Source: Microbacterium sp. SORGH_AS_0888
Lineage (GTDB): Bacteria > Actinomycetota > Actinomycetes > Actinomycetales > Microbacteriaceae
Direction: 5' to 3'
Assembly (NCBI RefSeq): GCF_030818905.1
Contig: NZ_JAUTAZ010000001.1
Span: 1,550,001-1,614,000, forward strand
Length of the DNA stretch: 64,000 bases
Shown here: piece by piece, positions 1 through 64,000 of the stretch
How the letters are laid out: each line of letters begins with the position of its first letter
How positions within the stretch are numbered: the first letter of the stretch is position 1
Position numbers and translations under genes: made by a program
The notes under the pieces: model-generated
The model's database searches: none
What the model was told of the DNA's origin: nothing
What the model saw: only the letters and a program-made list of their open reading frames with translations

Positions 1-3350
<3,350 letters not shown>

Positions 3351-3513
3351 GGGGATTACCTCCGTGGGCCCGGGCAGGGGCTCGTGTTCCTTGTCGTCAG
3401 GTGGAGTGCTCCCCATCCCCGAAGCCTTCGCATCACGCGCCGCAATATGCACGGGGGAGCGAAAGAACAGCCGACCACCATATGAGGGCAGGAGGATGGG
3501 AGCGCAAAGAACA

Positions 3514-3542
3514 ACTATACGGCTGATGACGCGCCGTGTCCA
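3514..3542 (-). promoter_or_regulatory. rpoB promoter (-35 TGGACA, -10 TATAGT)
   Basis: On the minus strand TGGACA (3542-3537) and TATAGT (3519-3514) are separated by exactly 17 bases, close to the primary-sigma consensus, and point at rpoB. The transcript would start near 3507, leaving a leader of about 150 bases. Confidence 0.75.
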
Positions 3543-3551
3543 GCGCGGTTC

Positions 3552-3580
3552 TTGACCAGTTTTCCTTCCTGCGGTATAAA
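3552..3580 (+). promoter_or_regulatory. Consensus-like promoter on the + strand, antisense to the response regulator
   Basis: TTGACC (3552-3557), a 17-base spacer and TATAAA (3575-3580) form the closest match to a sigma-70 promoter seen in the window. It diverges from the rpoB promoter and reads into the 3' end of the minus-strand regulator gene (stop at 3604), with no convincing + strand ORF behind it. It could make an antisense or noncoding RNA. Confidence 0.5.
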
Positions 3581-3603
3581 TCCCGTTCCGCGACCGGTCG
3601 CGC

Positions 3604-4284
3604 TCAGCGCTGCGGCGGGGGCGCGTCGCCCCGCGCGATCGCCGCGGCGGCTGCCCGGTCGCGCACGCCGAGCTTCGCGAAGAGCGCGTTGACATGCGTC
3701 TTGACCGTCGACGTCCCCACGTACAGGAGCTCGGCGATCTGCCCGTTCGTGCGGCCCTGCGCCAGGAGCGCGAGCACCTCGGCCTCCCGGGGCGTCAGCT
3801 GCGGCAGGCGCGCGGCGAGCTCCTCCGCGGCCGAGAGGGGCGCTCGCCGCGTCCCGGTCAACGAGCCGACGAGAGCCGCGCCCACCTCCGCGCTGAAGGT
3901 GGACTGCCCGCGCGCGACCGACCGCACGGCCGCGGCGACCTCCGCACGTCCGGCGTCCTTGGTCAGGTACCCCTTCGCACCCGCTCGGAGAGCGGCCAGG
4001 ATCGACTCGTCGTCCGCGTACGTCGTCAGCACGAGCACGGCGGCGCCGGGCACCTCGACCGCCAGCCGCGCGGTCGCCGCGGCGCCGTCCATGCCCGGCA
4101 TCCGCAGATCCATCAGCACGACGTCGGGATGCCGCTGCACAGCCAGCGCGACGGCCTCGGCCCCGTCGCCGGCCGTGCCGACCACCTCGATGTCGGGCAG
4201 GAGCGCGAGGACCGTCGCGAGACCCTCGCGCACGATCGCCTGGTCGTCCGCGACGACCACCCGGATCGGCCGGTCCCCGCTCAC
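3604..4284 (-). CDS. Two-component response regulator, NarL/LuxR family
   Basis: Cytoplasmic DNA-binding regulator of 226 residues. The receiver domain (about 8-122) has the acidic pair D13/D14, phospho-acceptor D59 in [13 protein letters not shown] and a Lys in GYLTKDAG. A LuxR-type helix-turn-helix (about 165-215) carries [15 protein letters not shown] and [14 protein letters not shown]. The GTG start at 4284 overlaps the kinase stop by four bases (GTGA), so it is translationally coupled to the kinase upstream and is its obvious partner. The gene ends only about 60 bases from the rpoB promoter region, and a + strand promoter there could yield antisense RNA over it. The target genes cannot be read from the sequence. 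Confidence 0.9.
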
Positions 4285-5426
4285 CCGAGCCCCTCCTCGA
4301 CGACGAGCACGAACCGCCCGGCGGTCTCGTCGACGTGGACCCGGCCGCCCCGCGGGAGCTCTCGCATCCGCTCGGCCATCCCCCGCAGGCCGTATCCGCC
4401 GGACGCCGCCCCGCCGCCCGGCGTCGTCAGCGGATTCGCGACGGTCAGCCGGACGAGGTCGGCCTGCCAGCGGACGCTCGCCTCGACCGTCGCCCCGGGC
4501 GCATGGCGACGGGCGTTGCTCAGCGCCTCCTGCAGCGCGCGCTGCAGGGCCGTGGCCTGCGCCGGGGTCAGGGGCGCGGGCGTGCCGACACGCTCCCAGC
4601 GGATCGCGCCGCCGAGCCCCCGGTGCACCGCCACGAGCTCGTCGAGCAGCCGCTCGACCTCCTCCGGCGGCACGGGCGCGGCGTCCTGCCCCGCCTGCGC
4701 CGTCGCGGGGCGCCGGAGCGCCGCGACGGCCCGGCGCGCCTCGCCGAGACCGGACGCCGCGAGCTCGCGCGCACCCGTCAGCCGCTCCAGCGCGGCGGCG
4801 GGGTCGCCCGCCTCCCGCAGCGCCTCCGCGGCATCCAGCTGCACGACCAGGCCCCCGAGACTGTGCGCGAGCACGTCGTGCAGGTCGCGGGCGAGCGCGA
4901 CGCGCGCGGCCTCCTCCCGCAGCTGCCGGTCGCGCTCCGCGAGCAGCGCCTCGCGTCGGAGCGCTCGCGCGACCTGCCGGCGGCTGACGCCGGCCAGTCC
5001 CCCGACGAGCAGGGCGACGAGCATCGCGCCGAGGCCCGGCAGCGACGTCGCGGCGCCGATCGCCGCGACCGCCACGATCCCGAGCGAGCCCGCCAGGACG
5101 ATGCCGCCCGCGACCGGCGGGAACGCGGCATCCGCCAGCAGCACCATGACGCAGACGACCGCGGGCACGAGCGCGTTGCCGCCCGTGGCCGGTCCCGCGA
5201 TCGAGCCCGTCGCGACCGCCGCGACCGCGGCCCACCGCGCGATGGCCGCCCCGGCCGCGCGTCGTGTCGCGAACACCAGCACCGTCCGCACGAGCCAGCA
5301 CGCGATCGCGACCACGCCCAGCGCCACCGCCCACGTCGGCCGGTCGACGCTGAGCAGCGCCCAGAGCGTCAGCGCCGCGCCGAGCACGGTCAGCACCGCG
5401 CCGAACACCGTGGGGCGAGAGGTCAC
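4281..5426 (-). CDS. Sensor histidine kinase, DesK/NarX-like (HisKA_3)
   Basis: Membrane sensor kinase of 381 residues that should phosphorylate the regulator encoded next to it. Residues 5-145 hold several hydrophobic membrane segments and no large extracellular domain, as in DesK-like or intramembrane-sensing kinases. The dimerisation helix carries the phospho-accepting His at about 183 (ALARDLHDVLAHSLG), followed by an ATPase domain with an N box (QEALSNARRHA) and a G box (GYGLRGMAERM). I use GTG at 5426: a GATGAT hexamer lies six bases upstream, fitting a leaderless start. A longer frame from 5531 would overlap the divergent gene at 5525 and adds residues that look unlike protein. The signal sensed is unknown. 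Confidence 0.87.
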   Translation of the reverse strand: MTSRPTVFGAVLTVLGAALTLWALLSVDRPTWAVALGVVAIACWLVRTVLVFATRRAAGAAIARWAAVAAVATGSIAGPATGGNALVPAVVCVMVLLADAAFPPVAGGIVLAGSLGIVAVAAIGAATSLPGLGAMLVALLVGGLAGVSRRQVARALRREALLAERDRQLREEAARVALARDLHDVLAHSLGGLVVQLDAAEALREAGDPAAALERLTGARELAASGLGEARRAVAALRRPATAQAGQDAAPVPPEEVERLLDELVAVHRGLGGAIRWERVGTPAPLTPAQATALQRALQEALSNARRHAPGATVEASVRWQADLVRLTVANPLTTPGGGAASGGYGLRGMAERMRELPRGGRVHVDETAGRFVLVVEEGLG

Positions 5427-5512
5427 GAGACCATCATCGCGCCGACGCGGCGGCGGCGTTCCGATCCGGGCCACGGGCGTGGCGGCCCGGCCCGGCTCCA
5501 CGGCCGGGCCGG

Positions 5513-5518
5513 TAGCGT
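5513..5518 (+). promoter_or_regulatory. -10 element TAGCGT of a probable leaderless promoter
   Basis: TAGCGT lies exactly six bases before the GTG at 5525, placing the predicted transcription start on the start codon. No ribosome site is visible. Confidence 0.55.
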
Positions 5519-5524
5519 AGAGAC

Positions 5525-6391
5525 GTGGCACGGGCGCGATACGAACCGGACGAGCGCCCGCAGGTGCGCCTCTCCGACGGCTCCATCGCCCGCGTCGTGC
5601 CCTCCGGCTTCACCAGCGGCTACGAGCTCGAGGTCGCCGGAACCCCGCAGTCGCACGTCGACCTGGACGATCCGACGCATCTGCACTTCGAGTACGTCGC
5701 ACGCATGGCGGCCGTGATCGACCGGCTCCGGATGCCCGGCCAGCCCCTCACCGCCGTGCACCTGGGCGCGGGCGCCCTCACGATCCCGCGCTACGTCGCG
5801 CACACGCGACCGGGGTCGCGACAGCAGGTCATCGAGCTGGAGCCCGCGCTCGTCGAGCTCGTCCGCGAGCAGCTGCCGCTGCCGCGCGGCGCCGCGATCC
5901 GGGTGCGGATCGGCGACGCCCGGGAGGGACTCGGCCGGCTGCCCGCTGCGCTGACCGGGGCCGTCGACCTGCTCGTCTCCGACGTCTACGCGGGCGCGCA
6001 GACCCCGGCGCACCTCACGACCGTGGAGTTCTACGGGGCGGCGGCGGACCTGCTCGCGCCCGAGGGGGTCCTGCTCGTGAACGTCGCCGACGGCGCCGGG
6101 CTCGCCTTCGCCCGCCGGCAGGTCGCGACCGTGCGCGCGGTGCTCCCGCACGTCGCGCTGCTCGCCGAGGTGCAGACCCTCAAGGGACGCCGCTTCGGCA
6201 ACCTCGTCATCGCGGCCTCCGCCGCCCCGCTCCCCACCGAGTGGCTCCCCCGGCTCATGGCGGCCGGCCCCCACCCCGCCAAGGTCGCGCACGGGACCGA
6301 GCTCGAGGCCTTCGTGGGCTCGGCGGTTCCCGTCGCCGACGCCGACGCCGTCGCATCGCCCAAGCCGGCGGCATCCCTGTTCGAGCGCTGA
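5525..6391 (+). CDS. Spermidine synthase-like (SpeE-family fold) protein
   Basis: A 288-residue protein with the Rossmann aminopropyltransferase/methyltransferase fold of the spermine/spermidine synthase family. Visible are a glycine-rich AdoMet-binding loop (AVHLGAGALTIPRYVA, about 79-94), the acidic end of strand 2 (VIELEPALVELVRE), a GDARE motif and a DLLVSDVYAG motif where SpeE has its catalytic Asp region. It stands alone, with no speD, speB or transporter nearby, so true polyamine synthesis is unproven. Many actinobacterial members are annotated only as fused-MFS or SpeE-like. The GTG start follows a TAGCGT -10 element by six bases, so it is probably leaderless. Family assignment is firm; substrate is not. 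Confidence 0.8.
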   Translation: MARARYEPDERPQVRLSDGSIARVVPSGFTSGYELEVAGTPQSHVDLDDPTHLHFEYVARMAAVIDRLRMPGQPLTAVHLGAGALTIPRYVAHTRPGSRQQVIELEPALVELVREQLPLPRGAAIRVRIGDAREGLGRLPAALTGAVDLLVSDVYAGAQTPAHLTTVEFYGAAADLLAPEGVLLVNVADGAGLAFARRQVATVRAVLPHVALLAEVQTLKGRRFGNLVIAASAAPLPTEWLPRLMAAGPHPAKVAHGTELEAFVGSAVPVADADAVASPKPAASLFER

Positions 6392-6565
6392 CCCCTCCCG
6401 AGCGGGGAAGGCGGGGCGCGAGGCCACGGGATGTCGGAGCGGCACCGTGCCGCGGCGCGGCGTCCGGACACCGCCGCGTGGCGTCGCCACGACGCGGCGT
6501 GGCCTCGACGCGATGCGCGCCACGACCGGCAGACTGGATGGGCGACCGCGCGGAGAGGAGACGAC

Positions 6566-7093
6566 GTGAGCTACATCAGGGGTTACGACGCCGAGACGCT
6601 GCGAGAGATCGTCGACGAGCGCGAGTGCCTGCAGCGGCTCGAGGAGCTCGGCACGCTGCGGAGCCTGCCTGCTCTGCTGGAGCGGGTGTGGCTGCTGAAG
6701 GTGACCGATCAGCTCGACGAGGCCCTTCTGGTGTCCGAGCAGTCGGTGCGCACGGCCCGCATGGCCGGAACCCGCAAGGACCTGCTGCGCGCCCGCATCC
6801 TGCACGCCACGATCCTGCAGTGGCGCGGCCAGTACGCCGTCGCCGAGCAGGAGCTGACGACCTGCGCCGAAGAGGCAGAGGGCCAGGGGTGGGCCGGCAT
6901 CGCCGCATTCGCCTACCAGCACCGCGGCAAGAACCGGTGGGATGCCGACGACCTCGACGGCGCGCGCGCGGACTTCAAGCGCACCCTGTTCCTCCGGCAG
7001 GAGTCCGGCGCCGTCGACGCGGAGCTCGAGCCGACGCTGCTCGCGATCGACGCGATCGACCGGCGGCGCGTGCACGCAGGGCTCGCGAGCTGA
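6566..7093 (+). CDS. Helical (TPR-like) conserved hypothetical protein
   Basis: Unrecognised 175-residue cytoplasmic protein. It is almost all helix, with paired helices of TPR character, for example LLERVWLLKVTDQLDEALL, then ARILHATILQWRGQYAVAEQ, then AYQHRGKNRWDADDLDGARA, which repeat the small/large residue pattern of tetratricopeptides. Such proteins usually act in protein-protein contacts; no catalytic motif is seen. The GTG start at 6566 is preferred over upstream frames because GGAGAGGAG precedes it and the residues before it are Arg-rich noise. It lies between the SpeE-like gene (174 bases away) and the SprT-like gene on the same strand, but each neighbour seems to have its own promoter. 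Similar small proteins occur in Microbacteriaceae, as far as I recall. Confidence 0.72.
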   Translation: MSYIRGYDAETLREIVDERECLQRLEELGTLRSLPALLERVWLLKVTDQLDEALLVSEQSVRTARMAGTRKDLLRARILHATILQWRGQYAVAEQELTTCAEEAEGQGWAGIAAFAYQHRGKNRWDADDLDGARADFKRTLFLRQESGAVDAELEPTLLAIDAIDRRRVHAGLAS

Positions 7094-7110
7094 GTGTCGG
7101 AGCCGGCCTC

Positions 7111-7116
7111 TAGTCT
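7111..7116 (+). promoter_or_regulatory. -10 element TAGTCT of a probable leaderless promoter
   Basis: TAGTCT is six bases before the ATG at 7123 and no ribosome site intervenes. The pattern matches those at 5513, 8235 and 42056. Confidence 0.55.
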
Positions 7117-7122
7117 TCCGCC

Positions 7123-7611
7123 ATGTCCGAACTGCAGCGGGTCCGCGAGTGGGCCGAGGCGCTCATCGCGCTCCACCTCGACGAGTCGTGGTCGTTCGGG
7201 TTCGACAACGCGACCCGGCGAGCGGGGCTGTGCGATTTCTCCCGTCGGCGCATCAGCGTGTCGCGGTACCTCGCGGCCCGGTACGACGACGAGGACAACC
7301 ATCAGACGCTGCTGCACGAGGTCGCCCACGCGCTCGCGGGGCAGCGCGCCGGGCACGGACCCGTCTGGCGGCGCATCGCGCGCGAGATCGGCTACGCCGG
7401 CGGGGCGACGCACCGGGGCGAGACGGCCACGGAGCTCGCGCCCTGGGTGGGTGTATGCCCCGCGGGGCATACGGTCTATCGCCATCGCCGAGCGACCCGG
7501 CAGGTGTCGTGCGCGCAGTGCGCGCCTCGCTTCGATCCCGCCCACGCGTTCGTGTGGACGCGACGCGAGATCACACGAAGCGACCGCATCGCCGCGATGA
7601 CCCCGCGGTAG
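7123..7611 (+). CDS. SprT-like zinc metalloprotease-fold protein
   Basis: A 162-residue SprT-family protein. The zinc site HEVAHA gives H65, E66 and H69, within LLHEVAHALAG, and the third ligand may be the His in AGHGPVW. The C-terminal third has Cys and His residues (VCPAGH and SCAQC) resembling the zinc ribbon that follows SprT domains. Eukaryotic relatives (SPRTN, Wss1) degrade DNA-crosslinked proteins; the bacterial role is poorly known, and protease activity here is inference. Length fits the bacterial family (about 150-165). The start follows a TAGTCT element with a six-base gap, so the mRNA is probably leaderless. Confidence 0.82.
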   Translation: MSELQRVREWAEALIALHLDESWSFGFDNATRRAGLCDFSRRRISVSRYLAARYDDEDNHQTLLHEVAHALAGQRAGHGPVWRRIAREIGYAGGATHRGETATELAPWVGVCPAGHTVYRHRRATRQVSCAQCAPRFDPAHAFVWTRREITRSDRIAAMTPR

Positions 7612-7640
7612 CCGTCGCGACGGCTCTCGCGCCGGCCGGC

Positions 7641-8228
7641 TCAGTCCGCGACGAAGACGCCGTCCCGAAGCACCGGCACGACGTGCGCCGCGTCGATCTC
7701 GGCCGCGGCGAGCACCTCGTCGCGACGTCCGGCATCCAGCAGCGCCTGCCCCGAGCCCGAGGCGGTCAGCAGGTGGCGGAGCGCCCGGCGGAGCCCCCGG
7801 AACGCCTCGCTCGCGGCGGCCGACTCCGGCGACGTGTGATCGATGCCGATGGCGGCGAGGGCGTCGATCACCGCGCCGGCGCCGAACTGGTCCTCCACCG
7901 TGACACGTCCCTGCTCGCCGAGGGGCACGATCGCGATGGAGGTGCGTGCTCCGCGACGGTGCTGCTCGGCCAACGCGGCCCGTGCGACGGCCGAGGCGTT
8001 GCGCAGGCTGCCCGCGAGCACCAGCGCCTCACCCGCGGCGGCGATCGCGGCGGCGAGCGACGCGGGCGCCGGCACGGCCTCACCGCGGGCCGCCGCATCC
8101 GTCAGCACCGTCGTCTCCGTGAGCACGTCCACGAGCACGACGACATCGGCGGGAGCGAGACGGGCGAGCCCCTCGGCACCCCATTCGAGGCGGACCTGGT
8201 ACCGGGACTGATCGAACGCTGACGGCAT
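7641..8228 (-). CDS. 2-phosphosulfolactate phosphatase (ComB) family protein
   Basis: A 195-residue member of the ComB family, named for the Mg-dependent phosphatase that makes sulfolactate in coenzyme M synthesis. Family blocks are visible: ADVVVLVDVLTETTVLTDAA, AGSLRNASAVARAAL, VEDQFGAGAVIDAL and a VPVLRDGVFVAD ending. Actinobacteria make no coenzyme M, and no comA or sulfolactate gene is nearby, so a different phosphate-ester substrate is likely. It is a single gene, convergent with the SprT-like gene 29 bases away. The ATG follows a TAGGCT -10 element by six bases. The family call is good; the reaction is open. Confidence 0.72.
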   Translation of the reverse strand: MPSAFDQSRYQVRLEWGAEGLARLAPADVVVLVDVLTETTVLTDAAARGEAVPAPASLAAAIAAAGEALVLAGSLRNASAVARAALAEQHRRGARTSIAIVPLGEQGRVTVEDQFGAGAVIDALAAIGIDHTSPESAAASEAFRGLRRALRHLLTASGSGQALLDAGRRDEVLAAAEIDAAHVVPVLRDGVFVAD

Positions 8229-8234
8229 CCGTCC

Positions 8235-8240
8235 AGCCTA
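8235..8240 (-). promoter_or_regulatory. -10 element TAGGCT of a probable leaderless promoter
   Basis: On the minus strand TAGGCT is followed by six bases and then the ATG at 8228 of the ComB-like gene. No ribosome site is present. Confidence 0.55.
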
Positions 8241-8292
8241 GGACGCGGTCGGGGCCTCCCCCGCCGCGCATGTCGGAATGCGACACTGGGGC

Positions 8293-8787
8293 ATGCGCAT
8301 CCTGCTGAAGTTCCCGATCGCGTGCGATGCCGACGCGGCGTGGCGGGCCCTGCACTCCCCCGCGGCGCTCGCCGAGCTGTACGGACCGCTCCTCTCGCTC
8401 GACCAGCTCGGCCCGGCGCCGACGCGCTGGGAGCCGGGCATGGATGCGGCGGTGTCGCTCTCGGCGCTCGGCCTCCTGCCAGTGGGCCAGCAGCTCATCT
8501 CGATCAGCGACCGCGTCGTGACCACGGCCGACGGCGAGGTGCGGATCCTCCGCGACAGCGGGACGCCGTTGACGGGCCCGCTCGCTGCCCTCGACGTGTG
8601 GGACCACCAGATGGCGGTCTCGCCGCTTCCCGACGGCCGGTGCCTGTGGCGCGAACGCCTCGTGATCGGCGGCCGGGCCGCGCCACTGCTCTGGCCCGCC
8701 CTCTGGGCGACATGGCAGTGGCGGGCCGGCCGCATCCGCGCCCTCGCGCCCTCATGGGCTCACGACCCGGCCCCGGCCGCCGACTGA
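8293..8787 (+). CDS. SRPBCC-like conserved hypothetical protein
   Basis: A 164-residue protein with no firm family. The opening MRILLKFPIACDADAAWRAL, followed by a helix and then alternating beta strands (RVVTTADGEVRILRDSG, WRERLVIGG), resembles START/SRPBCC ligand-binding folds, where AWRAL-type helices follow strand 1. The tail LLWPALWATWQWRAGRIRAL is a Trp-rich helix, as at the C-terminus of such domains. Two in-frame ATGs exist (8278 and 8293). I prefer 8293 because the homologous-looking strand begins there and a GACACT hexamer precedes it by five bases; the longer form adds MRHWG. It stands alone between divergent and convergent neighbours. Confidence 0.6.
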   Translation: MRILLKFPIACDADAAWRALHSPAALAELYGPLLSLDQLGPAPTRWEPGMDAAVSLSALGLLPVGQQLISISDRVVTTADGEVRILRDSGTPLTGPLAALDVWDHQMAVSPLPDGRCLWRERLVIGGRAAPLLWPALWATWQWRAGRIRALAPSWAHDPAPAAD

Positions 8788-8797
8788 CCGCGGGCGC

Positions 8798-10273
8798 TCA
8801 GGCGCTCGCCAACGCCGCGACGGGCGTCACCCGGGTCGCGAGGCGTGTCGGCACGACCGCGGCGACGACGGTGAGGAGCGCGGTCGCTGCGACGATCGCG
8901 ATCAGGGGGGCCGCCGGCAGCGCGGGGGCGACGAGCGGCGCCTCGCCGCTCACCGTCGGCACCGAGCCGAGCAGCGACTGCGCACCGGCCCAGCCGTAGC
9001 CGATCCCCAGGACGAGCCCCGTGACGACCGCGGTGACCGTCACGTGCGTCGCCTCGAGCAGCACCATCGTGCGCACCTGCCCGTTCGAGAGCCCGAGCGT
9101 GCGCAGCAGCGCCAGCTCCCGGCGCCGCTGCACGACGCCGAGCACGAGGAGGTTCACGAGGCCCACGCCGGCGATGACGGCCGAGACCGCGATGAGAGCC
9201 ATCATGACGGCCGAGAACGTGTCGATGCCCGTCGCGAGCTCGGGCGGCATCTCGCCGCCGACGGCATCCGAGAGCACGGCCTTCACGGTCTGCAGCGCGA
9301 CAGCGAACATCGTCACGAGCGTCACTCCCATGACGACCCCGATCGCCATGCGGCTCGAGCGCTCGGGGCTGCGGAGCGCGTTCTCGGCGGCGAGCCGCGC
9401 CGTCGCGGAGCGTCCGAAGGCCCGACCGACCAGCCGCAGGAGCGGCGGCATGACCAGCGTCGCGCCCAGCACGATGCCGGTGAACGAGAACACGCCCCCG
9501 AAGAACGCGATCACGACCCCGAGGGGGGTGACCATGCCCGTGAGCACGCCGAGCCCGAGCAGCGCCGCACCGAGCACGAACAGCACGATCGCGACGACGT
9601 TGCGCACCGTCCGGCGCGCCACCCGGGCGAAGGGCGGCTCGCCCGCATCCCCCAGCGCCTGCAGCGGGGTCACGGTCAGGACCCGGCGCGACCCGGCCCA
9701 CGCGGCCGCCCAGGTCGTCAGCACGACGATCGCGGCCGGCAGCAGCAGCACGGGGCGCACGAGCTGCATCCCCTCGGGGTGGAGCGAGAGCGCCGACTCG
9801 AGGACGGCCACGCCGGCCATGGCGACGGCCGTGCCGCCGACGAGGCCGAGGACGGCGCCGACGGCGCCCACGGCGAGCCCCTGACGGGCGATCGCTCGTC
9901 GCTCCGAGCGCGCCGAGGCGCCGATCAGGCGCATGAGGGCGATCCGGCGGGTGCGCCCCGCGACGATCGTGGCGAACGTGTTGGCGACGACGATCGAGGC
10001 GACGTAGACGGCGAGGCCCACCAGCAGCACGGTCATGATGGAGAGCACGACCAGCACCGTGCCGGACTCGCCGAGGATCGAGTCCGCGCGCATCAGGGCC
10101 GCGATGAGCTCGGTGGCCGAGAGCAGCAGCACGGCGAAGGCGGTGGAGATCGCCGCGACGAGCACGCTCGCCCCCATCCCCGGCTCGCGCTCGCGACGCG
10201 AGCGGCCGGGCCCCGGGCCGCGAGTCGGGACGGCGAGGTCGCGGCTCGCGGAGTCCGCCGTGCGCGCGCTCAC
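8798..10273 (-). CDS. ABC transporter permease, FtsX/MacB type
   Basis: Integral membrane permease of 491 residues with two FtsX-like cores. A hydrophobic N-terminal segment is followed by paired helices near 90-130, 155-190, 225-290 and, after a short loop, a second core at about 375-480 (IDTFSAVMMALIAVSAVIAG, then VVQRRRELALLRTLGLS). The motif ELALLRTLGLSNGQVR is typical of MacB/LolC-like exporters. The GTG start at 10273 overlaps the ATPase stop by four bases, so ATPase and permease form one unit, and both follow a two-component pair as in peptide or antibiotic-responsive exporters. A longer upstream frame is noise opposite the ATPase gene. The substrate is unknown; drug or peptide export is inference from context. 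Confidence 0.87.
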   Translation of the reverse strand: MSARTADSASRDLAVPTRGPGPGRSRREREPGMGASVLVAAISTAFAVLLLSATELIAALMRADSILGESGTVLVVLSIMTVLLVGLAVYVASIVVANTFATIVAGRTRRIALMRLIGASARSERRAIARQGLAVGAVGAVLGLVGGTAVAMAGVAVLESALSLHPEGMQLVRPVLLLPAAIVVLTTWAAAWAGSRRVLTVTPLQALGDAGEPPFARVARRTVRNVVAIVLFVLGAALLGLGVLTGMVTPLGVVIAFFGGVFSFTGIVLGATLVMPPLLRLVGRAFGRSATARLAAENALRSPERSSRMAIGVVMGVTLVTMFAVALQTVKAVLSDAVGGEMPPELATGIDTFSAVMMALIAVSAVIAGVGLVNLLVLGVVQRRRELALLRTLGLSNGQVRTMVLLEATHVTVTAVVTGLVLGIGYGWAGAQSLLGSVPTVSGEAPLVAPALPAAPLIAIVAATALLTVVAAVVPTRLATRVTPVAALASA

Positions 10274-11031
10274 GCCGCCACCTCCGACGCGAGCATGTAC
10301 GCCGCGATCTGCTCGGCGCTCTGTCCGCGGGAGTCCGCGACGACCCGACCGTCGCCGAGGTAGAGCACACGGTCGGCGTGCGAGGCCGCGATCGGATCGT
10401 GCGTCACCATCGCGATCGTCTGCCCCTTCTCCCGGCTCGCCCGCTGGAGCAGCCCGAGCACCTCCCGGCCCGTGCGCGAGTCGAGGTTCCCGGTCGGCTC
10501 GTCGGCGAACACGAGGTCCGGCGCACCGGCGAGGGCCCGTGCGATCGCGACACGCTGCTGCTGTCCGCCGGACAGCTCGTGCGGCCGGTGACGGAGACGG
10601 CCTGCGAGTCCGAGCGTCTCGACGAGCTCGTCGATGCGCGCCCGCTCGAGCGATGTCGGACGCCGCCCGTCGAGGTCGAAGGGCAGCGTGATGTTGCCGA
10701 TGACGTCGAGGGTCGGCACGAGGTTGAACGCCTGGAAGACGAACCCGATGCGTCGGCGGCGCAGCAGCGTCAGCTCCGCGTCGCCGAGCCTGCCGATCTC
10801 GGTGTCGCCGACCCACACACGCCCGGATGTCGGCGCGTCGAGCCCCGCCATCATGTGCATGAGCGTGGACTTCCCGGACCCCGAAGGGCCCATGATCGCC
10901 GTGAACTCGCCACGGCGGATGCCGACGCTGACGGAGTCGAGCGCGCGCACCTCGCCTTCGCCGGTGCCGTAGGTCTTGGTCAGCCGCTCGACGCGGGCGG
11001 CGAACCCCAGTTCGCTGGATGGAATGTGCAT
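10270..11031 (-). CDS. ABC transporter ATP-binding protein, MacB/LolD type
   Basis: ATPase of 253 residues that drives the adjacent FtsX-type permease. Walker A is GPSGSGKST, the signature is LSGGQQQRVAIARAL, Walker B is LVFADEPTGNLDS and the switch His lies in VTHDP. The DEPTGNLDS extension is characteristic of the LolD/MacB subfamily. The ATG at 11031 (MHIPSSELGF) is preferred to an upstream ATG whose added residues are encoded by a palindromic repeat (11118-11188). A TAGCGT element lies seven bases upstream, so this gene probably starts its own leaderless transcript although a two-component pair precedes it on the same strand. Confidence 0.88.
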   Translation of the reverse strand: MHIPSSELGFAARVERLTKTYGTGEGEVRALDSVSVGIRRGEFTAIMGPSGSGKSTLMHMMAGLDAPTSGRVWVGDTEIGRLGDAELTLLRRRRIGFVFQAFNLVPTLDVIGNITLPFDLDGRRPTSLERARIDELVETLGLAGRLRHRPHELSGGQQQRVAIARALAGAPDLVFADEPTGNLDSRTGREVLGLLQRASREKGQTIAMVTHDPIAASHADRVLYLGDGRVVADSRGQSAEQIAAYMLASEVAA

Positions 11032-11038
11032 GTCCTCG

Positions 11039-11044
11039 ACGCTA
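11039..11044 (-). promoter_or_regulatory. -10 element TAGCGT before the ABC exporter genes
   Basis: TAGCGT (minus strand) is separated by seven bases from the ATG at 11031. It suggests the ATPase-permease unit has its own promoter in addition to read-through from the regulator pair. Confidence 0.5.
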
Positions 11045-11117
11045 CGAACCCGCCCGCAGGCGCCGCATCCACCGCCGGATGCATCCGCATCCCCCCGCGG
11101 TATGACCCGCCCCCGAC

Positions 11118-11188
11118 CGCGAGACCAGTCCCGCGCGCCGAGACCGGTGGTTTTCTCGCCGGTCTCGGCGGCGCGGACTGGTCTCGCG
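11118..11188. repeat. 71-base dispersed palindrome, copy 1
   Basis: Outer arms CGCGAGACCAGTCC (11118-11131) and its exact complement (11175-11188) enclose inner arms CCGAGACCGG and CCGGTCTCGG around an 11-base loop containing TTTT. Two other copies of identical length are at 43780 and 49286. It sits between the response regulator stop and the ABC ATPase start and could fold as a strong hairpin in RNA. Confidence 0.9.
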
Positions 11189-11229
11189 GACAAGGGACGG
11201 GGGCGGGGCGGGGGGCGGGGGGCGGGGGG

Positions 11230-11877
11230 CTAGACGAGGCCGTGGCGGTGGGCGAAGACGACGAGCTGCACGCGGTCCCGCAACGACAGCTTGGCGAGGA
11301 TGCGGCTCACGTGCGTCTTGACGGTGGCCTCCGAGAGGAACTCCGCCGCCGCGATCTCCGCGTTCGACAGGCCCCGGGCGGCGTGCACGAAGATCTCGCG
11401 CTCGCGATCGGTCAGGGTGCCCCAGGAGGGCGGCGGCGGGGCGGCCGCGGTCGGGAAGGCCGCGAACAGCTCCTGCGTCGCCGCCGCGGCGATCACGGCG
11501 GAGCCGGCATGGACCGTGCGGATCGCAGCGAGCAGGAACTCCGGCTCCGCATCCTTCAGGAGGAAGCCGCTCGCACCCTGACGGATGGCGCGCGCCGCCG
11601 CCTCGTCGAGGTCGAAGGTCGTCAGCATGATGATGCGCGGCGGGTCCGGGTCGCCCAGCAGCTCGGTGGTCGCGGCGATCCCGTCGAGCACCGGCATCCG
11701 GATGTCCATGAGCACGACGTCCGGCCGCGCACGACGGACGACCCCGACGCCCTCGCGTCCGTCACCGGCCTCACCGACGACGCGCAGATCGGGCTGCGAG
11801 TCGACCATCATGCGGATCCCGGCGCGGAACAGCGCCTGGTCGTCCACCAGCACGACGCGGATCGCCTCGTCGGTCAT
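11230..11877 (-). CDS. Two-component response regulator, NarL/LuxR family
   Basis: A 215-residue regulator. The receiver domain has D12/D13 and phospho-acceptor D58 (VVLMDIRMPVLDG), and the Lys is in GFLLKDAEPE. A Pro/Ala linker (about 140-155) leads to a LuxR HTH with LTDREREIFVHAARGLSNAEIA and ATVKTHVSRILAKL; the second Ala in IAAAEFLSEATVK is a small variation on the usual IA.L motif. ATG at 11877 overlaps the kinase stop (ATGA), so both proteins are co-translated. The ABC exporter 200 bases downstream on the same strand is the likely target, as in BceRS- or LiaR-type export modules; that link is inference from order. Confidence 0.9.
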   Translation of the reverse strand: MTDEAIRVVLVDDQALFRAGIRMMVDSQPDLRVVGEAGDGREGVGVVRRARPDVVLMDIRMPVLDGIAATTELLGDPDPPRIIMLTTFDLDEAAARAIRQGASGFLLKDAEPEFLLAAIRTVHAGSAVIAAAATQELFAAFPTAAAPPPPSWGTLTDREREIFVHAARGLSNAEIAAAEFLSEATVKTHVSRILAKLSLRDRVQLVVFAHRHGLV

Positions 11878-13019
11878 GCCGCCACCTGCCACGGGATGCG
11901 GGCGGTCACCGCGAACGCCTCGGCTCCGGCGGGCGCGGCCTCCAGCGTCCCGCCGACGAGCGCGGCGCGCTCGGACATCCCGATGATCCCGTGCCCGGCG
12001 CCCCGCGCGACGATCGGATCGCGCGCGTTGCGGACCTCCAGCTCGAGCTCGCCGGGATGCCAGGCCAGACGGACGTGCACGGGGCCCGGCGCACCGTGGC
12101 GGAGCGCGTTCGTGAGCGCCTCCTGCACGATCCGGTAGACCGCCAGCTGCACCGCGGCGGGCGCGTCGGCCGGAGCGGGCGGGGCGATCTCGACGCGCAG
12201 GTCGATTCCCGTCGACTGGACCTGTGCGAACAGGTCGTCGAGATCGGCGAGGCTCGGCTGGGGGCCGTCGCCCTGCCGGTGACGCAGCTGCGTCAGGAGG
12301 AGGCGGACGTCGCCGAGCGCCGCGCGGGCGGTCGAGGAGATCGTCCGCAGCGCCGTGTCCGCGACCGCGGGATCCGCCGCGGCGGCATAGCGAGCGCCGT
12401 CGGCCTGCGCGATGACGACAGCGAGCGAGTGCGCGACGATGTCGTGCATGTCGCGGGCGATGCGCACCCGCTCCTGCTCCGCCGCCATCTCGTCCTCCGC
12501 GCGCAGCTGGGCCTCCCGGTTCTCGCGCGCCCGCCGCGTCGCACGCACGAGAGCACCCGCGGTCCACGACAGGAGGAGCGCGAACAGCGCCGCGAGGAGG
12601 ACGAGGAAGGCGCTCACCGGGTCGCCGGCGTGCCCGCCCTGCACGGCGGGCATGAGCAGCACGAGGTACCACGAGATCGTCGCGGCGCCCACGAACGACG
12701 AGGCGAGCCCGAGCCAGAACACGGTCCACGAGCCGTAGGCCGCCGCCGCGTACAGCACCCCGAGGATCGCGACGTCGCTCGGCAGCGGCGTGAGCCCCAT
12801 CGCCATCTGGAGGATCGCCGCGGCCCAGGCGGCGGCGAGCGCGAGCACGGGCGAGAGCCGCCGGACGGCGAGCGCTGCCGACAGCAGCAGGGAGGCGAGG
12901 AGTCCTTGCCCCACCGTCATCCCGTCGATGCGGCCGATCATCACGCCGAAGCCGAGGAAGAACCCGACCGCGATCACCACGTCGAACAGGCGCTGCGGCC
13001 ACGACAGGGAGCGGAACAT
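11874..13019 (-). CDS. Sensor histidine kinase, DesK/NarX-like (HisKA_3)
   Basis: Membrane kinase of 381 residues. About five hydrophobic segments lie in residues 10-160 with very short loops and no extracytoplasmic domain. The phospho-accepting His is at about 192 (RIARDMHDIVAHSLA), followed by an ATPase domain with an N box (VQEALTNALRHGA) and a G box (GHGIIGMSERAALVGG). ATG at 13019 is chosen because GGAGGGG precedes it; a longer frame from 13055 adds a few Arg/Pro residues only. A TAGCGT element also lies seven bases before this ATG. It pairs with the regulator that overlaps its stop. The absence of a sensor domain fits kinases that sense through the membrane or through a partner transporter. 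Confidence 0.88.
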   Translation of the reverse strand: MFRSLSWPQRLFDVVIAVGFFLGFGVMIGRIDGMTVGQGLLASLLLSAALAVRRLSPVLALAAAWAAAILQMAMGLTPLPSDVAILGVLYAAAAYGSWTVFWLGLASSFVGAATISWYLVLLMPAVQGGHAGDPVSAFLVLLAALFALLLSWTAGALVRATRRARENREAQLRAEDEMAAEQERVRIARDMHDIVAHSLAVVIAQADGARYAAAADPAVADTALRTISSTARAALGDVRLLLTQLRHRQGDGPQPSLADLDDLFAQVQSTGIDLRVEIAPPAPADAPAAVQLAVYRIVQEALTNALRHGAPGPVHVRLAWHPGELELEVRNARDPIVARGAGHGIIGMSERAALVGGTLEAAPAGAEAFAVTARIPWQVAA

Positions 13020-13026
13020 CCCCTCC

Positions 13027-13032
13027 ACGCTA
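13027..13032 (-). promoter_or_regulatory. -10 element TAGCGT before the histidine kinase
   Basis: TAGCGT on the minus strand is seven bases from the ATG at 13019. A GGAGGGG sequence fills the gap, so either leaderless or very short-leader initiation is possible. Confidence 0.5.
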
Positions 13033-13079
13033 CGCGGCAAGCCGGGCCGCCGCATCCGTCTGCGGATGTATCCGCGGGC

Positions 13080-14420
13080 TCAGCGGACCAGCGGCGCGGC
13101 CGCCGCGGCGTCGGCGAGCGCCTCGGCGATGACGGGGATGTTGGCGGATGCGGCGCCCGCCGTCACGCGCAGGTTCGCGCCCCCCTCCGCGATGCGGAAC
13201 GGGGTCCCCGCCGCGGCGAGCATGCCCGAGGCGGCGAGGTGGGCGAGGGCTGCGCGCTCGTCGGCGACGGGCAGCCACAGGTTGATGCCGTCGGGGTCGC
13301 CGACGTCGATGCCGCGGCGGCGGAGTCCGGAGGCGAGCCGGTCGAGCCGGTCGCGGTAGACGAGCCGCGCCGTGCGCACCCGCGCGACCGCTCCCGGGTC
13401 GGTCAGCAGGTCCACGAGCACCGCCTGGAGCAGCCGCGACGTCCACCCCGGCCCCAGCATGCGACGTGCGACGACCCGCTCGATCAGCCGCGCGGGGCCT
13501 CCCATCGCGGCGATCCGCAGGTCGGGTCCGTGCGACTTGGAGAAGCTGCGCACGTGGACGACCTGCGCCGGGAGCCATCGGCCGAGGGTCACGTCGGGGG
13601 CGGAGCCGATCAGGGCGGAGTGGTCGTCCTCGACGACCGTGACCCGGTCACCGCCGGGCACGCCGCGCAGCACGCGCACGAGCGCGCGCGCCCGCTCGGC
13701 CGACATCGAGGCGCCTGTGGGGTTCTGGGCGCGCGGCTGCAGCAGCACGGCGACCGGGCGGCGGGCGAGGGCCGCACCGAGGGAGGCCGGGACGACGCCT
13801 TCGCGGTCGAGCTCGAGCGGCACCGCCTGGGCTCCCAGCACGTCGAGCAGGTCGAAGAAGTACGGGAAGCCGGGCGACTCGATCGCGACCCGGTCCCCGA
13901 AGCGGACGACCTGCTCGAGCACGCGCGAGATGCCGTCGAGCGCGCCGTCGACGACCGTGATCGCCTCGACACCGCTCGTCGGCCACGTCTCGCGGAGCAC
14001 CTCGGCCAGCTCCGGCAGCACGGGCTGATCGTGGTAGCGGCCGGTGTCGGCGCGCGGGGTGACTCGCGAGAACGCGGCCGACAGCGAAGGAAGCAGCGCC
14101 GGATCGGGCGTTCCGAGCGAGAGATCGAGCCGCGTCGGCGCCCCGGGCCCTGCGAGGTCGTGCACGCGGCGGCTCAGCCAGTCACGACGCTCCTCGCGGA
14201 CGAACGTGCCGGCGCGCCCGCGCGAGACGATGACGCCGGCCCCGGCGAGCGCGCGCCACGCCGCCCCCACCGTTCCGGCCGAGACGCCGAGGTCCGCCGC
14301 GACCCGGCGCACCGTGGGCAGCCGGTCGCCGGGCGCGAGCACCCCCTCGGCGACGAGCCGCGAGATCTCGCCCGCGATGCCCTGCGGCGTGCGATCGGCC
14401 AGGGTCTCGGCGCGCAGCAT
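13080..14420 (-). CDS. MocR-type transcriptional regulator (GntR HTH fused to aminotransferase)
   Basis: A 446-residue regulator. Residues 1-75 form a GntR winged helix (DRLPTVRRVAADLGVSAGTV). The rest is a class I aminotransferase fold with the PLP-binding Lys in VRSFSKSHGPDLRIA, the QNPTG motif (RAQNPTGASM) and the Asp-containing VVEDDHS. MocR proteins use PLP or an aldimine as effector, and many control vitamin B6, GABA, taurine or other amine metabolism. It is divergent from the pyrimidine-type operon starting at 14547, with a shared 126-base intergenic region, so control of that operon, perhaps by beta-alanine-PLP adducts, is a reasonable inference. GGGAGGGCG precedes the ATG at 14420. 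Upstream extension of the frame would run opposite the ureidopropionase gene and is noise. Confidence 0.87.
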   Translation of the reverse strand: MLRAETLADRTPQGIAGEISRLVAEGVLAPGDRLPTVRRVAADLGVSAGTVGAAWRALAGAGVIVSRGRAGTFVREERRDWLSRRVHDLAGPGAPTRLDLSLGTPDPALLPSLSAAFSRVTPRADTGRYHDQPVLPELAEVLRETWPTSGVEAITVVDGALDGISRVLEQVVRFGDRVAIESPGFPYFFDLLDVLGAQAVPLELDREGVVPASLGAALARRPVAVLLQPRAQNPTGASMSAERARALVRVLRGVPGGDRVTVVEDDHSALIGSAPDVTLGRWLPAQVVHVRSFSKSHGPDLRIAAMGGPARLIERVVARRMLGPGWTSRLLQAVLVDLLTDPGAVARVRTARLVYRDRLDRLASGLRRRGIDVGDPDGINLWLPVADERAALAHLAASGMLAAAGTPFRIAEGGANLRVTAGAASANIPVIAEALADAAAAAPLVR

Positions 14421-14435
14421 CCGTTCGCCCTCCCA

Positions 14436-14477
14436 TTGACGAGGATTTACCGCTCTGTCATATTCGGAAATTACCGA
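14436..14477 (+). promoter_or_regulatory. Promoter and candidate MocR operator of the pyrimidine-type operon
   Basis: TTGACG (14436-14441) and CATATT (14459-14464) with a 17-base spacer point at the ureidopropionase gene. TCGGAAATTACCGA (14464-14477), a near-perfect palindrome, overlaps the predicted start. The direct repeat A[AT]TTACCG occurs at 14445-14452 and 14469-14476, 24 bases apart; MocR regulators often bind direct repeats. This stretch is also markedly AT-rich for the window. Confidence 0.55.
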
Positions 14478-14546
14478 GAAATGTTCAAGCGGAACAGTAA
14501 CAGAAACGAGCCCCGAGTCGGCTCGAGCGAGCCTGGGAGGACAACG

Positions 14547-15395
14547 ATGACGACGGTACGTGCGGCCATCACGCAGACCACGTGGACGGGCGACAAGGCC
14601 TCCATGCTCGACAAGCACGAGGGCTTCGCCCGCGAGGCCGCGGCCCAGGGCGCGCAGGTGCTCTGCTTCCAGGAGCTCTTCTACGGCCCGTACTTCGGCA
14701 TCACGCAGGACAAGAAGTACTACCGCTACGCGGAGCCCGTCGACGGACCGATCGTGCAGCGCTTCGCCGCGCTCGCGAACGAGCTCGGCACCGTCATGGT
14801 GCTCCCCGTCTACGAGGAGGCGCAGACCGGCGTCTACTACAACTCCTCCGTGCTGGTCGATGCCGACGGCCGCGTCCTCGGCACGTACCGCAAGCACCAC
14901 ATCCCCCACGTGGAGAAGTTCTGGGAGAAGTTCTACTTCCGCCCCGGGAACCTCGGCTACCCCGTGTTCGACACCGCGGTCGGCAAGATCGGCATGTACA
15001 TCTGCTACGACCGCCACTTCCCCGAGGGATGGCGCGAGCTCGGCCTGAACGGCGCGCACATGGTGTTCAACCCCAACGCCACCAAGCCCGGCCTGTCGAA
15101 CCGGCTGTGGGAGATCGAGGGCCCGTGCGCCGCGGTCGCGAACGGCTACTTCGTGCTGCAGCCCAACCGCGTCGGCCGCGAGGACAACGAGTACGGCGAC
15201 GAGGCCGTGACCTTCTACGGCTCCAGCCAGGTGATCGACCCGCGCGGCAACTTCGTGGGCGCGATCGGCTCCGGCGAGCACGAGGAGATCCTCGTGCGGG
15301 ACCTGGACCTCGACCTCGTCCAGGAGATGCGCGACGACTGGCAGTTCTACCGGGACCGCCGCCCCGACTCCTACGGCGACATCGTCGCCCCCTGA
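14547..15395 (+). CDS. Beta-ureidopropionase / N-carbamoyl-amide hydrolase (nitrilase superfamily)
   Basis: Carbon-nitrogen hydrolase of 282 residues. It should split N-carbamoyl-beta-alanine (or a related carbamoyl amino acid) into the amino acid, CO2 and ammonia, the last step of reductive pyrimidine breakdown. The Glu-Lys-Cys triad is visible: E43 in CFQELFYGPYF, K116 in YRKHHIPH and C153 in MYICYDRHFPEGW. RLWEIEGPCAAVANGYF and the conserved N-terminal AAITQTTW fit beta-ureidopropionases rather than nitrilases. GGGAGG precedes the ATG. It is the first gene of a seven-gene operon; dihydropyrimidinase follows after 40 bases, which strongly supports this substrate class. Confidence 0.9.
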   Translation: MTTVRAAITQTTWTGDKASMLDKHEGFAREAAAQGAQVLCFQELFYGPYFGITQDKKYYRYAEPVDGPIVQRFAALANELGTVMVLPVYEEAQTGVYYNSSVLVDADGRVLGTYRKHHIPHVEKFWEKFYFRPGNLGYPVFDTAVGKIGMYICYDRHFPEGWRELGLNGAHMVFNPNATKPGLSNRLWEIEGPCAAVANGYFVLQPNRVGREDNEYGDEAVTFYGSSQVIDPRGNFVGAIGSGEHEEILVRDLDLDLVQEMRDDWQFYRDRRPDSYGDIVAP

Positions 15396-15435
15396 CGACG
15401 CACGACAGACCAACCACAGACAGGAGAGACCCCTC

Positions 15436-16878
15436 ATGGGAACGACCCTCATCACGGGCGGCACGGTCGTCAACGCGACCGGCACGGGCGACGCCGACGT
15501 CCTGATCGACGGCGAGAAGATCGTCGCCGTGCTCGCGCCCGGCTCGACCCTGCTCGGGCACGACCTCGCCGCCTCCGTCGACACCGTGGTCGACGCATCC
15601 GGCAAGTATGTGATCCCCGGCGGCATCGACGCGCACACGCACATGCAGATGCCGTTCGGCGGCACGGAGGCCTCCGACACGTTCGAGACCGGAACGCGGG
15701 CGGCGGCGATCGGGGGCACGACGAGCATCGTCGACTTCGTCGTGCAGTACCCGGATCAGAACATCCTGGACCAGTACCACGCATGGCACGAGAAGGCCGC
15801 CGGCAACTGCGCGATCGACTACGGCTTCCACCAGATCCTCTCGGACGTGCAGGAGAGCTCGCTGACCGCGATGGACGAGCTGATCGCCGAGGGCGTCACG
15901 AGCTTCAAGCTGTTCATGGCCTACAAGGGCGTCTTCCTCTCCGACGACGGCCAGATCCTCAAGGCGTTCCAGAAGGGCGCCGACAACGGCGCGATGATGA
16001 TGATGCACGCCGAGAACGGCGCGATCATCGACGTCCTCGTGCAGCAGGCGCTCGCCCGCGGCGAGACGACGCCCTACTTCCACGGGACGACGCGCCCGTG
16101 GCAGGCCGAGGAGGAGGCCACGCACCGCGCCATCATGCTCGCCGACCTCACCGGCGCACCGCTGTACGTCGTGCACGTGAGCGCGAAGCAGGCCGTCGAG
16201 CAGATCGCCGAGGCCCGCGACCGCGGCATGAACGTGTTCGGCGAGACGTGCCCGCAGTACCTCTACCTGTCGCTCGAGGAGCAGCTGGGGGCCTCCAGCC
16301 AGGAGTGGGGCGACTTCGAGGGCGCCAAGTGGGTGTGCTCGACGCCGCTGCGCTCGCGCGCGGAGGGACACCAGCACCACATGTGGCAGAGCCTGCGCAC
16401 GAACGACATCCAGATGGTCTCCACGGACCACTGCCCGTTCTGCATGAAGGGACAGAAGGACATGGGACTCGGCGACTTCTCGAAGATCCCGAACGGGATC
16501 GGCTCGGTCGAGCACCGCATGGATCTCATGTACCAGGGGGTCGTCACCGGCCAGATCACGCTCCCCCGGTGGGTGGAGCTGACCAGCACGACACCGGCAC
16601 GCATGTTCGGCATGTACGGCCGCAAGGGCGTGATCCAGCCCGGGGCCGACGGGGACGTCGTCGTCTACGACCCGAACGGGCACACCTCGATCGGGATCGG
16701 GGAGGGGCGCAGCCACCACATGAACATGGACTACTCCGCCTGGGAGGGGTTCGAGATCGACGGACGCGTCGACACCGTGATCTCGCGCGGCACGGTCGTC
16801 GTCGACCGCTCCGGCTACGTCGGAACCGCCGGTCACGGACGCTACATCGCGCGTGGCCTGAGCCAGTACCTGGTCTGA
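15436..16878 (+). CDS. hydA: Dihydropyrimidinase (D-hydantoinase)
   Basis: Cytosolic zinc amidohydrolase of 480 residues that opens 5,6-dihydrouracil, dihydrothymine or hydantoins to N-carbamoyl amino acids, the substrates of the preceding gene. Binuclear metal ligands are visible: H67 and H69 (GGIDAHTHMQ), carbamylated K158 (TSFKLFMAYKG), H191 (MMHAENG), a His in YVVHVSAKQ and Asp in VSTDHCPF. Length matches the family. A ribosome site (CAGGAGAG) precedes the ATG. No dihydropyrimidine dehydrogenase (PydA/PydB) is encoded in the operon; an LLM-class oxidoreductase follows 12 bases later instead. Confidence 0.93.
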   Translation: MGTTLITGGTVVNATGTGDADVLIDGEKIVAVLAPGSTLLGHDLAASVDTVVDASGKYVIPGGIDAHTHMQMPFGGTEASDTFETGTRAAAIGGTTSIVDFVVQYPDQNILDQYHAWHEKAAGNCAIDYGFHQILSDVQESSLTAMDELIAEGVTSFKLFMAYKGVFLSDDGQILKAFQKGADNGAMMMMHAENGAIIDVLVQQALARGETTPYFHGTTRPWQAEEEATHRAIMLADLTGAPLYVVHVSAKQAVEQIAEARDRGMNVFGETCPQYLYLSLEEQLGASSQEWGDFEGAKWVCSTPLRSRAEGHQHHMWQSLRTNDIQMVSTDHCPFCMKGQKDMGLGDFSKIPNGIGSVEHRMDLMYQGVVTGQITLPRWVELTSTTPARMFGMYGRKGVIQPGADGDVVVYDPNGHTSIGIGEGRSHHMNMDYSAWEGFEIDGRVDTVISRGTVVVDRSGYVGTAGHGRYIARGLSQYLV

Positions 16879-16890
16879 GAGGAGACCCCC

Positions 16891-17907
16891 ATGGACTTCG
16901 GCGTCGTCCTGCAGACCAATCCGCCCGCATCCCGCACCGTCCAGCTCGCGCAGCTGGCCGAGGCGCACGGCTTCAGCCACCTCTGGACGTTCGACTCGCA
17001 CCTGCTGTGGCAGGAGCCCTACGTCATCCACTCGGCGATCCTCAACGCGACCAAGCGGCTGACGGTGGGCCCCTTCGTCACGAACCCGGCCACTCGTGAC
17101 TGGACCGTGACGGCCAGCGTCTTCGCGACCCTCAACGAGATGTACGGCAACCGCACGATCTGCGGCATCGGTCGCGGCGACTCGGCCGTGCGCGTGACGA
17201 ACGGGAAGCCGACGACGCTGAAGGAGCTGCGCGAGTCGATCCATGTCATCCGCGAGCTCGGCAACTCGCGCGCCGTGGAGTACAACGGCGCCACGCTGCA
17301 GTTCCCGTGGAGCCGCGGCTCGGAGCTCGAGGTGTGGGTCGCCGCCTACGGCCCCCTCGCGCTCAAGCTCACGGGCGAGGTCGGCGACGGGTTCATCCTC
17401 CAGCTGGCGGATGTCGACATCGCGGCATGGATGATCGGCGCCGTCCGCGACGCCGCCGAGAAGGCCGGGCGCGATCCCGACGCCATCTCGTTCTGCGTCG
17501 CCGCGCCGATGTACATCGGCGACGACTGGGAGCACATGCGTGCGCAGTGCCGCTGGTTCGGCGGCATGGTCGGCAACCACGTCGCGGACATCGTCGCCAA
17601 GTACGGCACGAGCGGCGAGGTGCCCACGGCCCTGACCGACTACATCGCCGGCCGCACCGGGTACGACTACAACACGCACGGCAAGAGCGGCAACGACCAC
17701 GTGGACTTCGTGCCCGATGAGATCGTCGACCGCTTCTGCGTGCTCGGCACCGCCGCCGACCACATCGCGAAGCTCGAGCAGCTGCGCGAGCTCGGGGTCA
17801 CGCAGTTCGCGGGCTACCTGCAGCACGACAACAAGGAGGAGACGATGCGGGTGTACGGCGAGACCGTGATCCCCGCGCTCTCCTCGCACATCACGGCGAA
17901 GCGATGA
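16891..17907 (+). CDS. LLM-class (luciferase-like) flavin/F420 oxidoreductase, TIGR03842-like
   Basis: A 338-residue TIM-barrel oxidoreductase of the bacterial luciferase family, close to the TIGR03842 (CPS_4043) group and related to methylene-tetrahydromethanopterin reductase. Visible are the N-terminal strand MDFGVVLQTNPPA, LAEAHGFSHLWTFDSHLLW, the GIGRGDSAVR loop that binds cofactor phosphate in this family, and EVWVAAYGPLALKLTGEVGDG. Whether it uses F420 or FMN cannot be decided here. It is coupled by GAGGAGA spacing to hydA and by a 4-base overlap to the permease, so it belongs to the pathway. It may replace the missing dihydropyrimidine dehydrogenase, act on a substituted or N-modified pyrimidine, or be a RutA-like monooxygenase. 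Family is sure; role is inferred. Confidence 0.85.
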   Translation: MDFGVVLQTNPPASRTVQLAQLAEAHGFSHLWTFDSHLLWQEPYVIHSAILNATKRLTVGPFVTNPATRDWTVTASVFATLNEMYGNRTICGIGRGDSAVRVTNGKPTTLKELRESIHVIRELGNSRAVEYNGATLQFPWSRGSELEVWVAAYGPLALKLTGEVGDGFILQLADVDIAAWMIGAVRDAAEKAGRDPDAISFCVAAPMYIGDDWEHMRAQCRWFGGMVGNHVADIVAKYGTSGEVPTALTDYIAGRTGYDYNTHGKSGNDHVDFVPDEIVDRFCVLGTAADHIAKLEQLRELGVTQFAGYLQHDNKEETMRVYGETVIPALSSHITAKR

Positions 17908-18773
17908 GCGCTGGACGCAGGTGGGCCCTCGGCGCGGCAGGCGTGATGCTGGTGCCGGTGGTCTGGGAGGGGTACAAGGCGATCGGCCCCGCCGACGGGG
18001 TCGTGATCGGCGGAATCACCGTGCTGCCGCGCACGAGCGATCTGGCCATGCCGCACGTGTGGACGATGTTCGCGCGCCTCGCGGAGCCCGTGCTGCCCGG
18101 GCGCGGGGGCGATCCGCTGTGGCAGGTCGTCGTGGGAGCGGCGGGGGTCACCCTCGGCGTCGCCGCCCTCGGCTGGGTCGTCGGGGTGGTGGTCGGCATG
18201 CTGCTGGCCCTGCTCATGCAGCGCGTGCGCCTGGCCGAAGCCTCCCTGCTGCCGTGGATCGTCGTGTCCCAGACCGTGCCGCTGATCGCGCTGGCCCCGC
18301 TGGTGGCGGGCCTGATCGCGCAGGCCAAGGTCGGGGGTCAGCAGCCGCCGATCTGGTTCGCCGTCGCGATCATCGCGAGCTACCTCGCGTTCTTCCCCGT
18401 CTCGATCGGGGCGTTGCGGGGGCTCGGCTCACCGCAGACCGCGCACGTCGAGCTGCTGCACAGCTACGCCGTCGGGTGGTGGCAGACCCTGCTGCGGCTG
18501 CGGCTGCCCGCATCCGTCCCCTATCTGCTCTCCGCCCTGCGACTTGCAGCGGCCAACGCGATCGTGGGGACCGTCGTGGCGGAGGTCTCGATCGGGATGG
18601 GCGGCGGCCTCGGCCGGATGATGGTCGAGTACGCCTCCGCCGCCTCGGGAGATCCCGGCAAGCCCTGGGCTCCCATCTTCGGCGCCATCGCGATCGGCCT
18701 CGTCTCCGCGGGAGCCGTCGCGCTCCTCGGACTGACGCTCGGCCGCTACCGCCGCGTGGAGGTCGGCGCATGA
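17904..18773 (+). CDS. ABC importer permease, SsuC/ThiX type
   Basis: Inner-membrane permease of 289 residues with about six helices and a BPD_transp_1 core. The EAA-type cytoplasmic loop is seen as VELLHSYAVGWWQTLLRLRLPAS. A PLWQ...GVTLGVAALGWVVGVVVGM segment is typical of the NitT/TauT family. It overlaps the oxidoreductase stop by four bases (ATGA) and its own stop overlaps the ATPase start in the same way. The third transport gene (19582) is a second permease, so the channel is probably a heterodimer. Import of a pyrimidine or hydantoin-like compound is suggested by the operon. Confidence 0.88.
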   Translation: MSAGRRWALGAAGVMLVPVVWEGYKAIGPADGVVIGGITVLPRTSDLAMPHVWTMFARLAEPVLPGRGGDPLWQVVVGAAGVTLGVAALGWVVGVVVGMLLALLMQRVRLAEASLLPWIVVSQTVPLIALAPLVAGLIAQAKVGGQQPPIWFAVAIIASYLAFFPVSIGALRGLGSPQTAHVELLHSYAVGWWQTLLRLRLPASVPYLLSALRLAAANAIVGTVVAEVSIGMGGGLGRMMVEYASAASGDPGKPWAPIFGAIAIGLVSAGAVALLGLTLGRYRRVEVGA

Positions 18774-19582
18774 ACGACACCGCATCCCCCGCCGTCCGCG
18801 TCCAGGGCGTCGAGAAGACCTTCTCGACGCGCAGCGGCATCGTCACCGCCCTCACCGGCATCGAGCTCACGGTCTCCCGTGGGGAGTTCGTCTCCCTCAT
18901 CGGTCCGTCCGGATGCGGCAAGTCGACGCTGCTGCGCCTGATCGCGGACCTGGACCGACCGACCGGCGGCACGGTCGAGGTGTTCGGCCTCACCGCCGCG
19001 AAGGCCCGCAAGCAGCACGCCTACGGCATCGCCTTCCAGCAGGCCGGCCTGCTGCCCTGGCGCACGATCTCGGAGAACGTCGCCCTGCCGCTGCAGCTGC
19101 ACGGCGTCGCCCGCGCCGCACGCGCCGACCGGGTCCGGGAGCTGCTCGAGATGGTGGGGCTCTCCGACTTCGCCGACCGCTACCCCGACCAGCTCTCCGG
19201 CGGCATGCAGCAGCGCGTCGCGATCGCCCGCTCTCTCGCCGAGAGCCCCGGGCTCCTGCTCATGGACGAGCCGTTCGGCGCCCTCGACGAGATGACCCGA
19301 GAGCGGATGCAGTCCGAGCTCGCCCGCATCCGGGAGCGCACCGGCGCCGCCGTCGTGTTCGTGACGCACTCCATCCCGGAGGCCGTGTTCCTCTCCGACC
19401 GCGTGGTGGTCATGTCGCCGCGGCCGGGACGGATCGTCGCGCAGCTTCCGATCGGTCTCACCCACGGCGGTGACGACGAGGCGCTGCGTGAGGATGCCGC
19501 CTTCTTCGGGGCCGTGAGCCGGGTCCGGGAGGCTTTGCACGGCGAGGCCCCCACGGGCGTGCGCGGCGTGGAGAACCGCTGA
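18770..19582 (+). CDS. ABC importer ATP-binding protein, NitT/TauT type
   Basis: ATPase of 270 residues with Walker A GPSGCGKST, Q-loop FQQAGLLPWRTI, signature LSGGMQQRVAIARSL, Walker B LLLMDEPFGALDE and switch His in FVTHSIPEAVFLSD. FQQAGLLPW and PFGALDEMTRERMQ are hallmarks of the SsuB/TauB/ThiZ group, which imports aliphatic sulfonates, taurine or pyrimidine precursors. ATG at 18770 overlaps the stop of permease 1; TGATG links it to permease 2. It powers the importer whose lipoprotein receptor is encoded at 20414. Confidence 0.92.
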   Translation: MNDTASPAVRVQGVEKTFSTRSGIVTALTGIELTVSRGEFVSLIGPSGCGKSTLLRLIADLDRPTGGTVEVFGLTAAKARKQHAYGIAFQQAGLLPWRTISENVALPLQLHGVARAARADRVRELLEMVGLSDFADRYPDQLSGGMQQRVAIARSLAESPGLLLMDEPFGALDEMTRERMQSELARIRERTGAAVVFVTHSIPEAVFLSDRVVVMSPRPGRIVAQLPIGLTHGGDDEALREDAAFFGAVSRVREALHGEAPTGVRGVENR

Positions 19583-20343
19583 TGCCCGTCTGGCTGCGCG
19601 CGCTCGCCCCGATCGTCTTCGGGATCGCGGCGATCGTCGTGTGGGAGGTGCTCGTCATCGCCCTCGGGATCAAGCCGTTCGTGCTGCCGGCGCCGAGCGA
19701 GATCTGGTCGCAGTTCGTGGCGCGCTTCCCCACGATCGTGCAGAGCGCGGGGATCACGGGCCTCAACGCGCTGCTGGGGCTGGTCCTCGGGGTCGTGCTC
19801 GCGATCCTGGCCGCCGTGATCGCGGCCCTGCTGGACGCCGTCGACGAGCTCACCCAGCCGCTCGTGACGGCGCTGTCGGTCATCCCGATCGCCGCCCTCG
19901 CCCCCGTGCTCTACACGATGTACGGGGCGGACCAGCAGACCGCACGCGTGATCATCGCGGCACTGGCGGTGTTCGTGCCGGTGTACGTCAACACGCTCCG
20001 CGGACTGCGGCAGGTCCAGCCGGTCCACCGCGACCTCATGCGGGCGAACGCCGCGACCGGGTGGCAGGCCACGCGGACCGTGACGCTGCCGGGCGCCGTG
20101 CCGTATCTGTTCACCGGCATCCGCATCGCCTCGAGCCTCGCGGTGATCTCCGCCCTGATCGCGGAGTACTTCGGCGGCCCCGTCAACGGGCTCGCGACCG
20201 CGATCACCTCCGCGATCTCGTACTCGGCGACATCCCTCGCCTACGCCTTCGTGCTCGGCAGCGTGCTGCTCGGGCTCCTGTTCTTCGTCGTCGCGCTCGG
20301 ACTCGAGCGGCTGGCGACGCGGCACGGCGCACCCGCGTCGTGA
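19582..20343 (+). CDS. ABC importer permease, SsuC/ThiX type (second)
   Basis: Permease of 253 residues with six predicted helices and the conserved loop LMRANAATGWQATRTVTLPGAVPYLFTGI cut here into its EAA-like core (ANAATGWQATRTVTLP). The opening GIAAIVVWEVLVIALGIKPF and the PAPSEIW motif after helix 1 are typical of NitT/TauT permeases (LPAPSEIWSQF). One-base stop/start overlap (TGATG) with the ATPase. Two different permeases in one operon point to a heterodimeric channel. Confidence 0.9.
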   Translation: MPVWLRALAPIVFGIAAIVVWEVLVIALGIKPFVLPAPSEIWSQFVARFPTIVQSAGITGLNALLGLVLGVVLAILAAVIAALLDAVDELTQPLVTALSVIPIAALAPVLYTMYGADQQTARVIIAALAVFVPVYVNTLRGLRQVQPVHRDLMRANAATGWQATRTVTLPGAVPYLFTGIRIASSLAVISALIAEYFGGPVNGLATAITSAISYSATSLAYAFVLGSVLLGLLFFVVALGLERLATRHGAPAS

Positions 20344-20400
20344 TGCACCATGCGGCGTCGCCGCACCCCCGCTGTCCCTGCACCATCCCGATTGCACCAT
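20344..20400 (+). repeat. Three direct copies of TGCACCAT before the substrate-binding protein
   Basis: TGCACCAT occurs at 20344-20351, 20379-20386 and 20393-20400 in the only sizeable gap inside the operon (70 bases). A short CGGCGTCGCCG hairpin lies between copies 1 and 2. It may be a protein site or an RNA element setting the extra expression of the receptor gene. Confidence 0.45.
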
Positions 20401-20413
20401 GAGAGGAAACCCG

Positions 20414-21556
20414 ATGACTCACCGCCGTCGCGCGGCGATCGGACTGGGATCCGTCGCCATCGCCACAGCACTCGTCCTCAGCGGATGCAGCGGCTCGTCC
20501 GCTCCGTCCAGCACCAGCAGTGACGGGCTCACCAAGGTCACACTCCAGCTCCAGTGGGTCGCTCAGGCCCAGTTCGCCGGCTACTACGCGGCCGCCGCGG
20601 AGGGCTACTACAAGGACGAGGGCCTCGACGTCACGATCGTCCCCGCCGGCACCGACACCGTGCCCATCAACGAGGTCGCCAAGGGCAACGCCGACTACGC
20701 GATCTCGTGGGTGCCCAAGGTCCTCGGCTCGATCGAGAAGGGCGTCAACGTCACCGATGTCGCGCAGATCTTCGAGCGCAGCGGCACGACGCAGATCTCG
20801 TTCGCGGACAAGGGCATCACGACGCCCGCGGATCTGAAGGACAAGAAGGTCGGCAGCTGGGGCTACGGCAACCAGTGGGAGCTGTTCGCCGGCATGCAGA
20901 AGGCGGGCATCGACACCGACTCGCAGATCTCGCTCGTGCAGCAGGCCTTCGACATGAAGGGCTTCCTCGCCGGCGACATCGACGCGGCCCAGGCCATGAC
21001 CTACAACGAGTACGCACAGGTGCTCGAGACGATCAACCCCGCCACCGGCAAGCTGTACCAGCCGAGCGACCTGAACGTCATCAACTGGAACGACTACGGC
21101 ACGGCCATGCTGCAGGACGCCATCTGGGCCGACGCCGACAAGCTGAAGGACCCGACGTTCCAGGACACGACGGTCAAGTTCATCAAGGCCTCGATCAAGG
21201 GCTGGGTGTACGCGCGCGACCACGCACAGGACGCGGCCGACATCGTGACGAAGGCGGGCTCCACGCTCGGCACGAGCCACCAGCTGTGGATGACCAACGA
21301 GGTCAACAAGCTCATCTGGCCCTCGACGGAGGGCATCGGCATGGTCCGCAGCTCGCTCTGGGACCAGACGGTGAGCATCGCGGAAGGCACGAAGGACAAC
21401 ACCGGGGCCACGATCATCACGAAGGCCCCGCCGTCGACCGCGTACGACAACACCTACGTCACCAAGGCGCTCGATGAGCTCAAGTCGGAGGGCGTGGACG
21501 TCATGGGAACCGGCTTCACACCGCTGACGGTCACCCTGAACGAGGGCGGCAACTGA
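20414..21556 (+). CDS. ABC importer substrate-binding lipoprotein, NMT1/THI5-like
   Basis: Lipid-anchored receptor of 380 residues. The signal peptide MTHRRRAAIGLGSVAIATA ends at a lipobox LSGC, so the mature protein starts at Cys about 27. The NMT1-like fold begins with VTLQLQWVAQAQFAGYYAAA, and EGLDVTIVPAG and GNADYAISW follow the pattern of ThiY and hydroxymethylpyrimidine- or sulfonate-binding proteins. GAGAGGA precedes the ATG at 20414; an upstream in-frame ATG at 20399 is less likely. ThiY-like receptors bind pyrimidine precursors, and with the dihydropyrimidinase gene in the operon a pyrimidine or hydantoin-type ligand is the best guess. A strong terminator follows. Confidence 0.9.
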   Translation: MTHRRRAAIGLGSVAIATALVLSGCSGSSAPSSTSSDGLTKVTLQLQWVAQAQFAGYYAAAAEGYYKDEGLDVTIVPAGTDTVPINEVAKGNADYAISWVPKVLGSIEKGVNVTDVAQIFERSGTTQISFADKGITTPADLKDKKVGSWGYGNQWELFAGMQKAGIDTDSQISLVQQAFDMKGFLAGDIDAAQAMTYNEYAQVLETINPATGKLYQPSDLNVINWNDYGTAMLQDAIWADADKLKDPTFQDTTVKFIKASIKGWVYARDHAQDAADIVTKAGSTLGTSHQLWMTNEVNKLIWPSTEGIGMVRSSLWDQTVSIAEGTKDNTGATIITKAPPSTAYDNTYVTKALDELKSEGVDVMGTGFTPLTVTLNEGGN

Positions 21557-21561
21557 CGCGG

Positions 21562-21592
21562 GAGCCCGGGGTCCGTCGCGGACCCCGGGCTC
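21562..21592 (+). terminator. Terminator hairpin after the pyrimidine-type operon
   Basis: GAGCCCGGGGTCCG (21562-21575) pairs perfectly with its complement (21579-21592) across a 3-base loop, 6 bases after the stop. It lacks a clear U-tract, as is common in actinobacteria. Confidence 0.8.
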
Positions 21593-21605
21593 TCCGTCCT
21601 ATCCA

Positions 21606-21644
21606 CCCCGCGCGAGCGCGCCGCACGACGGCGCTCGCGCGGGG
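21606..21644. terminator. Second hairpin between convergent genes
   Basis: CCCCGCGCGAGCGC (21606-21619) and its exact complement (21631-21644) form a 14-base stem with an 11-base loop. It probably ends the minus-strand lrp transcript (stop at 21662) and backs up the first hairpin. Confidence 0.7.
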
Positions 21645-21661
21645 TGTGCTCGTCCTGGCGG

Positions 21662-22132
21662 TCAGCCGGCCGCGGGCAGCGGCGGGCGGTGCTCGTAGAA
21701 CGTCTGCAGCACCACGGTCGTCCGCGTCGAGACGGCGGCCGCCTGCCGGATGTCGCGGAGCAGCCCCTCCAGCGCCTTCGGGCTCGCGACCCGCACGAAG
21801 AGCACGTAGCTCGCCGAGCCCGCGACCGAGTGACACGCCTCGATCGCATCGAGGTGCGCGAGCCGCTCGGGCGCGTCGTCGGGCTGCGCGGAGTCGAGCG
21901 GGGTGATCTCGACGAGGGCGGCGAGCGGGCGGCCGACCGCATCCGGGTCGATGACGGCCCGATAGCCCGCGATCACGCCCCGCGCCTCGAGCTTGCGCAG
22001 CCGCGCCTGGACCGCCGAGACCGAGAGGCCGACGGCCGCGCCGAGCTCCTGCAGCGTCGCGCGCGCGTCACGGGAGACCGTGCCGAGGAGCGCGCGATCG
22101 ATGTCGTCGAGGACAGGTGCGGATGCGGTCAC
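21662..22132 (-). CDS. Lrp/AsnC-family transcriptional regulator
   Basis: A 156-residue feast/famine regulator. The N-terminal HTH reads LDDIDRALLGTVSRDARATL then LGAAVGLSVSAVQARLRKLE, followed by the strand GVIAGYRAVIDPDAVG and a RAM ligand domain (ACHSVAGSASYVLFVRV). GTG at 22132 is chosen: a CAGAAT hexamer sits six bases upstream and a palindrome sits just beyond it. An ATG at 22162 would add ten residues and cover both. It is divergent from the DUF6421 gene at 22227, which is its likeliest target besides itself. The effector is probably an amino acid, which is not shown by the sequence. Confidence 0.88.
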   Translation of the reverse strand: MTASAPVLDDIDRALLGTVSRDARATLQELGAAVGLSVSAVQARLRKLEARGVIAGYRAVIDPDAVGRPLAALVEITPLDSAQPDDAPERLAHLDAIEACHSVAGSASYVLFVRVASPKALEGLLRDIRQAAAVSTRTTVVLQTFYEHRPPLPAAG

Positions 22133-22138
22133 TCGCTC

Positions 22139-22157
22139 ATTCTGCCGGAAACTTTCC
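22139..22157 (-). promoter_or_regulatory. Candidate Lrp operator and -10 element
   Basis: GGAAACTTTCC (22147-22157) is a perfect 11-base palindrome directly upstream of CAGAAT (minus strand, 22144-22139), which is six bases before the lrp GTG. A site here would block the lrp promoter and could also affect the divergent DUF6421 gene. Confidence 0.45.
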
Positions 22158-22226
22158 TGCATTCTCGACGTTCTCTCACAGATCGATGCGCTTTTGGGGA
22201 GACTGACGCCGACGAACGGAGGACCC

Positions 22227-23669
22227 ATGACGACCCTGCTGCCCCTCGAGACGCCCGCGGCGACCGATCCCGCCTGGCTCACCCTCAAGGCGGAGGTCAC
22301 CGCCTTCCAACAGCTGCAGGCCTCCGACGGATCCGTGCCGGAGGCCACGGACCGCGCGCGTGCGCACCTGGACACGATCATCGGCGCGGTGGCCGAGCTC
22401 TCGCCACGCTTCCCTCACGACCGCGCCTACCTCGATGCGGTCGTCGCGGACCTCGAGCGCTGGCGCGACGGCGGCCTCGGCATCCCGGACTTCCACGACG
22501 CGCTCGCGGCGTTCCGGCCCGAACGGAGCCGCATCGACGGTCTCATGCACCTGGTCGTCTTCCCCATGTACACGCAGAACGGGTCGCGGGATCGGCACCT
22601 GGAAGCCGTGCTCACCGAGGTCATCTGGCCGGAGGAGATCGAGCGGCTGGAGGCCGACTACGCGAACCCGCAGTTCGTCTCGCTGCGGCTGATCGACTTC
22701 ACGCCGGGCTACGACAGCGACTCGGCCGTGCTCTTCCCCGAGACCGTCTCGGTGCGGGAGGCTCCCGCCTTCACCTGGGGTGCGATCTTCCAGGATCGCG
22801 AGGCGGCGCGCTATCGCCGCGTCGTGCGCGCCGCCGCCGAGGCCACCGGGCTGGAGCTGCCCGAGCGCACTCGCCGCATGCTGGACGACGCCTCGCTCGC
22901 GGAAGGCGCGTTCGTCATGTGGGACCTCATCCACGACCGCAGCCACATGCGCGGCGACCTGCCGTTCGACCCCTTCATGATCAAGCAGCGCATGCCCTAC
23001 TTCCTCTACGCGCTGGAGGAGCTGCGCTGCGACCTCACGGCCTATCGCGAGTGCGTCGCGATCGAGCGGCGTCTGCGTGCCCGCCCCGACGCAGGGGATG
23101 CGGCCGACGCCGCCCTGCTCGAGGGTGCCGGTCTCGTGCAGGACGCCGTCCTCTTCGACCGGATCTTCCGGTTCGCGCTGACGGGTCCGCGCGTGCGCAA
23201 CTACGACGGGCTGGGCGGGCAGCTGCTGTTCTCCTGGCTGCACCGCGGCGGGGTGCTGCACTGGACCGACTCACGGCTCCGGCTGGACTGGGATGCGGTC
23301 CCCGCCGCCGTGATGGCGCTCGGCGAGGCGATCGACCGGCTGTACTGGGAGTCGATCGACCGGCCCAAGACCGCGCACTGGCTCGCCGCCTACGAGCTGG
23401 TGCGGAGCGTCGTGACGCCGCATCCCGCCTCACGATGGGCGCAGGGCCTCCCCGACGAGGTCTTGGCGGGTCCGCCCTCGGGGTACACCGATGCCGTGCT
23501 CGACGACGAGTTCCCGCTCTCGATGTTCCACGAGGCGCTCGATCGGACGCTGCGCCCGGTGATCGCCTCGACCCGTGGCATCCGCGCCGCCCCCACGGCG
23601 CAGGCTCTCCCGGGGCTCGCTCCCACCGCTCTGACGCCGTCGTCCCGCAATGGCGCCACGGATTCCTAG
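22227..23669 (+). CDS. DUF6421-family protein
   Basis: A 480-residue cytoplasmic protein that I recognise as DUF6421, a mostly actinobacterial family of unknown function. Conserved-looking blocks are HLVVFPMYTQNGSRDRHLEA, RLIDFTPGYDSDSAVLFPE, AFTWGAIFQDREAARYRRV and MWDLIHDRSHMRGDLPFDPF; the last has closely spaced His, Asp and Arg residues that could bind metal or substrate. There is no signal peptide or membrane segment. CGGAGGA precedes the ATG. It is divergent from an Lrp regulator, which suggests amino-acid-linked control. About 50 C-terminal residues are low-complexity Ala/Pro/Thr. Confidence 0.8.
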   Translation: MTTLLPLETPAATDPAWLTLKAEVTAFQQLQASDGSVPEATDRARAHLDTIIGAVAELSPRFPHDRAYLDAVVADLERWRDGGLGIPDFHDALAAFRPERSRIDGLMHLVVFPMYTQNGSRDRHLEAVLTEVIWPEEIERLEADYANPQFVSLRLIDFTPGYDSDSAVLFPETVSVREAPAFTWGAIFQDREAARYRRVVRAAAEATGLELPERTRRMLDDASLAEGAFVMWDLIHDRSHMRGDLPFDPFMIKQRMPYFLYALEELRCDLTAYRECVAIERRLRARPDAGDAADAALLEGAGLVQDAVLFDRIFRFALTGPRVRNYDGLGGQLLFSWLHRGGVLHWTDSRLRLDWDAVPAAVMALGEAIDRLYWESIDRPKTAHWLAAYELVRSVVTPHPASRWAQGLPDEVLAGPPSGYTDAVLDDEFPLSMFHEALDRTLRPVIASTRGIRAAPTAQALPGLAPTALTPSSRNGATDS

Positions 23670-23769
23670 CGCCCCTGCGGAACGAGAGCGGGATCCCGGC
23701 TCAGGGGTGGCGACGGGCGCCGTGTCGAGGCGCCGCGGCGCGGGGGGATCGCGGCGCGGGAGGCCGCAG

Positions 23770-25455
23770 CTAGTCCGCGAGCGGGGGCTCGGCGGCCGCA
23801 GACGCGGGGGTTGCGGCTTCGGCAGTGCCCGCGCGATCGGCGCCCTCGCCGGCACCCGCCGCACGGGCACCGGCCCCGACCCCCGCGCGAGAGGCGCCGG
23901 CACCCGCCGCATCGGCGCCGGCGGCGGCGCCCGCCCCGAACGCGCGGCCGACGGCCTGCCCCTGGATGAGGGCGGCGAGGTCGAGGCCCGTCGCCGCGCT
24001 CACCGAGTCGAAGACCGAGCGCAGCGCGCGGGCGTTGTCCGCACCGACGAACTCGCTCGGCGAGGCGCCCGCCTCGCCCGCACCGCCCACGATCGACACA
24101 CTGCCGATCGTGCCGTACCCCTTGGCGAACTCGGCCATGAGCGCCGGCAGCGCGTCCAACGCCCGCTGGGCCAGCAGTGCGTCGCGATTGGACGCGATCG
24201 CCTCGGCCTCCGCCTCGATCGCGGCGGCGCGCGCCTCGCCCTCTGCGCGGATGGCCTCGGCCTCGGCCTGCGCCGTGAGCCGGCGGGCCTGCGCCTCCGC
24301 CTCGGCGCGCGACCGCAGCGCGTTGGCCTCACCGCTCGCACGGGCCTCGGCGGCGGCCGCCTCACCCGCGGCGCGAGCGCGGTCGGCCTCGGCCTCCTGC
24401 TCGGCGATGCGGGTGCGCGCCTCCGCCTGCTTGACCTGCTCGATCGCGGCCGCCTCGGCCGCGCGCTCGCGGGTGTAGAGATCGGCCTGCGCGCGCGTCT
24501 CGGCCTCGTACCGCTGGGCGTCGGCGACGCGCTTGACGTCGGCGTCCAGCTGCGCCTGCCGGTTCTCCGCCTGCTGCTGCAGGACCGCCTGCTCGGCCTG
24601 CGCACGAGCCAGCTGCTCGGCCTGCTCGGCCTCGGCGCGCGCACGGCCGACCTCGGCGTCGGCGTTGGCCGTGTTGCGATCGAGAGCGGTCTGCTCGATC
24701 AGGTTCGCCTCGTTGTTGGAGATGTTCTTCTGGTTGATCGCGCGGTCGGCGTTGGTCTGGGCGATCTCGGCGGCCTGCCGCTTGGCCTGGATCTCGGGCG
24801 CACCGAGCGACTTGATGTAGCCGACCTGGTCGGTGATGCCCTTGATCTGGAACGAGTCGAGGATGAGGCCCTGCTCGCTGAGCTCGCTGGAGACATCCGC
24901 CGCGATCTGGTCCGAGAACTTCTTGCGCTCGCGCATGAGCTCGACGACCGAGAGCGTCGCCACGATGCCGCGCAGCGCACCCTCGAGCTGCTCGGTCGTG
25001 AAGTGCTCGATGGCCGCGTCCTGCGAGGCGAAGCGCTCCGCCGCACGGCGCACGAGGGCCGGATCGGAGCCGATCTTGACGATCGCGACCCCGTCGACGT
25101 TCAGCGTCACGTTGTCGAACGACTGCGCCTCGGCGTTCAGCGAGACCTGACGCGAGCGCAGCGAGATGATCTCGTGGCGCTGCGTGATGGGGTTCACGAG
25201 CGACTTGCCGTTGACGATGACCGTCACCGGCGACTCGTCCGTCTCGGAGGCCGAGACGGGGGCGCCATCGGGTCCGACCGTCACGATCTCGCGGCGGACG
25301 CGCTGCTTGCGACCCGAGATCACGAGCGCCTCATCGGCGCGGGCGACCTTGATCCAGCTGCGCGCGAACAGCAGGACGATCAGCAGGATGACGACGACGG
25401 CGACGACTCCGACGCCCACCAGCAACAGGATGCCGGCAACGGCAGCGAACTCCAC
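23770..25455 (-). CDS. Flotillin-like SPFH-domain membrane protein
   Basis: A 561-residue flotillin/YqiK-type protein. One N-terminal helix (about 8-33, rich in Val/Ile/Leu) anchors it. The SPFH domain follows (about 35-250, SWIKVARADEALVISGR onward), then a very long coiled coil (about 250-440) rich in Glu-Ala repeats such as AEAEAQARRLTAQAEAEA. The tail is a Gly/Ala-rich flexible end. Flotillins scaffold membrane microdomains and affect secretion and signalling. GTG at 25455 (VEFAAVAG) is chosen because GAGGGAGG lies upstream; an earlier start would add residues that look random. No NfeD partner, which often accompanies flotillin genes, is adjacent. Confidence 0.9.
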   Translation of the reverse strand: MEFAAVAGILLLVGVGVVAVVVILLIVLLFARSWIKVARADEALVISGRKQRVRREIVTVGPDGAPVSASETDESPVTVIVNGKSLVNPITQRHEIISLRSRQVSLNAEAQSFDNVTLNVDGVAIVKIGSDPALVRRAAERFASQDAAIEHFTTEQLEGALRGIVATLSVVELMRERKKFSDQIAADVSSELSEQGLILDSFQIKGITDQVGYIKSLGAPEIQAKRQAAEIAQTNADRAINQKNISNNEANLIEQTALDRNTANADAEVGRARAEAEQAEQLARAQAEQAVLQQQAENRQAQLDADVKRVADAQRYEAETRAQADLYTRERAAEAAAIEQVKQAEARTRIAEQEAEADRARAAGEAAAAEARASGEANALRSRAEAEAQARRLTAQAEAEAIRAEGEARAAAIEAEAEAIASNRDALLAQRALDALPALMAEFAKGYGTIGSVSIVGGAGEAGASPSEFVGADNARALRSVFDSVSAATGLDLAALIQGQAVGRAFGAGAAAGADAAGAGASRAGVGAGARAAGAGEGADRAGTAEAATPASAAAEPPLAD

Positions 25456-25566
25456 GTGATCCTCCCTCACTCGGGGACGGCCCCCAGCCTCGACTATGCC
25501 AGAGAGGCGCCGACGGCCTCCGAGGTCATCCACAGGCAGCCACGACCGGCCCGCTGACGCGACACG

Positions 25567-25572
25567 TAGATT
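25567..25572 (+). promoter_or_regulatory. -10 element TAGATT before threonine aldolase
   Basis: TAGATT ends eight bases before the GTG at 25581, giving a leaderless or nearly leaderless mRNA. No ribosome site is seen. Confidence 0.5.
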
Positions 25573-25580
25573 GGAACACC

Positions 25581-26651
25581 GTGACCTCTCTCCACGACAC
25601 CGCTTCCCGGGGCTTCGCGTCCGACAACTACTCCGGCGTGCATCCCGAAGTGCTGGCCGCGCTCGCCGACGCGGCCGGCGGTCACCAGCCGGCCTACGGC
25701 GGCGACGTCTACACCCAGCGGCTGCAGGAGGTGTTCGCCGAGCACTTCGGCCGGCCGGTCACGGCCTGGCCCGTCTTCAACGGCACGGGCGCGAACGTCG
25801 TGGGGCTGCTCTCGATGCTGCCGCGGTGGGGTGCCGTGATCTGCGCCGCGACCGCACACATCCACACCGACGAGGGCGGCGCACCCGAGAAGGCCGGCGG
25901 GATCAAGCTGCTGCCGGTCTCCACCCCGGACGGCAAGCTGACCCCCGAGCTCATCGCGACGGAGGCATGGGGCCACGGCGACGAGCACCGCGCGCAGCCC
26001 GCCGTCGTCGCGCTGACCCAGTCCAGCGAGCTCGGCACGGTGTACACGCCGGAGGAGCTGCGGGCGATCGCCGACCACGCGCACGCGCAGGGGATGCGCG
26101 TCTACATGGACGGCGCGCGGCTGGCCAACGCCGCGGCATCCCTCGACCTCCCCCTGCGCGCCTTCACGAGCGATGCGGGCATCGACGTCGTGGGCGTGGG
26201 CGGCACGAAGAACGGCGCCCTGGGCGCGGAGGCGATCGTCGTGCTGGACCCCGAGGCCGCCGACGGGCTCGTGTACCTGCGCAAGCATCAGATGCAGCTC
26301 GCCTCGAAGATGCGCTTCGTCTCGGCGCAGCTGCTCGCGCTGTTCGAGGGCGACCTCTGGCTGCGCTCGGCCCGGCACGCCAACGCGATGGCGGGCAGGC
26401 TGCGCGCGGGGATCGAGCGGGGCCTGGACGACGGCACGATCCGCCGCGTCGCGTTCACCCAGCAGACGCAGGCCAACGCCGTCTTCGCCACGCTGCCGGC
26501 CGGCGTCGCGGACCGTCTGCGCGAGCGGTTCCGCTTCTACGACTGGGATGCCGCGACCGGCGAGGTGCGCTGGGTCTGCGGCTTCGACACGACCCAGGAC
26601 GACATCGACGCGTTCGTCGCGGTGATCGCGGAGCACACGAGCGGGCTCTGA
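25581..26651 (+). CDS. Threonine aldolase / beta-eliminating lyase family enzyme
   Basis: PLP enzyme of 356 residues, probably a low-specificity threonine aldolase that cleaves L-threonine or allo-threonine to glycine and acetaldehyde. The start FASDNYSGVHPEVLAAL is typical of the family. The acidic cofactor residue lies in MRVYMDGARLANAAA, and the PLP-binding Lys lies in GGTKNGALGAEA. HIHTDEGGAPE matches the substrate-binding His region. GTG start with a TAGATT element eight bases upstream. It stands alone, divergent from the flotillin-like gene. Fold and cofactor are firm; the exact amino acid is less so, as the family also contains phenylserine aldolases and similar enzymes. Confidence 0.87.
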   Translation: MTSLHDTASRGFASDNYSGVHPEVLAALADAAGGHQPAYGGDVYTQRLQEVFAEHFGRPVTAWPVFNGTGANVVGLLSMLPRWGAVICAATAHIHTDEGGAPEKAGGIKLLPVSTPDGKLTPELIATEAWGHGDEHRAQPAVVALTQSSELGTVYTPEELRAIADHAHAQGMRVYMDGARLANAAASLDLPLRAFTSDAGIDVVGVGGTKNGALGAEAIVVLDPEAADGLVYLRKHQMQLASKMRFVSAQLLALFEGDLWLRSARHANAMAGRLRAGIERGLDDGTIRRVAFTQQTQANAVFATLPAGVADRLRERFRFYDWDAATGEVRWVCGFDTTQDDIDAFVAVIAEHTSGL

Positions 26652-26757
26652 CGCATGCCGGCGCGTCGGGAATTCCCCGCGACGCCGCGCGATTGGGTCT
26701 GCAGGAGCAGTTCATCGGGCGTCCGCTCCGCGCCCTCCCCCGAACGAAAGGCACTCC

Positions 26758-27312
26758 ATGACTCTGCGCGTCGGTTACATCGTCGGCAGCATCTCGTCGA
26801 CCTCGATCAACCGCGCCCTGGCGCGTGCGCTCGAGCGTCTGGCCCCCGCCGCCGGCATCGAGCTGGTCGAGATCCCGATCGCCGGGCTCCCCTTCTACAC
26901 CTCCGACTTCGATGCCGACTACCCCGCAGAGGCGGTCGCGTTCAAGCAGGCCATCGCCGACGTCGACGGCGTCGTCATCGTCACACCCGAGTACAACCGC
27001 TCGGTCCCCGGCGTGCTGAAGAACGCCCTGGATGTCGCGAGCCGCCCGTGGGGCCAGAACTCGTTCGCCGGCAAGCCCACCGCCGTCATCGGCACCTCGG
27101 TGGGCCAGATCGGCACGGCCGTCGCGCAGCAGCACCTGCGCTCGATCCTGTCGTTCCTCGCGTCGCCGGAGCTCTCGCAGCCGGAGGCCTACATCTGGTC
27201 GAAGCCGGGCCTGATCACCGCCGAGGGCGAGGTCACCGACGAGGCGACCGCGCAGTTCCTCACCGACTGGCTGACGGCCGCCGCCGCGCACATCCAGCGC
27301 TACAGCGCCTGA
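26758..27312 (+). CDS. NADPH-dependent FMN reductase (ChrR/SsuE-like)
   Basis: Flavodoxin-fold reductase of 184 residues that would use NAD(P)H to reduce FMN, quinones or chromate-like oxidants. The FMN-phosphate loop is IVGSISSTSINRALARAL, and the family motif TPEYNRSVPGVLKNALD is complete. AAAGG precedes the ATG. It lies 106 bases after the threonine aldolase gene and before a strong hairpin, so it may form a small unit on its own. Length matches the family (about 180). Confidence 0.92.
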   Translation: MTLRVGYIVGSISSTSINRALARALERLAPAAGIELVEIPIAGLPFYTSDFDADYPAEAVAFKQAIADVDGVVIVTPEYNRSVPGVLKNALDVASRPWGQNSFAGKPTAVIGTSVGQIGTAVAQQHLRSILSFLASPELSQPEAYIWSKPGLITAEGEVTDEATAQFLTDWLTAAAAHIQRYSA

Positions 27313-27326
27313 GATCGCCGGTCCGT

Positions 27327-27360
27327 GAGCCGGGCGTGCCCACCGGGGCGTGCCCGGCTC
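27327..27360. terminator. Hairpin between convergent FMN reductase and AlbA_2 genes
   Basis: GAGCCGGGC (27327-27335) and GCCCGGCTC (27352-27360) form a perfect 9-base stem, with further pairing possible in the loop (GTGCCC and GGGGCG). It can end transcription from both sides. Confidence 0.65.
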
Positions 27361-27368
27361 GCGGCGTC

Positions 27369-28211
27369 TCAGCCGAGGGGGCGGCCGAGCACGACGCTCG
27401 CCGCGGAGGGGCGCCAGTGGCGGGCCACGTACTGGACGGCCTCGTCGACGCCGAGCGCACGGCTGGAGTTGCCCACGCGCACCCACAGGTCGGTCGCCGT
27501 GCCCCCGTTCTTGGGCTGCGTGAGGTAGACGGGCCCCATCGCCGGGCGACACTGGACGACGCACACGAGCGCGTCCCGCTCGCCGACCGGCACGAACCGG
27601 ATGCGCGGCAGGGCCGCCGCGTTGCGGCCGAGGGTCTGCGACAGCATGTCGCGCAGCCACAGCTCGAAGCGGTCCTCGTCCGCCGTGCGCAGCGTCGCGA
27701 AGTCACGCTCGAGACCGACCGGCTCCCCCGCGTCGTCCACGCCGATCACGAGCGTGCCGCCGCGCGAGTTCAGGAAGGCCGCGATCGACTTGGCGACGGC
27801 GATCTCCATGCGCGGGTCCTTGCGCTCCTCGCGCACGTTCCAGCGCGAGGTCTCCTTGAACTCGACGCGGTCGGTCTCGCCGCCCGCGAGCAGGGCCGCC
27901 ACATCCGGGCTCCCCCAGCCGCGACGCAGCGCCGCGACGACGGCGGCGACCAGGACAGAGAGCCCGAGGCTCGCCCCCGCCGACAGCAGGAGCGTCGTGG
28001 GCACCCACAGCCGCGACCCGCCGAACAGCCATGCCGACAGCAGGAGCCCGATGCTGACCCCGAGCACGCCGATCACGGTCATGACCGACACGCTCAGCGA
28101 TCGCGCCGCGCCGAACAGGCGCCGCAGCACGATCGCGATGACCCAGGCCACCAGCAGCACGACGGGCAGTGCGAGCGCCGTCTCGACCGGCGCCGACAGG
28201 CCCGACTCCAC
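27369..28211 (-). CDS. Membrane-anchored AlbA_2 (Schlafen-like) domain protein
   Basis: A 280-residue protein. Residues 10-100 hold three hydrophobic helices (for example ALPVVLLVAWVIAIVLRRLF, then LSVSVMTVIGVLGVSIGLLL). The rest is an AlbA_2/divergent AAA-4 domain, marked by the opening ETDRVEFKETSRWNV, the repeat MEIAVAKSIAAFLNSRGGTL and VIGVDDAGEPVGLERDF. AlbA_2 domains bind nucleic acid or act in RNA cleavage and regulation in Schlafen relatives; here it would face the cytoplasm at the membrane. GTG at 28211 lies 14 bases after the stop of the NUDIX-like gene, so the two are probably cotranscribed. The membrane-domain fusion is unusual to me. Confidence 0.75.
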   Translation of the reverse strand: MESGLSAPVETALALPVVLLVAWVIAIVLRRLFGAARSLSVSVMTVIGVLGVSIGLLLSAWLFGGSRLWVPTTLLLSAGASLGLSVLVAAVVAALRRGWGSPDVAALLAGGETDRVEFKETSRWNVREERKDPRMEIAVAKSIAAFLNSRGGTLVIGVDDAGEPVGLERDFATLRTADEDRFELWLRDMLSQTLGRNAAALPRIRFVPVGERDALVCVVQCRPAMGPVYLTQPKNGGTATDLWVRVGNSSRALGVDEAVQYVARHWRPSAASVVLGRPLG

Positions 28212-28225
28212 GGTGTCGGCCGTTC

Positions 28226-28855
28226 TCAGCGCAGCGCGCCGACGCTGGCGAGGCCCAGACGCACGAGCGTGCCCCTGCCCCCCTCCATCTCGGCGGCGAG
28301 ACTGTCGGAGGCGGCCTCGGCCGGGTCCATCCAGGTGACCTCCAGCGCATCCTGACGCGGCTCGCACGTGCCGGTGACGGGGACGATGAAGGCGAGCGAC
28401 ACGGCGTGCTGCCGATCGTCGTGGAAGGCGCTGACGCCGGGGATCGGGAAGTACTCCGCGACCGTGAACGGCGCCGGCTGCGGCGGCAGCAGCGGGAAGG
28501 CCATGGGCCCGAGGTCGTTCTCGAGGTGGCGGAACAGGGCGTCGCGCACGGTCTCGCCGTAACGGACGCGGCCGGAGACGATCGTGCGGGTGATCTCGCC
28601 CATCGGGGTGGCGCGCAGGAGGATGCCGACCTGGGTCACGGCGCCCATCCCGTCGGTGCGCACCGGGATCGCCTCGACGTAGAGCATGGGGATGCGGCGG
28701 CGCGCCTCCGCGAGCTCGACATCGCTGAGCCAGCCCGGGTTGGCGGCATCCGCCGGCAGCGAGCGCCCCATCGAGCTCTCGAAGGCGCTGAGCGCGTCAC
28801 GACGCGACTCGTCGCCGGACTCGTTCGGATCGGGATCGGGAGTACGCACCGGCAT
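28226..28855 (-). CDS. NUDIX-fold protein, DUF4916 type
   Basis: A 209-residue protein of the actinobacterial DUF4916/NUDIX-like family. The core SDVELAEARRRIPMLYVEAI and VTQVGILLRATPMGEITRTI leads to the region where NUDIX enzymes have GX5EX7REUXEEXGU; here it reads SGRVRYGETVRDALFRHLEN, with RYGET in place of the usual box, so pyrophosphatase activity is doubtful. The C-terminal strands (VSLAFIVPVTG, ALEVTWMDPAEA) are NUDIX-like. ATG at 28855 is preceded by CAGGAG and, six bases up, by TATACA. It is followed closely by the AlbA_2 gene. Confidence 0.8.
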   Translation of the reverse strand: MPVRTPDPDPNESGDESRRDALSAFESSMGRSLPADAANPGWLSDVELAEARRRIPMLYVEAIPVRTDGMGAVTQVGILLRATPMGEITRTIVSGRVRYGETVRDALFRHLENDLGPMAFPLLPPQPAPFTVAEYFPIPGVSAFHDDRQHAVSLAFIVPVTGTCEPRQDALEVTWMDPAEAASDSLAAEMEGGRGTLVRLGLASVGALR

Positions 28856-28861
28856 AGCTCC

Positions 28862-28867
28862 TGTATA
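28862..28867 (-). promoter_or_regulatory. -10 element TATACA before the DUF4916 gene
   Basis: TATACA on the minus strand is six bases from the ATG at 28855; GGAGCT fills the gap. A divergent -10 element lies 38 bases away at 28905. Confidence 0.55.
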
Positions 28868-28904
28868 CCCCACCCGCGCCGGCGCGGACGTCGGCGCGGG
28901 TTGA

Positions 28905-28910
28905 GACAAT
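28905..28910 (+). promoter_or_regulatory. -10 element GACAAT before the esterase gene
   Basis: GACAAT ends six bases before the ATG at 28917 and no ribosome site is present, fitting a leaderless mRNA. Confidence 0.5.
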
Positions 28911-28916
28911 GACGGC

Positions 28917-29579
28917 ATGGATGCGACGCCACCCCTCGACGACGAGGCCGTGCTCCGGTCCGCGGACCCCGGCGATCCCCGACCCCTCGTCGTGCTGCTG
29001 CACGGCTACGGCAGCGACGAGCGCGACCTGTTCGCGCTCGTCGAGCATCTGCCCGACGCCTTCGCGTACGCGGCCGTGCGGGCCCCGCTCGCGCCGCCCT
29101 GGCCCACGCCGGGCCACTCCTGGTACCCCATCGAGGGCCTCGACGGCCGCGACGGCGGGCGGGTGACGGATGCCGCGGCACGGCTGATCGAGTGGGTCGA
29201 CGCGCGTGTCGCGTCGGATGCCGTGGGACTCCTCGGGTTCTCGCAGGGAGCCGCGGTGGCCATCCAGGCGCTGCGCCTGGAGCCTGCACGGTTCGCCTTC
29301 GCGGTCAACCTGAGCGGCTATGCGGCGCCGGGCCCGCTGCCGGGCGACGAGGCGCTCGCCGAGTCGCGACCGCCGGTGTTCTGGGGCCGCGGCAGCCGCG
29401 ACGAGGTCATCCCCGCAGCCCTCGTCGCGCACACCGTGCAGTGGCTGCCCGACCACGCCGACCTGAGCGGCCGCGTCTACACCGGGCTCACCCACAGCGT
29501 CTCGGCGCAGGAGCTGGCCGACGTCTCCGCCTTCCTCACGAAGCAGGCGGATCGGCTGGCCGGCGAGGCGACCGGATAG
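28917..29579 (+). CDS. Phospholipase/carboxylesterase-type alpha/beta hydrolase
   Basis: A 220-residue serine hydrolase of the carboxylesterase/phospholipase family (PF02230). The nucleophile Ser is in LLGFSQGAAVAIQAL, the oxyanion-hole motif is LLHGYGSDERDLF, the acid is probably the Asp in SRDEVIP, and the catalytic His is in LTHSVSAQEL. Short-chain ester or lysophospholipid substrates are likely. It has no signal peptide. It is divergent from the DUF4916 gene with a leaderless-type promoter and ends 140 bases before the oxygenase operon. Confidence 0.88.
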   Translation: MDATPPLDDEAVLRSADPGDPRPLVVLLHGYGSDERDLFALVEHLPDAFAYAAVRAPLAPPWPTPGHSWYPIEGLDGRDGGRVTDAAARLIEWVDARVASDAVGLLGFSQGAAVAIQALRLEPARFAFAVNLSGYAAPGPLPGDEALAESRPPVFWGRGSRDEVIPAALVAHTVQWLPDHADLSGRVYTGLTHSVSAQELADVSAFLTKQADRLAGEATG

Positions 29580-29640
29580 CGGCCGACGCACCACGGCGGC
29601 GCACGGACGCACACGCACGGCACCGGCGCCGCGGAGCCGC

Positions 29641-29646
29641 TATGAT
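29641..29646 (+). promoter_or_regulatory. -10 element TATGAT before the oxygenase/ATP-grasp/racemase operon
   Basis: TATGAT is a good -10 hexamer 73 bases before the ATG at 29720; the -35 region is not recognisable. A GGGGAAGGA ribosome site is present at the gene, so this would be a leadered mRNA. Confidence 0.4.
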
Positions 29647-29719
29647 CGCGGCGGGGAGAACCGATCCGTCGTCGTTGCGCCGGGGCAGACCGAGGCCGGT
29701 TCCTGGGGAAGGACAACGA

Positions 29720-30700
29720 ATGATCGAGCGCACGATCGCGCCAGAGGTCGCCGAGGTGTTCATCGGGCTCGCCCGGGGTCGACGAGGCCTGTACCGCGAC
29801 GACGACCAGCTCGAGCAGCTGATCGCCGACGCGAAGGCGGCGCTCGAGACGGCCGATCCCGAGACGGTGGAGATCATCCGCCGGTTCGCCCGCGCCGAGG
29901 TGCCCGACGGGGGCGTGCTCTTCCACGGCCTCCTCGTCGACCAGGAGCAGATGGGCGAGAGCCCGCGCAACGCGGCCGACTTCGAGGAGAAGGACCGCGA
30001 CCCGGTCACGGAGGCGGCGCTGCTCGCCTTCGCCGCCGCGGCCGGCGAGGTCTTCGCGTTCGCGCGCCAGCACCGCGGCCAGATCGTGCAGAACGTGACC
30101 CCCGTGCCGGGCCACGAGTACGACGCGGTCGGAACCGGCAGCCGGAGCCTGCTCGACTGGCACTCCGAGGACGCGTTCGACGACGCGCACCCGCAGTTCG
30201 TCGGACTCTTCTGCGTGCGCGGCGACGAGCGCGTGCAGACCGCGCTCGCCCCGGTCGACCGCATCGCGCTGAGCGACGAGGACGAGGCCGTGCTGCGCCA
30301 GCCGCGATTCATGCACGGAATCGACAAGGCCTCCGGCGGAACCGGCCGCCCCGAGGACGGCGTCCAGGGCGCCGCCCTGTACGGCGACGACGGCAAGCGC
30401 TTCGTCCGCATCGACACGGACTGCGCCGCGGCCGTGGCGGGCGACGAGGAGGCCGCGGCCGCGCTCCAGCGCTTCCACGACGGCGCCGACGCGGAGGGCG
30501 TGTACGTCACGCTCGGAGCCGGCGACATCCTCCTGTTCGACAACCGCAGGGTGATGCACGCACGCACTCCCTTCGAGCCCCGGTACGATGGCACGGATCG
30601 GTGGCTGCAGCGCGTCATCATCACCGACGACCTCGGTCGTTCCGAGGGGCGCCGCAGCGTCCGCCCCCGCGTCGTCGAGAACGAGCTCCTGAACGCCTGA
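29720..30700 (+). CDS. Clavaminate synthase/asparagine oxygenase-like Fe(II)/2-oxoglutarate dioxygenase
   Basis: A 326-residue dioxygenase of the TauD/clavaminate-synthase branch. Iron ligands are visible as H148 and E150 (LLDWHSEDAF; the His-x-Glu form is typical of clavaminate synthase, AsnO and VioC) and H280 (RRVMHARTPF). The 2-oxoglutarate Arg is in RYDGTDRWLQR. These relatives hydroxylate the beta-carbon of free amino acids such as Asn or Arg, so a free or activated amino acid is the likely substrate. It is the first gene of a four-gene operon with an ATP-grasp enzyme (25 bases later) and two racemase homologues. In Microbacterium a glutamate hydroxylase for 3-hydroxyglutamate of the cell wall is one possible role; that is inference. 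Confidence 0.85.
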   Translation: MIERTIAPEVAEVFIGLARGRRGLYRDDDQLEQLIADAKAALETADPETVEIIRRFARAEVPDGGVLFHGLLVDQEQMGESPRNAADFEEKDRDPVTEAALLAFAAAAGEVFAFARQHRGQIVQNVTPVPGHEYDAVGTGSRSLLDWHSEDAFDDAHPQFVGLFCVRGDERVQTALAPVDRIALSDEDEAVLRQPRFMHGIDKASGGTGRPEDGVQGAALYGDDGKRFVRIDTDCAAAVAGDEEAAAALQRFHDGADAEGVYVTLGAGDILLFDNRRVMHARTPFEPRYDGTDRWLQRVIITDDLGRSEGRRSVRPRVVENELLNA

Positions 30701-30725
30701 TCCCGGCGACACGGGATCGCCACAT

Positions 30726-31751
30726 ATGCATTCACGTTTCCGTGGGATCGCCCGCCAGGTCGGCTACATGAAGTGGCGGCTGCAGAACATCGACGTGCGC
30801 TCGGTCCTCGAGCGCGCCACCGAGGTGTCGGAGCACTTCGGCAGGTGGAGGCCGGCGATCGTCGCCGACATGTTCTGGCAGGCCTCGTTCCATCAGGTGG
30901 GCTTCCAGGACTACGTCGACTACGACTTCGCGATCCTGAACCGTGCGGAGCGGCGCACGATGATGACGCATCCCTACTCGAACCAGTACTCGGCGCAGCT
31001 GGACCACCCCGACTACCGCCACATCTTCCACGACAAGTGGGAGTTCGACCGCGTGTTCGCACCCCACATCCGGCGGGAGTGGATGCTGCTGGAGCCCGGC
31101 AACGCCGCAGAGCTGCGCGCATTCGCGGAACGCCACCCGGTGCTGATCACGAAGCTGCAGCTCGGGCAGTCGGGAAGCGCGATCCGCCGCTACTTCGCCG
31201 GCGACGTCGAGGACTGGGACGCCTTCCACGCCGAGCTCATGGAGCGCGGCGAGCGACTCATCGAGGAGAACATCGAACAGCACCCGGACCTCGCGGCCGT
31301 CTGCCCGGGCACCGTCAACTCGACGCGCGTGGTCGCGTACTTCGACGGCGAGAAGACGCACATCCTCGCCGTCGCGCAGAAGTTCGGACGCGGCCAGGTG
31401 GCCGACCAGATGGACTTCGGCGGCTTCTACACGATGCTCGACCCCGAGACCGGCAAGGCGCTCGGCGGCGGGTACGACTCGCACGCGCACGTGCACGAGG
31501 TGCACCCGGACAGCGGGTTCCGCATCGCCGACTTCCAGCTGCCGATGTTCGACGAGGTCGTCGCCTTCATCGACACCGTGGCCCGTCACGTGCCGCAGGT
31601 GCCCTACGTCGGGTGGGACATCGCGATGACCCCGGACGGCCCGGACCTCATCGAGGGCAACTGGGCCACCGGCGTCTACGAGAACAAGCCGAGCGTGCTC
31701 GGGATCCGCACCGGCCACCGTCCGCGGTACCAGAAGGCGATCGGCTTTTGA
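30726..31751 (+). CDS. ATP-grasp enzyme, sugar-transfer-associated type (PF14397-like)
   Basis: A 341-residue ATP-grasp protein. The best markers are VGWDIAMTPDGPDLIEGN, which carries the Mg/ATP ligands Asp, Glu and Asn near the C-terminus, and LITKLQLGQSGSAIRRYF in the middle. PF14397 was described as linked to cell-surface polysaccharide synthesis, and ATP-grasp enzymes generally join a carboxylate to an amine or thiol. Here it follows an amino-acid oxygenase and its stop overlaps the first racemase-like gene (TTG inside TTTTGA), so ligation of a D- or hydroxy-amino acid is plausible. No signal peptide or clear membrane helix is seen. No ribosome site is obvious before the ATG at 30726. Confidence 0.82.
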   Translation: MHSRFRGIARQVGYMKWRLQNIDVRSVLERATEVSEHFGRWRPAIVADMFWQASFHQVGFQDYVDYDFAILNRAERRTMMTHPYSNQYSAQLDHPDYRHIFHDKWEFDRVFAPHIRREWMLLEPGNAAELRAFAERHPVLITKLQLGQSGSAIRRYFAGDVEDWDAFHAELMERGERLIEENIEQHPDLAAVCPGTVNSTRVVAYFDGEKTHILAVAQKFGRGQVADQMDFGGFYTMLDPETGKALGGGYDSHAHVHEVHPDSGFRIADFQLPMFDEVVAFIDTVARHVPQVPYVGWDIAMTPDGPDLIEGNWATGVYENKPSVLGIRTGHRPRYQKAIGF

Positions 31752-32422
31752 CGAGCCCCACGGCCGCCCGCGTGGCGGTCTCCCGCGGGGCGCTCGCGGC
31801 CAACGCCCGACGCGTCGCGGCACACGGCGGCATCGCCGATCTGCGGCGTGACGCGTACGGGCACGGCGCCGGGGTCGTCGCGTCGGCGCTGTTCGACGCC
31901 GGGGTGCGCTCGGTCGTTGCCGACGAGCGCGACCGGGAGGCGGTGGCGCGCGCCGGACTCGCGGTGACGGATGTCTCGCCCACGATCGATCCGCGCGCGC
32001 TGTTCGGGCTGCCCGGCTCGGCGGGCGAGCCCGCGCTGCGGCTGTCGGCATCCGTGCTCTCGGTCAAGCGGCTGCGCGCCGGCGAGGGCGTCTCCTACAA
32101 CTACACGCACATCGCCCCGCGCGACACGCGCATCGCGCTGGTCTCGGGCGGCTTCGGCCAGGGCGTCGTGCGCGCGCTCGGCAACCGGGTGTCGGTCGAG
32201 ATCGGCGGCGCGGTGCATCCGATCGTGGGCCGCGTCGCGATGGACGTGTGCGTCGTCGACGTCGGCGCCGCGCCGGTGGCGCGGTTCGACGAGGTCGTGT
32301 ACTTCGGCGGCGCAGGTCCCGCGCGGCACGCCCTCGCCGAGTGGGAGCGGGCGACGGGCCTGCGCGGAACCGAGCTCGTGGGCGCGCTCGGGCTGCGTCT
32401 GGCACGCGAGGTGGTCGCGTGA
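31748..32422 (+). CDS. Short alanine-racemase homologue lacking the PLP lysine (carries the C-terminal domain)
   Basis: A 224-residue protein with two pieces of alanine racemase joined: the first strand-helix units of the barrel (1-70) and a complete C-terminal beta domain (95-224). The PLP motif VVKxDAYGHG reads DLRRDAYGHG, so the catalytic Lys is Arg33. About 130 residues of the barrel are missing. The C-terminal domain is well kept: GEGVSYNYTHIAPRD holds Tyr117, aligned with the catalytic Tyr that reaches into the partner active site, and PIVGRVAMD holds M165-D166. It cannot form an active site alone. TTG at 31748 overlaps the ATP-grasp stop and has AGAAGG upstream; GTG at 31772 is the alternative. 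Its own stop overlaps the next gene (GTGA). Pairing with the next protein is a strong inference. Confidence 0.8.
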   Translation: MTSPTAARVAVSRGALAANARRVAAHGGIADLRRDAYGHGAGVVASALFDAGVRSVVADERDREAVARAGLAVTDVSPTIDPRALFGLPGSAGEPALRLSASVLSVKRLRAGEGVSYNYTHIAPRDTRIALVSGGFGQGVVRALGNRVSVEIGGAVHPIVGRVAMDVCVVDVGAAPVARFDEVVYFGGAGPARHALAEWERATGLRGTELVGALGLRLAREVVA

Positions 32423-33465
32423 GCGGCGGGTCGGGCGCGCGGCTGCGGGTCGACCTGGGACGCATCCGCGCGAACGTCGACGCCCTCCGCGCGCGCATCG
32501 GGGACGCGGAGGTCATGCTCGTCGTGAAGAACGACGCCTACGGCCACGGCGTCGAGCGCGTCGTGGCGGATGCCGCCGCGCACGGCGTGGCCCGGTTCGG
32601 CTCGTTCGACGTGCCGACCGGCGTGCGCGCCCGCGCCGCCGCCGGCCCCGACGCCCGCGTGTTCGCCTGGGTCACGGTCGGACGAAAGGAGGTCGCGGCC
32701 GCGATCGATGCACGGCTCGAGCTCGGCGTCGGCGACCGCGACTACCTCGAGGACGTCGCGGCCGTGTCGCGCGGACGCGGCGTCCCGGTGCACCTGAAGA
32801 TCGACACGGGCCTGCACCGCAACGGCGTGCGCCCGGAGGACTGGGCGGGGTTCGTCGGCCGTGCCGCCGCGCTGGAGGCGAGCGGCGACATCCGGGTCGT
32901 GGGGCTGTGGAGCCACATCGCCGAGACGAGCGAGGCGGCCGACGATGCGGCCCGAGCCGAGTTCCTCGCCGGGGTCGACGCGGCACGCGCCGCGGGGCTC
33001 TCGCCGCGCACGCTGCATCTCGCGGCGAGCGCCGCGGGCTACGCGCGACCCGAGTTCCGCTTCGACATGGTGCGCTTCGGGGCGTTCTGCTACGGCGTGC
33101 GCTCGACCGACGGGCCGGAGCTGCCCGGCATCGCGCCGGCCGCGACCCTGCTCGCCCCGGTCGTCGCCGTCGACGCGGACACCGTCGAGATCGGCGTCGG
33201 CGCGCTCGACGGCGTGCCGTCGACGCTCGCGCAGCGCTTCGCCGTCGGCACGGTGGCCGGCGCACGCCGGGTGCGCGCCGTGGGAGACGTCTCGCTCACG
33301 GTCGAGGCCTGGCCGGGCGCGACGCCGGGGCAGGACGTCGCGGTGTTCGGCCCCGGCGCGCTCGGCGAGTCGTCGGCGACGACGCTCGCGGAGGCCATCG
33401 GCACGGTCGGCGAGGAGATCCTCGTGCGCGTCTCGCCGCTCGTCCCGCGCGATTACGTCGGCTGA
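32419..33465 (+). CDS. Alanine-racemase homologue with PLP lysine but an eroded C-terminal domain
   Basis: A 348-residue protein with a full PLP barrel. K37 in LVVKNDAYGHG is the PLP lysine, R134 is in HLKIDTGLHRNGV, and SHIAETSE, LHLAASAAGYA and FDMVRFGAFCYGV follow the family. The C-terminal domain is divergent: the SYGxTY block with the catalytic Tyr is absent (the region reads VEIGVGALDGVPSTL) and no MD motif is found where the preceding protein has one. Coupled by GTGA overlap to that protein, which has exactly those parts. Together they could make one composite site. The substrate may be Ala, Ser, Lys or Orn. This could instead be a PLP-binding protein that no longer racemises. Confidence 0.82.
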   Translation: MSGGSGARLRVDLGRIRANVDALRARIGDAEVMLVVKNDAYGHGVERVVADAAAHGVARFGSFDVPTGVRARAAAGPDARVFAWVTVGRKEVAAAIDARLELGVGDRDYLEDVAAVSRGRGVPVHLKIDTGLHRNGVRPEDWAGFVGRAAALEASGDIRVVGLWSHIAETSEAADDAARAEFLAGVDAARAAGLSPRTLHLAASAAGYARPEFRFDMVRFGAFCYGVRSTDGPELPGIAPAATLLAPVVAVDADTVEIGVGALDGVPSTLAQRFAVGTVAGARRVRAVGDVSLTVEAWPGATPGQDVAVFGPGALGESSATTLAEAIGTVGEEILVRVSPLVPRDYVG

Positions 33466-33470
33466 CCCCG

Positions 33471-33530
33471 CCGAGCCGTCACAGAACGCGCTTCCGGACG
33501 CCGTTTTCGCGCGTTTTTGTGACGGCTCGG
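33471..33530. terminator. Long hairpin after the racemase operon
   Basis: CCGAGCCGTCACA (33471-33483) pairs perfectly with TGTGACGGCTCGG (33518-33530); inside it AACGCGC can pair with GCGCGTT, and the right arm includes TTTTT. It lies 6 bases after the stop and works as an intrinsic terminator. Confidence 0.75.
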
Positions 33531-33577
33531 GGCGTGCGCTGTGAGCGCAACCCCGCCGGGGTGTCGGAGGGGGCGGT

Positions 33578-33583
33578 CATGAT
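33578..33583 (+). promoter_or_regulatory. -10-like element CATGAT before lhr
   Basis: CATGAT ends six bases before the GTG at 33590, fitting the leaderless pattern seen elsewhere and supporting that start codon. Confidence 0.4.
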
Positions 33584-33589
33584 GGAGGG

Positions 33590-36500
33590 GTGGATGAGAC
33601 GTCCGGCGTGCTGAGCAGGTTCTCGCCGGCCACGCAGGACTGGTTCCGCAGCGCTTTCGCCGAGCCGACCGCGGCGCAGGCCGGCGCCTGGGAGGCCATC
33701 TCGCACGGTCGGCACGCCCTCGTCGTGGCCCCGACCGGATCGGGCAAGACCCTGTCGGCGTTCCTATGGGCGATCGACCGCGTGTTCCGCGACCGCGGCG
33801 CACGGCCCGAGACGACGACGGATGCCTCCCCCCGCCGCCGCGACAAGGCTCCCCCGCGGACCCGCATCCTCTACGTGTCGCCGCTGAAGGCGCTCGGGGT
33901 GGACGTCGAACGCAACCTCCGCTCGCCGCTCGTCGGGATCGGGCAGTCGGCACGACGCCTCGGCCTCCCGGCGCCCGACGTCACGGTCGGGGTGCGCTCG
34001 GGCGACACCCCCGCGGCCCGACCGGCGGAGGCTGCTCGCGGATCCGCCCGACATCCTCATCACGACGCCCGAGTCGCTGTACCTCATGCTCACGAGCCAG
34101 GCCGCCGAGACGCTGCGCGAGGTGCACACCGTGATCGTCGACGAGGTGCACGCGGTCGCGGCCACCAAGCGCGGTGCGCACCTGGCCGTGAGCCTCGAGC
34201 GGCTCGACGCGTTGCTCGAGACGCCGGCGCAGCGCATCGGCCTGTCGGCGACGGTGCGCCCGATCGACGAGGTGGCCCGTTTCCTCGGCGGCGCCGCACC
34301 GGTCGAGATCGTCGCCCCGCCCGCGTCGAAGACGTTCGACCTGCGCGTCGCGGTTCCGGTCGACGACATGCTGCACCCGCCGCCTCCGCCCGGTGCCGAG
34401 CAGACGGCCGAGGGCGAGTGGTTCGAGGGCGGCGAGAGCACGGTGACGGGCTCGCTGTGGCCGCACGTCGAGGAGGCGATCGTGGACCGCATCCTCGCGC
34501 ACCGCTCGACCATCGTGTTCGCGAACTCCCGCCGGCTCGCCGAACGGCTCACGGCGCGCCTCAACGAGATCTACAGCGGGCGGCTCGGGATCGACCTGCC
34601 CGAGCCGACCGTCCCGGCCTCCGTCATGGCGCAGGCCGGCGCGACCGCGGGCGCGGAGCCGGTGCTCGCGAAGGCGCACCACGGCTCGGTCTCGAAGGAG
34701 CAGCGGGCCCGGGTCGAGGAGGAGCTGAAGTCGGGGGCGCTGCGCTGCGTGGTCGCGACGAGCAGCCTCGAGCTGGGCATCGACATGGGCGCCGTCGACC
34801 TCGTCATCCAGGTGGAGGCGCCGCCCTCCGCCGCCTCCGGGCTGCAGCGCATCGGGCGCGCCGGCCACCAGGTGGGCGAGACGAGCCGCGCCGTGCTGTT
34901 CCCGAAGCACCGCGGTGACGTGCTGCACACGGCCGTGGTGACCGAGCGGATGCTGGCGGGCGCTATCGAGGCCGTCCGCATCCCCCGCAATCCCCTCGAC
35001 ATCCTCGCCCAGCAGACCGTCGCCGCCGCCGCGCTCGGCGCGATCGAGGTCGAGCAGTGGTACGAGACGGTGCGACGTTCGGCGCCGTTCCGCACGCTCC
35101 CCCGGTCGGCGTACGAGGCGACGCTCGACCTGCTCGCCGGCCGCTACCCCTCCGACGAGTTCGCCGAGCTGCGTCCGCGCGTGGTCTGGGACCGCGACCA
35201 CGGCACCCTCACCGGGCGTCCCGGTGCGCAGCGCATCGCGGTGACCAGCGGCGGCACGATCCCCGACCGCGGGCTCTTCGCGGTCTACGTGGCGGGCGAG
35301 TCGCAGAACGCCCGCGTCGGCGAGCTCGACGAGGAGATGGTCTACGAGTCGCGGGTCAACGACGTGTTCACGCTCGGCACGACGAGCTGGCGCATCGTCG
35401 AGATCACCCACGACCGCGTCAACGTGGTCCCCGCCTTCGGGCAGCCCGGCAAGGTGCCGTTCTGGCACGGCGACGGACTCGGGCGACCCGCCGAGCTCGG
35501 CGAGGCCCTCGGCCGGTTCTCGCGGGAGGTGTCGGCGGCGACGCCCGAGAAGGCGCGCGACCGCCTCACCGAGGCGGGGCTGGACCGCAATGCCCAGGAC
35601 AACCTCCTGGCGTACCTCGCCGAGCAGCGGGAGGCCACCGGACACGTGCCGACCGACCGGACGCTGGTCGTCGAGCGGTCGCGCGACGAGGTCGGCGACT
35701 GGCGGGTCATCCTCCACTCGCCCTACGGCATGCAGGTGCACGCCCCCTGGGCGCTCGCGATCAACGCGCGCATCCGCGAGCGGCTGGGCGTCGAGGGCTC
35801 CGCCGTCGCGAGCGACGACGGCATCATCGCCCGCATCCCGGATGCGGACGCCGAGCCACCGGGAGCCGAGCTCTTCGTGTTCGAGGCGGAGGAGCTCACC
35901 CAGATCGTGACCGAGGAGGTGGGGGGCTCGGCGCTGTTCGCCTCGCGCTTCCGCGAGTGCGCGGCGAGGGCGCTGCTCATGCCGCGAACGAACCCGTCGC
36001 GACGGAGCCCGCTGTGGCAGCAGCGGCAGCGGTCGGCGCAGCTGCTCGAGGTCGCTCGCCGCCATCCGACCTTCCCGGTGATCCTCGAGACGCTCCGCGA
36101 GGTGCTGCAGGACGTCTACGACCTGCCGGCGCTCGAGGACATCGCCCGCCGCATCGGGGACCGCCGCATCCGGCTGGTGGAGACGACGACCTCGCAGCCG
36201 TCGCCCTACGCCCGCGACCTGCTGTTCGGCTACGTCGGCGCGTTCATGTACGAGGGCGACTCCCCGCTGGCCGAGCGGCGCGCCGCCGCGCTCTCGGTCG
36301 ACCCGGCGCTGCTCTCGGAGCTGCTCGGCACGGTCGAGATGCGCGAGCTCCTCGACCCCGACGTGATCGCCCAGTTCGAGCGGGAGGCGCAGCGCCTCGA
36401 TCCGGGCCGACAGGTGCGGGGCGTCGAGGGGGTCGCCGACCTGTTGCGGCTCCTCGGACCGCTCGGCGTCGACGAGATCGCGGCGCGGCTGCGCGAGGGG

Positions 36501-38207
36501 GATGCGGCGGCGTGCGCGGCAGAGCTCGTCGAGGCGCGCCGGGCGATCCGGGTGCAGATCGCCCGCGAGACCCGGATCGCCGCGGTCGAGGATGCGGGAA
36601 GGCTGCGCGACGCGCTCGGCGCGGCGCTGCCGGTGGGGCTTCCGAACGCGTTCCTCGAGCCGACCCCCGACCCGCTGGGGGACCTGGTGGCGCGATTCGC
36701 CCGCACGCACGGTCCGTTCCCGACGGATGCGGTCGCCGACCGCTTCGGGGTCGGCATCGCCGTCGCCCGCCACGCCCTGCAGCGCCTGGAGGCGCAGGGC
36801 CGCGTCGCGAGCGGCTTCTTCCTGCCGGCGTCAGCCGCAGACGGCCCTGCTTCGCCGGCGGATGCGACCGAGTGGTGCGACAGCGAGGTGCTGCGGCGGC
36901 TGCGGATGCGCTCGCTCGCCGCGATCCGCGGCAGCGTCGAGCCCGTGCCGCCCGAGGCGTTCGCGCGGTTCCTGCCCGACTGGCAGCACGTGATGCGGCC
37001 GCTCGAGGGGGTCGACGGCGTGCTCGCCGTGGTCGAGCAGCTCGCCGGGGTGCCGGTGCCGGCGAGCGCCTGGGAGTCGCTCGTGCTCCCGGGGCGGGTG
37101 CGCGACTACGCCCCCGCGATGCTCGACGAGCTGACGGCGACGGGCGAGGTGCTCTGGTCCGGGCACGGCGCGCTTCCCGGCCGTGACGGCTGGATCGCGC
37201 TGCACCCGGCGGATGCCGCGAGCCTCACCCTCCTCCCGCCGTCGGACGAGGTGGCCTCCGGCTCGCTCGACGCCCAGCTGCTGGCCGCCCTCGCGCAGGG
37301 CGGGGCGTACTTCGCCGGTCAGTTGCGCGAGGCGACCGGCGCGGCGAACGAGCAGGAGGTGCTCGACGCCCTGTGGCGGCTCACGTGGACGAGCCGCGTC
37401 ACCAACGACACGTTCGCCCCGGTGCGGGGGCTGCTCTCGGGCGGGTCGCAGGCGCATCGGTCCGTGCGTCGCGCGCCCCGCGCGCGGGTGTTCCGCGGAC
37501 AGTCGCTGCCGCGTCCTGCCGCACCGCCCCGCCCGACGGGCGCCGGGGGCCGCTGGTCGCTGCTGCCGCAGGCCGAGTCCGAGCCGACCCTGCGAGCCAC
37601 CGCATCCGCGAGTCTGCTGTTGGACCGCTACGGCGTCGTGACGCGGGGCAGCGTGCAGAACGAGGGCGTGCCCGGCGGGTTCGCCCAGGCGTACCGGGTG
37701 CTCGCGGGCTTCGAGCAGGCGGGGCACTGCCGCCGGGGTTACGTGATCGAGAAGCTGGGCGCGGCACAGTTCGCGGCCTCGGCGACGGTCGATCGGCTGC
37801 GTACCTTCGCCTCCGTCGCCGATCCCCCGCCGTTGGCCGCCCTCACACTCGCCGCGACCGACCCGGCGAACCCCTACGGCGCCGCCCTGCCGTGGCCGGG
37901 CCTGGACGCCGTCTCGCACCGTCCGGGCCGGAAGGCCGGTGCGCTGGTGGTGCTCGTCGACGGCGCGCTCGCCCTCTACCTCGAGCGAGGCGGCAAGACC
38001 GCGCTGCTGTTCACCGACGATCGGGATGTCGCGACCGCCGCGGCGGCATCGCTCGCCGAGACGTCGCGGACGCGACGGCTCGAGACCCTCACGATCGAGC
38101 AGGTGAACGGCGAGCTCGTGTTCGGATCCGCGCTGGCGGGACCGCTGCGCGAGGCGGGGTTCGTCGAGTCGCCGCGGGGCCTCACGATGCGACGGGCGCG
38201 CCCGTGA
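33590..38207 (+). pseudogene. lhr: ATP-dependent helicase Lhr (long form), frameshifted
   Basis: Large superfamily 2 helicase of the Lhr/lhr-Core family, about 1,530 residues if repaired. Walker A APTGSGKTLSAFLWAIDR is in the first frame. The DEVH box (IVDEVHAVAATKRGAH), motif III (GLSATVRP) and motif VI (QRIGRAGHQVGE) are in the second. From 33590 the frame runs to SGDTPAA (about 34016) and is then lost; the correct sequence DRRRLLADPPDILITTPES continues one base later, and reads to 38207. One extra C in the CCC at 34017-34019 explains it. This is a sequencing error or a recent inactivation; the second part is intact to the end and shows no decay. In mycobacteria Lhr takes part in DNA repair and is induced by mitomycin C. 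GTG at 33590 is supported by CATGAT six bases upstream. Confidence 0.88.
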
Positions 38208-38300
38208 GAGACGCAGCCGGCGCTCACCTGCCGCGCGATGCGGGCGCTCCGGCGAGCGGCAGCCGCGCACGGCGACCGCGCGAGACGGCGGGGGGCGGCC

Positions 38301-39074
38301 GTGCCCGAGGGTGACACCGTGTTCCGGGCGGCGCGGCGTCTCGACGAGGCGCTCGCGGGCGACGAGGTCGTGCGGTTCGACCTGCGCGTGCCGCACGTCG
38401 CGACATCCGATCTGCGCGGCGAGTCGGTGCGCGGCTGTGTGCCGCGGGGCAAGCACCTGCTGCTGCGGATCGGCGAGTGGACGCTGCACTCGCACCTCAA
38501 GATGGAAGGCGAGTGGCACGTCTACACGACGTCGCAGCGGTGGCGGCGCCCCGCCTTCCAGGCGCGGGCGATCGTCGGGACGGCCGGGCGCACGGCGGTC
38601 GGCTTCGATCTCGCGATGGTCGACCTGGTGCCCACCGCCGGCGAGGACGCGCTGGTGGGGCATCTGGGTCCCGACCTGCTCGGGCCCGACTGGGATGCCG
38701 CACGCGCGGCCGAGAACCTCTCGCGCGACGAGCGGCCCGTGCACGTCGCGCTCCTGGACCAGCGCAACCTCGCCGGGCTCGGCAACGAGTACGCGAACGA
38801 GCTGCTGTTCGTCCGCGGGGTGCTGCCGACCCGACCCGCGACCGAGGTGGAGGCCGCGGGACTGGTCGAGACCGCGTCGCGCATGATCCGGGCCAACGTG
38901 GACCGCGTGCCACGAACCTTCACCGGCGACACACGCCCCGGCCGGACGACCTGGGTGTACGGACGGGAGCGGCGGCCGTGCCGACGCTGCGGGACCCCGG
39001 TCCGTTCCGGCCGGCTCGGAGCCGATCCGACCCGCGAACGCAACGTCTTCTGGTGCCCCACGTGTCAGCACTGA
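38301..39074 (+). CDS. Fpg/Nei-family DNA glycosylase (Nei2/endonuclease VIII-like)
   Basis: DNA repair glycosylase/AP-lyase of 257 residues that removes oxidised bases. The mature N-terminus PEGDTVFRAARRL gives catalytic Pro2 and Glu3, which fixes the GTG start at 38301. Lys in PRGKHLLL is the DNA-binding lysine, the H2TH region is LLDQRNLAGLGNEYANELL, and the C-terminal zinc finger has two CxxC pairs (CRRCG and CPTC). PEGDTVF resembles Nei rather than Fpg (PELPEV). It lies 93 bases downstream of lhr on the same strand; co-occurrence of lhr and nei in actinobacteria suggests a shared repair role. A hairpin follows. Confidence 0.92.
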   Translation: MPEGDTVFRAARRLDEALAGDEVVRFDLRVPHVATSDLRGESVRGCVPRGKHLLLRIGEWTLHSHLKMEGEWHVYTTSQRWRRPAFQARAIVGTAGRTAVGFDLAMVDLVPTAGEDALVGHLGPDLLGPDWDAARAAENLSRDERPVHVALLDQRNLAGLGNEYANELLFVRGVLPTRPATEVEAAGLVETASRMIRANVDRVPRTFTGDTRPGRTTWVYGRERRPCRRCGTPVRSGRLGADPTRERNVFWCPTCQH

Positions 39075-39082
39075 CGCCCCTC

Positions 39083-39106
39083 TCCCGTGTAAGCGCGTGC
39101 ACGGGA
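39083..39106 (+). terminator. Terminator hairpin after the glycosylase gene
   Basis: TCCCGTG (39083-39089) and CACGGGA (39100-39106) form a 7-base stem 8 bases after the stop codon. Confidence 0.6.
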
Positions 39107-39169
39107 ATGAATCCGTGGCCCGCGAGGTTCTCTCAGTGCTCAGCGTCATCAACGCTGTAGGAGGGAATC

Positions 39170-39577
39170 GTGGGCAAGAACTACGTCGACATCGAGAACG
39201 ACCGCGGCGAGACGCTGCGGTACCGCAAGCACGTCAACGGCCGCGGCTTGATCGCGAACGGCGCCAAGGTGCACCCCTCGGCGATCGTCGAGGCGGGAGC
39301 CTATGTCGAACCGGGCGTGCAGATCGCCGCCGACGCGTACGTCGGCAGCGGCGCCTGGATCGAGAGCGACGTCGTCATCGGCCCCAAGGTGCGGATCGCC
39401 CCGCACGCCCACATCGGCCCCAAGGCCCAGGTCGGCGCGGGCGCCACGATCGGTGTGCGCACGCAGATCGGGATGGGCGCGAGCGTCGCAGGCGGGTCGC
39501 TGATCGGCGACGACCAGACGATCCGCGACGGCGAGCGCGTCGCGACCGACCAGCGCGGGTTCCGTCTGGCCGCCTGA
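39170..39577 (+). CDS. Small left-handed beta-helix (hexapeptide-repeat) protein
   Basis: A 135-residue protein built of imperfect hexapeptide turns: VHPSAIVEAGAYVEPGVQIA, then AYVGSGAWIESDVVIGPKVR, and so on to GMGASVAGGSLI, about 14 turns, the pattern of LbH acyltransferases and carbonic-anhydrase-like proteins. It has no acceptor-site insert loop and no catalytic His motif that I can identify. Many such short proteins trimerise; a structural or acetyltransferase-like role remains open. The GTG at 39170 follows GGAGGGA. It stands alone between two hairpins. Confidence 0.72.
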   Translation: MGKNYVDIENDRGETLRYRKHVNGRGLIANGAKVHPSAIVEAGAYVEPGVQIAADAYVGSGAWIESDVVIGPKVRIAPHAHIGPKAQVGAGATIGVRTQIGMGASVAGGSLIGDDQTIRDGERVATDQRGFRLAA

Positions 39578-39578
39578 C

Positions 39579-39608
39579 GCCCGCGGGGTACGCCCGTCAT
39601 CCGCGGGC
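39579..39608 (+). terminator. Terminator hairpin after the beta-helix gene
   Basis: GCCCGCGG (39579-39586) pairs with CCGCGGGC (39601-39608) across a 14-base loop, directly after the stop codon. Confidence 0.65.
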
Positions 39609-39669
39609 GCCACGGCACGGTGCACGACCGGCGCGGCGGACCTGCCGCACCGGCGGGACGCGCAGCAGG

Positions 39670-39675
39670 TACGGT
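39670..39675 (+). promoter_or_regulatory. -10 element TACGGT before the MTEATE leader ORF
   Basis: TACGGT ends exactly six bases before the ATG at 39682, which starts a six-codon ORF. This places the predicted transcription start on that ATG. Confidence 0.5.
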
Positions 39676-39681
39676 AGCGGG

Positions 39682-39702
39682 ATGACGGAGGCGACCGAGT
39701 GA
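39682..39702 (+). CDS. Six-codon leader ORF (MTEATE) coupled to the next gene
   Basis: A tiny ORF of six codons: ATG ACG GAG GCG ACC GAG TGA. Its stop overlaps the GTG of the next gene at 39699 (GTGA), and GGAGG inside it is the ribosome site of that GTG. With TACGGT six bases upstream it looks like a leaderless leader peptide whose translation feeds the main gene. Not known to be expressed. Confidence 0.45.
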   Translation: MTEATE

Positions 39703-40478
39703 GCGGACGGGGGCGGGCCGCGTCGGGCGGTCGCAACACCCCACGGCGAGACGCCGCACGAAACAGTGGCGTCCCCCGCAGAGACGCCGGCAAGAAGACG
39801 CGGAAGGACACCGCCCCGCGCAGCGGCCATGCGCCGCGGCGCGACGCCGCGGCGGCCGCTTCCACCGAGTCGGTCCACGCACCCCTCGGTCCCTTCCGGC
39901 TCGGCGCGATCCCGGGAGCGACCCCGGGCAAGTGGATCGACACGTGGACCGAGCGGATGCCGCACAACCCCCTCGAGCTCGTCCCGCTCGAGGTCGCGGG
40001 ACAACGGACGGCGCTGGATGCCGGGGAGGTCGATGCGGCACTGGTCCGCCTCCCCCTGGACCGCGACGGCCTGCATGTCATCCCGCTCTACGAGGAGGTG
40101 CCGGTCGTCGTGTGCGCCTCCGAGTCGCACCTCACGGCGGCGGACGAGCTCACCACGGCCGACCTCGTCGGGGAGGTGCGGATCGTCCCGGCCGACGACG
40201 TCCTCGATCTCGATGTGCCCGGCACGCTCGCACCCGTGTTCGACGCGCCGGAGACCACGGCCGACGCGATCGCGACGGTCGCGGCGGGCGTGGGGATCGT
40301 GGTCGTTCCGATGTCGCTCGCGCGGCTCCATCACCGCAAGGACGCCGCGTTCCGCCCCCTCCTCGACGTCCCGCTCTCGCCCGTCGCCCTGGCCTGGGTC
40401 GCGAGCGGCACGACGCCGCTCGTGGACACCTTCGTCGGGATCGTCCGGGGTCGCACCGCGCACTCGTCCCGCGGCTGA
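39699..40478 (+). CDS. LysR effector-domain protein without an HTH
   Basis: A 259-residue protein. Residues 1-65 are a basic, low-complexity tail with three PRRDAA/PRRDAG units. Residues 65-245 resemble the periplasmic-binding-like effector domain of LysR regulators (FRLGAIPGATPGKWIDTWTE, EVDAALVRLPLDRDGLHVIP, VAAGVGIVVVPMSLARLHH). There is no N-terminal winged helix, so if it binds DNA it must do so through the basic tail or a partner. Such proteins are common in Microbacteriaceae, in my memory, with unknown function. GTG at 39699 has GGAGGCGA upstream and a coupled six-codon ORF. Confidence 0.72.
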   Translation: MSGRGRAASGGRNTPRRDAARNSGVPRRDAGKKTRKDTAPRSGHAPRRDAAAAASTESVHAPLGPFRLGAIPGATPGKWIDTWTERMPHNPLELVPLEVAGQRTALDAGEVDAALVRLPLDRDGLHVIPLYEEVPVVVCASESHLTAADELTTADLVGEVRIVPADDVLDLDVPGTLAPVFDAPETTADAIATVAAGVGIVVVPMSLARLHHRKDAAFRPLLDVPLSPVALAWVASGTTPLVDTFVGIVRGRTAHSSRG

Positions 40479-40480
40479 CC

Positions 40481-40523
40481 GGCACGACCCGCACCGCGCG
40501 GGTCGCGCCGCGCGGGTCGTGCC
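40481..40523 (+). terminator. Terminator hairpin after the LysR-like gene
   Basis: GGCACGACCCGC (40481-40492) and GCGGGTCGTGCC (40512-40523) form a perfect 12-base stem just after the stop codon at 40478. Confidence 0.75.
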
Positions 40524-40541
40524 CGCTCACGGGCACGGAAA

Positions 40542-40547
40542 TAGACT
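40542..40547 (+). promoter_or_regulatory. -10 element TAGACT before the amidotransferase gene
   Basis: TAGACT is seven bases before the ATG at 40555, with no ribosome site; a leaderless mRNA is likely. Confidence 0.5.
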
Positions 40548-40554
40548 GGCCCCT

Positions 40555-41289
40555 ATGCACTCGCGGCCGCTCCTCTACGTCTGCGCGCGGCCGCAACAGG
40601 ATGCCGCCGCGGGCGAGTACGCGTCGTTCCGCGCCGCGACGGGCCTGGACGAGCACACGCTGCACCGGCACGATCTCGTCCGCGACCCGCTGCCCGACGA
40701 CGCGCTCGAGCGCTACGCGGGGTTCATGACCGGCGGCAGCCCCTTCAACGTGACGGATCCGGAGCCGTCCGAGGCTCAGGTCCGGCTCGAGCACGACCTG
40801 GAGCGCATCGCCGCCGCGGCGGCCGCCGGGACGACGGCGGCGCTGTTCACCTGCTACGGCATCGGCGTCGTGAGCCGCATGCTCGGCGGGGCGGTCACGC
40901 AGGAGTACGCGGAGGGAACGGGGGCGGTCTCGATCACCCTCACCGCGGACGGCGCCGCCGACCCCGTCTTCGGTGTGCTGCCGCCGCGGTTCGACGCGTT
41001 CACGGCCCACAAGGAGGGGACCTCCGCGCTGCCGCCGGGGGCGGTCCTGCTGGCCGAGAACCCCGCCTGCCCGGTGCAGGGCTACCGGGTCGGCGACCGG
41101 CTGTACACGACGCAGTTCCACCCCGAGCTCGCGCCCGCGGACTTCGTCGCGCGGATGCGGATCTATCGGGATGCCGGCTACTTCGACCCGTCGGAGTTCG
41201 AGCCGCTGTCGGTCGCCGTGCTGGCGGCGCCGGTCACGCAGCCCGCGCGACTGCTGCGCGCGTTCGCGAGCCGCTGCCGAGCCGCCTGA
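40555..41289 (+). CDS. Class I glutamine amidotransferase (GuaA-subdomain-like)
   Basis: A 244-residue stand-alone glutaminase domain. The nucleophile C100 is in ALFTCYGIGVVSRML; His189 and Glu191 are in TTQFHPELAP. The fold and MTGGSPFNVTDPEP resemble the GMP synthase-like or gamma-glutamyl hydrolase branch. Its ammonia acceptor is not encoded nearby, so the real reaction (transfer or hydrolysis of a gamma-glutamyl compound) is unknown. Its 3' end overlaps the convergent TspO gene by 56 bases. The start follows a TAGACT element by seven bases. Confidence 0.87.
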   Translation: MHSRPLLYVCARPQQDAAAGEYASFRAATGLDEHTLHRHDLVRDPLPDDALERYAGFMTGGSPFNVTDPEPSEAQVRLEHDLERIAAAAAAGTTAALFTCYGIGVVSRMLGGAVTQEYAEGTGAVSITLTADGAADPVFGVLPPRFDAFTAHKEGTSALPPGAVLLAENPACPVQGYRVGDRLYTTQFHPELAPADFVARMRIYRDAGYFDPSEFEPLSVAVLAAPVTQPARLLRAFASRCRAA

Positions 41290-42049
41290 CGATCGCCGTC
41301 CCCAGAACGAGGGCCGCGACGACGAGGGCAGCGATGCCCACCGACACGCTGCGCGGCTCGTCCGCGAGACGTCCGACGGCGAGCCAGGTCAGCCCCCAGG
41401 CCAGTGCGAGCGCGGGGGCGATGCGCCCGCCGCCGACCGAGACCAGGCCGCATCCGATCACGGCGACGACCACGAGCACCGCGATCGCCCACACCTGGGC
41501 GGCGCCGGCCTCCACGGGCGGCAGGATGCGGGTGAGCCAGGCGGTCGCGTTGGCGATCGTCGCAAGGGTCACCCACCCGAGGTGCAGGCCCGTGACGCCG
41601 TCGACGAGCATCCGGTCGGCGACGGCGCGGCCGGGCGTGCTTACGGTCCTCCGGTAGATCCGGCACAGCACGACGAGCAGAAGCGCGATCACGAGCACCG
41701 TGAGCGGGAGGGTGAGGAACTGCGCGGTGACGAGCCAGAGGCCGTTGAGCACCTCGCTGAGGGCTATCCACCAGCCGAGCGTCCGCTGGCGCGCATCCGA
41801 CCGGCGGCCGGGAAGGGCCTGCCAGACCGCGTAGGCGATGAGTCCCAGATAGACGAGCGACCAGATCGAGAACGCCGGCCCGGCGGGCGCGAGGTAGGTC
41901 GCGTCGGCGGCGAGCGCGCCGTCCTGCAGATCCTGAACGGGGGTCCCGCCGAGGACGCCGGCTCCGACCATCGCGGCGACGAGCATGAACCCGGTCGCCG
42001 CGATCACGACGATCTGGCGGAGGAGGTCACGAGAGGATGCGGCGGCCAT
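41234..42049 (-). CDS. Tryptophan-rich sensory protein (TspO/MBR-like) membrane protein
   Basis: A 271-residue membrane protein with about eight hydrophobic segments. It is longer than the 160-residue TspO core, but PAFSIWSLVYLGLIAYAVWQ, then WWIALSEVLNGLWLVTAQF and LHLGWVTLATIANATAWL match the W-rich helices of the TspO/MBR group, as in the long actinobacterial and plant forms. TspO binds porphyrins and other hydrophobic molecules; in bacteria it affects tetrapyrrole balance. The ATG at 42049 follows a TAGCGT element by six bases. The stop lies inside the convergent amidotransferase gene (56-base overlap). Confidence 0.8.
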   Translation of the reverse strand: MAAASSRDLLRQIVVIAATGFMLVAAMVGAGVLGGTPVQDLQDGALAADATYLAPAGPAFSIWSLVYLGLIAYAVWQALPGRRSDARQRTLGWWIALSEVLNGLWLVTAQFLTLPLTVLVIALLLVVLCRIYRRTVSTPGRAVADRMLVDGVTGLHLGWVTLATIANATAWLTRILPPVEAGAAQVWAIAVLVVVAVIGCGLVSVGGGRIAPALALAWGLTWLAVGRLADEPRSVSVGIAALVVAALVLGTAIVRRLGSGSRTRAAVARAA

Positions 42050-42055
42050 GCCGTC

Positions 42056-42061
42056 ACGCTA
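42056..42061 (-). promoter_or_regulatory. -10 element TAGCGT before the TspO-like gene
   Basis: TAGCGT on the minus strand is six bases from the ATG at 42049. Confidence 0.5.
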
Positions 42062-42102
42062 CGTGCGCGCCCCCGCGGGAGCACGGGGTTGACAGCGCGA
42101 CC

Positions 42103-42145
42103 GGCCACGACACGCGGAGCTCGTCCGCATCCGCGTGTCGTGGCC
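42103..42145. terminator. Strong hairpin after the IPNS-like oxygenase gene
   Basis: GGCCACGACACGCGGA (42103-42118) and its exact complement (42130-42145) form a 16-base stem with an 11-base loop, just after the stop at 42153 (minus strand). Confidence 0.8.
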
Positions 42146-42152
42146 GCGGCGG

Positions 42153-43199
42153 TCAGTAGCGCTGGCTGGCGAGAACCCGGGCGCTCTCGCGCTCGGCCTT
42201 CTCGTTGCGGCGACCCGCGCGGGACCCCGCGAGCTTCGCGGCGATGTGCTCGCCGACCGTGATCGGCTCGTAGAGGGCGGGATGCTCGTCGTCGATGCAC
42301 TGCGGGAGCGTCGCGATGACGGCGTCGACGTCACCGTCGTGGAAGAACGCCGCCGACCGTCGGCGCTCGATCGTGCCGTCGATGACCGGGGGCTTGACCC
42401 GGTGCAGCGTCGACATCCAGCGGTCGTTGGTGAGCCGGCCGGTGGCGTCGCCGAGGTTGATGAGAAGGGCGCCGTCGGCGGGCTGCACGTCGTTCCACGA
42501 GCCGTCCGAGCCGAGCACCTGGAGCCCGCGCACCTGGTCCGCCCACAGGATCGTGACGATGCCGTAGTCGGTGTGCTCGCCCATGCCGATCAGGTCGCCG
42601 TCCAGCCGGACGTCGGTCCCGGGCGGGAGCGCGTAGTTGTTCATGCGCAGCACGTCGAGCGAGTGCCCCGTGCGCTCGGCGAAGAAGTCGGCGGGGAGAC
42701 CGAGCGCATCGGCGAAGATGCGCGTCATGGTGCGGGCGACGCGGGAGGCCTCGGCGAAGTAGGTCTGCACCTGCGCCTCGAAGCCCGCGACATCCGGCCA
42801 GACGTTGTCCGCGTAGTCGGGCTGGGGGAGCTCCGGCGCGTCGGGGTAGTCCGCCTGGCCGGCACCGACGTTGAACGCCTCGAAGAAGTCGTTCATGCGG
42901 CTCGCCTGCTCGACCCCGAGTGAGAGGCTCAGCGACTCGGACTTGGGCGGGCTGTAGCCGCGGTTGATCTGCGGCGGCGTGCGGTACGCCTTCTTCTCCT
43001 CGAGGTCGAGGGCGAAGAATCGGTCCATCGCATCGGTGAGCCCGTGCGTGATCTCATCGGGGATGCCGTGCCCGGTGATCTGGATGAACCCGACGGTGCG
43101 GCAGGCGGCATCGATCTGCGACGCGACCGCGGCTCTGTCGGCATCCGTTCCCCGCTGCACGTAGGGGGTGATGTCGACGAGGGGTACCTGGAATGTCAT
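42153..43199 (-). CDS. Isopenicillin N synthase-like Fe(II)/2-oxoglutarate oxygenase
   Basis: A 348-residue oxygenase of the DIOX_N/2OG-FeII_Oxy family. Iron ligands H209 and D211 (GMGEHTDYGIVTIL) and H266 (WMSTLHRVKPP) are visible, and the 2-oxoglutarate anchor R-x-S is at about 280-282 (RRRSAAFFHDGD). The N-terminal half VGFIQITGHGIPDEI is typical of IPNS, flavonoid and gibberellin oxygenases. There is no biosynthetic cluster around it. AAGGAG precedes the ATG at 43199; an upstream in-frame ATG at 43250 is less likely. The AraC-type gene at 43370 is divergent, and it could control this gene. Confidence 0.87.
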   Translation of the reverse strand: MTFQVPLVDITPYVQRGTDADRAAVASQIDAACRTVGFIQITGHGIPDEITHGLTDAMDRFFALDLEEKKAYRTPPQINRGYSPPKSESLSLSLGVEQASRMNDFFEAFNVGAGQADYPDAPELPQPDYADNVWPDVAGFEAQVQTYFAEASRVARTMTRIFADALGLPADFFAERTGHSLDVLRMNNYALPPGTDVRLDGDLIGMGEHTDYGIVTILWADQVRGLQVLGSDGSWNDVQPADGALLINLGDATGRLTNDRWMSTLHRVKPPVIDGTIERRRSAAFFHDGDVDAVIATLPQCIDDEHPALYEPITVGEHIAAKLAGSRAGRRNEKAERESARVLASQRY

Positions 43200-43334
43200 G
43201 GCGACTCCTTGTGTGGGGCGTTGCGCCCGGTTCTGTGGGTGTCGCTTCATGCTTTCCCGCCGCCCGGGGGCGGCTCGCTTTCATGAGCACGGTCAGCGTA
43301 CGCCGCGACGGTTTCGGGTGGGTTACGGCGGATC

Positions 43335-43365
43335 GGGAACCTTTCGGGCGGTGCCGGACAACACA
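43335..43365 (+). promoter_or_regulatory. ECF-type promoter, copy at the AraC gene
   Basis: GGGAACC (43335-43341), 14 bases, then GGACAACACA (43356-43365), 4 bases before the ATG at 43370. Spacing is identical to the copies at 45369 and 47222, so the same sigma factor probably reads it. It would give a leaderless or almost leaderless mRNA. Confidence 0.6.
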
Positions 43366-43369
43366 GGGC

Positions 43370-43738
43370 ATGGGACATCCGCCTCCCGCCGCCCGCTCGG
43401 ACCGGCGACGCGCCCTCGCTGCGCGCGCATTCTCGATCGTCGAGCGCGAGTATGCGGAGGCGTATCCGCGGCTGTGCGTGCAGTCCGTCGCCCAGCGGCT
43501 CGGCACGACTCCCCGTCAGCTCGACCGGAGCCTGGAGCCGGGGCCGCCGCTGCGGCTCGTGATCGGGCGCGTGCGTGCCCACGCGCTGCACCGGATGCTG
43601 CTGCGCGGCGACGTCTCGGACGCGCGGTCGGCGGCGGCATCCGTGGGCTTCGCGAGCGTGTGCGAGATGCGCCGCCACTACCGCCGGGTGTTCGGAGAGT
43701 CGCCCGAGCGCCTGGCCGCCCGCCTCCGCGCGCGCTGA
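43370..43738 (+). CDS. AraC-family helix-turn-helix regulator (small)
   Basis: A 122-residue protein consisting mainly of an AraC-type DNA-binding domain. The first HTH is RLCVQSVAQRLGTTPRQLDR and the second SAAASVGFASVCEMRRHYRR, followed by the family ending VFGESPERLAARL. No effector domain is present, so it may be always active or controlled only by expression. I start at ATG 43370, directly behind an ECF-type promoter; a longer frame from ATG 43283 (151 residues) would overlap that promoter. It is divergent from the IPNS-like oxygenase gene. Confidence 0.75.
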   Translation: MGHPPPAARSDRRRALAARAFSIVEREYAEAYPRLCVQSVAQRLGTTPRQLDRSLEPGPPLRLVIGRVRAHALHRMLLRGDVSDARSAAASVGFASVCEMRRHYRRVFGESPERLAARLRAR

Positions 43739-43779
43739 GCGCTGACTCGCCCGAGCGCCCGACTCGCCCGACTCATGAC

Positions 43780-43850
43780 CGCGAGACCAGTCTGCCGCGC
43801 CGAGACCGGCGGGTTTCCCACTGGTCTCGGCGCGCGGGACTGGTCTCGCG
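43780..43850. repeat. 71-base dispersed palindrome, copy 2
   Basis: Outer arms CGCGAGACCAGTC (43780-43792) and its exact complement (43838-43850); the inner arms CCGAGACCGG and CTGGTCTCGG pair with one mismatch. It lies between the 3' ends of the AraC gene and the lipoprotein gene, five bases before the lipoprotein stop. Confidence 0.9.
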
Positions 43851-43855
43851 GGGTA

Positions 43856-44830
43856 CTACGGGGACGGGGCGGCCGGCGCTCGCTCGGCGATGATCCGCTG
43901 CGCGGCTTCCTTCTGCGCGACGACATCCTGTCGTACCCGGTCGAGCGTCGCGCGTTCCGTCTCCACGATGTGCGCCTGAAGGTTCCACGTGGTCTCGTAC
44001 AGGGTCTCGGAGTACCCGCTCGATTCTGCGCACGTCGCATCGGCGACGGCGATCTCGATCTCCTTGGCCGAGGGCACCGAGCGTGCGCCGGCCGAAGGGT
44101 CGGGTAGACCGAAGGGTGTGAGGCCGAACTCGGCCGATAGCTCGGGCGTGGGCATGTCGTGGCGATCTTCCGGGAGAGCAGCAAGGCCCAACGGCTCCAT
44201 GCACTCCCGCCAACGAGCAGCGGCGGCCGTCACGGCGGGGTCGGTCCTCGCGCGTTCCTGCGACTGGGCGGCGTACTGAGAGACGAGGAGCTGATCCTCG
44301 TACGACGGCGTCGAGTACTCGTCACGCACGGCGGCGATGCAACTCTTGAACTTCTCGTCGAATCCGGGCTGTTCCTGCGTCACACGCGTGTGCGCAAGAA
44401 ACTCATCCCACAAGCGCGAGCTCTCGGTCTGGAACTCCCCAGGGTGATACCCCCACGTTCGGGCGATCTGTTCATCGAAGAGGCGCGCACCGAACGGGCT
44501 CAGCGTCGGCGTCGGCGTCGTTCCGACGTCCTGCCATGGCACCGGCCAGTCGTATCCCGCGTCCTCCAGACAGGGCTGCACCGCCAGCTGCTCCGCGTAG
44601 TTGATCGTGTTGTCGCCGGGCGTCGTGAAGTCATCAAGCGGAAGTGTCCAGGATGCGCGGTCCTTCCTCGCTTCCGGAGACGTCTCCGTCGGCGAATCGG
44701 TGGCGCGTCGACCGGATGGGTCGGCGGCATCCGCCGCACAGCCGGTCATGACCGAGAGCGGGAGAATCATGCCGCAGCAGAGCAGTGCGATCTTTCGGCG
44801 GACGGGCAGCCGCGCGCAGGCATTCAGCAT
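43856..44830 (-). CDS. Putative lipoprotein of unknown function
   Basis: A 324-residue exported lipoprotein. The signal peptide has an Arg-rich start (LPVRRKIALLCCG) and ends in the lipobox MTGC, so the lipid anchor is Cys31. The mature part has a Ser/Thr/Pro linker, then an all-helical domain with six or more Cys (QPCLEDAGYDW, KFKSCIAAVRDEY, RWRECMEPLGL, DATCAESSGY), possibly disulfide paired. I recognise no family. GAAGGA precedes the ATG. Codon use is less GC-rich than in neighbouring genes, which fits more recent gain. A 71-base palindrome lies directly after the stop. Confidence 0.72.
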   Translation of the reverse strand: MLNACARLPVRRKIALLCCGMILPLSVMTGCAADAADPSGRRATDSPTETSPEARKDRASWTLPLDDFTTPGDNTINYAEQLAVQPCLEDAGYDWPVPWQDVGTTPTPTLSPFGARLFDEQIARTWGYHPGEFQTESSRLWDEFLAHTRVTQEQPGFDEKFKSCIAAVRDEYSTPSYEDQLLVSQYAAQSQERARTDPAVTAAAARWRECMEPLGLAALPEDRHDMPTPELSAEFGLTPFGLPDPSAGARSVPSAKEIEIAVADATCAESSGYSETLYETTWNLQAHIVETERATLDRVRQDVVAQKEAAQRIIAERAPAAPSP

Positions 44831-44986
44831 GGTCTTCCTTCATCCTTCACCGGGAGCGGGATCGTGAGATTCGCCAAAGAGACCTTCATCCGCACGAAGT
44901 CGGCTTCCCTGTAGATCTCGGCCACAGGACGGTGATGCCCGGGCAAAGGTCAACGTATGTGCCCCGGAGGGCGACGACAAGCAACT

Positions 44987-45289
44987 TCAGTTGCTCCCGC
45001 CGTGAGCCGGGGGCTCGAGCGGGGGAACAACGGCGTTCCACTCGTAGACGTCGATCCCGAGGACCGCGAACACGCGAACGACCGTGTCCAGCGTGGGATT
45101 CGCGTCACCTCCGGCGGTGCCGCGGCCGCGTTCGAGACACCCGTACGCGAAGACCGAGATCCGGGCCGCGTTCGCGACCTCCTCCTGCGACATCCCCCGC
45201 GCCATGCGCGCCTGGCGCAACACCTCCGCGACCCGTCGCGCAACGTCGCCCTTACGGCGTTGATGGTCTGCTTCCGTCGGCATCGTCAT
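44987..45289 (-). CDS. XRE-family helix-turn-helix regulator
   Basis: A 100-residue Cro/C1-type regulator. The HTH reads VLRQARMARGMSQEEVANAA then RISVFAYGCLERGRG (about 22-65), followed by PTLDTVVRVFAVLGIDVYEW, the usual third and fourth helix region. ATG at 45289 is chosen because GAGGGG precedes it; an ATG six bases later is also possible. It lies between the lipoprotein (same strand, 156 bases downstream) and the divergent secreted-protein gene, so either could be its target. A GCAACTTCAGTTGC palindrome covers its stop codon. Confidence 0.85.
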   Translation of the reverse strand: MTMPTEADHQRRKGDVARRVAEVLRQARMARGMSQEEVANAARISVFAYGCLERGRGTAGGDANPTLDTVVRVFAVLGIDVYEWNAVVPPLEPPAHGGSN

Positions 45290-45368
45290 CCCCTCACGCG
45301 GCACGCCGCTGCATCACGTGGTGTCCGGCACCGCCGAAGTGGTTCCCCGGACCGCCGTGAGAGACAGC

Positions 45369-45399
45369 GGGAACCATCCGAGACCATCCGGACATCACA
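45369..45399 (+). promoter_or_regulatory. ECF-type promoter, copy at the secreted-protein gene
   Basis: GGGAACC (45369-45375), 14 bases, then GGACATCACA (45390-45399). The identical layout occurs before the ECF sigma gene (47222-47252) and the AraC gene (43335-43365). The predicted leader is about 25-30 bases and carries CGGAGGA. Confidence 0.7.
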
Positions 45400-45431
45400 C
45401 AGCAGAGGTTTCCCGACACGGAGGACGGACC

Positions 45432-46013
45432 ATGCGATCCAAGACGATGCTCGCGCTCGCGGGCGTGACCCTGATGGTGATGGCACTCATCCCGACCGCG
45501 GCGAGCGCCGCCACGATGGACGGCGTGAGCGATGCGACGCAGAATCGCGCGTGCACGGTCGGCACCTTGCCACAGCGCGGCGAGCCCGACCCCCACGCCC
45601 CGGTCGTCGTGTCCTGCTTCGACACGCTCGAGCAGGCCGAGGCGTTCGTCGAGGCGGGAGCGCCGGGCGACTACGAGAAGCTCGTGCCGCAGGCCCGCAC
45701 GTCTCGCGCGGCGGCGACCACGGTCATCATCGGCCGCCAGTACACGGGCGACAACCGCACGGGCTCCGTGCTCGTGCAGTGGGGCTCGGGCAGCGGATGC
45801 TACGGCGTGACCTACGGCTTCTCGTCGATGCCGTCCGGGTGGAACGACGTCATCCGCTCCTCCGAGGGCTTCAACAACTGCTGGGTCACCGACTACGCGG
45901 ATGCGGGGTACGGCGGAGCACGTGCGAACTGCACGCCGTACTGCGGAACGCTCGCATCGTTGGCGAGTCAGACCTCGTCGGTCGTCTACCGCCCGTGGGG
46001 ATCAGTCGGCTGA
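45432..46013 (+). CDS. Secreted protein, possibly peptidase inhibitor I36 / crystallin-like
   Basis: A 193-residue exported protein. The signal peptide MRSKTMLALAGVTLMVMALI ends in ASA-A (cleavage after about residue 27). The mature C-terminal half has Cys-rich beta structure, GFNNCWVTDYADAGYGG and ANCTPYCGTLASLASQTSSV; the pattern of Trp/Tyr then L..L....SSV resembles the beta-gamma-crystallin-like peptidase inhibitors (I36, Streptomyces SMPI), but the match is by eye only. CGGAGGAC precedes the ATG. The ECF-type promoter upstream ties it to the sigma factor encoded at 46490. Its stop overlaps the convergent anti-sigma-like gene by 12 bases. Confidence 0.72.
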   Translation: MRSKTMLALAGVTLMVMALIPTAASAATMDGVSDATQNRACTVGTLPQRGEPDPHAPVVVSCFDTLEQAEAFVEAGAPGDYEKLVPQARTSRAAATTVIIGRQYTGDNRTGSVLVQWGSGSGCYGVTYGFSSMPSGWNDVIRSSEGFNNCWVTDYADAGYGGARANCTPYCGTLASLASQTSSVVYRPWGSVG

Positions 46014-46493
46014 CCAGGGGTGCAGACGCAGCGACGAGCAGAGGATGTCTCCCGGAACGACCGTCGCCGTGCCGTCATCCGCAACGCACAGCGTGAACCT
46101 CGACGGCGCGACGCCGGGCGGCGGAGACGGGTCCAGCGGGTCGGTGCGGGTCATCGCTCCCGAGTTCCACGCGAGCCGGCACATCGCGATCGCGTCGTCA
46201 ATGGCGAGCACACCCTCCGGTGTAGCGACGCTCATTGCCGTGCCGGCAAGCGACCCGTCGGGGTTCAGCTGCGCGTCGGACGCGCAGGTGACCATCGTGG
46301 TGTCGCTCACCGGCTTGTGCGTGAGCAGCGAGGTGCCCGCGAACGCCCCCGCACCGATCACGAGCGCTCCCGCACCCACGAGACCGAGTCGCCACTGCCA
46401 CCGCGTGTACCAGGGCCGGCGGGTCAGGTCGGCGTGCATCCGTGCGACGAGGGCGTCCTCGATCTGCGGCCCGTGCGGCATCCGCTCGCTCAC
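46002..46493 (-). CDS. Membrane protein coupled to ECF sigma (candidate anti-sigma factor)
   Basis: A 163-residue single-pass membrane protein. About 35 cytoplasmic residues precede a helix (RLGLVGAGALVIGAGAFAGT, about 37-56), and an extracytoplasmic domain follows with four or more Cys (MVTCASDAQ, IAMCRLAW, FTLCVADDG, DILCSSL). GTG at 46493 overlaps the sigma gene stop by four bases, the usual layout of sigma and anti-sigma genes. However, the short cytoplasmic part lacks a HxxxCxxC zinc anti-sigma motif. It may be an unusual anti-sigma or a sensor. The extracytoplasmic Cys residues could read envelope redox or ligand signals; that is inference. Confidence 0.68.
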   Translation of the reverse strand: MSERMPHGPQIEDALVARMHADLTRRPWYTRWQWRLGLVGAGALVIGAGAFAGTSLLTHKPVSDTTMVTCASDAQLNPDGSLAGTAMSVATPEGVLAIDDAIAMCRLAWNSGAMTRTDPLDPSPPPGVAPSRFTLCVADDGTATVVPGDILCSSLRLHPWSAD

Positions 46494-47086
46494 TCGGTCA
46501 CCTCCTGCACGGCGGGGGCGACGTGCGCCAGATCCTGGCGCAGCCGCGCCTTCGCCCGCGACAGCCGCGACTTGACGGTGCCCTCGGGCACCCCGGTCGC
46601 CAGCGCGGCCTCCCGCATGGTGAGTCCCTCCACGAGGCAGAGCACCACGAGCGCGGCGTCGACGGCGCGCAGACGTGCCAGCGCATCGCGCACCTCGCGG
46701 CCGATCACGGCGCCGTCGAGCAGCCGCGCGACCTCGTCGGCGTGGTCGGGAACGGCGTCCTCGCGAGGCACCTTCGCCAGCAGCCGGCGGTAGCGCCCGA
46801 GGCCGCGCAGCTGGTTCTTCGCCGCGAACGAGACCACTGTGAGCAGCCACGGCCGCACCGACTCGTCGACCAGCCGCACCCGATCGCGGCGACGCCACAG
46901 CTCGGCGAACGCGGAGCCCACCGCCTCCTCGGCATCCCATGTCGTGCGGGTCATCGCCAGCGCCACCCGATAGCACGAGGCCTCATGGCGATGGATGAGA
47001 TCGCGATAGGCGCCCTCGTCACCGCGCGACACTCGGAACAGCAGTTCGGCATCGCTCGGCTCGACGTGTCCCGCCACACCGATCAC
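46490..47086 (-). CDS. RNA polymerase sigma factor, ECF type
   Basis: ECF sigma factor of 198 residues. Region 2 reads AYRDLIHRHEASCYRVALAM and EEAVGSAFAELWRRRDRVR, with core-binding and -10 contact helices; region 4 reads VLCLVEGLTMREAALATGVP and GTVKSRLSRAKARLRQDL, which reads the -35. No extra C-terminal domain. GTG at 47086 is the best simple start; ATG codons at 47116 and 47182 give longer proteins. A copy of the ECF promoter motif lies at 47222-47252, so it is probably autoregulated. Oddly, the strong AAAGGAGG ribosome site (47207-47200) serves an ATG in a different frame (47195). The following gene is a candidate anti-sigma. Confidence 0.9.
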   Translation of the reverse strand: MIGVAGHVEPSDAELLFRVSRGDEGAYRDLIHRHEASCYRVALAMTRTTWDAEEAVGSAFAELWRRRDRVRLVDESVRPWLLTVVSFAAKNQLRGLGRYRRLLAKVPREDAVPDHADEVARLLDGAVIGREVRDALARLRAVDAALVVLCLVEGLTMREAALATGVPEGTVKSRLSRAKARLRQDLAHVAPAVQEVTE

Positions 47087-47195
47087 CCCCGACGCCCGCT
47101 CCTGCCTTCTCAGCATAAGCGGGCGCCGGGGGCTCAGCCGTATGCGCGACGGACGGCCGCGGCCACCCGAAAGCCGCTCCATCGACGTCGTGCAT
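47019..47195 (-). other. Out-of-frame ORF behind the strong ribosome site of the sigma mRNA
   Basis: AAAGGAGG (47207-47200) is four bases from the ATG at 47195, which opens a 58-codon frame overlapping the sigma start and ending at 47019. It could be a leader peptide that couples translation to the sigma GTG, or the true sigma N-terminus with a 1-base error between 47195 and 47086. The peptide resembles no family. Confidence 0.35.
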
Positions 47196-47221
47196 CCGGC
47201 CTCCTTTCCGTTCCCCCGCTC

Positions 47222-47252
47222 TGTGATGTCCAGCACCGTGCAGATGGTTCCC
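47222..47252 (-). promoter_or_regulatory. ECF-type promoter, copy at the sigma gene
   Basis: On the minus strand GGGAACC (47252-47246), 14 bases, then GGACATCACA (47231-47222). It shares GGGAACCATC and GGACATCACA with the copy at 45369, at the same spacing. The transcript would contain the AAAGGAGG at 47207-47200. Confidence 0.7.
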
Positions 47253-47264
47253 ACTTTTTCGCGA

Positions 47265-47322
47265 CGGATGTCGCCGGATTGCGCGGATGTCGCACGATTC
47301 GAGCGGGATGCTGCGACATCCG
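47265..47322. repeat. Three copies of CGGATGTCGC upstream of the sigma promoter
   Basis: CGGATGTCGC lies at 47265-47274 and 47284-47293 and inverted at 47313-47322. Copies 2 and 3 form a 10-base hairpin. They could be a regulator site above the ECF promoter or a terminator for other read-through; treZ ends at 47389 on the same strand. Confidence 0.45.
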
Positions 47323-47388
47323 TGCGATCCTGCGACGCCCACGCAACCGCGAGGCGCCGCCGACCGGCGTCAGCGCGGGGTCGGCGCG

Positions 47389-49266
47389 TCAGCGCCCAAC
47401 GATGCCCGCGGAGGCCGGCGGCAGCCGCAGCGTGCCCGGCGCGACGCCCGCGCTCAGCCGCGGACCCGTGCCCGAGGTCGCGAGCAGCACACGCTCGCCG
47501 TCCGCGAGCGGCACGTCCCAGGCCGTCTCCGACAGGTTCACAAGGATGCGGACGCCCCCGCGCCGCAGCACGAACCGCCGTGCCGACGGCGCCGCATCCG
47601 GGGTCTCGTCGACCGCGTCGAGCGACGCGAAAGCCGGATCCGTGAGCTCGGGACGCTCACGCCGCAGCGCGGCGAGCGCCCGGTACAGGGTGAGCAGACG
47701 CAGGTGCGCCCCGGTCGCGGCCTCGTCCCATCGCAGCTTCGCGCTCTCGAACGTGGCGGGATCCTGCGGGTCGGGGACGACCGCGGGGTCCCAGCCCATC
47801 TTCGCGAACTCCTCGGTGCGGCCGGTGCGCACCGCATCCCCCAGCCACTCCTCGGGGTGCGAGGTGAAGAAGGGCCACGGCGTGGAGGCGCCCCATTCCT
47901 CGCCCATGAACAGCATCGGCGTGCCCGGTGCGGTGAGCGTGAGCACGGCGGCGACGGCGAGCCGGTCGAAGCCGAGGGTGGCGGTCAGCCGATCGCCGGC
48001 GGCGCGGTTGCCGATCTGGTCGTGGTCCTGCGCGAACGTCACGAGCCGCCACGCCGGCACGGTCTCGGGGATCGGGTGCCCGTGCGTGCGTTCACGGAAC
48101 GACGAATAGGTGCCGTCGTGGAAGAAGCCGTGCGTCCACACCTTCGGCAGAGCCTCCGGGGCGGCGAAGTCCTCGTAGTACCCGACCGTCTCACCCGTGA
48201 GCGCGACGTGCACGGCGTGGTGCCAGTCATCGCTCCACTGCGCCGTCAGACCGTAGCCGCCCGCCTCGCGCGGCAGGATCAGCGTCGGGTCGTTCATGTC
48301 GCTCTCGGCGATGAGGCTCAGCGGCCTGCCCACATGCGCGGACAGGGCATCGGATGCCTCGGCCAGCTCCTGCAGGATGTGCACGCCGCTCGACCCGGGC
48401 AGCTGCTGGGCGGGGTCGTCGAGGAGGGCGTGGACGGCATCCAGCCGCAGCCCGTCCACGCGGTAGTCGCGCAGCCACATGAGCGCGTTCTCGACGATGT
48501 AGGACCGCACGGCGGGCTCGTCGAGGTTGACCGAGTCGCCCCACGTGTTGCGGCTGCCCTGCCGCAGGTAGGGCCCGAACTCGGGCAGGTGGTTGCCGCT
48601 GGGGCCGAGGTGGTTGTAGACGACGTCCTGGATGACCGCCAGGCCCGCTGCGTGTGCCGCGGCGACGAAGCGGGCGTAGGCGGCGGGACCGCCGTAGGCC
48701 TCGTGCACGGTGTACCAGAGCACACCGTCGTAGCCCCAGTTGTGGGTGCCGTTGAACCCGTTGACCGGCAGCAGCTCGATGTGGGTGACGCCCAGGGCGG
48801 TGAGATGCCCGAGCTTGGTGGCGGCGGCATCCAGTGTCCCCTCGGGGGTGAAGGTGCCGATGTGCAGCTCGTACACGAGACCGCCCGCGAGCTGGCGCCC
48901 CTGCCACGTGTCGCCGGCGAAGACGGCGTCGATCGCGGCCTGGTCCACCCAGGCGGATGCCGCGTGCACCCCGTCGGGCTGCCGCCGTGAGCGCGGGTCG
49001 GTGACGAGGTCGTCGCGGTCGTCGAGCACGAAGCCGTAGCGGTCGCCGTCGGCGAGCGCGACGTCGGCACGCCACCAGCCGCCGGTCGCGCGTTCGAGCT
49101 CGACATCCGTCGTGCTGTCGCCCGCCGTCGTGCCGTCGCCCACCGTCGTGCCGTCGCCCACCGTCGTGCCGTCGCCCACCGCGCCTTCGTCAGCCGTCGT
49201 GCCGTCGCCCGCCGCCGCGCGCCGCATCCGCACCCGCTGCGCCGCCGGCGCCCATACCTCGATCAT
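47389..49266 (-). CDS. treZ: Malto-oligosyltrehalose trehalohydrolase
   Basis: GH13 enzyme of 625 residues that releases trehalose from the maltooligosyl-trehalose made by TreY. The N-terminal domain opens with [13 protein letters not shown]. Catalytic residues are the Asp in [14 protein letters not shown], Glu in [12 protein letters not shown] and Asp in [26 protein letters not shown] is the TreZ fingerprint. GGAGGAGG precedes the ATG at 49266. Residues about 19-53 contain a tandem GDGTTV repeat encoded by an 18-base minisatellite, an insertion near the end of the N-terminal domain. It is last in glgX-treY-treZ, with a 71-base palindrome between treY and treZ that may tune its expression. 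Confidence 0.94.
49109..49213. repeat. 18-base minisatellite inside treZ
   Basis: Unit GTCGTGCCGTCGCCCACC: copies at 49109-49126 (variant), 49127-49144, 49145-49162, 49163-49180 and, after a 15-base interruption, 49196-49213 (variant). Unit length is a multiple of three, so copy changes keep the frame; it encodes six-residue VGDGTT repeats. Confidence 0.85.
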
Positions 49267-49285
49267 GCGTCCTCCTCCGGTCACC

Positions 49286-49356
49286 CGCGAGACCAGTCCG
49301 CGGCGCCGAGACCGGCGGGAAAACCACCGGTCTCGGCGCGCGGGACTGGTCTCGCG
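49286..49356. repeat. 71-base dispersed palindrome, copy 3
   Basis: Arms CGCGAGACCAGTCC (49286-49299) and the complement ending at 49356, with inner arms CCGAGACCGG and CCGGTCTCGG. The loop reads CGGGAAAACCA, so relative to copies 1 and 2 (TTT loops) it is inverted. It lies between treY and treZ. Confidence 0.9.
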
Positions 49357-49357
49357 G

Positions 49358-51886
49358 TCATGCGTTGTGGGTGAGCAGTGCGACGGGGTACCGCGACAGG
49401 AGCTCGGCGAGCGGGGCGAGGCCGCCGGGCACGACGGCGCCGGTCAGCTCGTCGCGCCACGGGCCGGGGGACGGCAGCGGCACGGCCGTGTCGCGCCATC
49501 CCCCCGCGCGCTCGAGCCCCACCGGCAGGCGTGTCGCGACCGCGATCGCCCCGCCCCGATCGAACGCGACGACGTGCCCGGATGCCGGGCCCACCGCATC
49601 CAGCGGACGATAGCGGGTGAACAGCCCGGGGCGGTCGCGGCGCAGCCGCAGCGCCCGGGAGACCAGCAGCAGCTTCGCCGCCCCGGAGGCGTCGACCGGC
49701 GGCAGCGATCCGCCATCGAGGTCCCGCAGCATCCGCGCCCGCTCGGCGAAGTCCACCGCGCGCCGGTTGTCGGGGTCGACGAGGGATGTCTCCCACAGCT
49801 CCGAGCCCTGATAGACGTCGGGGACGCCCGGCCCCACGAGCTGCAGCAGCTTGGCCGACAGCGAGTTCGACCAGCCGTAGCCCGCGATCCGGTCGACGAA
49901 CGCCTGCACGACGGGCTTCGCATCTTCAAACGCGGCATCGACGAGGGCGTGCATGCGCGCCTCGAACTCCGCGTCGACATCCAGCCACGCCGTGCGCTCC
50001 CCCGCCTCGCGGGCCGCCTTCTCGGCATAGGCGTGCAACCGCTCGGGGGTCGCCGGCCACGCGCCCACGATCGCCTGCCACAGCAGCGCGTCGAACGGCC
50101 CGTGCCCCGTCGACGCGTGCGCCCGCAGATCCTCGAGCACCCGCGCCCACTCCGCAGGCAGCTCGGCGAGCACGGACAGCCGCGCGCGCACGTCCTCGCC
50201 GCGCTTCGTGTCGTGCGTCGAGAGCGCGGTGAGCGCGTGCGGCCACTCTGCCTGGCGTCGCGCGAACGCGTCATGGAAGCCCGCGACGGGCAGCGCGAAC
50301 ACCCCGGGGTCGCCGCCCACCTCGGTGAGCGTCCCCAGCCGGGTCGCGCGGTAGAACGCCGTGTCCTCCACGCCCTTGGCCATCACCGGCCCGGTCGTCT
50401 GCTGGAACCGCCGGGCCGCCTCCTCGGAGGGATCGGCCAGCACCGGCACGAGCGCGGCGATCGCGGCGGCGAGATCGGGACGGCTCAGGGAGGCCGCATC
50501 CACCGCCTCCGCCAACCACGCGGCCCCCGCGGGCAGGTACGAGCGATAGGTCGGGAAGCAGGCCAGCAGCTCCGCGAGCGCATCGGTCGCCGCCGCCTCC
50601 CCCACGTCCTCGCGCACGGCCGCCGGCAGGCACCGCACGAGCCGCGCGATCTCGGACCGCTGGATCGTGTCGGCGATGCCGCGCTTGGTGTGGTGGATGA
50701 GTCCCGCCCAGCCGGGATACGGCGCGAGTCCGCTCTCGCTCCGCAGCCGGGCGTCGAGGGCGTCGAGTCCCGGCTCGCCGGCGGGGTCGATCAGGACCCG
50801 GTCGATCTCGGCCATCGCGTCGTATCCCGTGGTCCCCGCGGTCGCCCACTCGGCCCGCAGCCGCTCGGGGCGGTCCGTGGCGGCGCGCTCGAGGATCTTC
50901 TCGACCCACACCGGCAGGGGGCCGGCGGCATCCGAGGAACCCTCAGCGGCGGCGTCCCCGATGCCGGATTCGGTCTCTCGCCGCGCGGCCGCGGTCGCCG
51001 CCGCGAGCCGGTCGAGGTAGCCGCCCGGGTCGACGAGCCCGTCCGGGTGGTCGACCCGCAGCCCGTCCACGAGCCCCTCGCGCACCCAGCGGAGGATCTC
51101 GGAGTGGGTCTGGTCGAACACCTCGGGCCGCTCGACCCGCACACCGGCGAGGGTGGAGACCGCGAAGAAGCGGCGGTAGTTCAGCTCGGCCTGCTCGTCG
51201 CGCCAGAACCGCAGCTCGTAGTGCTGACGGGCGAGGATGTCCCCGAGCTCACGGGTCGGGTCCGACACGCCGTCGAGCGAGCCCGGCGCGAGCGGCAGCA
51301 CGTGGTCGAAGTAACGCAGGACGCCGTCCTGGGCCGCCGCGCTCACCGCATCCGCGCCGATTTCGTGCGCCCGCGACGCCAATTCCCCGTCGGGTTGCAC
51401 GAAATCGTCGCTGTCGTGGGGCCGCTCGGGGGCCTCGACCCGCAGGTCGCCGCGCGCGTCGGCGAGCGGCGCACCCAGGATCGGCAGCCGTACCCTGCCC
51501 CCTCCGGCGTCCCAGTCGATGTCGAAGGCGTCGGCGTGCCGCGAGGCGCGACCGAGCCGCAGCACGTCCCACCACCACGGGTTCTCGCTCGGCACGGCGA
51601 CGCCCATGTGGTTCGGCACGATGTCGACGAGCACCCCGAGCCCGGCCTCGCGGGCCGCCGCCGAGAGCCGTGCCAGGCCCGCCGGACCGCCCCGGGCCGG
51701 GTCCACGCACGAGGGGTCGACGACGTCGTAGCCGTGGTCGGACCCGGACGTCGCCCGCAGCAGCGGCGAGAGGTACACCCACCCGACGCCGAGGTCGCGC
51801 AGGTAGGGCACGAGGCCCGCCGCCGCCTGCAGATCCAGCGCCGGCCGGATCTGCAGGCGGTAGGTGGACGACGACAGCCGTGTCAC
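49358..51886 (-). CDS. treY: Malto-oligosyltrehalose synthase
   Basis: GH13 enzyme of 842 residues that isomerises the reducing-end glucose of maltodextrins to a trehalosyl unit. The start [20 protein letters not shown] is the TreY signature. The catalytic region has [19 protein letters not shown] (Asp nucleophile), VWVEKILE (Glu acid) and [16 protein letters not shown] (Asp/His). Length is at the high end of the family (about 750-850). GTG at 51886 overlaps the glgX stop by four bases, so they are co-translated. The product is passed to TreZ. Together they convert glycogen-derived glucans to trehalose, an osmolyte and, in many actinobacteria, a glycolipid precursor. Confidence 0.94.
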
Positions 51887-54096
51887 CTCGGCAGCTCCGA
51901 CTTGGGCGCCGCCCCCGGCACCTCGTCGATCGTTCCGGTGAGCGCCTGTGCGAGCGAGGCCGCGACCGAGTGGTCGACCTCGGGCTCGGGCTCGTCGTGC
52001 TCGCACAGCACCATGACCGACTTCGCCGGCACCGACAGCGTGTCGCCGGGGGCGACGGGCGCCGTGTTGGCGCGCTCGCCGGCGGTGTCGACGAGGACGT
52101 CCCACATGGGCGAGAAGCTCACATCCGGGAGGACGAAGTCGACCGGCTCGTCACCCGCGTTGAACAGAACGATGAAGTGCTCGTCGGTGATCTGCTCGCC
52201 GCGACGGTCGCGCTCACGGATGCCGTTGCCGTTGAGGAACACCCCGACGGCGCGGCCGAAGCCGGCATCCCAGTCCTCCGGCTCCATGAGCGAGCCGTCG
52301 GGCCGCAGCCACACGATGTCGGGCACGTTCTGGCCCGCCTCGACCCGCACCGGGCGGCCGTCGAAGAAGCGACGACGGCGGAACGTGGGGTGATCGCGGC
52401 GGAGGCGCGCGAGCGCGGCCGTGAACTCGACGAGCGGCTGGTCGACGGCATCCCAGTCGACCCAGGTGATCTCGTTGTCCTGCGCATAGCCGTTGTTGTT
52501 GCCGCCCTGCGTGCGGCCGAGCTCGTCGCCGTGCGAGAGCATCGGCACGCCCTGCGAGAGCAGCAGAGTCGCGATGAAGTTGCGCTGCTGGCGGGCGCGC
52601 AGCGTCAGCACGGCCGGGTCGTCGGTGGGCCCCTCGACGCCGCAGTTCCACGATCGGTTGTCGTCGGCGCCGTCGCGGCCGTCCTCGCCGTTCGCGTCGT
52701 TGTGCTTCTCGTTGTACGAGACGAGGTCGCGCAGGGTGAAGCCGTCGTGCGCCGTGACGAAGTTGACGGATGCCGCCGGCCGGCGTCCCGAGTGCTCGTA
52801 CAGGTCGGCGGATCCGGTCAGCCGTGAGGCGAACTCGCCGAGCGTCGAGGGCTCGCCCCGCCAGAAGTCGCGCACCGTGTCGCGGTACTTGCCGTTCCAC
52901 TCGGTCCACTGCGGCGGGAAGTTGCCGACCTGGTAGCCGCCGGGGCCGACGTCCCACGGCTCGGCGATGAGCTTGACCTGGCTGACCACCGGATCCTGCT
53001 GCACGAGCTCGAAGAACGCCGCCAGCCGGTCGACGTCGTAGAACTCGCGGGCCAGGGTCGCCGCCAGGTCGAAGCGGAACCCGTCGACGTGCATCTCGAG
53101 CACCCAGTAGCGCAGCGAGTCCATGATGAGCTGCAGCGCATGCGGGTTGCCGACGTTGAGGCTGTTCCCGGTTCCGGTGTAGTCGGTGTAGTAGCGCTTG
53201 TCGTTCTGCTCGAGCCGGTAGTAGGCCTCGTTGTCGATGCCGCGCATCGAGAGCGTCGGGCCCAGGTGGTTGCCCTCGGCCGTGTGGTTGTAGACGACGT
53301 CCAGGATGACCTCGATGCCGGCCGCGTGCAGGGCGCGCACCATCCCCTTGAACTCCTGCACCTGCTGACCGCGCTGGCCCGTCGAGGAGTACGTGTTCTG
53401 CGGGGCGAAGAACGCGATCGTGTTGTAGCCCCAGTAGTTCGACAGCCCCTTCTCCTCCAGGGTCGAGTCGTTGACGAACTGGTGCACCGGCATGAGCTCG
53501 ATGGCCGTGACGCCGATCTTCTTCAGATGCTCGATGATGGCGGGGTGGGCGATCGCGCTGTAGGTGCCGCGGATCTCCTCCGGGATCGCGGGATGCCGCT
53601 GGGTGAGGCCCTTCACGTGCGCCTCGTAGATGAAGGTCTCTGAGTACGGCGTCTTGGGCTGGCGGTCGCCGCCCCAGTCGAAGAACGGGTTGACGACGAT
53701 GCCCTTCATCATGCGGGTCGCCGAGTCGTCGTCGTTGCGCGAGTCGGGATCGCCGAAGGTGTAGCCGAACACCGACTGGTCCCAGTCGACCTGCCCCTCG
53801 ACGGCCTTGGCGTAGGGGTCCAGCAGGAGCTTGTTCGGGTTGAAGCGCTTGCCGGACGCCGGGTCGTGGGGGCCGTGCACGCGATAGCCGTAGCGCTGAC
53901 CCGGGGCGATGTTGGGGAGGTAGGCGTGCCAGACGAAGGCATCCACGTCGACGAGCTCGACGCGGGTCTCCTTGCCGCGGTCGCCGAACAGACACAGCTC
54001 GACGCGTTCCGCACCCTCGCTGAAGATCGCGAAGTTCGTGCCGTTCCCATCGAACGTCGCTCCGAGCGGATAGGTGGATCCAGGCCAGGCTTGCAC
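51883..54096 (-). CDS. glgX: Glycogen debranching enzyme GlgX
   Basis: Isoamylase-type GH13 enzyme of 737 residues that cleaves alpha-1,6 branches to feed TreY with linear maltodextrins. A CBM48 domain (about 1-130, starting YPLGATFDGNGTNFAIFSEG) precedes the barrel. Catalytic motifs are HVDGFRFDLAATLAR (Asp), LIAEPWDVGPGGYQVG (Glu) and TAHDGFTLRDLVSYNEK (Asp). GTG at 54096 (VQAWPGS) is preceded by GAAGGGGA; a longer frame from 54177 adds unlikely residues. First gene of the operon. No glgP, treS or otsA lies in the window. Confidence 0.95.
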   Translation of the reverse strand: MQAWPGSTYPLGATFDGNGTNFAIFSEGAERVELCLFGDRGKETRVELVDVDAFVWHAYLPNIAPGQRYGYRVHGPHDPASGKRFNPNKLLLDPYAKAVEGQVDWDQSVFGYTFGDPDSRNDDDSATRMMKGIVVNPFFDWGGDRQPKTPYSETFIYEAHVKGLTQRHPAIPEEIRGTYSAIAHPAIIEHLKKIGVTAIELMPVHQFVNDSTLEEKGLSNYWGYNTIAFFAPQNTYSSTGQRGQQVQEFKGMVRALHAAGIEVILDVVYNHTAEGNHLGPTLSMRGIDNEAYYRLEQNDKRYYTDYTGTGNSLNVGNPHALQLIMDSLRYWVLEMHVDGFRFDLAATLAREFYDVDRLAAFFELVQQDPVVSQVKLIAEPWDVGPGGYQVGNFPPQWTEWNGKYRDTVRDFWRGEPSTLGEFASRLTGSADLYEHSGRRPAASVNFVTAHDGFTLRDLVSYNEKHNDANGEDGRDGADDNRSWNCGVEGPTDDPAVLTLRARQQRNFIATLLLSQGVPMLSHGDELGRTQGGNNNGYAQDNEITWVDWDAVDQPLVEFTAALARLRRDHPTFRRRRFFDGRPVRVEAGQNVPDIVWLRPDGSLMEPEDWDAGFGRAVGVFLNGNGIRERDRRGEQITDEHFIVLFNAGDEPVDFVLPDVSFSPMWDVLVDTAGERANTAPVAPGDTLSVPAKSVMVLCEHDEPEPEVDHSVAASLAQALTGTIDEVPGAAPKSELPR

Positions 54097-54352
54097 GTGT
54101 TCCCCTTCGCCGGTGTGGGGTCTCACCCTATCGGAGCGCGATGTCGCGGACGGGGATGCGGCAGAGGATGCGGTCACGCTCCGAGAGTGCCCGCATCGGC
54201 TGAGTTCGGGCGCCCCTTGACAATCGCCGCGAGAGGGCTCAGGCGTCCGGTCGGACGTGAGGACGAGCGATGCGCGGCGCCACGGCTCCAGCCGCCGGGC
54301 TCGCGAGGCGCCCGACTACGGCATGATGTGGACGCAACACCGAGAGGAAACG

Positions 54353-55369
54353 ATGTCCACCGACCGCCATGACACCCCGCCGTGCGCCGAGCTGCACGTC
54401 CACGTCGAGGGCACGCTCGAGCCCGACCTCATCTACGCGCTGGCGGAGCGGAACGCCGTCGCGCTGCCCTACCGCGACATCGACGACCTCCGCCGTCGGT
54501 ACGAGTTCGAGGACCTCTCATCGTTCCTCGACTTGTACTACGCGAACATGGCCGTGCTGCAGACGGCCGACGACTTCGCCGACCTCGCGACGGCGTACTT
54601 CGCGCGGGCCGCGGCCGGCGGCGTCCGGCACGTCGACCTGTTCTTCGACCCGCAGGCGCACCTCGTGCGGGGTGTGGCGCTGGCGACCGTGGTCGAGGGA
54701 CTGGGCAGGGCGATCGACGAGGCCGCGGAGCGGTTCGACCTGACGGTGGGGCTCATCGCCTGCTTCCTGCGCGACCGGTCGCCGGAGGAGGCGCTCGCGG
54801 TCCTGCGGGATCTGCTGTCGATGGATGCCGGCATCATCGGCGTCGGGCTCGACTCGGCCGAGCGGGGCAACCCGCCCGCGCTGTTCGAGGAGGTCTTCGC
54901 GCTGGCCGCGGCGAACGGGCTGCGGCGCGTCGCGCACGCGGGAGAGGAGGGCCCGGCGGCCTACGTCGCCGAGGCGCTCGACGTGCTCGGCATCGAACGG
55001 GTCGATCACGGCATCCGCAGCATCGAGGACCCCCGGCTCCTCGCACGCCTCGCCGCCGAGGGCGTCGCGCTCACCGTGTGTCCGCTCTCGAACGTGCGCC
55101 TGCGGGCCGTGGCGACGATGGCGGACCACCCGCTCCCGCAGCTGATCGCGGCGGGGGTGCGGGTCACCGTCAACTCCGACGACCCGGCGTACTTCGGCGG
55201 ATACGTCGACGACAACTACCGGGCGCTGGCGGACGTGTTCGGCTGGGGCCCCGCGGAGCTCGCGGCGCTCGCGCGGCACAGCGCCACGGCATCCTTCGCC
55301 TCGCCGGAAGGCCGGCAGCGGCTCCTGGACGAGATCGACGAGTGGGAACGGCGCGCCGTCGGCGTCTGA
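54353..55369 (+). CDS. Adenine deaminase (adenosine deaminase family, Aah1-like)
   Basis: Zinc deaminase of 338 residues, probably converting adenine to hypoxanthine. Zinc ligands H15 and H17 are in AELHVHVEGTLEP; H and E follow in RVAHAGEEGPAAYVAE, catalytic residues in VDHGIRSIED, and zinc Asp in VNSDDPAYFGGYVDDNY. EGTLEPDLIYALAERNAVAL and the FFDPQAHLVRGVAL block match the Aah1/PA0148-type adenine deaminases better than adenosine deaminases. GAGAGGA precedes the ATG at 54353. It has no purine-salvage neighbours, and is divergent from glgX. Confidence 0.88.
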   Translation: MSTDRHDTPPCAELHVHVEGTLEPDLIYALAERNAVALPYRDIDDLRRRYEFEDLSSFLDLYYANMAVLQTADDFADLATAYFARAAAGGVRHVDLFFDPQAHLVRGVALATVVEGLGRAIDEAAERFDLTVGLIACFLRDRSPEEALAVLRDLLSMDAGIIGVGLDSAERGNPPALFEEVFALAAANGLRRVAHAGEEGPAAYVAEALDVLGIERVDHGIRSIEDPRLLARLAAEGVALTVCPLSNVRLRAVATMADHPLPQLIAAGVRVTVNSDDPAYFGGYVDDNYRALADVFGWGPAELAALARHSATASFASPEGRQRLLDEIDEWERRAVGV

Positions 55370-55381
55370 TCGCGACGCGGC

Positions 55382-55882
55382 TCAGGTGGCGCCGGGCAGG
55401 GGGTGGGCGAGGAGCTCCACGCGCTCGTCGAGGTAGCGCGCGAGCGGCATGACCGCGCCCTGGGGGCTCCACCGCACGACCGCGACGCCGTCGTGGGGCG
55501 ACACCGGACCCGAGGAGCGGCCCGCCGCCAGCGCGTCGAGGTCGATCGGCTGCCAGTCGAGGTGCACCGCCTGACCCTCCGGGAACCCGCCGCGGAACGC
55601 GGCTGCCGCCACGGCCGCCCGTTCCCGCTGCGACTCGGCCGTGAAGCCGCGCCGAGCCTCCTCGCGGGAGCGCACGATCGCCCCCGTCGCGAGCAGGGCG
55701 TCGTCGGTGAGGAGCAGCACGCCCAGGTGCCAGGCGGTGCCGGCCGGCCACAGCCGCGGGGCGCGGGCGATGCCGAGCACGCGCTTGGGGGCTCGCCACT
55801 GCGCGAGGGCCTCGCGCGGGGCGCCGGCCAGCCGCGCGCGGGCTGCGCTCAGCATCCCCTCGAGGTCGTCGCGTGCACCCAT
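55382..55882 (-). CDS. Conserved hypothetical protein (166 residues)
   Basis: Soluble alpha/beta protein I cannot place in a family. Helical start (DDLEGMLSAARARLAGA), then strands around WHLGVLLLTDDALLATGAIV and VAVVRWSPQGAVMPLARYLD. It has no signal peptide, membrane segment or catalytic motif that I recognise. Similar proteins seem common in Microbacteriaceae, in my memory. The ATG at 55882 follows a TACGGT element with a six-base gap, so it is probably leaderless. It is convergent with the adenine deaminase gene, 12 bases apart. Confidence 0.62.
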   Translation of the reverse strand: MGARDDLEGMLSAARARLAGAPREALAQWRAPKRVLGIARAPRLWPAGTAWHLGVLLLTDDALLATGAIVRSREEARRGFTAESQRERAAVAAAAFRGGFPEGQAVHLDWQPIDLDALAAGRSSGPVSPHDGVAVVRWSPQGAVMPLARYLDERVELLAHPLPGAT

Positions 55883-55888
55883 CGTCCC

Positions 55889-55894
55889 ACCGTA
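55889..55894 (-). promoter_or_regulatory. -10 element TACGGT before the 166-residue protein gene
   Basis: TACGGT (minus strand) lies six bases from the ATG at 55882; it overlaps the 22-base gap after the NRDE gene stop. Confidence 0.45.
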
Positions 55895-55904
55895 GCGTCG
55901 CGGG

Positions 55905-56618
55905 TCAGCGGAGGCGGAGCGGGGACCACTGGCCGGGGACCGGGAGCGGAGCGGACCTCAGCTCGACGCCGTCGCGCCCGACCGACGCCGCGCACACGAG
56001 CAGCGACAGCGTCGGGTACCCGAGCGGCGTGTTGTCGCGGATGATCGCGCGGTCGTCGAACCGCCCCAGCTCGGCGCTGCGCTCGACGACGGCGAGCCAC
56101 GGCGCGTACCACTGCTCGCCCTCGCCGGGCCCGGCGAGCCGGAAGTGCTCGAGCCAGTGCGAGATCCGCGCCGTCGCGGGGTCGTCGACCTCGTCGTGCG
56201 CGATCATGTGCGTTCCCGGGCCGATCGGCGTCACCCGGCGCTGCGCGCCGTCCCACGACACGACGCGGGCGGATGTCGCATCCACCTCGAGCAGGTTGAA
56301 CCCGCGCATCGGGGGCCGCTCGCCCGGCGAGCGCCCGGCCACGGACTCGAGCGCCAGCGTGCCGCGCGAGACGACCGCCGCATCGGGCAGCGCCTCTCCC
56401 CCGCGGCGGTTCAGGAGCACCGCGAGCCGACGCCGCGCGACGTCCGCCGCCAGCCACGCGCCGCCGGCGCGGACGTCCTGCACGCCGACGACGTCCGGCT
56501 GATCCGGCCACCACCGGCCGAGCGGACGCCACGGGCGCGCGGGGTCCTCGTCCCGCACCGCGAGCAGCCGCACGGGCCCGGCGGCGTCCTCCGGGACGTG
56601 GATGACCACGGTGCACAC
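55905..56618 (-). CDS. NRDE/TANGO2-family protein
   Basis: A 237-residue NRDE-family protein (PF05742, related to animal TANGO2). The N-terminus CTVVIHVPEDAAGPVRLLAV then RDEDPARPW is the family motif, with the conserved Cys2 that in relatives is a possible N-terminal nucleophile; WLAADVARRRLAVLLNRRG is also typical. The GTG at 56618 is chosen since it puts Cys at position 2 and has GAGGAG at a good distance; a TTG two codons earlier gives MLVC. The biochemical role of bacterial NRDE proteins is unknown. Only 34 bases separate it from divergent coaBC. Confidence 0.82.
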   Translation of the reverse strand: MCTVVIHVPEDAAGPVRLLAVRDEDPARPWRPLGRWWPDQPDVVGVQDVRAGGAWLAADVARRRLAVLLNRRGGEALPDAAVVSRGTLALESVAGRSPGERPPMRGFNLLEVDATSARVVSWDGAQRRVTPIGPGTHMIAHDEVDDPATARISHWLEHFRLAGPGEGEQWYAPWLAVVERSAELGRFDDRAIIRDNTPLGYPTLSLLVCAASVGRDGVELRSAPLPVPGQWSPLRLR

Positions 56619-56640
56619 GAGCAACTCCTCGGGGTCGTGC

Positions 56641-56646
56641 GAGAAT
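56641..56646 (+). promoter_or_regulatory. -10 element GAGAAT before coaBC
   Basis: GAGAAT ends six bases before the ATG at 56653; the pattern fits leaderless mRNAs in this window. Confidence 0.4.
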
Positions 56647-56652
56647 CGAGCG

Positions 56653-57852
56653 ATGTTCGTCGTCGTCGGGGTGACGGGCGGGATCGCCGCCTACAAGACC
56701 GTACATCTCGTGCGCCGGCTCATCGGCGAGGGGCACGAGGTGCACGTCGTGCCGACCGCGGACGCCCTGCGGTTCGTGGGGCTTCCCACCTGGGAGGCGA
56801 TCAGCCGCAACCCGGTCACGACGAGCGTGCACGACGACGTCGCGACCGTGCGGCACGTCTCCCTCGGCCAGCGCGCCGACCTCGTGATCGTCGCGCCCGC
56901 CACCGCGAACACGCTCGCGCGCATGGCCGCGGGCATCGCCGACGACCTGCTCGGCACGACGCTGCTCGCCACGACCGCGCCGGTCGTGGTCGCCCCCGCG
57001 ATGCACGCCGAGATGTGGCGGCATCCCGCCACCGTCGCCAACATCGAGACGCTGCGCGCACGCGGCGTGCACGTGGTGGGACCGGCCGACGGGCCGCTCA
57101 CGGGCGGCGACAGCGGTCCCGGACGTCTCGTCGAGCCGGACGACATCGCCGACGCCGCCCTCGCGCTCGTCGCCCGACGCGACCTCGCGGGCCTGCGCGT
57201 GGTCGTCACCGCGGGCGGCACGCGCGAGCCGCTCGACCCCGTGCGCTTCCTCGGCAACCGCTCGAGCGGCCGGCAGGGCGTCGCCCTCGCCCGCGCCGCC
57301 GCCGACCGCGGCGCCGAGGTGACCCTCATCGTGGCGCACGTCGACGCCGACGTGCGCGCCGACGCGGCCCACACGGGCATCGCGCTCTCCGCCGTGGGCA
57401 CCGCGCTCGAGCTGCAGGAGCGGGTGACGGATGCCGCGGCCACGGCGGATGTCGTCGTGATGGCGGCTGCGGTGGCCGACTACCGGCCGGCCGAGGTCGC
57501 GACATCCAAGCTCACCAAGGAGGCCAACGCCGGACGCCTCGTGCTCGAGCTCGTGGAGAACCCGGACATCGTCGCGGGGCTGGCGGCCGCACGCCCGGCG
57601 GGGCAGACGATCGTCGCCTTCGCCGCCGAGACCGCCACGGGGGACGAGCTTCTCGCGCGCGCCCGCCGCAAGCGCGAACGCAAGGGCGCCGACCTGCTCG
57701 TGGTCAACGAGGTCGGCTGGGAGCGCGGCTTCGAGCAGGTCGAGAACGAGGTGCGGGTGATCGGCGAGGGCGGCGCCGTGCTCGCCGCGGCCACCGGCAC
57801 CAAACGACAGGTCGCCGACGCCGTGTGGGACGCGGTGCTCGCGAGCCGCTGA
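56653..57852 (+). CDS. coaBC: Bifunctional phosphopantothenoylcysteine decarboxylase / phosphopantothenate-cysteine ligase
   Basis: A 399-residue fusion that makes 4-phosphopantetheine in coenzyme A synthesis. The N-terminal CoaC half (about 1-180) is a flavin decarboxylase: VVVGVTGGIAAYKTVHLVRR, His in VRHVSLGQRADLVIVAPATA and the substrate loop GPLTGGDSGPGRL; no Cys is in that loop, where E. coli Dfp has its reactive Cys, as I recall for other actinobacteria. The CoaB half (from about 190) has TAGGTREPLDPVRFLGNRSS and the AAAVADYRP motif. An upstream in-frame start at 56602 adds unlikely residues and would cross the divergent NRDE start. Confidence 0.94.
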   Translation: MFVVVGVTGGIAAYKTVHLVRRLIGEGHEVHVVPTADALRFVGLPTWEAISRNPVTTSVHDDVATVRHVSLGQRADLVIVAPATANTLARMAAGIADDLLGTTLLATTAPVVVAPAMHAEMWRHPATVANIETLRARGVHVVGPADGPLTGGDSGPGRLVEPDDIADAALALVARRDLAGLRVVVTAGGTREPLDPVRFLGNRSSGRQGVALARAAADRGAEVTLIVAHVDADVRADAAHTGIALSAVGTALELQERVTDAAATADVVVMAAAVADYRPAEVATSKLTKEANAGRLVLELVENPDIVAGLAAARPAGQTIVAFAAETATGDELLARARRKRERKGADLLVVNEVGWERGFEQVENEVRVIGEGGAVLAAATGTKRQVADAVWDAVLASR

Positions 57853-57967
57853 CCGCGAGGTCGTCGCCCACGGGCCGGGCGCGCCGCCGTGCGATTCCCC
57901 TTGCGATGACCCGACCCGTCGCGGTTTCATGACCCCAGCGGAACTTCTCCGCCGGGAGGAGACCGCC

Positions 57968-59119
57968 GTGACCGCACCCGCGCGCACCGCCGGAGCCCGT
58001 GTCGCCGTCAGCGCCGCCTACGCCGCGCAGGGTCTCGGCTACGCCGCGATCGTGACCGCGCTGCCCGCGCTGAAGCAGCGGGTCGGCATCGACGACACGG
58101 TCGTGTCCCTCCTGCTGCTCGGCGTGTGCCTCGCGGCGGCGGCGGGATCGGTCGCGGCCGATCTGATCGCGGTGCGCTGGGGCAGCCGTCAGGCGCTCGT
58201 CGCCGGCCTCGCGACCCAGGCGCTCGCCTTCGTCCTGGTGAGCGCCGCCGGGGTGTTCCCCGTGCTCGCGGTCGGCGTCGCCGTCTACGGGCTCGGGCTC
58301 GGAACCGTGGACGCGGCCTCGAACATGCAGGGCGCGATCGTGCAGCGGCAGCATCCCCGTCCCCTGTTCGGCTCGCTGTACGCCGCGTACACGGCCGCCG
58401 CGATCGTCGCGACCGCCGCCACCGCCGGGGTGCTGGCGGTGGCGGCGCCGGCCTGGCTGACGCTCCTGGCGGCCGCCGCGCTGATGGCGGCGGTCGCCGT
58501 CTGGGGCGTGCGCGGGTTCGACCCGCAGCGCGCCGCGCGGCGCGTCGACGACGACGCCGCGCACCGTGTCCCGCTGCCGCGGCGGCCGCTCTGGATCGTC
58601 GGATCCTTCGTGTTCGCCGCGTTCGTCGTGGATGCGGCCGTCTCGAGCTGGAGCGCGATCTATCTGAGCGAGGGACTCGCGGCGGCCCCCGCCCTCACCC
58701 CGCTCGGCTACGGCGCCTACCTCGCGGCCGTGCTCCTGGCGCGCCTGGGCACCGACGCCGCGGTCCGCCGCCTCGGCCGGGTACGGGTGGGCGGTGTCGC
58801 GATCGTCCTCGTCGCGGTCGGCGCGGTGCTGCTGGCCACGCTCCCCGCCGTCGGCGCGGCGATCGCCGGGTTCGCGCTCATGGGCGCGGCCGCCGGAGCG
58901 CTCGTGCCGATCGCCTTCAGCCGGGCCGGGGAGCTGCTGCCCGAGCGGAGCGACGAGGTCATCGCCCGCGTCAACCTGTTCAACTACGCCGGCGCCGTCG
59001 TGGGGGCGGTCGTTCTCGGCCTCATCGCGACGGGCGCGTCGCTCGGTCCCGCCTTCCTCGTCCCCGCCGTCGTCGTGGCCCTCGCCGCCCCGCTCCTGCC
59101 CGCGCTCCGCCGCCGCTGA
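57968..59119 (+). CDS. MFS transporter
   Basis: Twelve-helix membrane transporter of 383 residues. Visible features are LGYAAIVTALPALKQRVGID in helix 1, the loop DLIAVRWGSRQALVAG (motif A region) and VYGLGLGTVDAASNMQGAIV (helix 4), the pattern of YbjJ/Fucose-permease-like MFS proteins. GTG at 57968 is favoured by a GGGAGGAGA upstream; an ATG at 57929 would add 13 residues. It may export or import small organic molecules; the substrate is unknown. The next gene begins 175 bases later behind a GC-rich, featureless gap. Confidence 0.87.
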   Translation: MTAPARTAGARVAVSAAYAAQGLGYAAIVTALPALKQRVGIDDTVVSLLLLGVCLAAAAGSVAADLIAVRWGSRQALVAGLATQALAFVLVSAAGVFPVLAVGVAVYGLGLGTVDAASNMQGAIVQRQHPRPLFGSLYAAYTAAAIVATAATAGVLAVAAPAWLTLLAAAALMAAVAVWGVRGFDPQRAARRVDDDAAHRVPLPRRPLWIVGSFVFAAFVVDAAVSSWSAIYLSEGLAAAPALTPLGYGAYLAAVLLARLGTDAAVRRLGRVRVGGVAIVLVAVGAVLLATLPAVGAAIAGFALMGAAAGALVPIAFSRAGELLPERSDEVIARVNLFNYAGAVVGAVVLGLIATGASLGPAFLVPAVVVALAAPLLPALRRR

Positions 59120-59280
59120 GGGCCCCGGCGCGCGTGGCCTCGTCCGGCAGCGCCGGCACCGGGACGACGAAGACGTCCTGCCTCTTCCCGTCCAGGTCCG
59201 CGATGCCCGCGCGGCTCGCGCAGCGGGGGTTCCTCCGCATCCCCCTGTCAACCCCCGATCCGCGCGCCGGCCCGCCCGCG

Positions 59281-59286
59281 TAGCCT
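59281..59286 (+). promoter_or_regulatory. -10 element TAGCCT before the small DUF protein gene
   Basis: TAGCCT is eight bases before the GTG at 59295 and no ribosome site is present. Confidence 0.45.
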
Positions 59287-59294
59287 CGACCCCC

Positions 59295-59597
59295 GTGGGA
59301 ACGATGTACTACGGCGACGACAACACGGCTCTGAGCTTCGAGGACCGAGCACTGGCCCACCTCAAGGTCGTCATCGCCACCAAGCTCCGGCGCGGCGAGA
59401 GCTTCACGATCACCTGGACGCACCGTCCCGACGAGACCCCGGGACGCAGCACGATCTGGATCTCGCCGTCCATTCCGCTGCGCTTCGTGTTCGACGATCC
59501 CGAGCCCGTGGCGCTCAGCCCCCGCTACCTCGAGCAGCTGGCCACGAGCGCGAACTCCTCCGGCGGGATCATGCTCGTCGAGGAGCAGACCGAGTAG
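59295..59597 (+). CDS. Small conserved actinobacterial protein (DUF7882-like)
   Basis: A 100-residue protein with the pattern MGTMYYGDDNTALSFEDRAL then AHLKVVIATKLRRGESFTITW, a family common in Microbacteriaceae, sometimes annotated as ATP-dependent DNA ligase-like in databases, without a known function. Aromatic and basic residues around TWTHRPDETPGRSTIWISPS suggest a small alpha/beta fold. GTG at 59295 is chosen because MG-x-MYYG is the usual family start; TAGCCT lies eight bases upstream. It is convergent with the methyltransferase and followed by an inverted repeat. Confidence 0.72.
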   Translation: MGTMYYGDDNTALSFEDRALAHLKVVIATKLRRGESFTITWTHRPDETPGRSTIWISPSIPLRFVFDDPEPVALSPRYLEQLATSANSSGGIMLVEEQTE

Positions 59598-59634
59598 CCG
59601 ACGTCCTCTCCTGAGCAGACCGCATCCTCTCCGC

Positions 59635-59710
59635 CCGGATCAGGACATCGCGCAGGATCAGGATGCTGCGCGCACAGAAGCGCCTGCCTGCGCACAGGGT
59701 CCTGATCCGG
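59635..59710. terminator. Inverted repeat between convergent genes
   Basis: CCGGATCAGGAC (59635-59646) and its exact complement (59699-59710) bracket 52 bases that contain further short repeats (GGATCAGGA, TGCGCGCACAG and TGCGCACAG). It can fold as a bidirectional terminator for the DUF gene and the methyltransferase. Confidence 0.6.
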
Positions 59711-59740
59711 CGGGGGCGGCGGGGCGCGGGCGGGCCGGGC

Positions 59741-60654
59741 TCAGACGGTCACGAGCTCGGCGTGCGGCATGCGCCGGCGCATCACCGCGACCGCCTCCGG
59801 GTTGCTGTCCACGAGCACGGCGTGGCGTCCGAGCCCGGAGGCGACGGCGCCGGTCGTCCCGGACCCGGCGAACAGGTCCAGCACGGCATCGCCCGGCCGG
59901 GTGGAGGCCTGCACGATGCGCCGGAGGATGCCCTCGGGCTTCTGGGTCGGGTAGCCCGTCTTCTCGCGACCGGACGTCGGCACGATCGTGTGCCACCAGA
60001 CATCCGTCGGCAGCTTCCCGCGGGCCGCCTTCTCGGCGGTGACGAGGCCCGGCGCCATGTACGGCTCCCGGTCCACCTGCTCGGAGTCGAACCAGTAGGC
60101 GTCCGGGTCCTTGACGTACACGAGGATCGTGTCGTGCTTGGTGGGCCAGCGCCGCTTGCTCTTCGCCCCGTAGTCGTAGGCCCAGATCAGCTCGTTGAGG
60201 AAGCGCTCGCGCCCGAAGACGGCGTCGAGCAGGACCTTCGCGTAGTGCGCCTCGCGGTAGTCGAGGTGCAGGTAGAGGGTGCCGTCGTCGGCGAGCAGCC
60301 GCCAGGCCTCCGCGAGACGCGGCTCCAGGAAGCCCCAGTAGTCGTCGAACCGGTCGTCGTAGGCCCGCAGGTCCCCGCGCAGCCGCTCGTAGCTCGTGCC
60401 GCGGAAGCCGCGCTTGACCTCGCCGCGCACAGGGCTCGGCGCCGGAGCCGGTGCGCCGTCGGAGGCGTGCTCCCCCGCCACCGGGTCGGGGGTCCTGACC
60501 GCCGACTCCAGGGCGCGCGGTGGCGGGTGCGACCGGTGTTGAACGGCGGATCGAGGTAGATCAGCGTGAAGGCGGCGTCGGGGAGCGTGCGGGCGACGTC
60601 GAGGTTGTCGCCCTGGTGGATGCGGACGGTCCCTGGGCGGGCGGGGTCGCTCAC
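59741..60654 (-). pseudogene. Site-specific DNA methyltransferase (N6-adenine/N4-cytosine), frameshifted
   Basis: Beta-class DNA methyltransferase of about 304 residues if repaired. The N-terminal part from GTG 60654 has VRIHQGDNLDVARTLPDAAF and catalytic LIYLDPPFNTGRT. After about 60530 the frame is lost; the continuing sequence (RALESAVRTP onward, with YWGFLEPRLAEAWRLL, YPTQKPEGILRRIV and the AdoMet loop DLFAGSGTTGAVA) is in another frame to the stop at 59741. The total of 914 bases is one short of a multiple of three, so one base is missing around 60515-60535, a G/C-rich stretch. The cause may be a sequencing error, true loss or phase variation. No restriction gene is near, so it may be an orphan methylase. 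The start overlaps the lplA stop by four bases. Confidence 0.85.
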
Positions 60655-61700
60655 GGGACCCGGTGCAGCCACGCGTCGGTCGCGAACTTCGACGCGACCA
60701 GCGCCTCCGCCTCCGCGTACTCCTCGTCCGTGATCCGCCCCGGCACCGCCCCGTAGCGCTTCGTGAAGGTCTCGATGAAGCGCTCGACGATCGCCTCGCG
60801 CGGCAGCCCGGTCTGCGAACGGAGCGGATCGACGCGCTTCGCGGCGGAGGTGGTCCCCTTGTCGCTGAGCTTCTCCCGGCCGATGCGCAGCACCTCGGCC
60901 ATGACCTCGCCGTCCATGTCGTACGAAAGGGTCGCGTGGTGCAGGACCCCGCCGTTCGCGAGCCGCTTCTGCGCGGCTCCCCCGATCTTGCCGTGGGGTC
61001 CGGCGATGTCGTTGAGGGGCTGATAGACCGCGTCGATGCCGAGGGAGCGCAGCGCCTCGAGCACCCAGTCGTCGAGGAACGCATAGGAGTCGGCGAAGGT
61101 CATGCCGGCGACGAGGGATGCCGGCACGTACAGCGAGTACGTCACGATCGCGTTCGCCCCCATGAGCATCGCCCCGCCTCCGGAGATGCGGCGAGCGACG
61201 TCGTAGCCGTGACGGGCGGCCCCCGCGGGGTCGACCTCGTTGCGATACGACTGGAAGGACCCGATGATGACGGCCGACTCGTTCCACTCCCACAGCCGCA
61301 GGGTGGGGTTGCGACGGCCGTCGCCGACGCGGGTCGTGAGCACCTCGTCGAGCGCGAGGTTCATGCGCGCCGTGACGGGCGGCTCGTGCACGACCTCCCA
61401 GTCGAACGCGTTCCAGCCGGGCGCCGTCACGAGCGCACGGCGCACGGCCGTGCCCACCGCCTCGGGCGTGAACCCGAGCAGCTGGGCGCCCTCGGGGAGA
61501 GCGGAGCGGACCGCGGCGGCGATCGCGGACGCATCCGTCTCGACCGGGAGCCCGGTGACGGCGGCGTCGATGTCGGCGAGCGCGTCATCCGGCTCGAGGA
61601 AGAAGTCGCCCGCCAGGTGGAACTCGGCGATGTGCCCGTCCCGGACCTCGAGATCGACGACGACGAGCTTGCCGCCCGGAACCTTGTACTCCCCGTGCAT
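60651..61700 (-). CDS. Lipoate-protein ligase A with accessory domain at the N-terminus
   Basis: A 349-residue ligase that attaches lipoate to 2-oxoacid dehydrogenases and the glycine cleavage H protein. Residues 1-95 are the LplA accessory domain (MHGEYKVPGGKLVVVDLEV, EFHLAGDFFLEPDDALADID). Residues 100-349 are the catalytic domain, with MNLALDEVLTTRV, the RRISGGGAMLMGANAIVTYS motif (lipoyl-AMP site) and KIGGAAQKRLANGGVLHHAT. In E. coli LplA the accessory domain is C-terminal, so the order here is swapped. The ATG at 61700 follows a TAGGCT element by seven bases. It is cotranscribed with the methyltransferase. Confidence 0.88.
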   Translation of the reverse strand: MHGEYKVPGGKLVVVDLEVRDGHIAEFHLAGDFFLEPDDALADIDAAVTGLPVETDASAIAAAVRSALPEGAQLLGFTPEAVGTAVRRALVTAPGWNAFDWEVVHEPPVTARMNLALDEVLTTRVGDGRRNPTLRLWEWNESAVIIGSFQSYRNEVDPAGAARHGYDVARRISGGGAMLMGANAIVTYSLYVPASLVAGMTFADSYAFLDDWVLEALRSLGIDAVYQPLNDIAGPHGKIGGAAQKRLANGGVLHHATLSYDMDGEVMAEVLRIGREKLSDKGTTSAAKRVDPLRSQTGLPREAIVERFIETFTKRYGAVPGRITDEEYAEAEALVASKFATDAWLHRVP

Positions 61701-61707
61701 GCCTCTC

Positions 61708-61713
61708 AGCCTA
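61708..61713 (-). promoter_or_regulatory. -10 element TAGGCT before the lipoate ligase gene
   Basis: TAGGCT (minus strand) is seven bases from the ATG at 61700. The rest of the 227-base gap up to the LuxR gene holds no recognisable feature. Confidence 0.5.
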
Positions 61714-61927
61714 TGCGCGCGGGCGACGGATGCCGCGGGCACGGCGGGCGGGAGACGAATCCGCCGGATCCCTCATGTCCGCGCGCACCCGCGCACACCA
61801 TGATCGAGGGAGTGCGGCGGCCTCGACCCTCGGCCGCGACGGACCGTCGACGGATCCTTCCCCCGGGACCCTCCTGCCCATGCCCTCGATCGCGTCGGGG
61901 CGGCCTCGGCGCCGCGACGACGACGCG

Positions 61928-63604
61928 TCACGACACGTCGTCAGAGGGGCGCGCGCCCGCGGCGAGACCCGCGACCGCCGCGCGCGAACGCACCCCGAGG
62001 CGGTCCATGAGGGCCGAGACGTGGTTCTCCACGGTCTTCTCGCTCACGCCGAGCTCGGCCGCGATCTCGGCGTTGCGGCTGCCCCGCGCGATCAGGTGGG
62101 CGATCTGACGCTGACGGGCGGTCAGCACGGCGAGCTCGTCGCCGACGGGCCGCGCCAGCGCGGCCGCGATCTCGGCCCGCGACCGGGCGCCCGTGAAGCG
62201 CAGGATGTCGGCGACGTGCGACTGCACGGTGCGGGGTGAGACGAAGAGGGCCTGCGCGATGGCCTCGTTGCTGTGCCCCTCGGTGACCAGCACCGCGACC
62301 TCGCGCTGACGCGGCGTGAGCAGCGCGACACCGCCGACCGCGCTCGGCAGCCGGGGCGAGAGCTCCCGCCACCTGCGCGCGGCGGTCGCGCGCATCGCCT
62401 CGTTGCCGACCGCCTGGGACGCCACCGCGACGCGCTCCAACAGCGCGGCGGCGGCCACCGGATCGCTCGCCGACAGCGCGCGGGCCTGCATCATGCGACC
62501 GCGCTGCACCTCGGAGATCGCGCCCGCGGCCTCGTCGAGGCGGATCGACGCGAGCGCAAGCGCCTCCGCCTCGGCGAGCCGTCCCGCCGAGACCGCCAGG
62601 GCGCCCTGCGTGCGCGTCACGGACGACGCGGCGACCACATGCCGCACCAGCGGAGCCGCCTGCCGCGCGATCAGGCCCGCGCGGTAGCGGTCGCCCCGCT
62701 CGAGGGCCGCCTCGACCAACAGCTCGGCGGCGAAGGCGCGGTCCCAGATCTTGCAGCGGGAGAGGTCGGCGCCGGCCGTGGCGACGAGGAGGGACGCGGA
62801 GCGCTGCAGCTGTCCGGCGGCGCGGAAGGCCCAGGCGACGTAGAGGCAGGCACCGACCGAGAGGTAGTTGCGGTCCGCACGGGCACGGGCCAGGACGAGC
62901 TCGGCGAGGGCCGAGAACCGATCACGGTCGGACGCCAGCGCGGCGCCGTAGCACTCGATCGCACGCAGGACCGTCTCCACGCGCGGCGGGATGCGGTCGT
63001 CGTAGCGCGCGAGGCCCTGCTGGATGCGCCGCACGTCGGCGACACGCGCGTGGAAGGCGTTGCTGCGCGCCGAGAGGAGCTGCAGCGCGAGGGCCGCGCC
63101 GTCCACGGGACCCTCGCGCGTCGCGCTCGCCTGTCCGGGGGCGAGCCCCGACCCGTCGACCAGCTGCTGCGCGGCGTCGAAGGCGCCGGAGCTCAGGGCC
63201 GCCTCGGCGAGGAGATAGCGCGTGAGCAGCGCGCCGCGCCCCGGCTCCGCGAGCAGGGTCGCGACACCGGGCACCGTGATGCCGCTGCGAGCGGCGTGGG
63301 CGGTGCCGGACATCGCGTCGGCCGTGAGCGCGGCCGCGGCGGCCAGCCGCCGCACCGGGGTGCGACATCCCTCCGCCGCTTCCAGCGCCGCTGCGCCGTG
63401 CTCCGCCGCCTCGTCGAATCGGCACGCGGCGACCGCGGCGATCGTCGCGGCCACCTCGCGCAGTGCCCGGTCGCCCGTGCGCTGCGCGGCCACCGGCGCT
63501 CCGAGACGGCGCAGCTCCGCGTCGGCGTCCCCGGTGAACACCGCGAGCAGCGCGCGCTCCGTCACCTGCCAGGCGTCATCGCCGGCATCGCCCCCTGTGA
63601 CCAT
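61928..63604 (-). CDS. LuxR-family regulator with helical sensor region and two HTH domains
   Basis: A 558-residue regulator. Residues 20-415 are helical, TPR/MalT-like repeats rich in Ala and Leu (ALLTRYLLAEAALSSGAFDA, LYVAWAFRAAGQLQRSASLL). Two complete LuxR/GerE HTH domains follow in tandem: LTPRQREVAVLVTEGHSNEA with RTVQSHVADILRFTG (about 420-485), then LTARQRQIAHLIARGSRNAE with KTVENHVSALMDRLGVRSR (about 490-550). No NTPase domain is present. GAGGGGA precedes the ATG at 63604. The target is not evident; two HTHs could let one protein span two half-sites. Confidence 0.85.
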   Translation of the reverse strand: MVTGGDAGDDAWQVTERALLAVFTGDADAELRRLGAPVAAQRTGDRALREVAATIAAVAACRFDEAAEHGAAALEAAEGCRTPVRRLAAAAALTADAMSGTAHAARSGITVPGVATLLAEPGRGALLTRYLLAEAALSSGAFDAAQQLVDGSGLAPGQASATREGPVDGAALALQLLSARSNAFHARVADVRRIQQGLARYDDRIPPRVETVLRAIECYGAALASDRDRFSALAELVLARARADRNYLSVGACLYVAWAFRAAGQLQRSASLLVATAGADLSRCKIWDRAFAAELLVEAALERGDRYRAGLIARQAAPLVRHVVAASSVTRTQGALAVSAGRLAEAEALALASIRLDEAAGAISEVQRGRMMQARALSASDPVAAAALLERVAVASQAVGNEAMRATAARRWRELSPRLPSAVGGVALLTPRQREVAVLVTEGHSNEAIAQALFVSPRTVQSHVADILRFTGARSRAEIAAALARPVGDELAVLTARQRQIAHLIARGSRNAEIAAELGVSEKTVENHVSALMDRLGVRSRAAVAGLAAGARPSDDVS

Positions 63605-63723
63605 CGATTCCCCTCGGCGCGGAGGTCCCGCCCCGCAGGAAGGATCGTGCCATGCGGCGGGGGTCCGGGGCGCGCCCGCCGACACGATTCCGCCGAAACC
63701 CCTATGTACGGCGGCGCGTGTCG

Positions 63724-64000
63724 TCAGTCGCGCGCGGGAAAGCGCCGGTCGAGCCAGGCCAGCAGGTCGGCGCGCACGTCGGCCTGCTGGATCTCGTTGA
63801 AGATCTCGTGTCGGGCGCCGGGGTACACGAGGGTCGTGACGTCGGTGAAGCCGGAGCGCTCTCGATAGGCCGCGGCCAGCCGGTGCACGCTGCGGGGCCC
63901 GCCCACCGTGTCGTCACCGCCCACCATCAGCAGGGCGGGGACGTCGACGCCCGGATCCCTGCGGGGACGGCCGTACAGACGGACGGCGTCGAGGGGGCCG
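63724..64000 (-). CDS. Alpha/beta hydrolase (5' part outside the window)
   Basis: C-terminal 91 residues of a serine hydrolase of the monoacylglycerol lipase/Hydrolase_4 type. The acid residue is in LLMVGGDDTVGGPRS and the catalytic His in YPGARHEIFNEIQ; the nucleophile Ser lies beyond base 64000. The frame is open to the window edge. It ends 119 bases from the LuxR-family gene on the same strand, with no clear terminator between. Confidence 0.85.
   Translation of the reverse strand, partial: GPLDAVRLYGRPRRDPGVDVPALLMVGGDDTVGGPRSVHRLAAAYRERSGFTDVTTLVYPGARHEIFNEIQQADVRADLLAWLDRRFPARD

Follow-up and report, generated by a model that had tools for sequence, protein, structure and literature searches.

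Known alanine racemases are homodimers with two equal active sites, the Lys and the Tyr of each site being contributed by different subunits. A different arrangement, in which a catalytically dead paralogue serves as partner and a single active site at the interface is common to the two unequal paralogues, is represented by the eukaryotic serine palmitoyltransferase and the trypanosome deoxyhypusine synthase. In Enterococcus faecium, a D-aspartate ligase of the ATP-grasp type is encoded beside an aspartate racemase, the source of the D-amino acid in the peptidoglycan bridge. According to the consulted passages of PMC6113224, the MurT-GatD complex amidates the alpha-carboxyl group of D-Glu in lipid II; C94 is the nucleophile of GatD, and the variants C94S and C94G are inactive in amidation. 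In type-B peptidoglycan, the bridge is attached to the same carboxyl group that this complex amidates.

The window investigated here (the whole analysed stretch of 64,000 nucleotides from Microbacterium sp. SORGH_AS_0888) encodes two racemase homologues in direct succession on the forward strand, subunit A (31748..32422; TTG start, 224 aa) and subunit B (32419..33465; GTG start, 348 aa), which overlap by four bases (GTGA); the overlap, the coordinates and the residues given in an earlier sequence-only reading of this DNA proved accurate. The preceding gene on the same strand codes for an ATP-grasp protein (PF14397; 30726..31751), the proposed ligase partner, and its 3' end likewise overlaps the A gene by four bases. 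Upstream of it, at a distance of 25 bases, ends a 2-oxoglutarate dioxygenase-like gene (PF02668; 29720..30700, forward strand), the best NCBIfam match of which was GntD, followed by VioC, both under the cut-off; none of the 47 further pair loci inspected contained a homologue of this gene, and its affiliation to the A/B unit is uncertain. A complete canonical Alr is encoded elsewhere in the same genome and was used as reference row in the residue comparison.

Subunit A matched solely the Pfam C-terminal domain PF00842 (1e-28); subunit B matched the barrel domain PF01168 (2.9e-49) and, weakly, PF00842 (2.1e-06). Both scored below the cut-off of the NCBIfam alr model TIGR00492 (93.3 bits for A and 130.2 bits for B versus 168 bits). 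Alignment with alanine racemases of solved structure and with the canonical Alr of this genome placed Arg33 of A at the position of the PLP lysine, and Y117 and the MD motif of A at the catalytic Tyr and the MD block; most of the barrel is missing from A, a stub of its start being kept. In the same comparison, B was found to retain K37, R134 and the barrel, the counterpart of the Tyr strand being absent. Y117 is an invariant column in the alignment of the A family (24 rows), as are K37 and R134 in that of the B family (28 rows); the length of A varies between 181 and 344 aa across genera, as counted from starts chosen by script. The description in the sequence-only reading, i.e. an A protein devoid of the PLP lysine and most of the barrel that keeps the C-terminal domain with Tyr117 and MD, and a B protein with K37, R134 and the barrel that has lost the Tyr block, was borne out by Pfam and the alignments for both subunits; the loss of Tyr and Met from B recurred in all 30 pairs compared below.

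These pairs were taken from a sample of 150 Microbacteriaceae genomes, in which the 30 best B loci were read, one per genome. An A-like frame was located directly upstream of B at each of them, with the start of B four bases inside A at 22 of the 30 loci (starts chosen by script). In the numbering of the Geobacillus alanine racemase, all 30 B proteins possess the counterparts of Lys39, Tyr43, Arg136, His166, His200 and Arg219 and lack the strand of Tyr265, and all 30 A proteins possess Tyr265 and Met312 and lack the Lys; the full catalytic set is thus distributed across the pair (Lys39, Arg136, His166 and Arg219 in B; Tyr265, Met312 and Asp/Asn313 in A), and in none of the 30 pairs does a single polypeptide combine the PLP lysine with the catalytic Tyr. 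Because the same pattern is repeated in 30/30 pairs and the catalytic columns are invariant, the complementarity of A and B is more than a matter of chance. A B-type gene was detected in 45 of the 150 family genomes and an A gene adjoined it in 44, the sole exception being a locus truncated where its contig ends; two of the 45 B genes are themselves truncated in this way, and their Tyr strand cannot be judged. Within the genus sample of 52 genomes, 42 carried both A and B, always next to each other, and the other ten carried neither (cut-offs: E up to 1e-30 for A and up to 1e-48 for B; one of the pair-less genomes is only 81% complete). At these same cut-offs, neither A nor B was found in 34 genomes of other families. 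The sequence-only reading had named homologues occurring alone as evidence against a heterodimer; A and B went together in 42/42 genus genomes and in 44/45 family genomes, the exception lying at the contig end.

A profile search with A retrieved a 601-residue chain that contains both halves, the first of a series of single-chain A-B proteins. Among the best 120 of 1452 matches to this chain, at least 19 such fusions were recognized, with lengths from 485 to 807 residues; of these, 17 are complete, the remaining two being shorter chains. One fusion is encoded on a 2.1 Mb isolate contig of Parafrigoribacterium mesophilum, and others derive from metagenomes. In these matches, the Tyr is present and the Lys absent in 19/19 A halves (in the two short fusions, the part of the A half that would hold the Lys is missing), and the Lys is present and the Tyr lost in 19/19 B halves. 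The A halves of the complete fusions comprise 237 to 436 aa, and the fusions fall into at least three size classes, both among the matches listed; the size classes suggest separate fusion events. A structure model of the fused chain, built from the alignment of the 17 fusions only, reached a pLDDT of 88.4 and a pTM of 0.88, the B half alone covering approximately 0.56 of the chain by TM-score. The fold of the barrel subunit is that of alanine racemase (VIA-align covered mainly model residues 250-601), and alanine racemases were also the best solved relatives.

The earlier proposal of an obligate A/B heterodimer is therefore supported by the residue pattern (30/30), the co-occurrence (42/42) and the A-B fusions, the pTM of the fused chain adding indirect support for the geometry of the complex, and A and B very probably constitute a heterodimeric racemase with one active site. 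Sequence anatomy, co-occurrence and fusion are observed, and from these we infer binding and catalysis: A and B would together make up a single amino-acid racemase that has the alanine-racemase fold and depends on PLP; in it, B would bind PLP on K37, this Lys acting as one acid/base, and A would dock as the missing C-terminal domain of the partner and contribute Tyr117 as the other acid/base. Since the Lys would come from B and Tyr117 from A, each A:B dimer would possess a single composite site, the other active site having presumably been lost on both sides.

The gene neighborhood of the pair was compared at 48 loci. Both sigA and parE were contained in the stretch at 41 of them, with the pair in that region; the locus in the window is among the seven without. 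MurT and/or GatD homologues were present at 27/48 loci and the ATP-grasp protein (PF14397) at 14/48, both together at none; the remaining seven loci, two of which come from short contigs or from the ends of contigs, possessed neither. The MurT and GatD relatives were named by Pfam and NCBIfam, with scores far under the NCBI equivalog cut-offs. The ATP motif is conserved in the MurT relatives, as is the SW.YD.D region, in which the triad Asp349 of MurT is expected to be located. In the GatD proteins adjoining the pair, the nucleophile C94 is absent in 23/23. Among the sequences examined, a fetched subset from the 110 family genomes with a match and from 41 genomes of other families, C94 is absent in 49 of 53 Microbacteriaceae sequences and present in 26/26 from other families of the order. 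A family-wide loss, as suggested by the first 33/33 sequences, was discarded when the Cys was found in four of 20 further sequences: three belong to genomes that carry the pair (G201, G213 and G270) and represent a second copy there, the pair-side GatD being Cys-less, and the fourth is the only copy of a genome without the pair (G161). Our estimates were unaffected by this, as the pair-side GatD is Cys-less in 23/23. Cys-less GatD also occurs in pair-less genomes, e.g. G226 and G288, which, like the four sequences with Cys, counts against the reading proposed below.

In 31 of the 42 pair-bearing genomes of the genus, a homologue of the ATP-grasp protein was positioned no more than 4 kb from B; nine of the 42 had no ATP-grasp match at 1e-10, and one (G026) a weak match only. 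A strict tie between ATP-grasp and pair was rejected, as ATP-grasp homologues were present in 10/10 pair-less genus genomes; at the nine pair-less loci read, the slot between sigA and parE holds one ATP-grasp gene in five cases and two in tandem in three, and the gene is located elsewhere in one. A MurT homologue that is encoded beside a racemase and whose Cys-less GatD partner would be unable to supply ammonia suggests that the amine it uses may be a D-amino acid.

The reported wall chemistry of the pair-bearing taxa was compared with these results. According to the consulted passages of PMC10757982, D-Orn is found in the M. testaceum clade, in M. oxydans and neighbors and in M. sufflavum, the assignment of M. 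testaceum and M. oxydans being made by clade or as reference strain; in the strains of these three species that were searched, A, B and the ATP-grasp gene are positioned side by side. D-DAB bridges D-Glu to D-Ala in Clavibacter, as stated in the part of PMC9603630 consulted. The excerpts available for other genera list L-DAB and D-Orn for Agreia, D-Orn for Homoserinimonas, Lys (type B2beta) for Parafrigoribacterium, DAB for Glaciihabitans, Lys and Orn for Salinibacterium and DAB (type B1alpha) for Lacisediminihabitans; each of these genera is the named source of an A, a B or a fusion, and residues were checked in examples. For Herbiconiux (D- and L-DAB) and Subtercola vilae (B2gamma), a full-length tandem racemase (T2, see below) is present. 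Two cases count against a role in the wall: M. gubbeenense possesses A, B and the ATP-grasp gene, but its wall is reported as L-Lys in the consulted part of PMC10757982, and only one racemase match was obtained in a Rhodoluna MAG of unknown completeness, although an excerpt gives D-Dab for Rhodoluna lacicola. The comparison by named species comprises a handful of genomes, with the L-Lys side represented by Yaish 1 (which groups with M. arborescens) and G059. Rathayibacter probably contains mostly L-DAB. In the family sample, 45 genomes carried the B-type gene and 16 the tandem, and approximately 89 of the 150 (not individually inspected) neither B nor T2; a role of the pair in every member of the family with such a D-diamino acid was unsupported, since D-diamino acids are known from many of its members.

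The pair lies beside cell-wall ligase genes and may accordingly produce the D-amino acid used for cross-linking in the unusual wall of this family. On the basis of gene context and published wall chemistry we regard a cell-wall role as rather likely, and the complete reading, a one-site heterodimeric racemase that supplies the D-diamino acid of the type-B bridge, is one we hold to be fairly likely. The product would be D-ornithine, D-lysine or D-2,4-diaminobutyrate, depending on the species; it would be attached by the ATP-grasp ligase here and by MurT with Cys-less GatD in many relatives, and would connect the alpha-carboxyl group of D-Glu with D-Ala in peptidoglycan of type B. Should the pair indeed act in the wall, it would provide candidate genes for the type-B (group B) peptidoglycan bridge, and the existence of a GatD protein without its nucleophile would have a reason.

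Among the alternative explanations, the one deserving most weight, although we consider it unlikely, accepts the heterodimer and assigns it another substrate (alanine, serine or other), with the consequence that the pair would be a second source of D-Ala or D-Ser beside Alr and take no part in the type-B bridge. The fold and the best solved relatives, which are those of alanine racemases, and the lack of the pair in much of the family are in its favor; on the other hand, the genome already possesses a complete canonical Alr, MurT/GatD or ATP-grasp homologues accompany the pair at 41/48 loci, and several pair-bearing genera are described with type-B walls containing D-Orn, DAB or Lys. That B might instead bind PLP and function independently of A, either as a PLP carrier or as a PLP enzyme other than a racemase, with A as regulator or relic, is quite improbable: all PLP-side residues checked are kept in B, and racemase-fold proteins without racemase activity exist, but precisely the Tyr and Met lost by B are kept in A in 30/30 pairs and 19/19 fusions (among the best 120 of 1452 matches), and A never occurred without an adjacent B in the 52 genomes sampled from the genus.

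The homology of A, B and Alr, with a dimer interface that may be common to all three, would also permit A, B or both to associate with canonical Alr and modulate it; the gene overlap, the co-occurrence in 42/42 genomes and the repeated A-B fusions favor A with B as partners, and we rate an association with Alr as very improbable. Least credible of all is the view of A and B as functionless, decaying remnants of a racemase duplication: both are degenerate in comparison to Alr and full-length tandem pairs occur in relatives, yet the frames are open, the catalytic columns are invariant across genera, the location in the sigA-parE region is kept at 41/48 loci, and fusions exist.

With regard to the origin of the proposed heterodimer, two full-length, catalytically complete racemases were found in tandem at 15 loci checked; a sixteenth tandem is L251. 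In the barrel tree, the first tandem copy grouped with canonical Alr, and the second copy (T2) was placed among the B proteins. At one locus (L210), a short A is accompanied by a B in which the Tyr block is degenerate. Some A proteins and fusion A halves have kept a long barrel in which the Lys is already gone; the loss of the Lys in A therefore probably preceded the deletion of the barrel, as far as can be read from these sequences. When the barrel tree (78 rows, of which 35 are B) was subjected to an AU test, a single origin of the Tyr-less B proteins was rejected (p 9e-5); the Tyr-less group had been chosen after the first tree. The C-terminal domains of A were all located on one side of one branch (119 columns, long branches). 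As B is not one clade and the A domain lies on one side, either repeated splitting or a regain of the C-terminal domain by T2 is indicated. Tentatively, and with slightly less than even confidence, we propose that the lipid II amidation complex became a bridge ligase in Microbacteriaceae (MurT with Cys-less GatD, elsewhere ATP-grasp), fed by a racemase whose duplicates lost complementary halves until one site was left, the split having occurred more than once or having been undone once by a new C-terminal domain, and having been resealed by fusion in several lineages. The series within the family, from the full-length racemase to the long Lys-less A and the truncated A, together with the fusions, offers a naturally occurring example of complementary decay, through which an enzyme dimer would have lost one of its two sites.

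In the open-licence literature, among the matches listed, no heterodimeric racemase, no MurT/GatD of Microbacteriaceae and no type-B wall racemase was described, and no gene was named for the type-B peptidoglycan bridge; the remark of the sequence-only reading that no split racemase had been described agrees with this survey. The enzyme family is known, and the proposed one-site heterodimer with complementary losses is, as far as searched, new. Compared with Alr (TIGR00492; PDB 1xfc, 1vfh), the pair has in common the fold, the PLP lysine and barrel residues (in B) and the Tyr and MD block (in A), but these parts are spread over two unequal proteins, leaving one site. The broad-specificity and lysine racemases of the Alr fold (PDB 4dyj, 4dza, 7agz) likewise have the same fold, and a reaction on larger or diamino acids is a likely further resemblance; in contrast to the pair, they are single-gene enzymes, and their sequence matches to A and B are weaker than those of actinobacterial Alr. 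Homologues of the MurT/GatD lipid II amidotransferase (PDB 6gs2, 6fqb) adjoin the pair at 27/48 loci and differ from that amidotransferase by the lack of C94 in the pair-side GatD (23/23). The E. faecium system resembles the pair in the juxtaposition of an ATP-grasp ligase and a racemase, the latter, however, being a single-gene enzyme of another family; the enzymes with a dead paralogue partner have other folds and reactions than A and B.

Four Microbacterium genomes devoid of A and B, the apparent complementary halves of one racemase of the alanine-racemase fold, possessed a tandem duo of genes for the ATP-grasp protein, the proposed ligase partner (L267, L268, L269, L270), located in three of the four in the slot between sigA and parE; in L270, it was found at another place together with an extra fragment. 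These tandem genes perhaps serve a two-residue bridge. Where ATP-grasp replaces MurT-GatD, sigA is often followed by a gene for an F420 gamma-glutamyl-ligase-like protein (L178, L181, L182, L184, L186, L196, L213, L258, L261, L274; the assignment to PF01996 is based on a Pfam match for L274 only).

The glutaminase cysteine of GatD was missing in 49 of the 53 Microbacteriaceae sequences examined (L282-L312, L324, L326, L341-L360), among them sequences from genomes without A and B; an additional GatD copy with retained cysteine was present in the genomes G201, G213 and G270. Microbacterium gubbeenense (L225) carries A, B and an ATP-grasp gene despite the L-lysine reported for this species in PMC10757982.

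Two proteins related to A-B, P0134 and P0156, were labeled Burkholderiaceae and Candidatus Saccharibacteria by one source (among the matches listed), while their label in a different source starts with "Microbacteri"; their contigs are probably misbinned Microbacteriaceae.

Downstream of B, the coding sequence of an Lhr-like helicase (window 33590-38207) is split over two frames: the N-terminal part occupies one of them as far as about 34,050, and the remainder (34086-38207) follows in the other, which looks like a frameshift in the gene or else a sequence error.

Immediately upstream of the ATP-grasp gene lies a dioxygenase gene (window 29720-30700); the other 47 loci of the pair that were read contain no homologue of it. 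3-Hydroxyglutamate is a constituent of some Microbacteriaceae walls, and a connection of the dioxygenase to this residue is only a guess; the nearest likeness of the enzyme is to the arginine/enduracididine hydroxylases.
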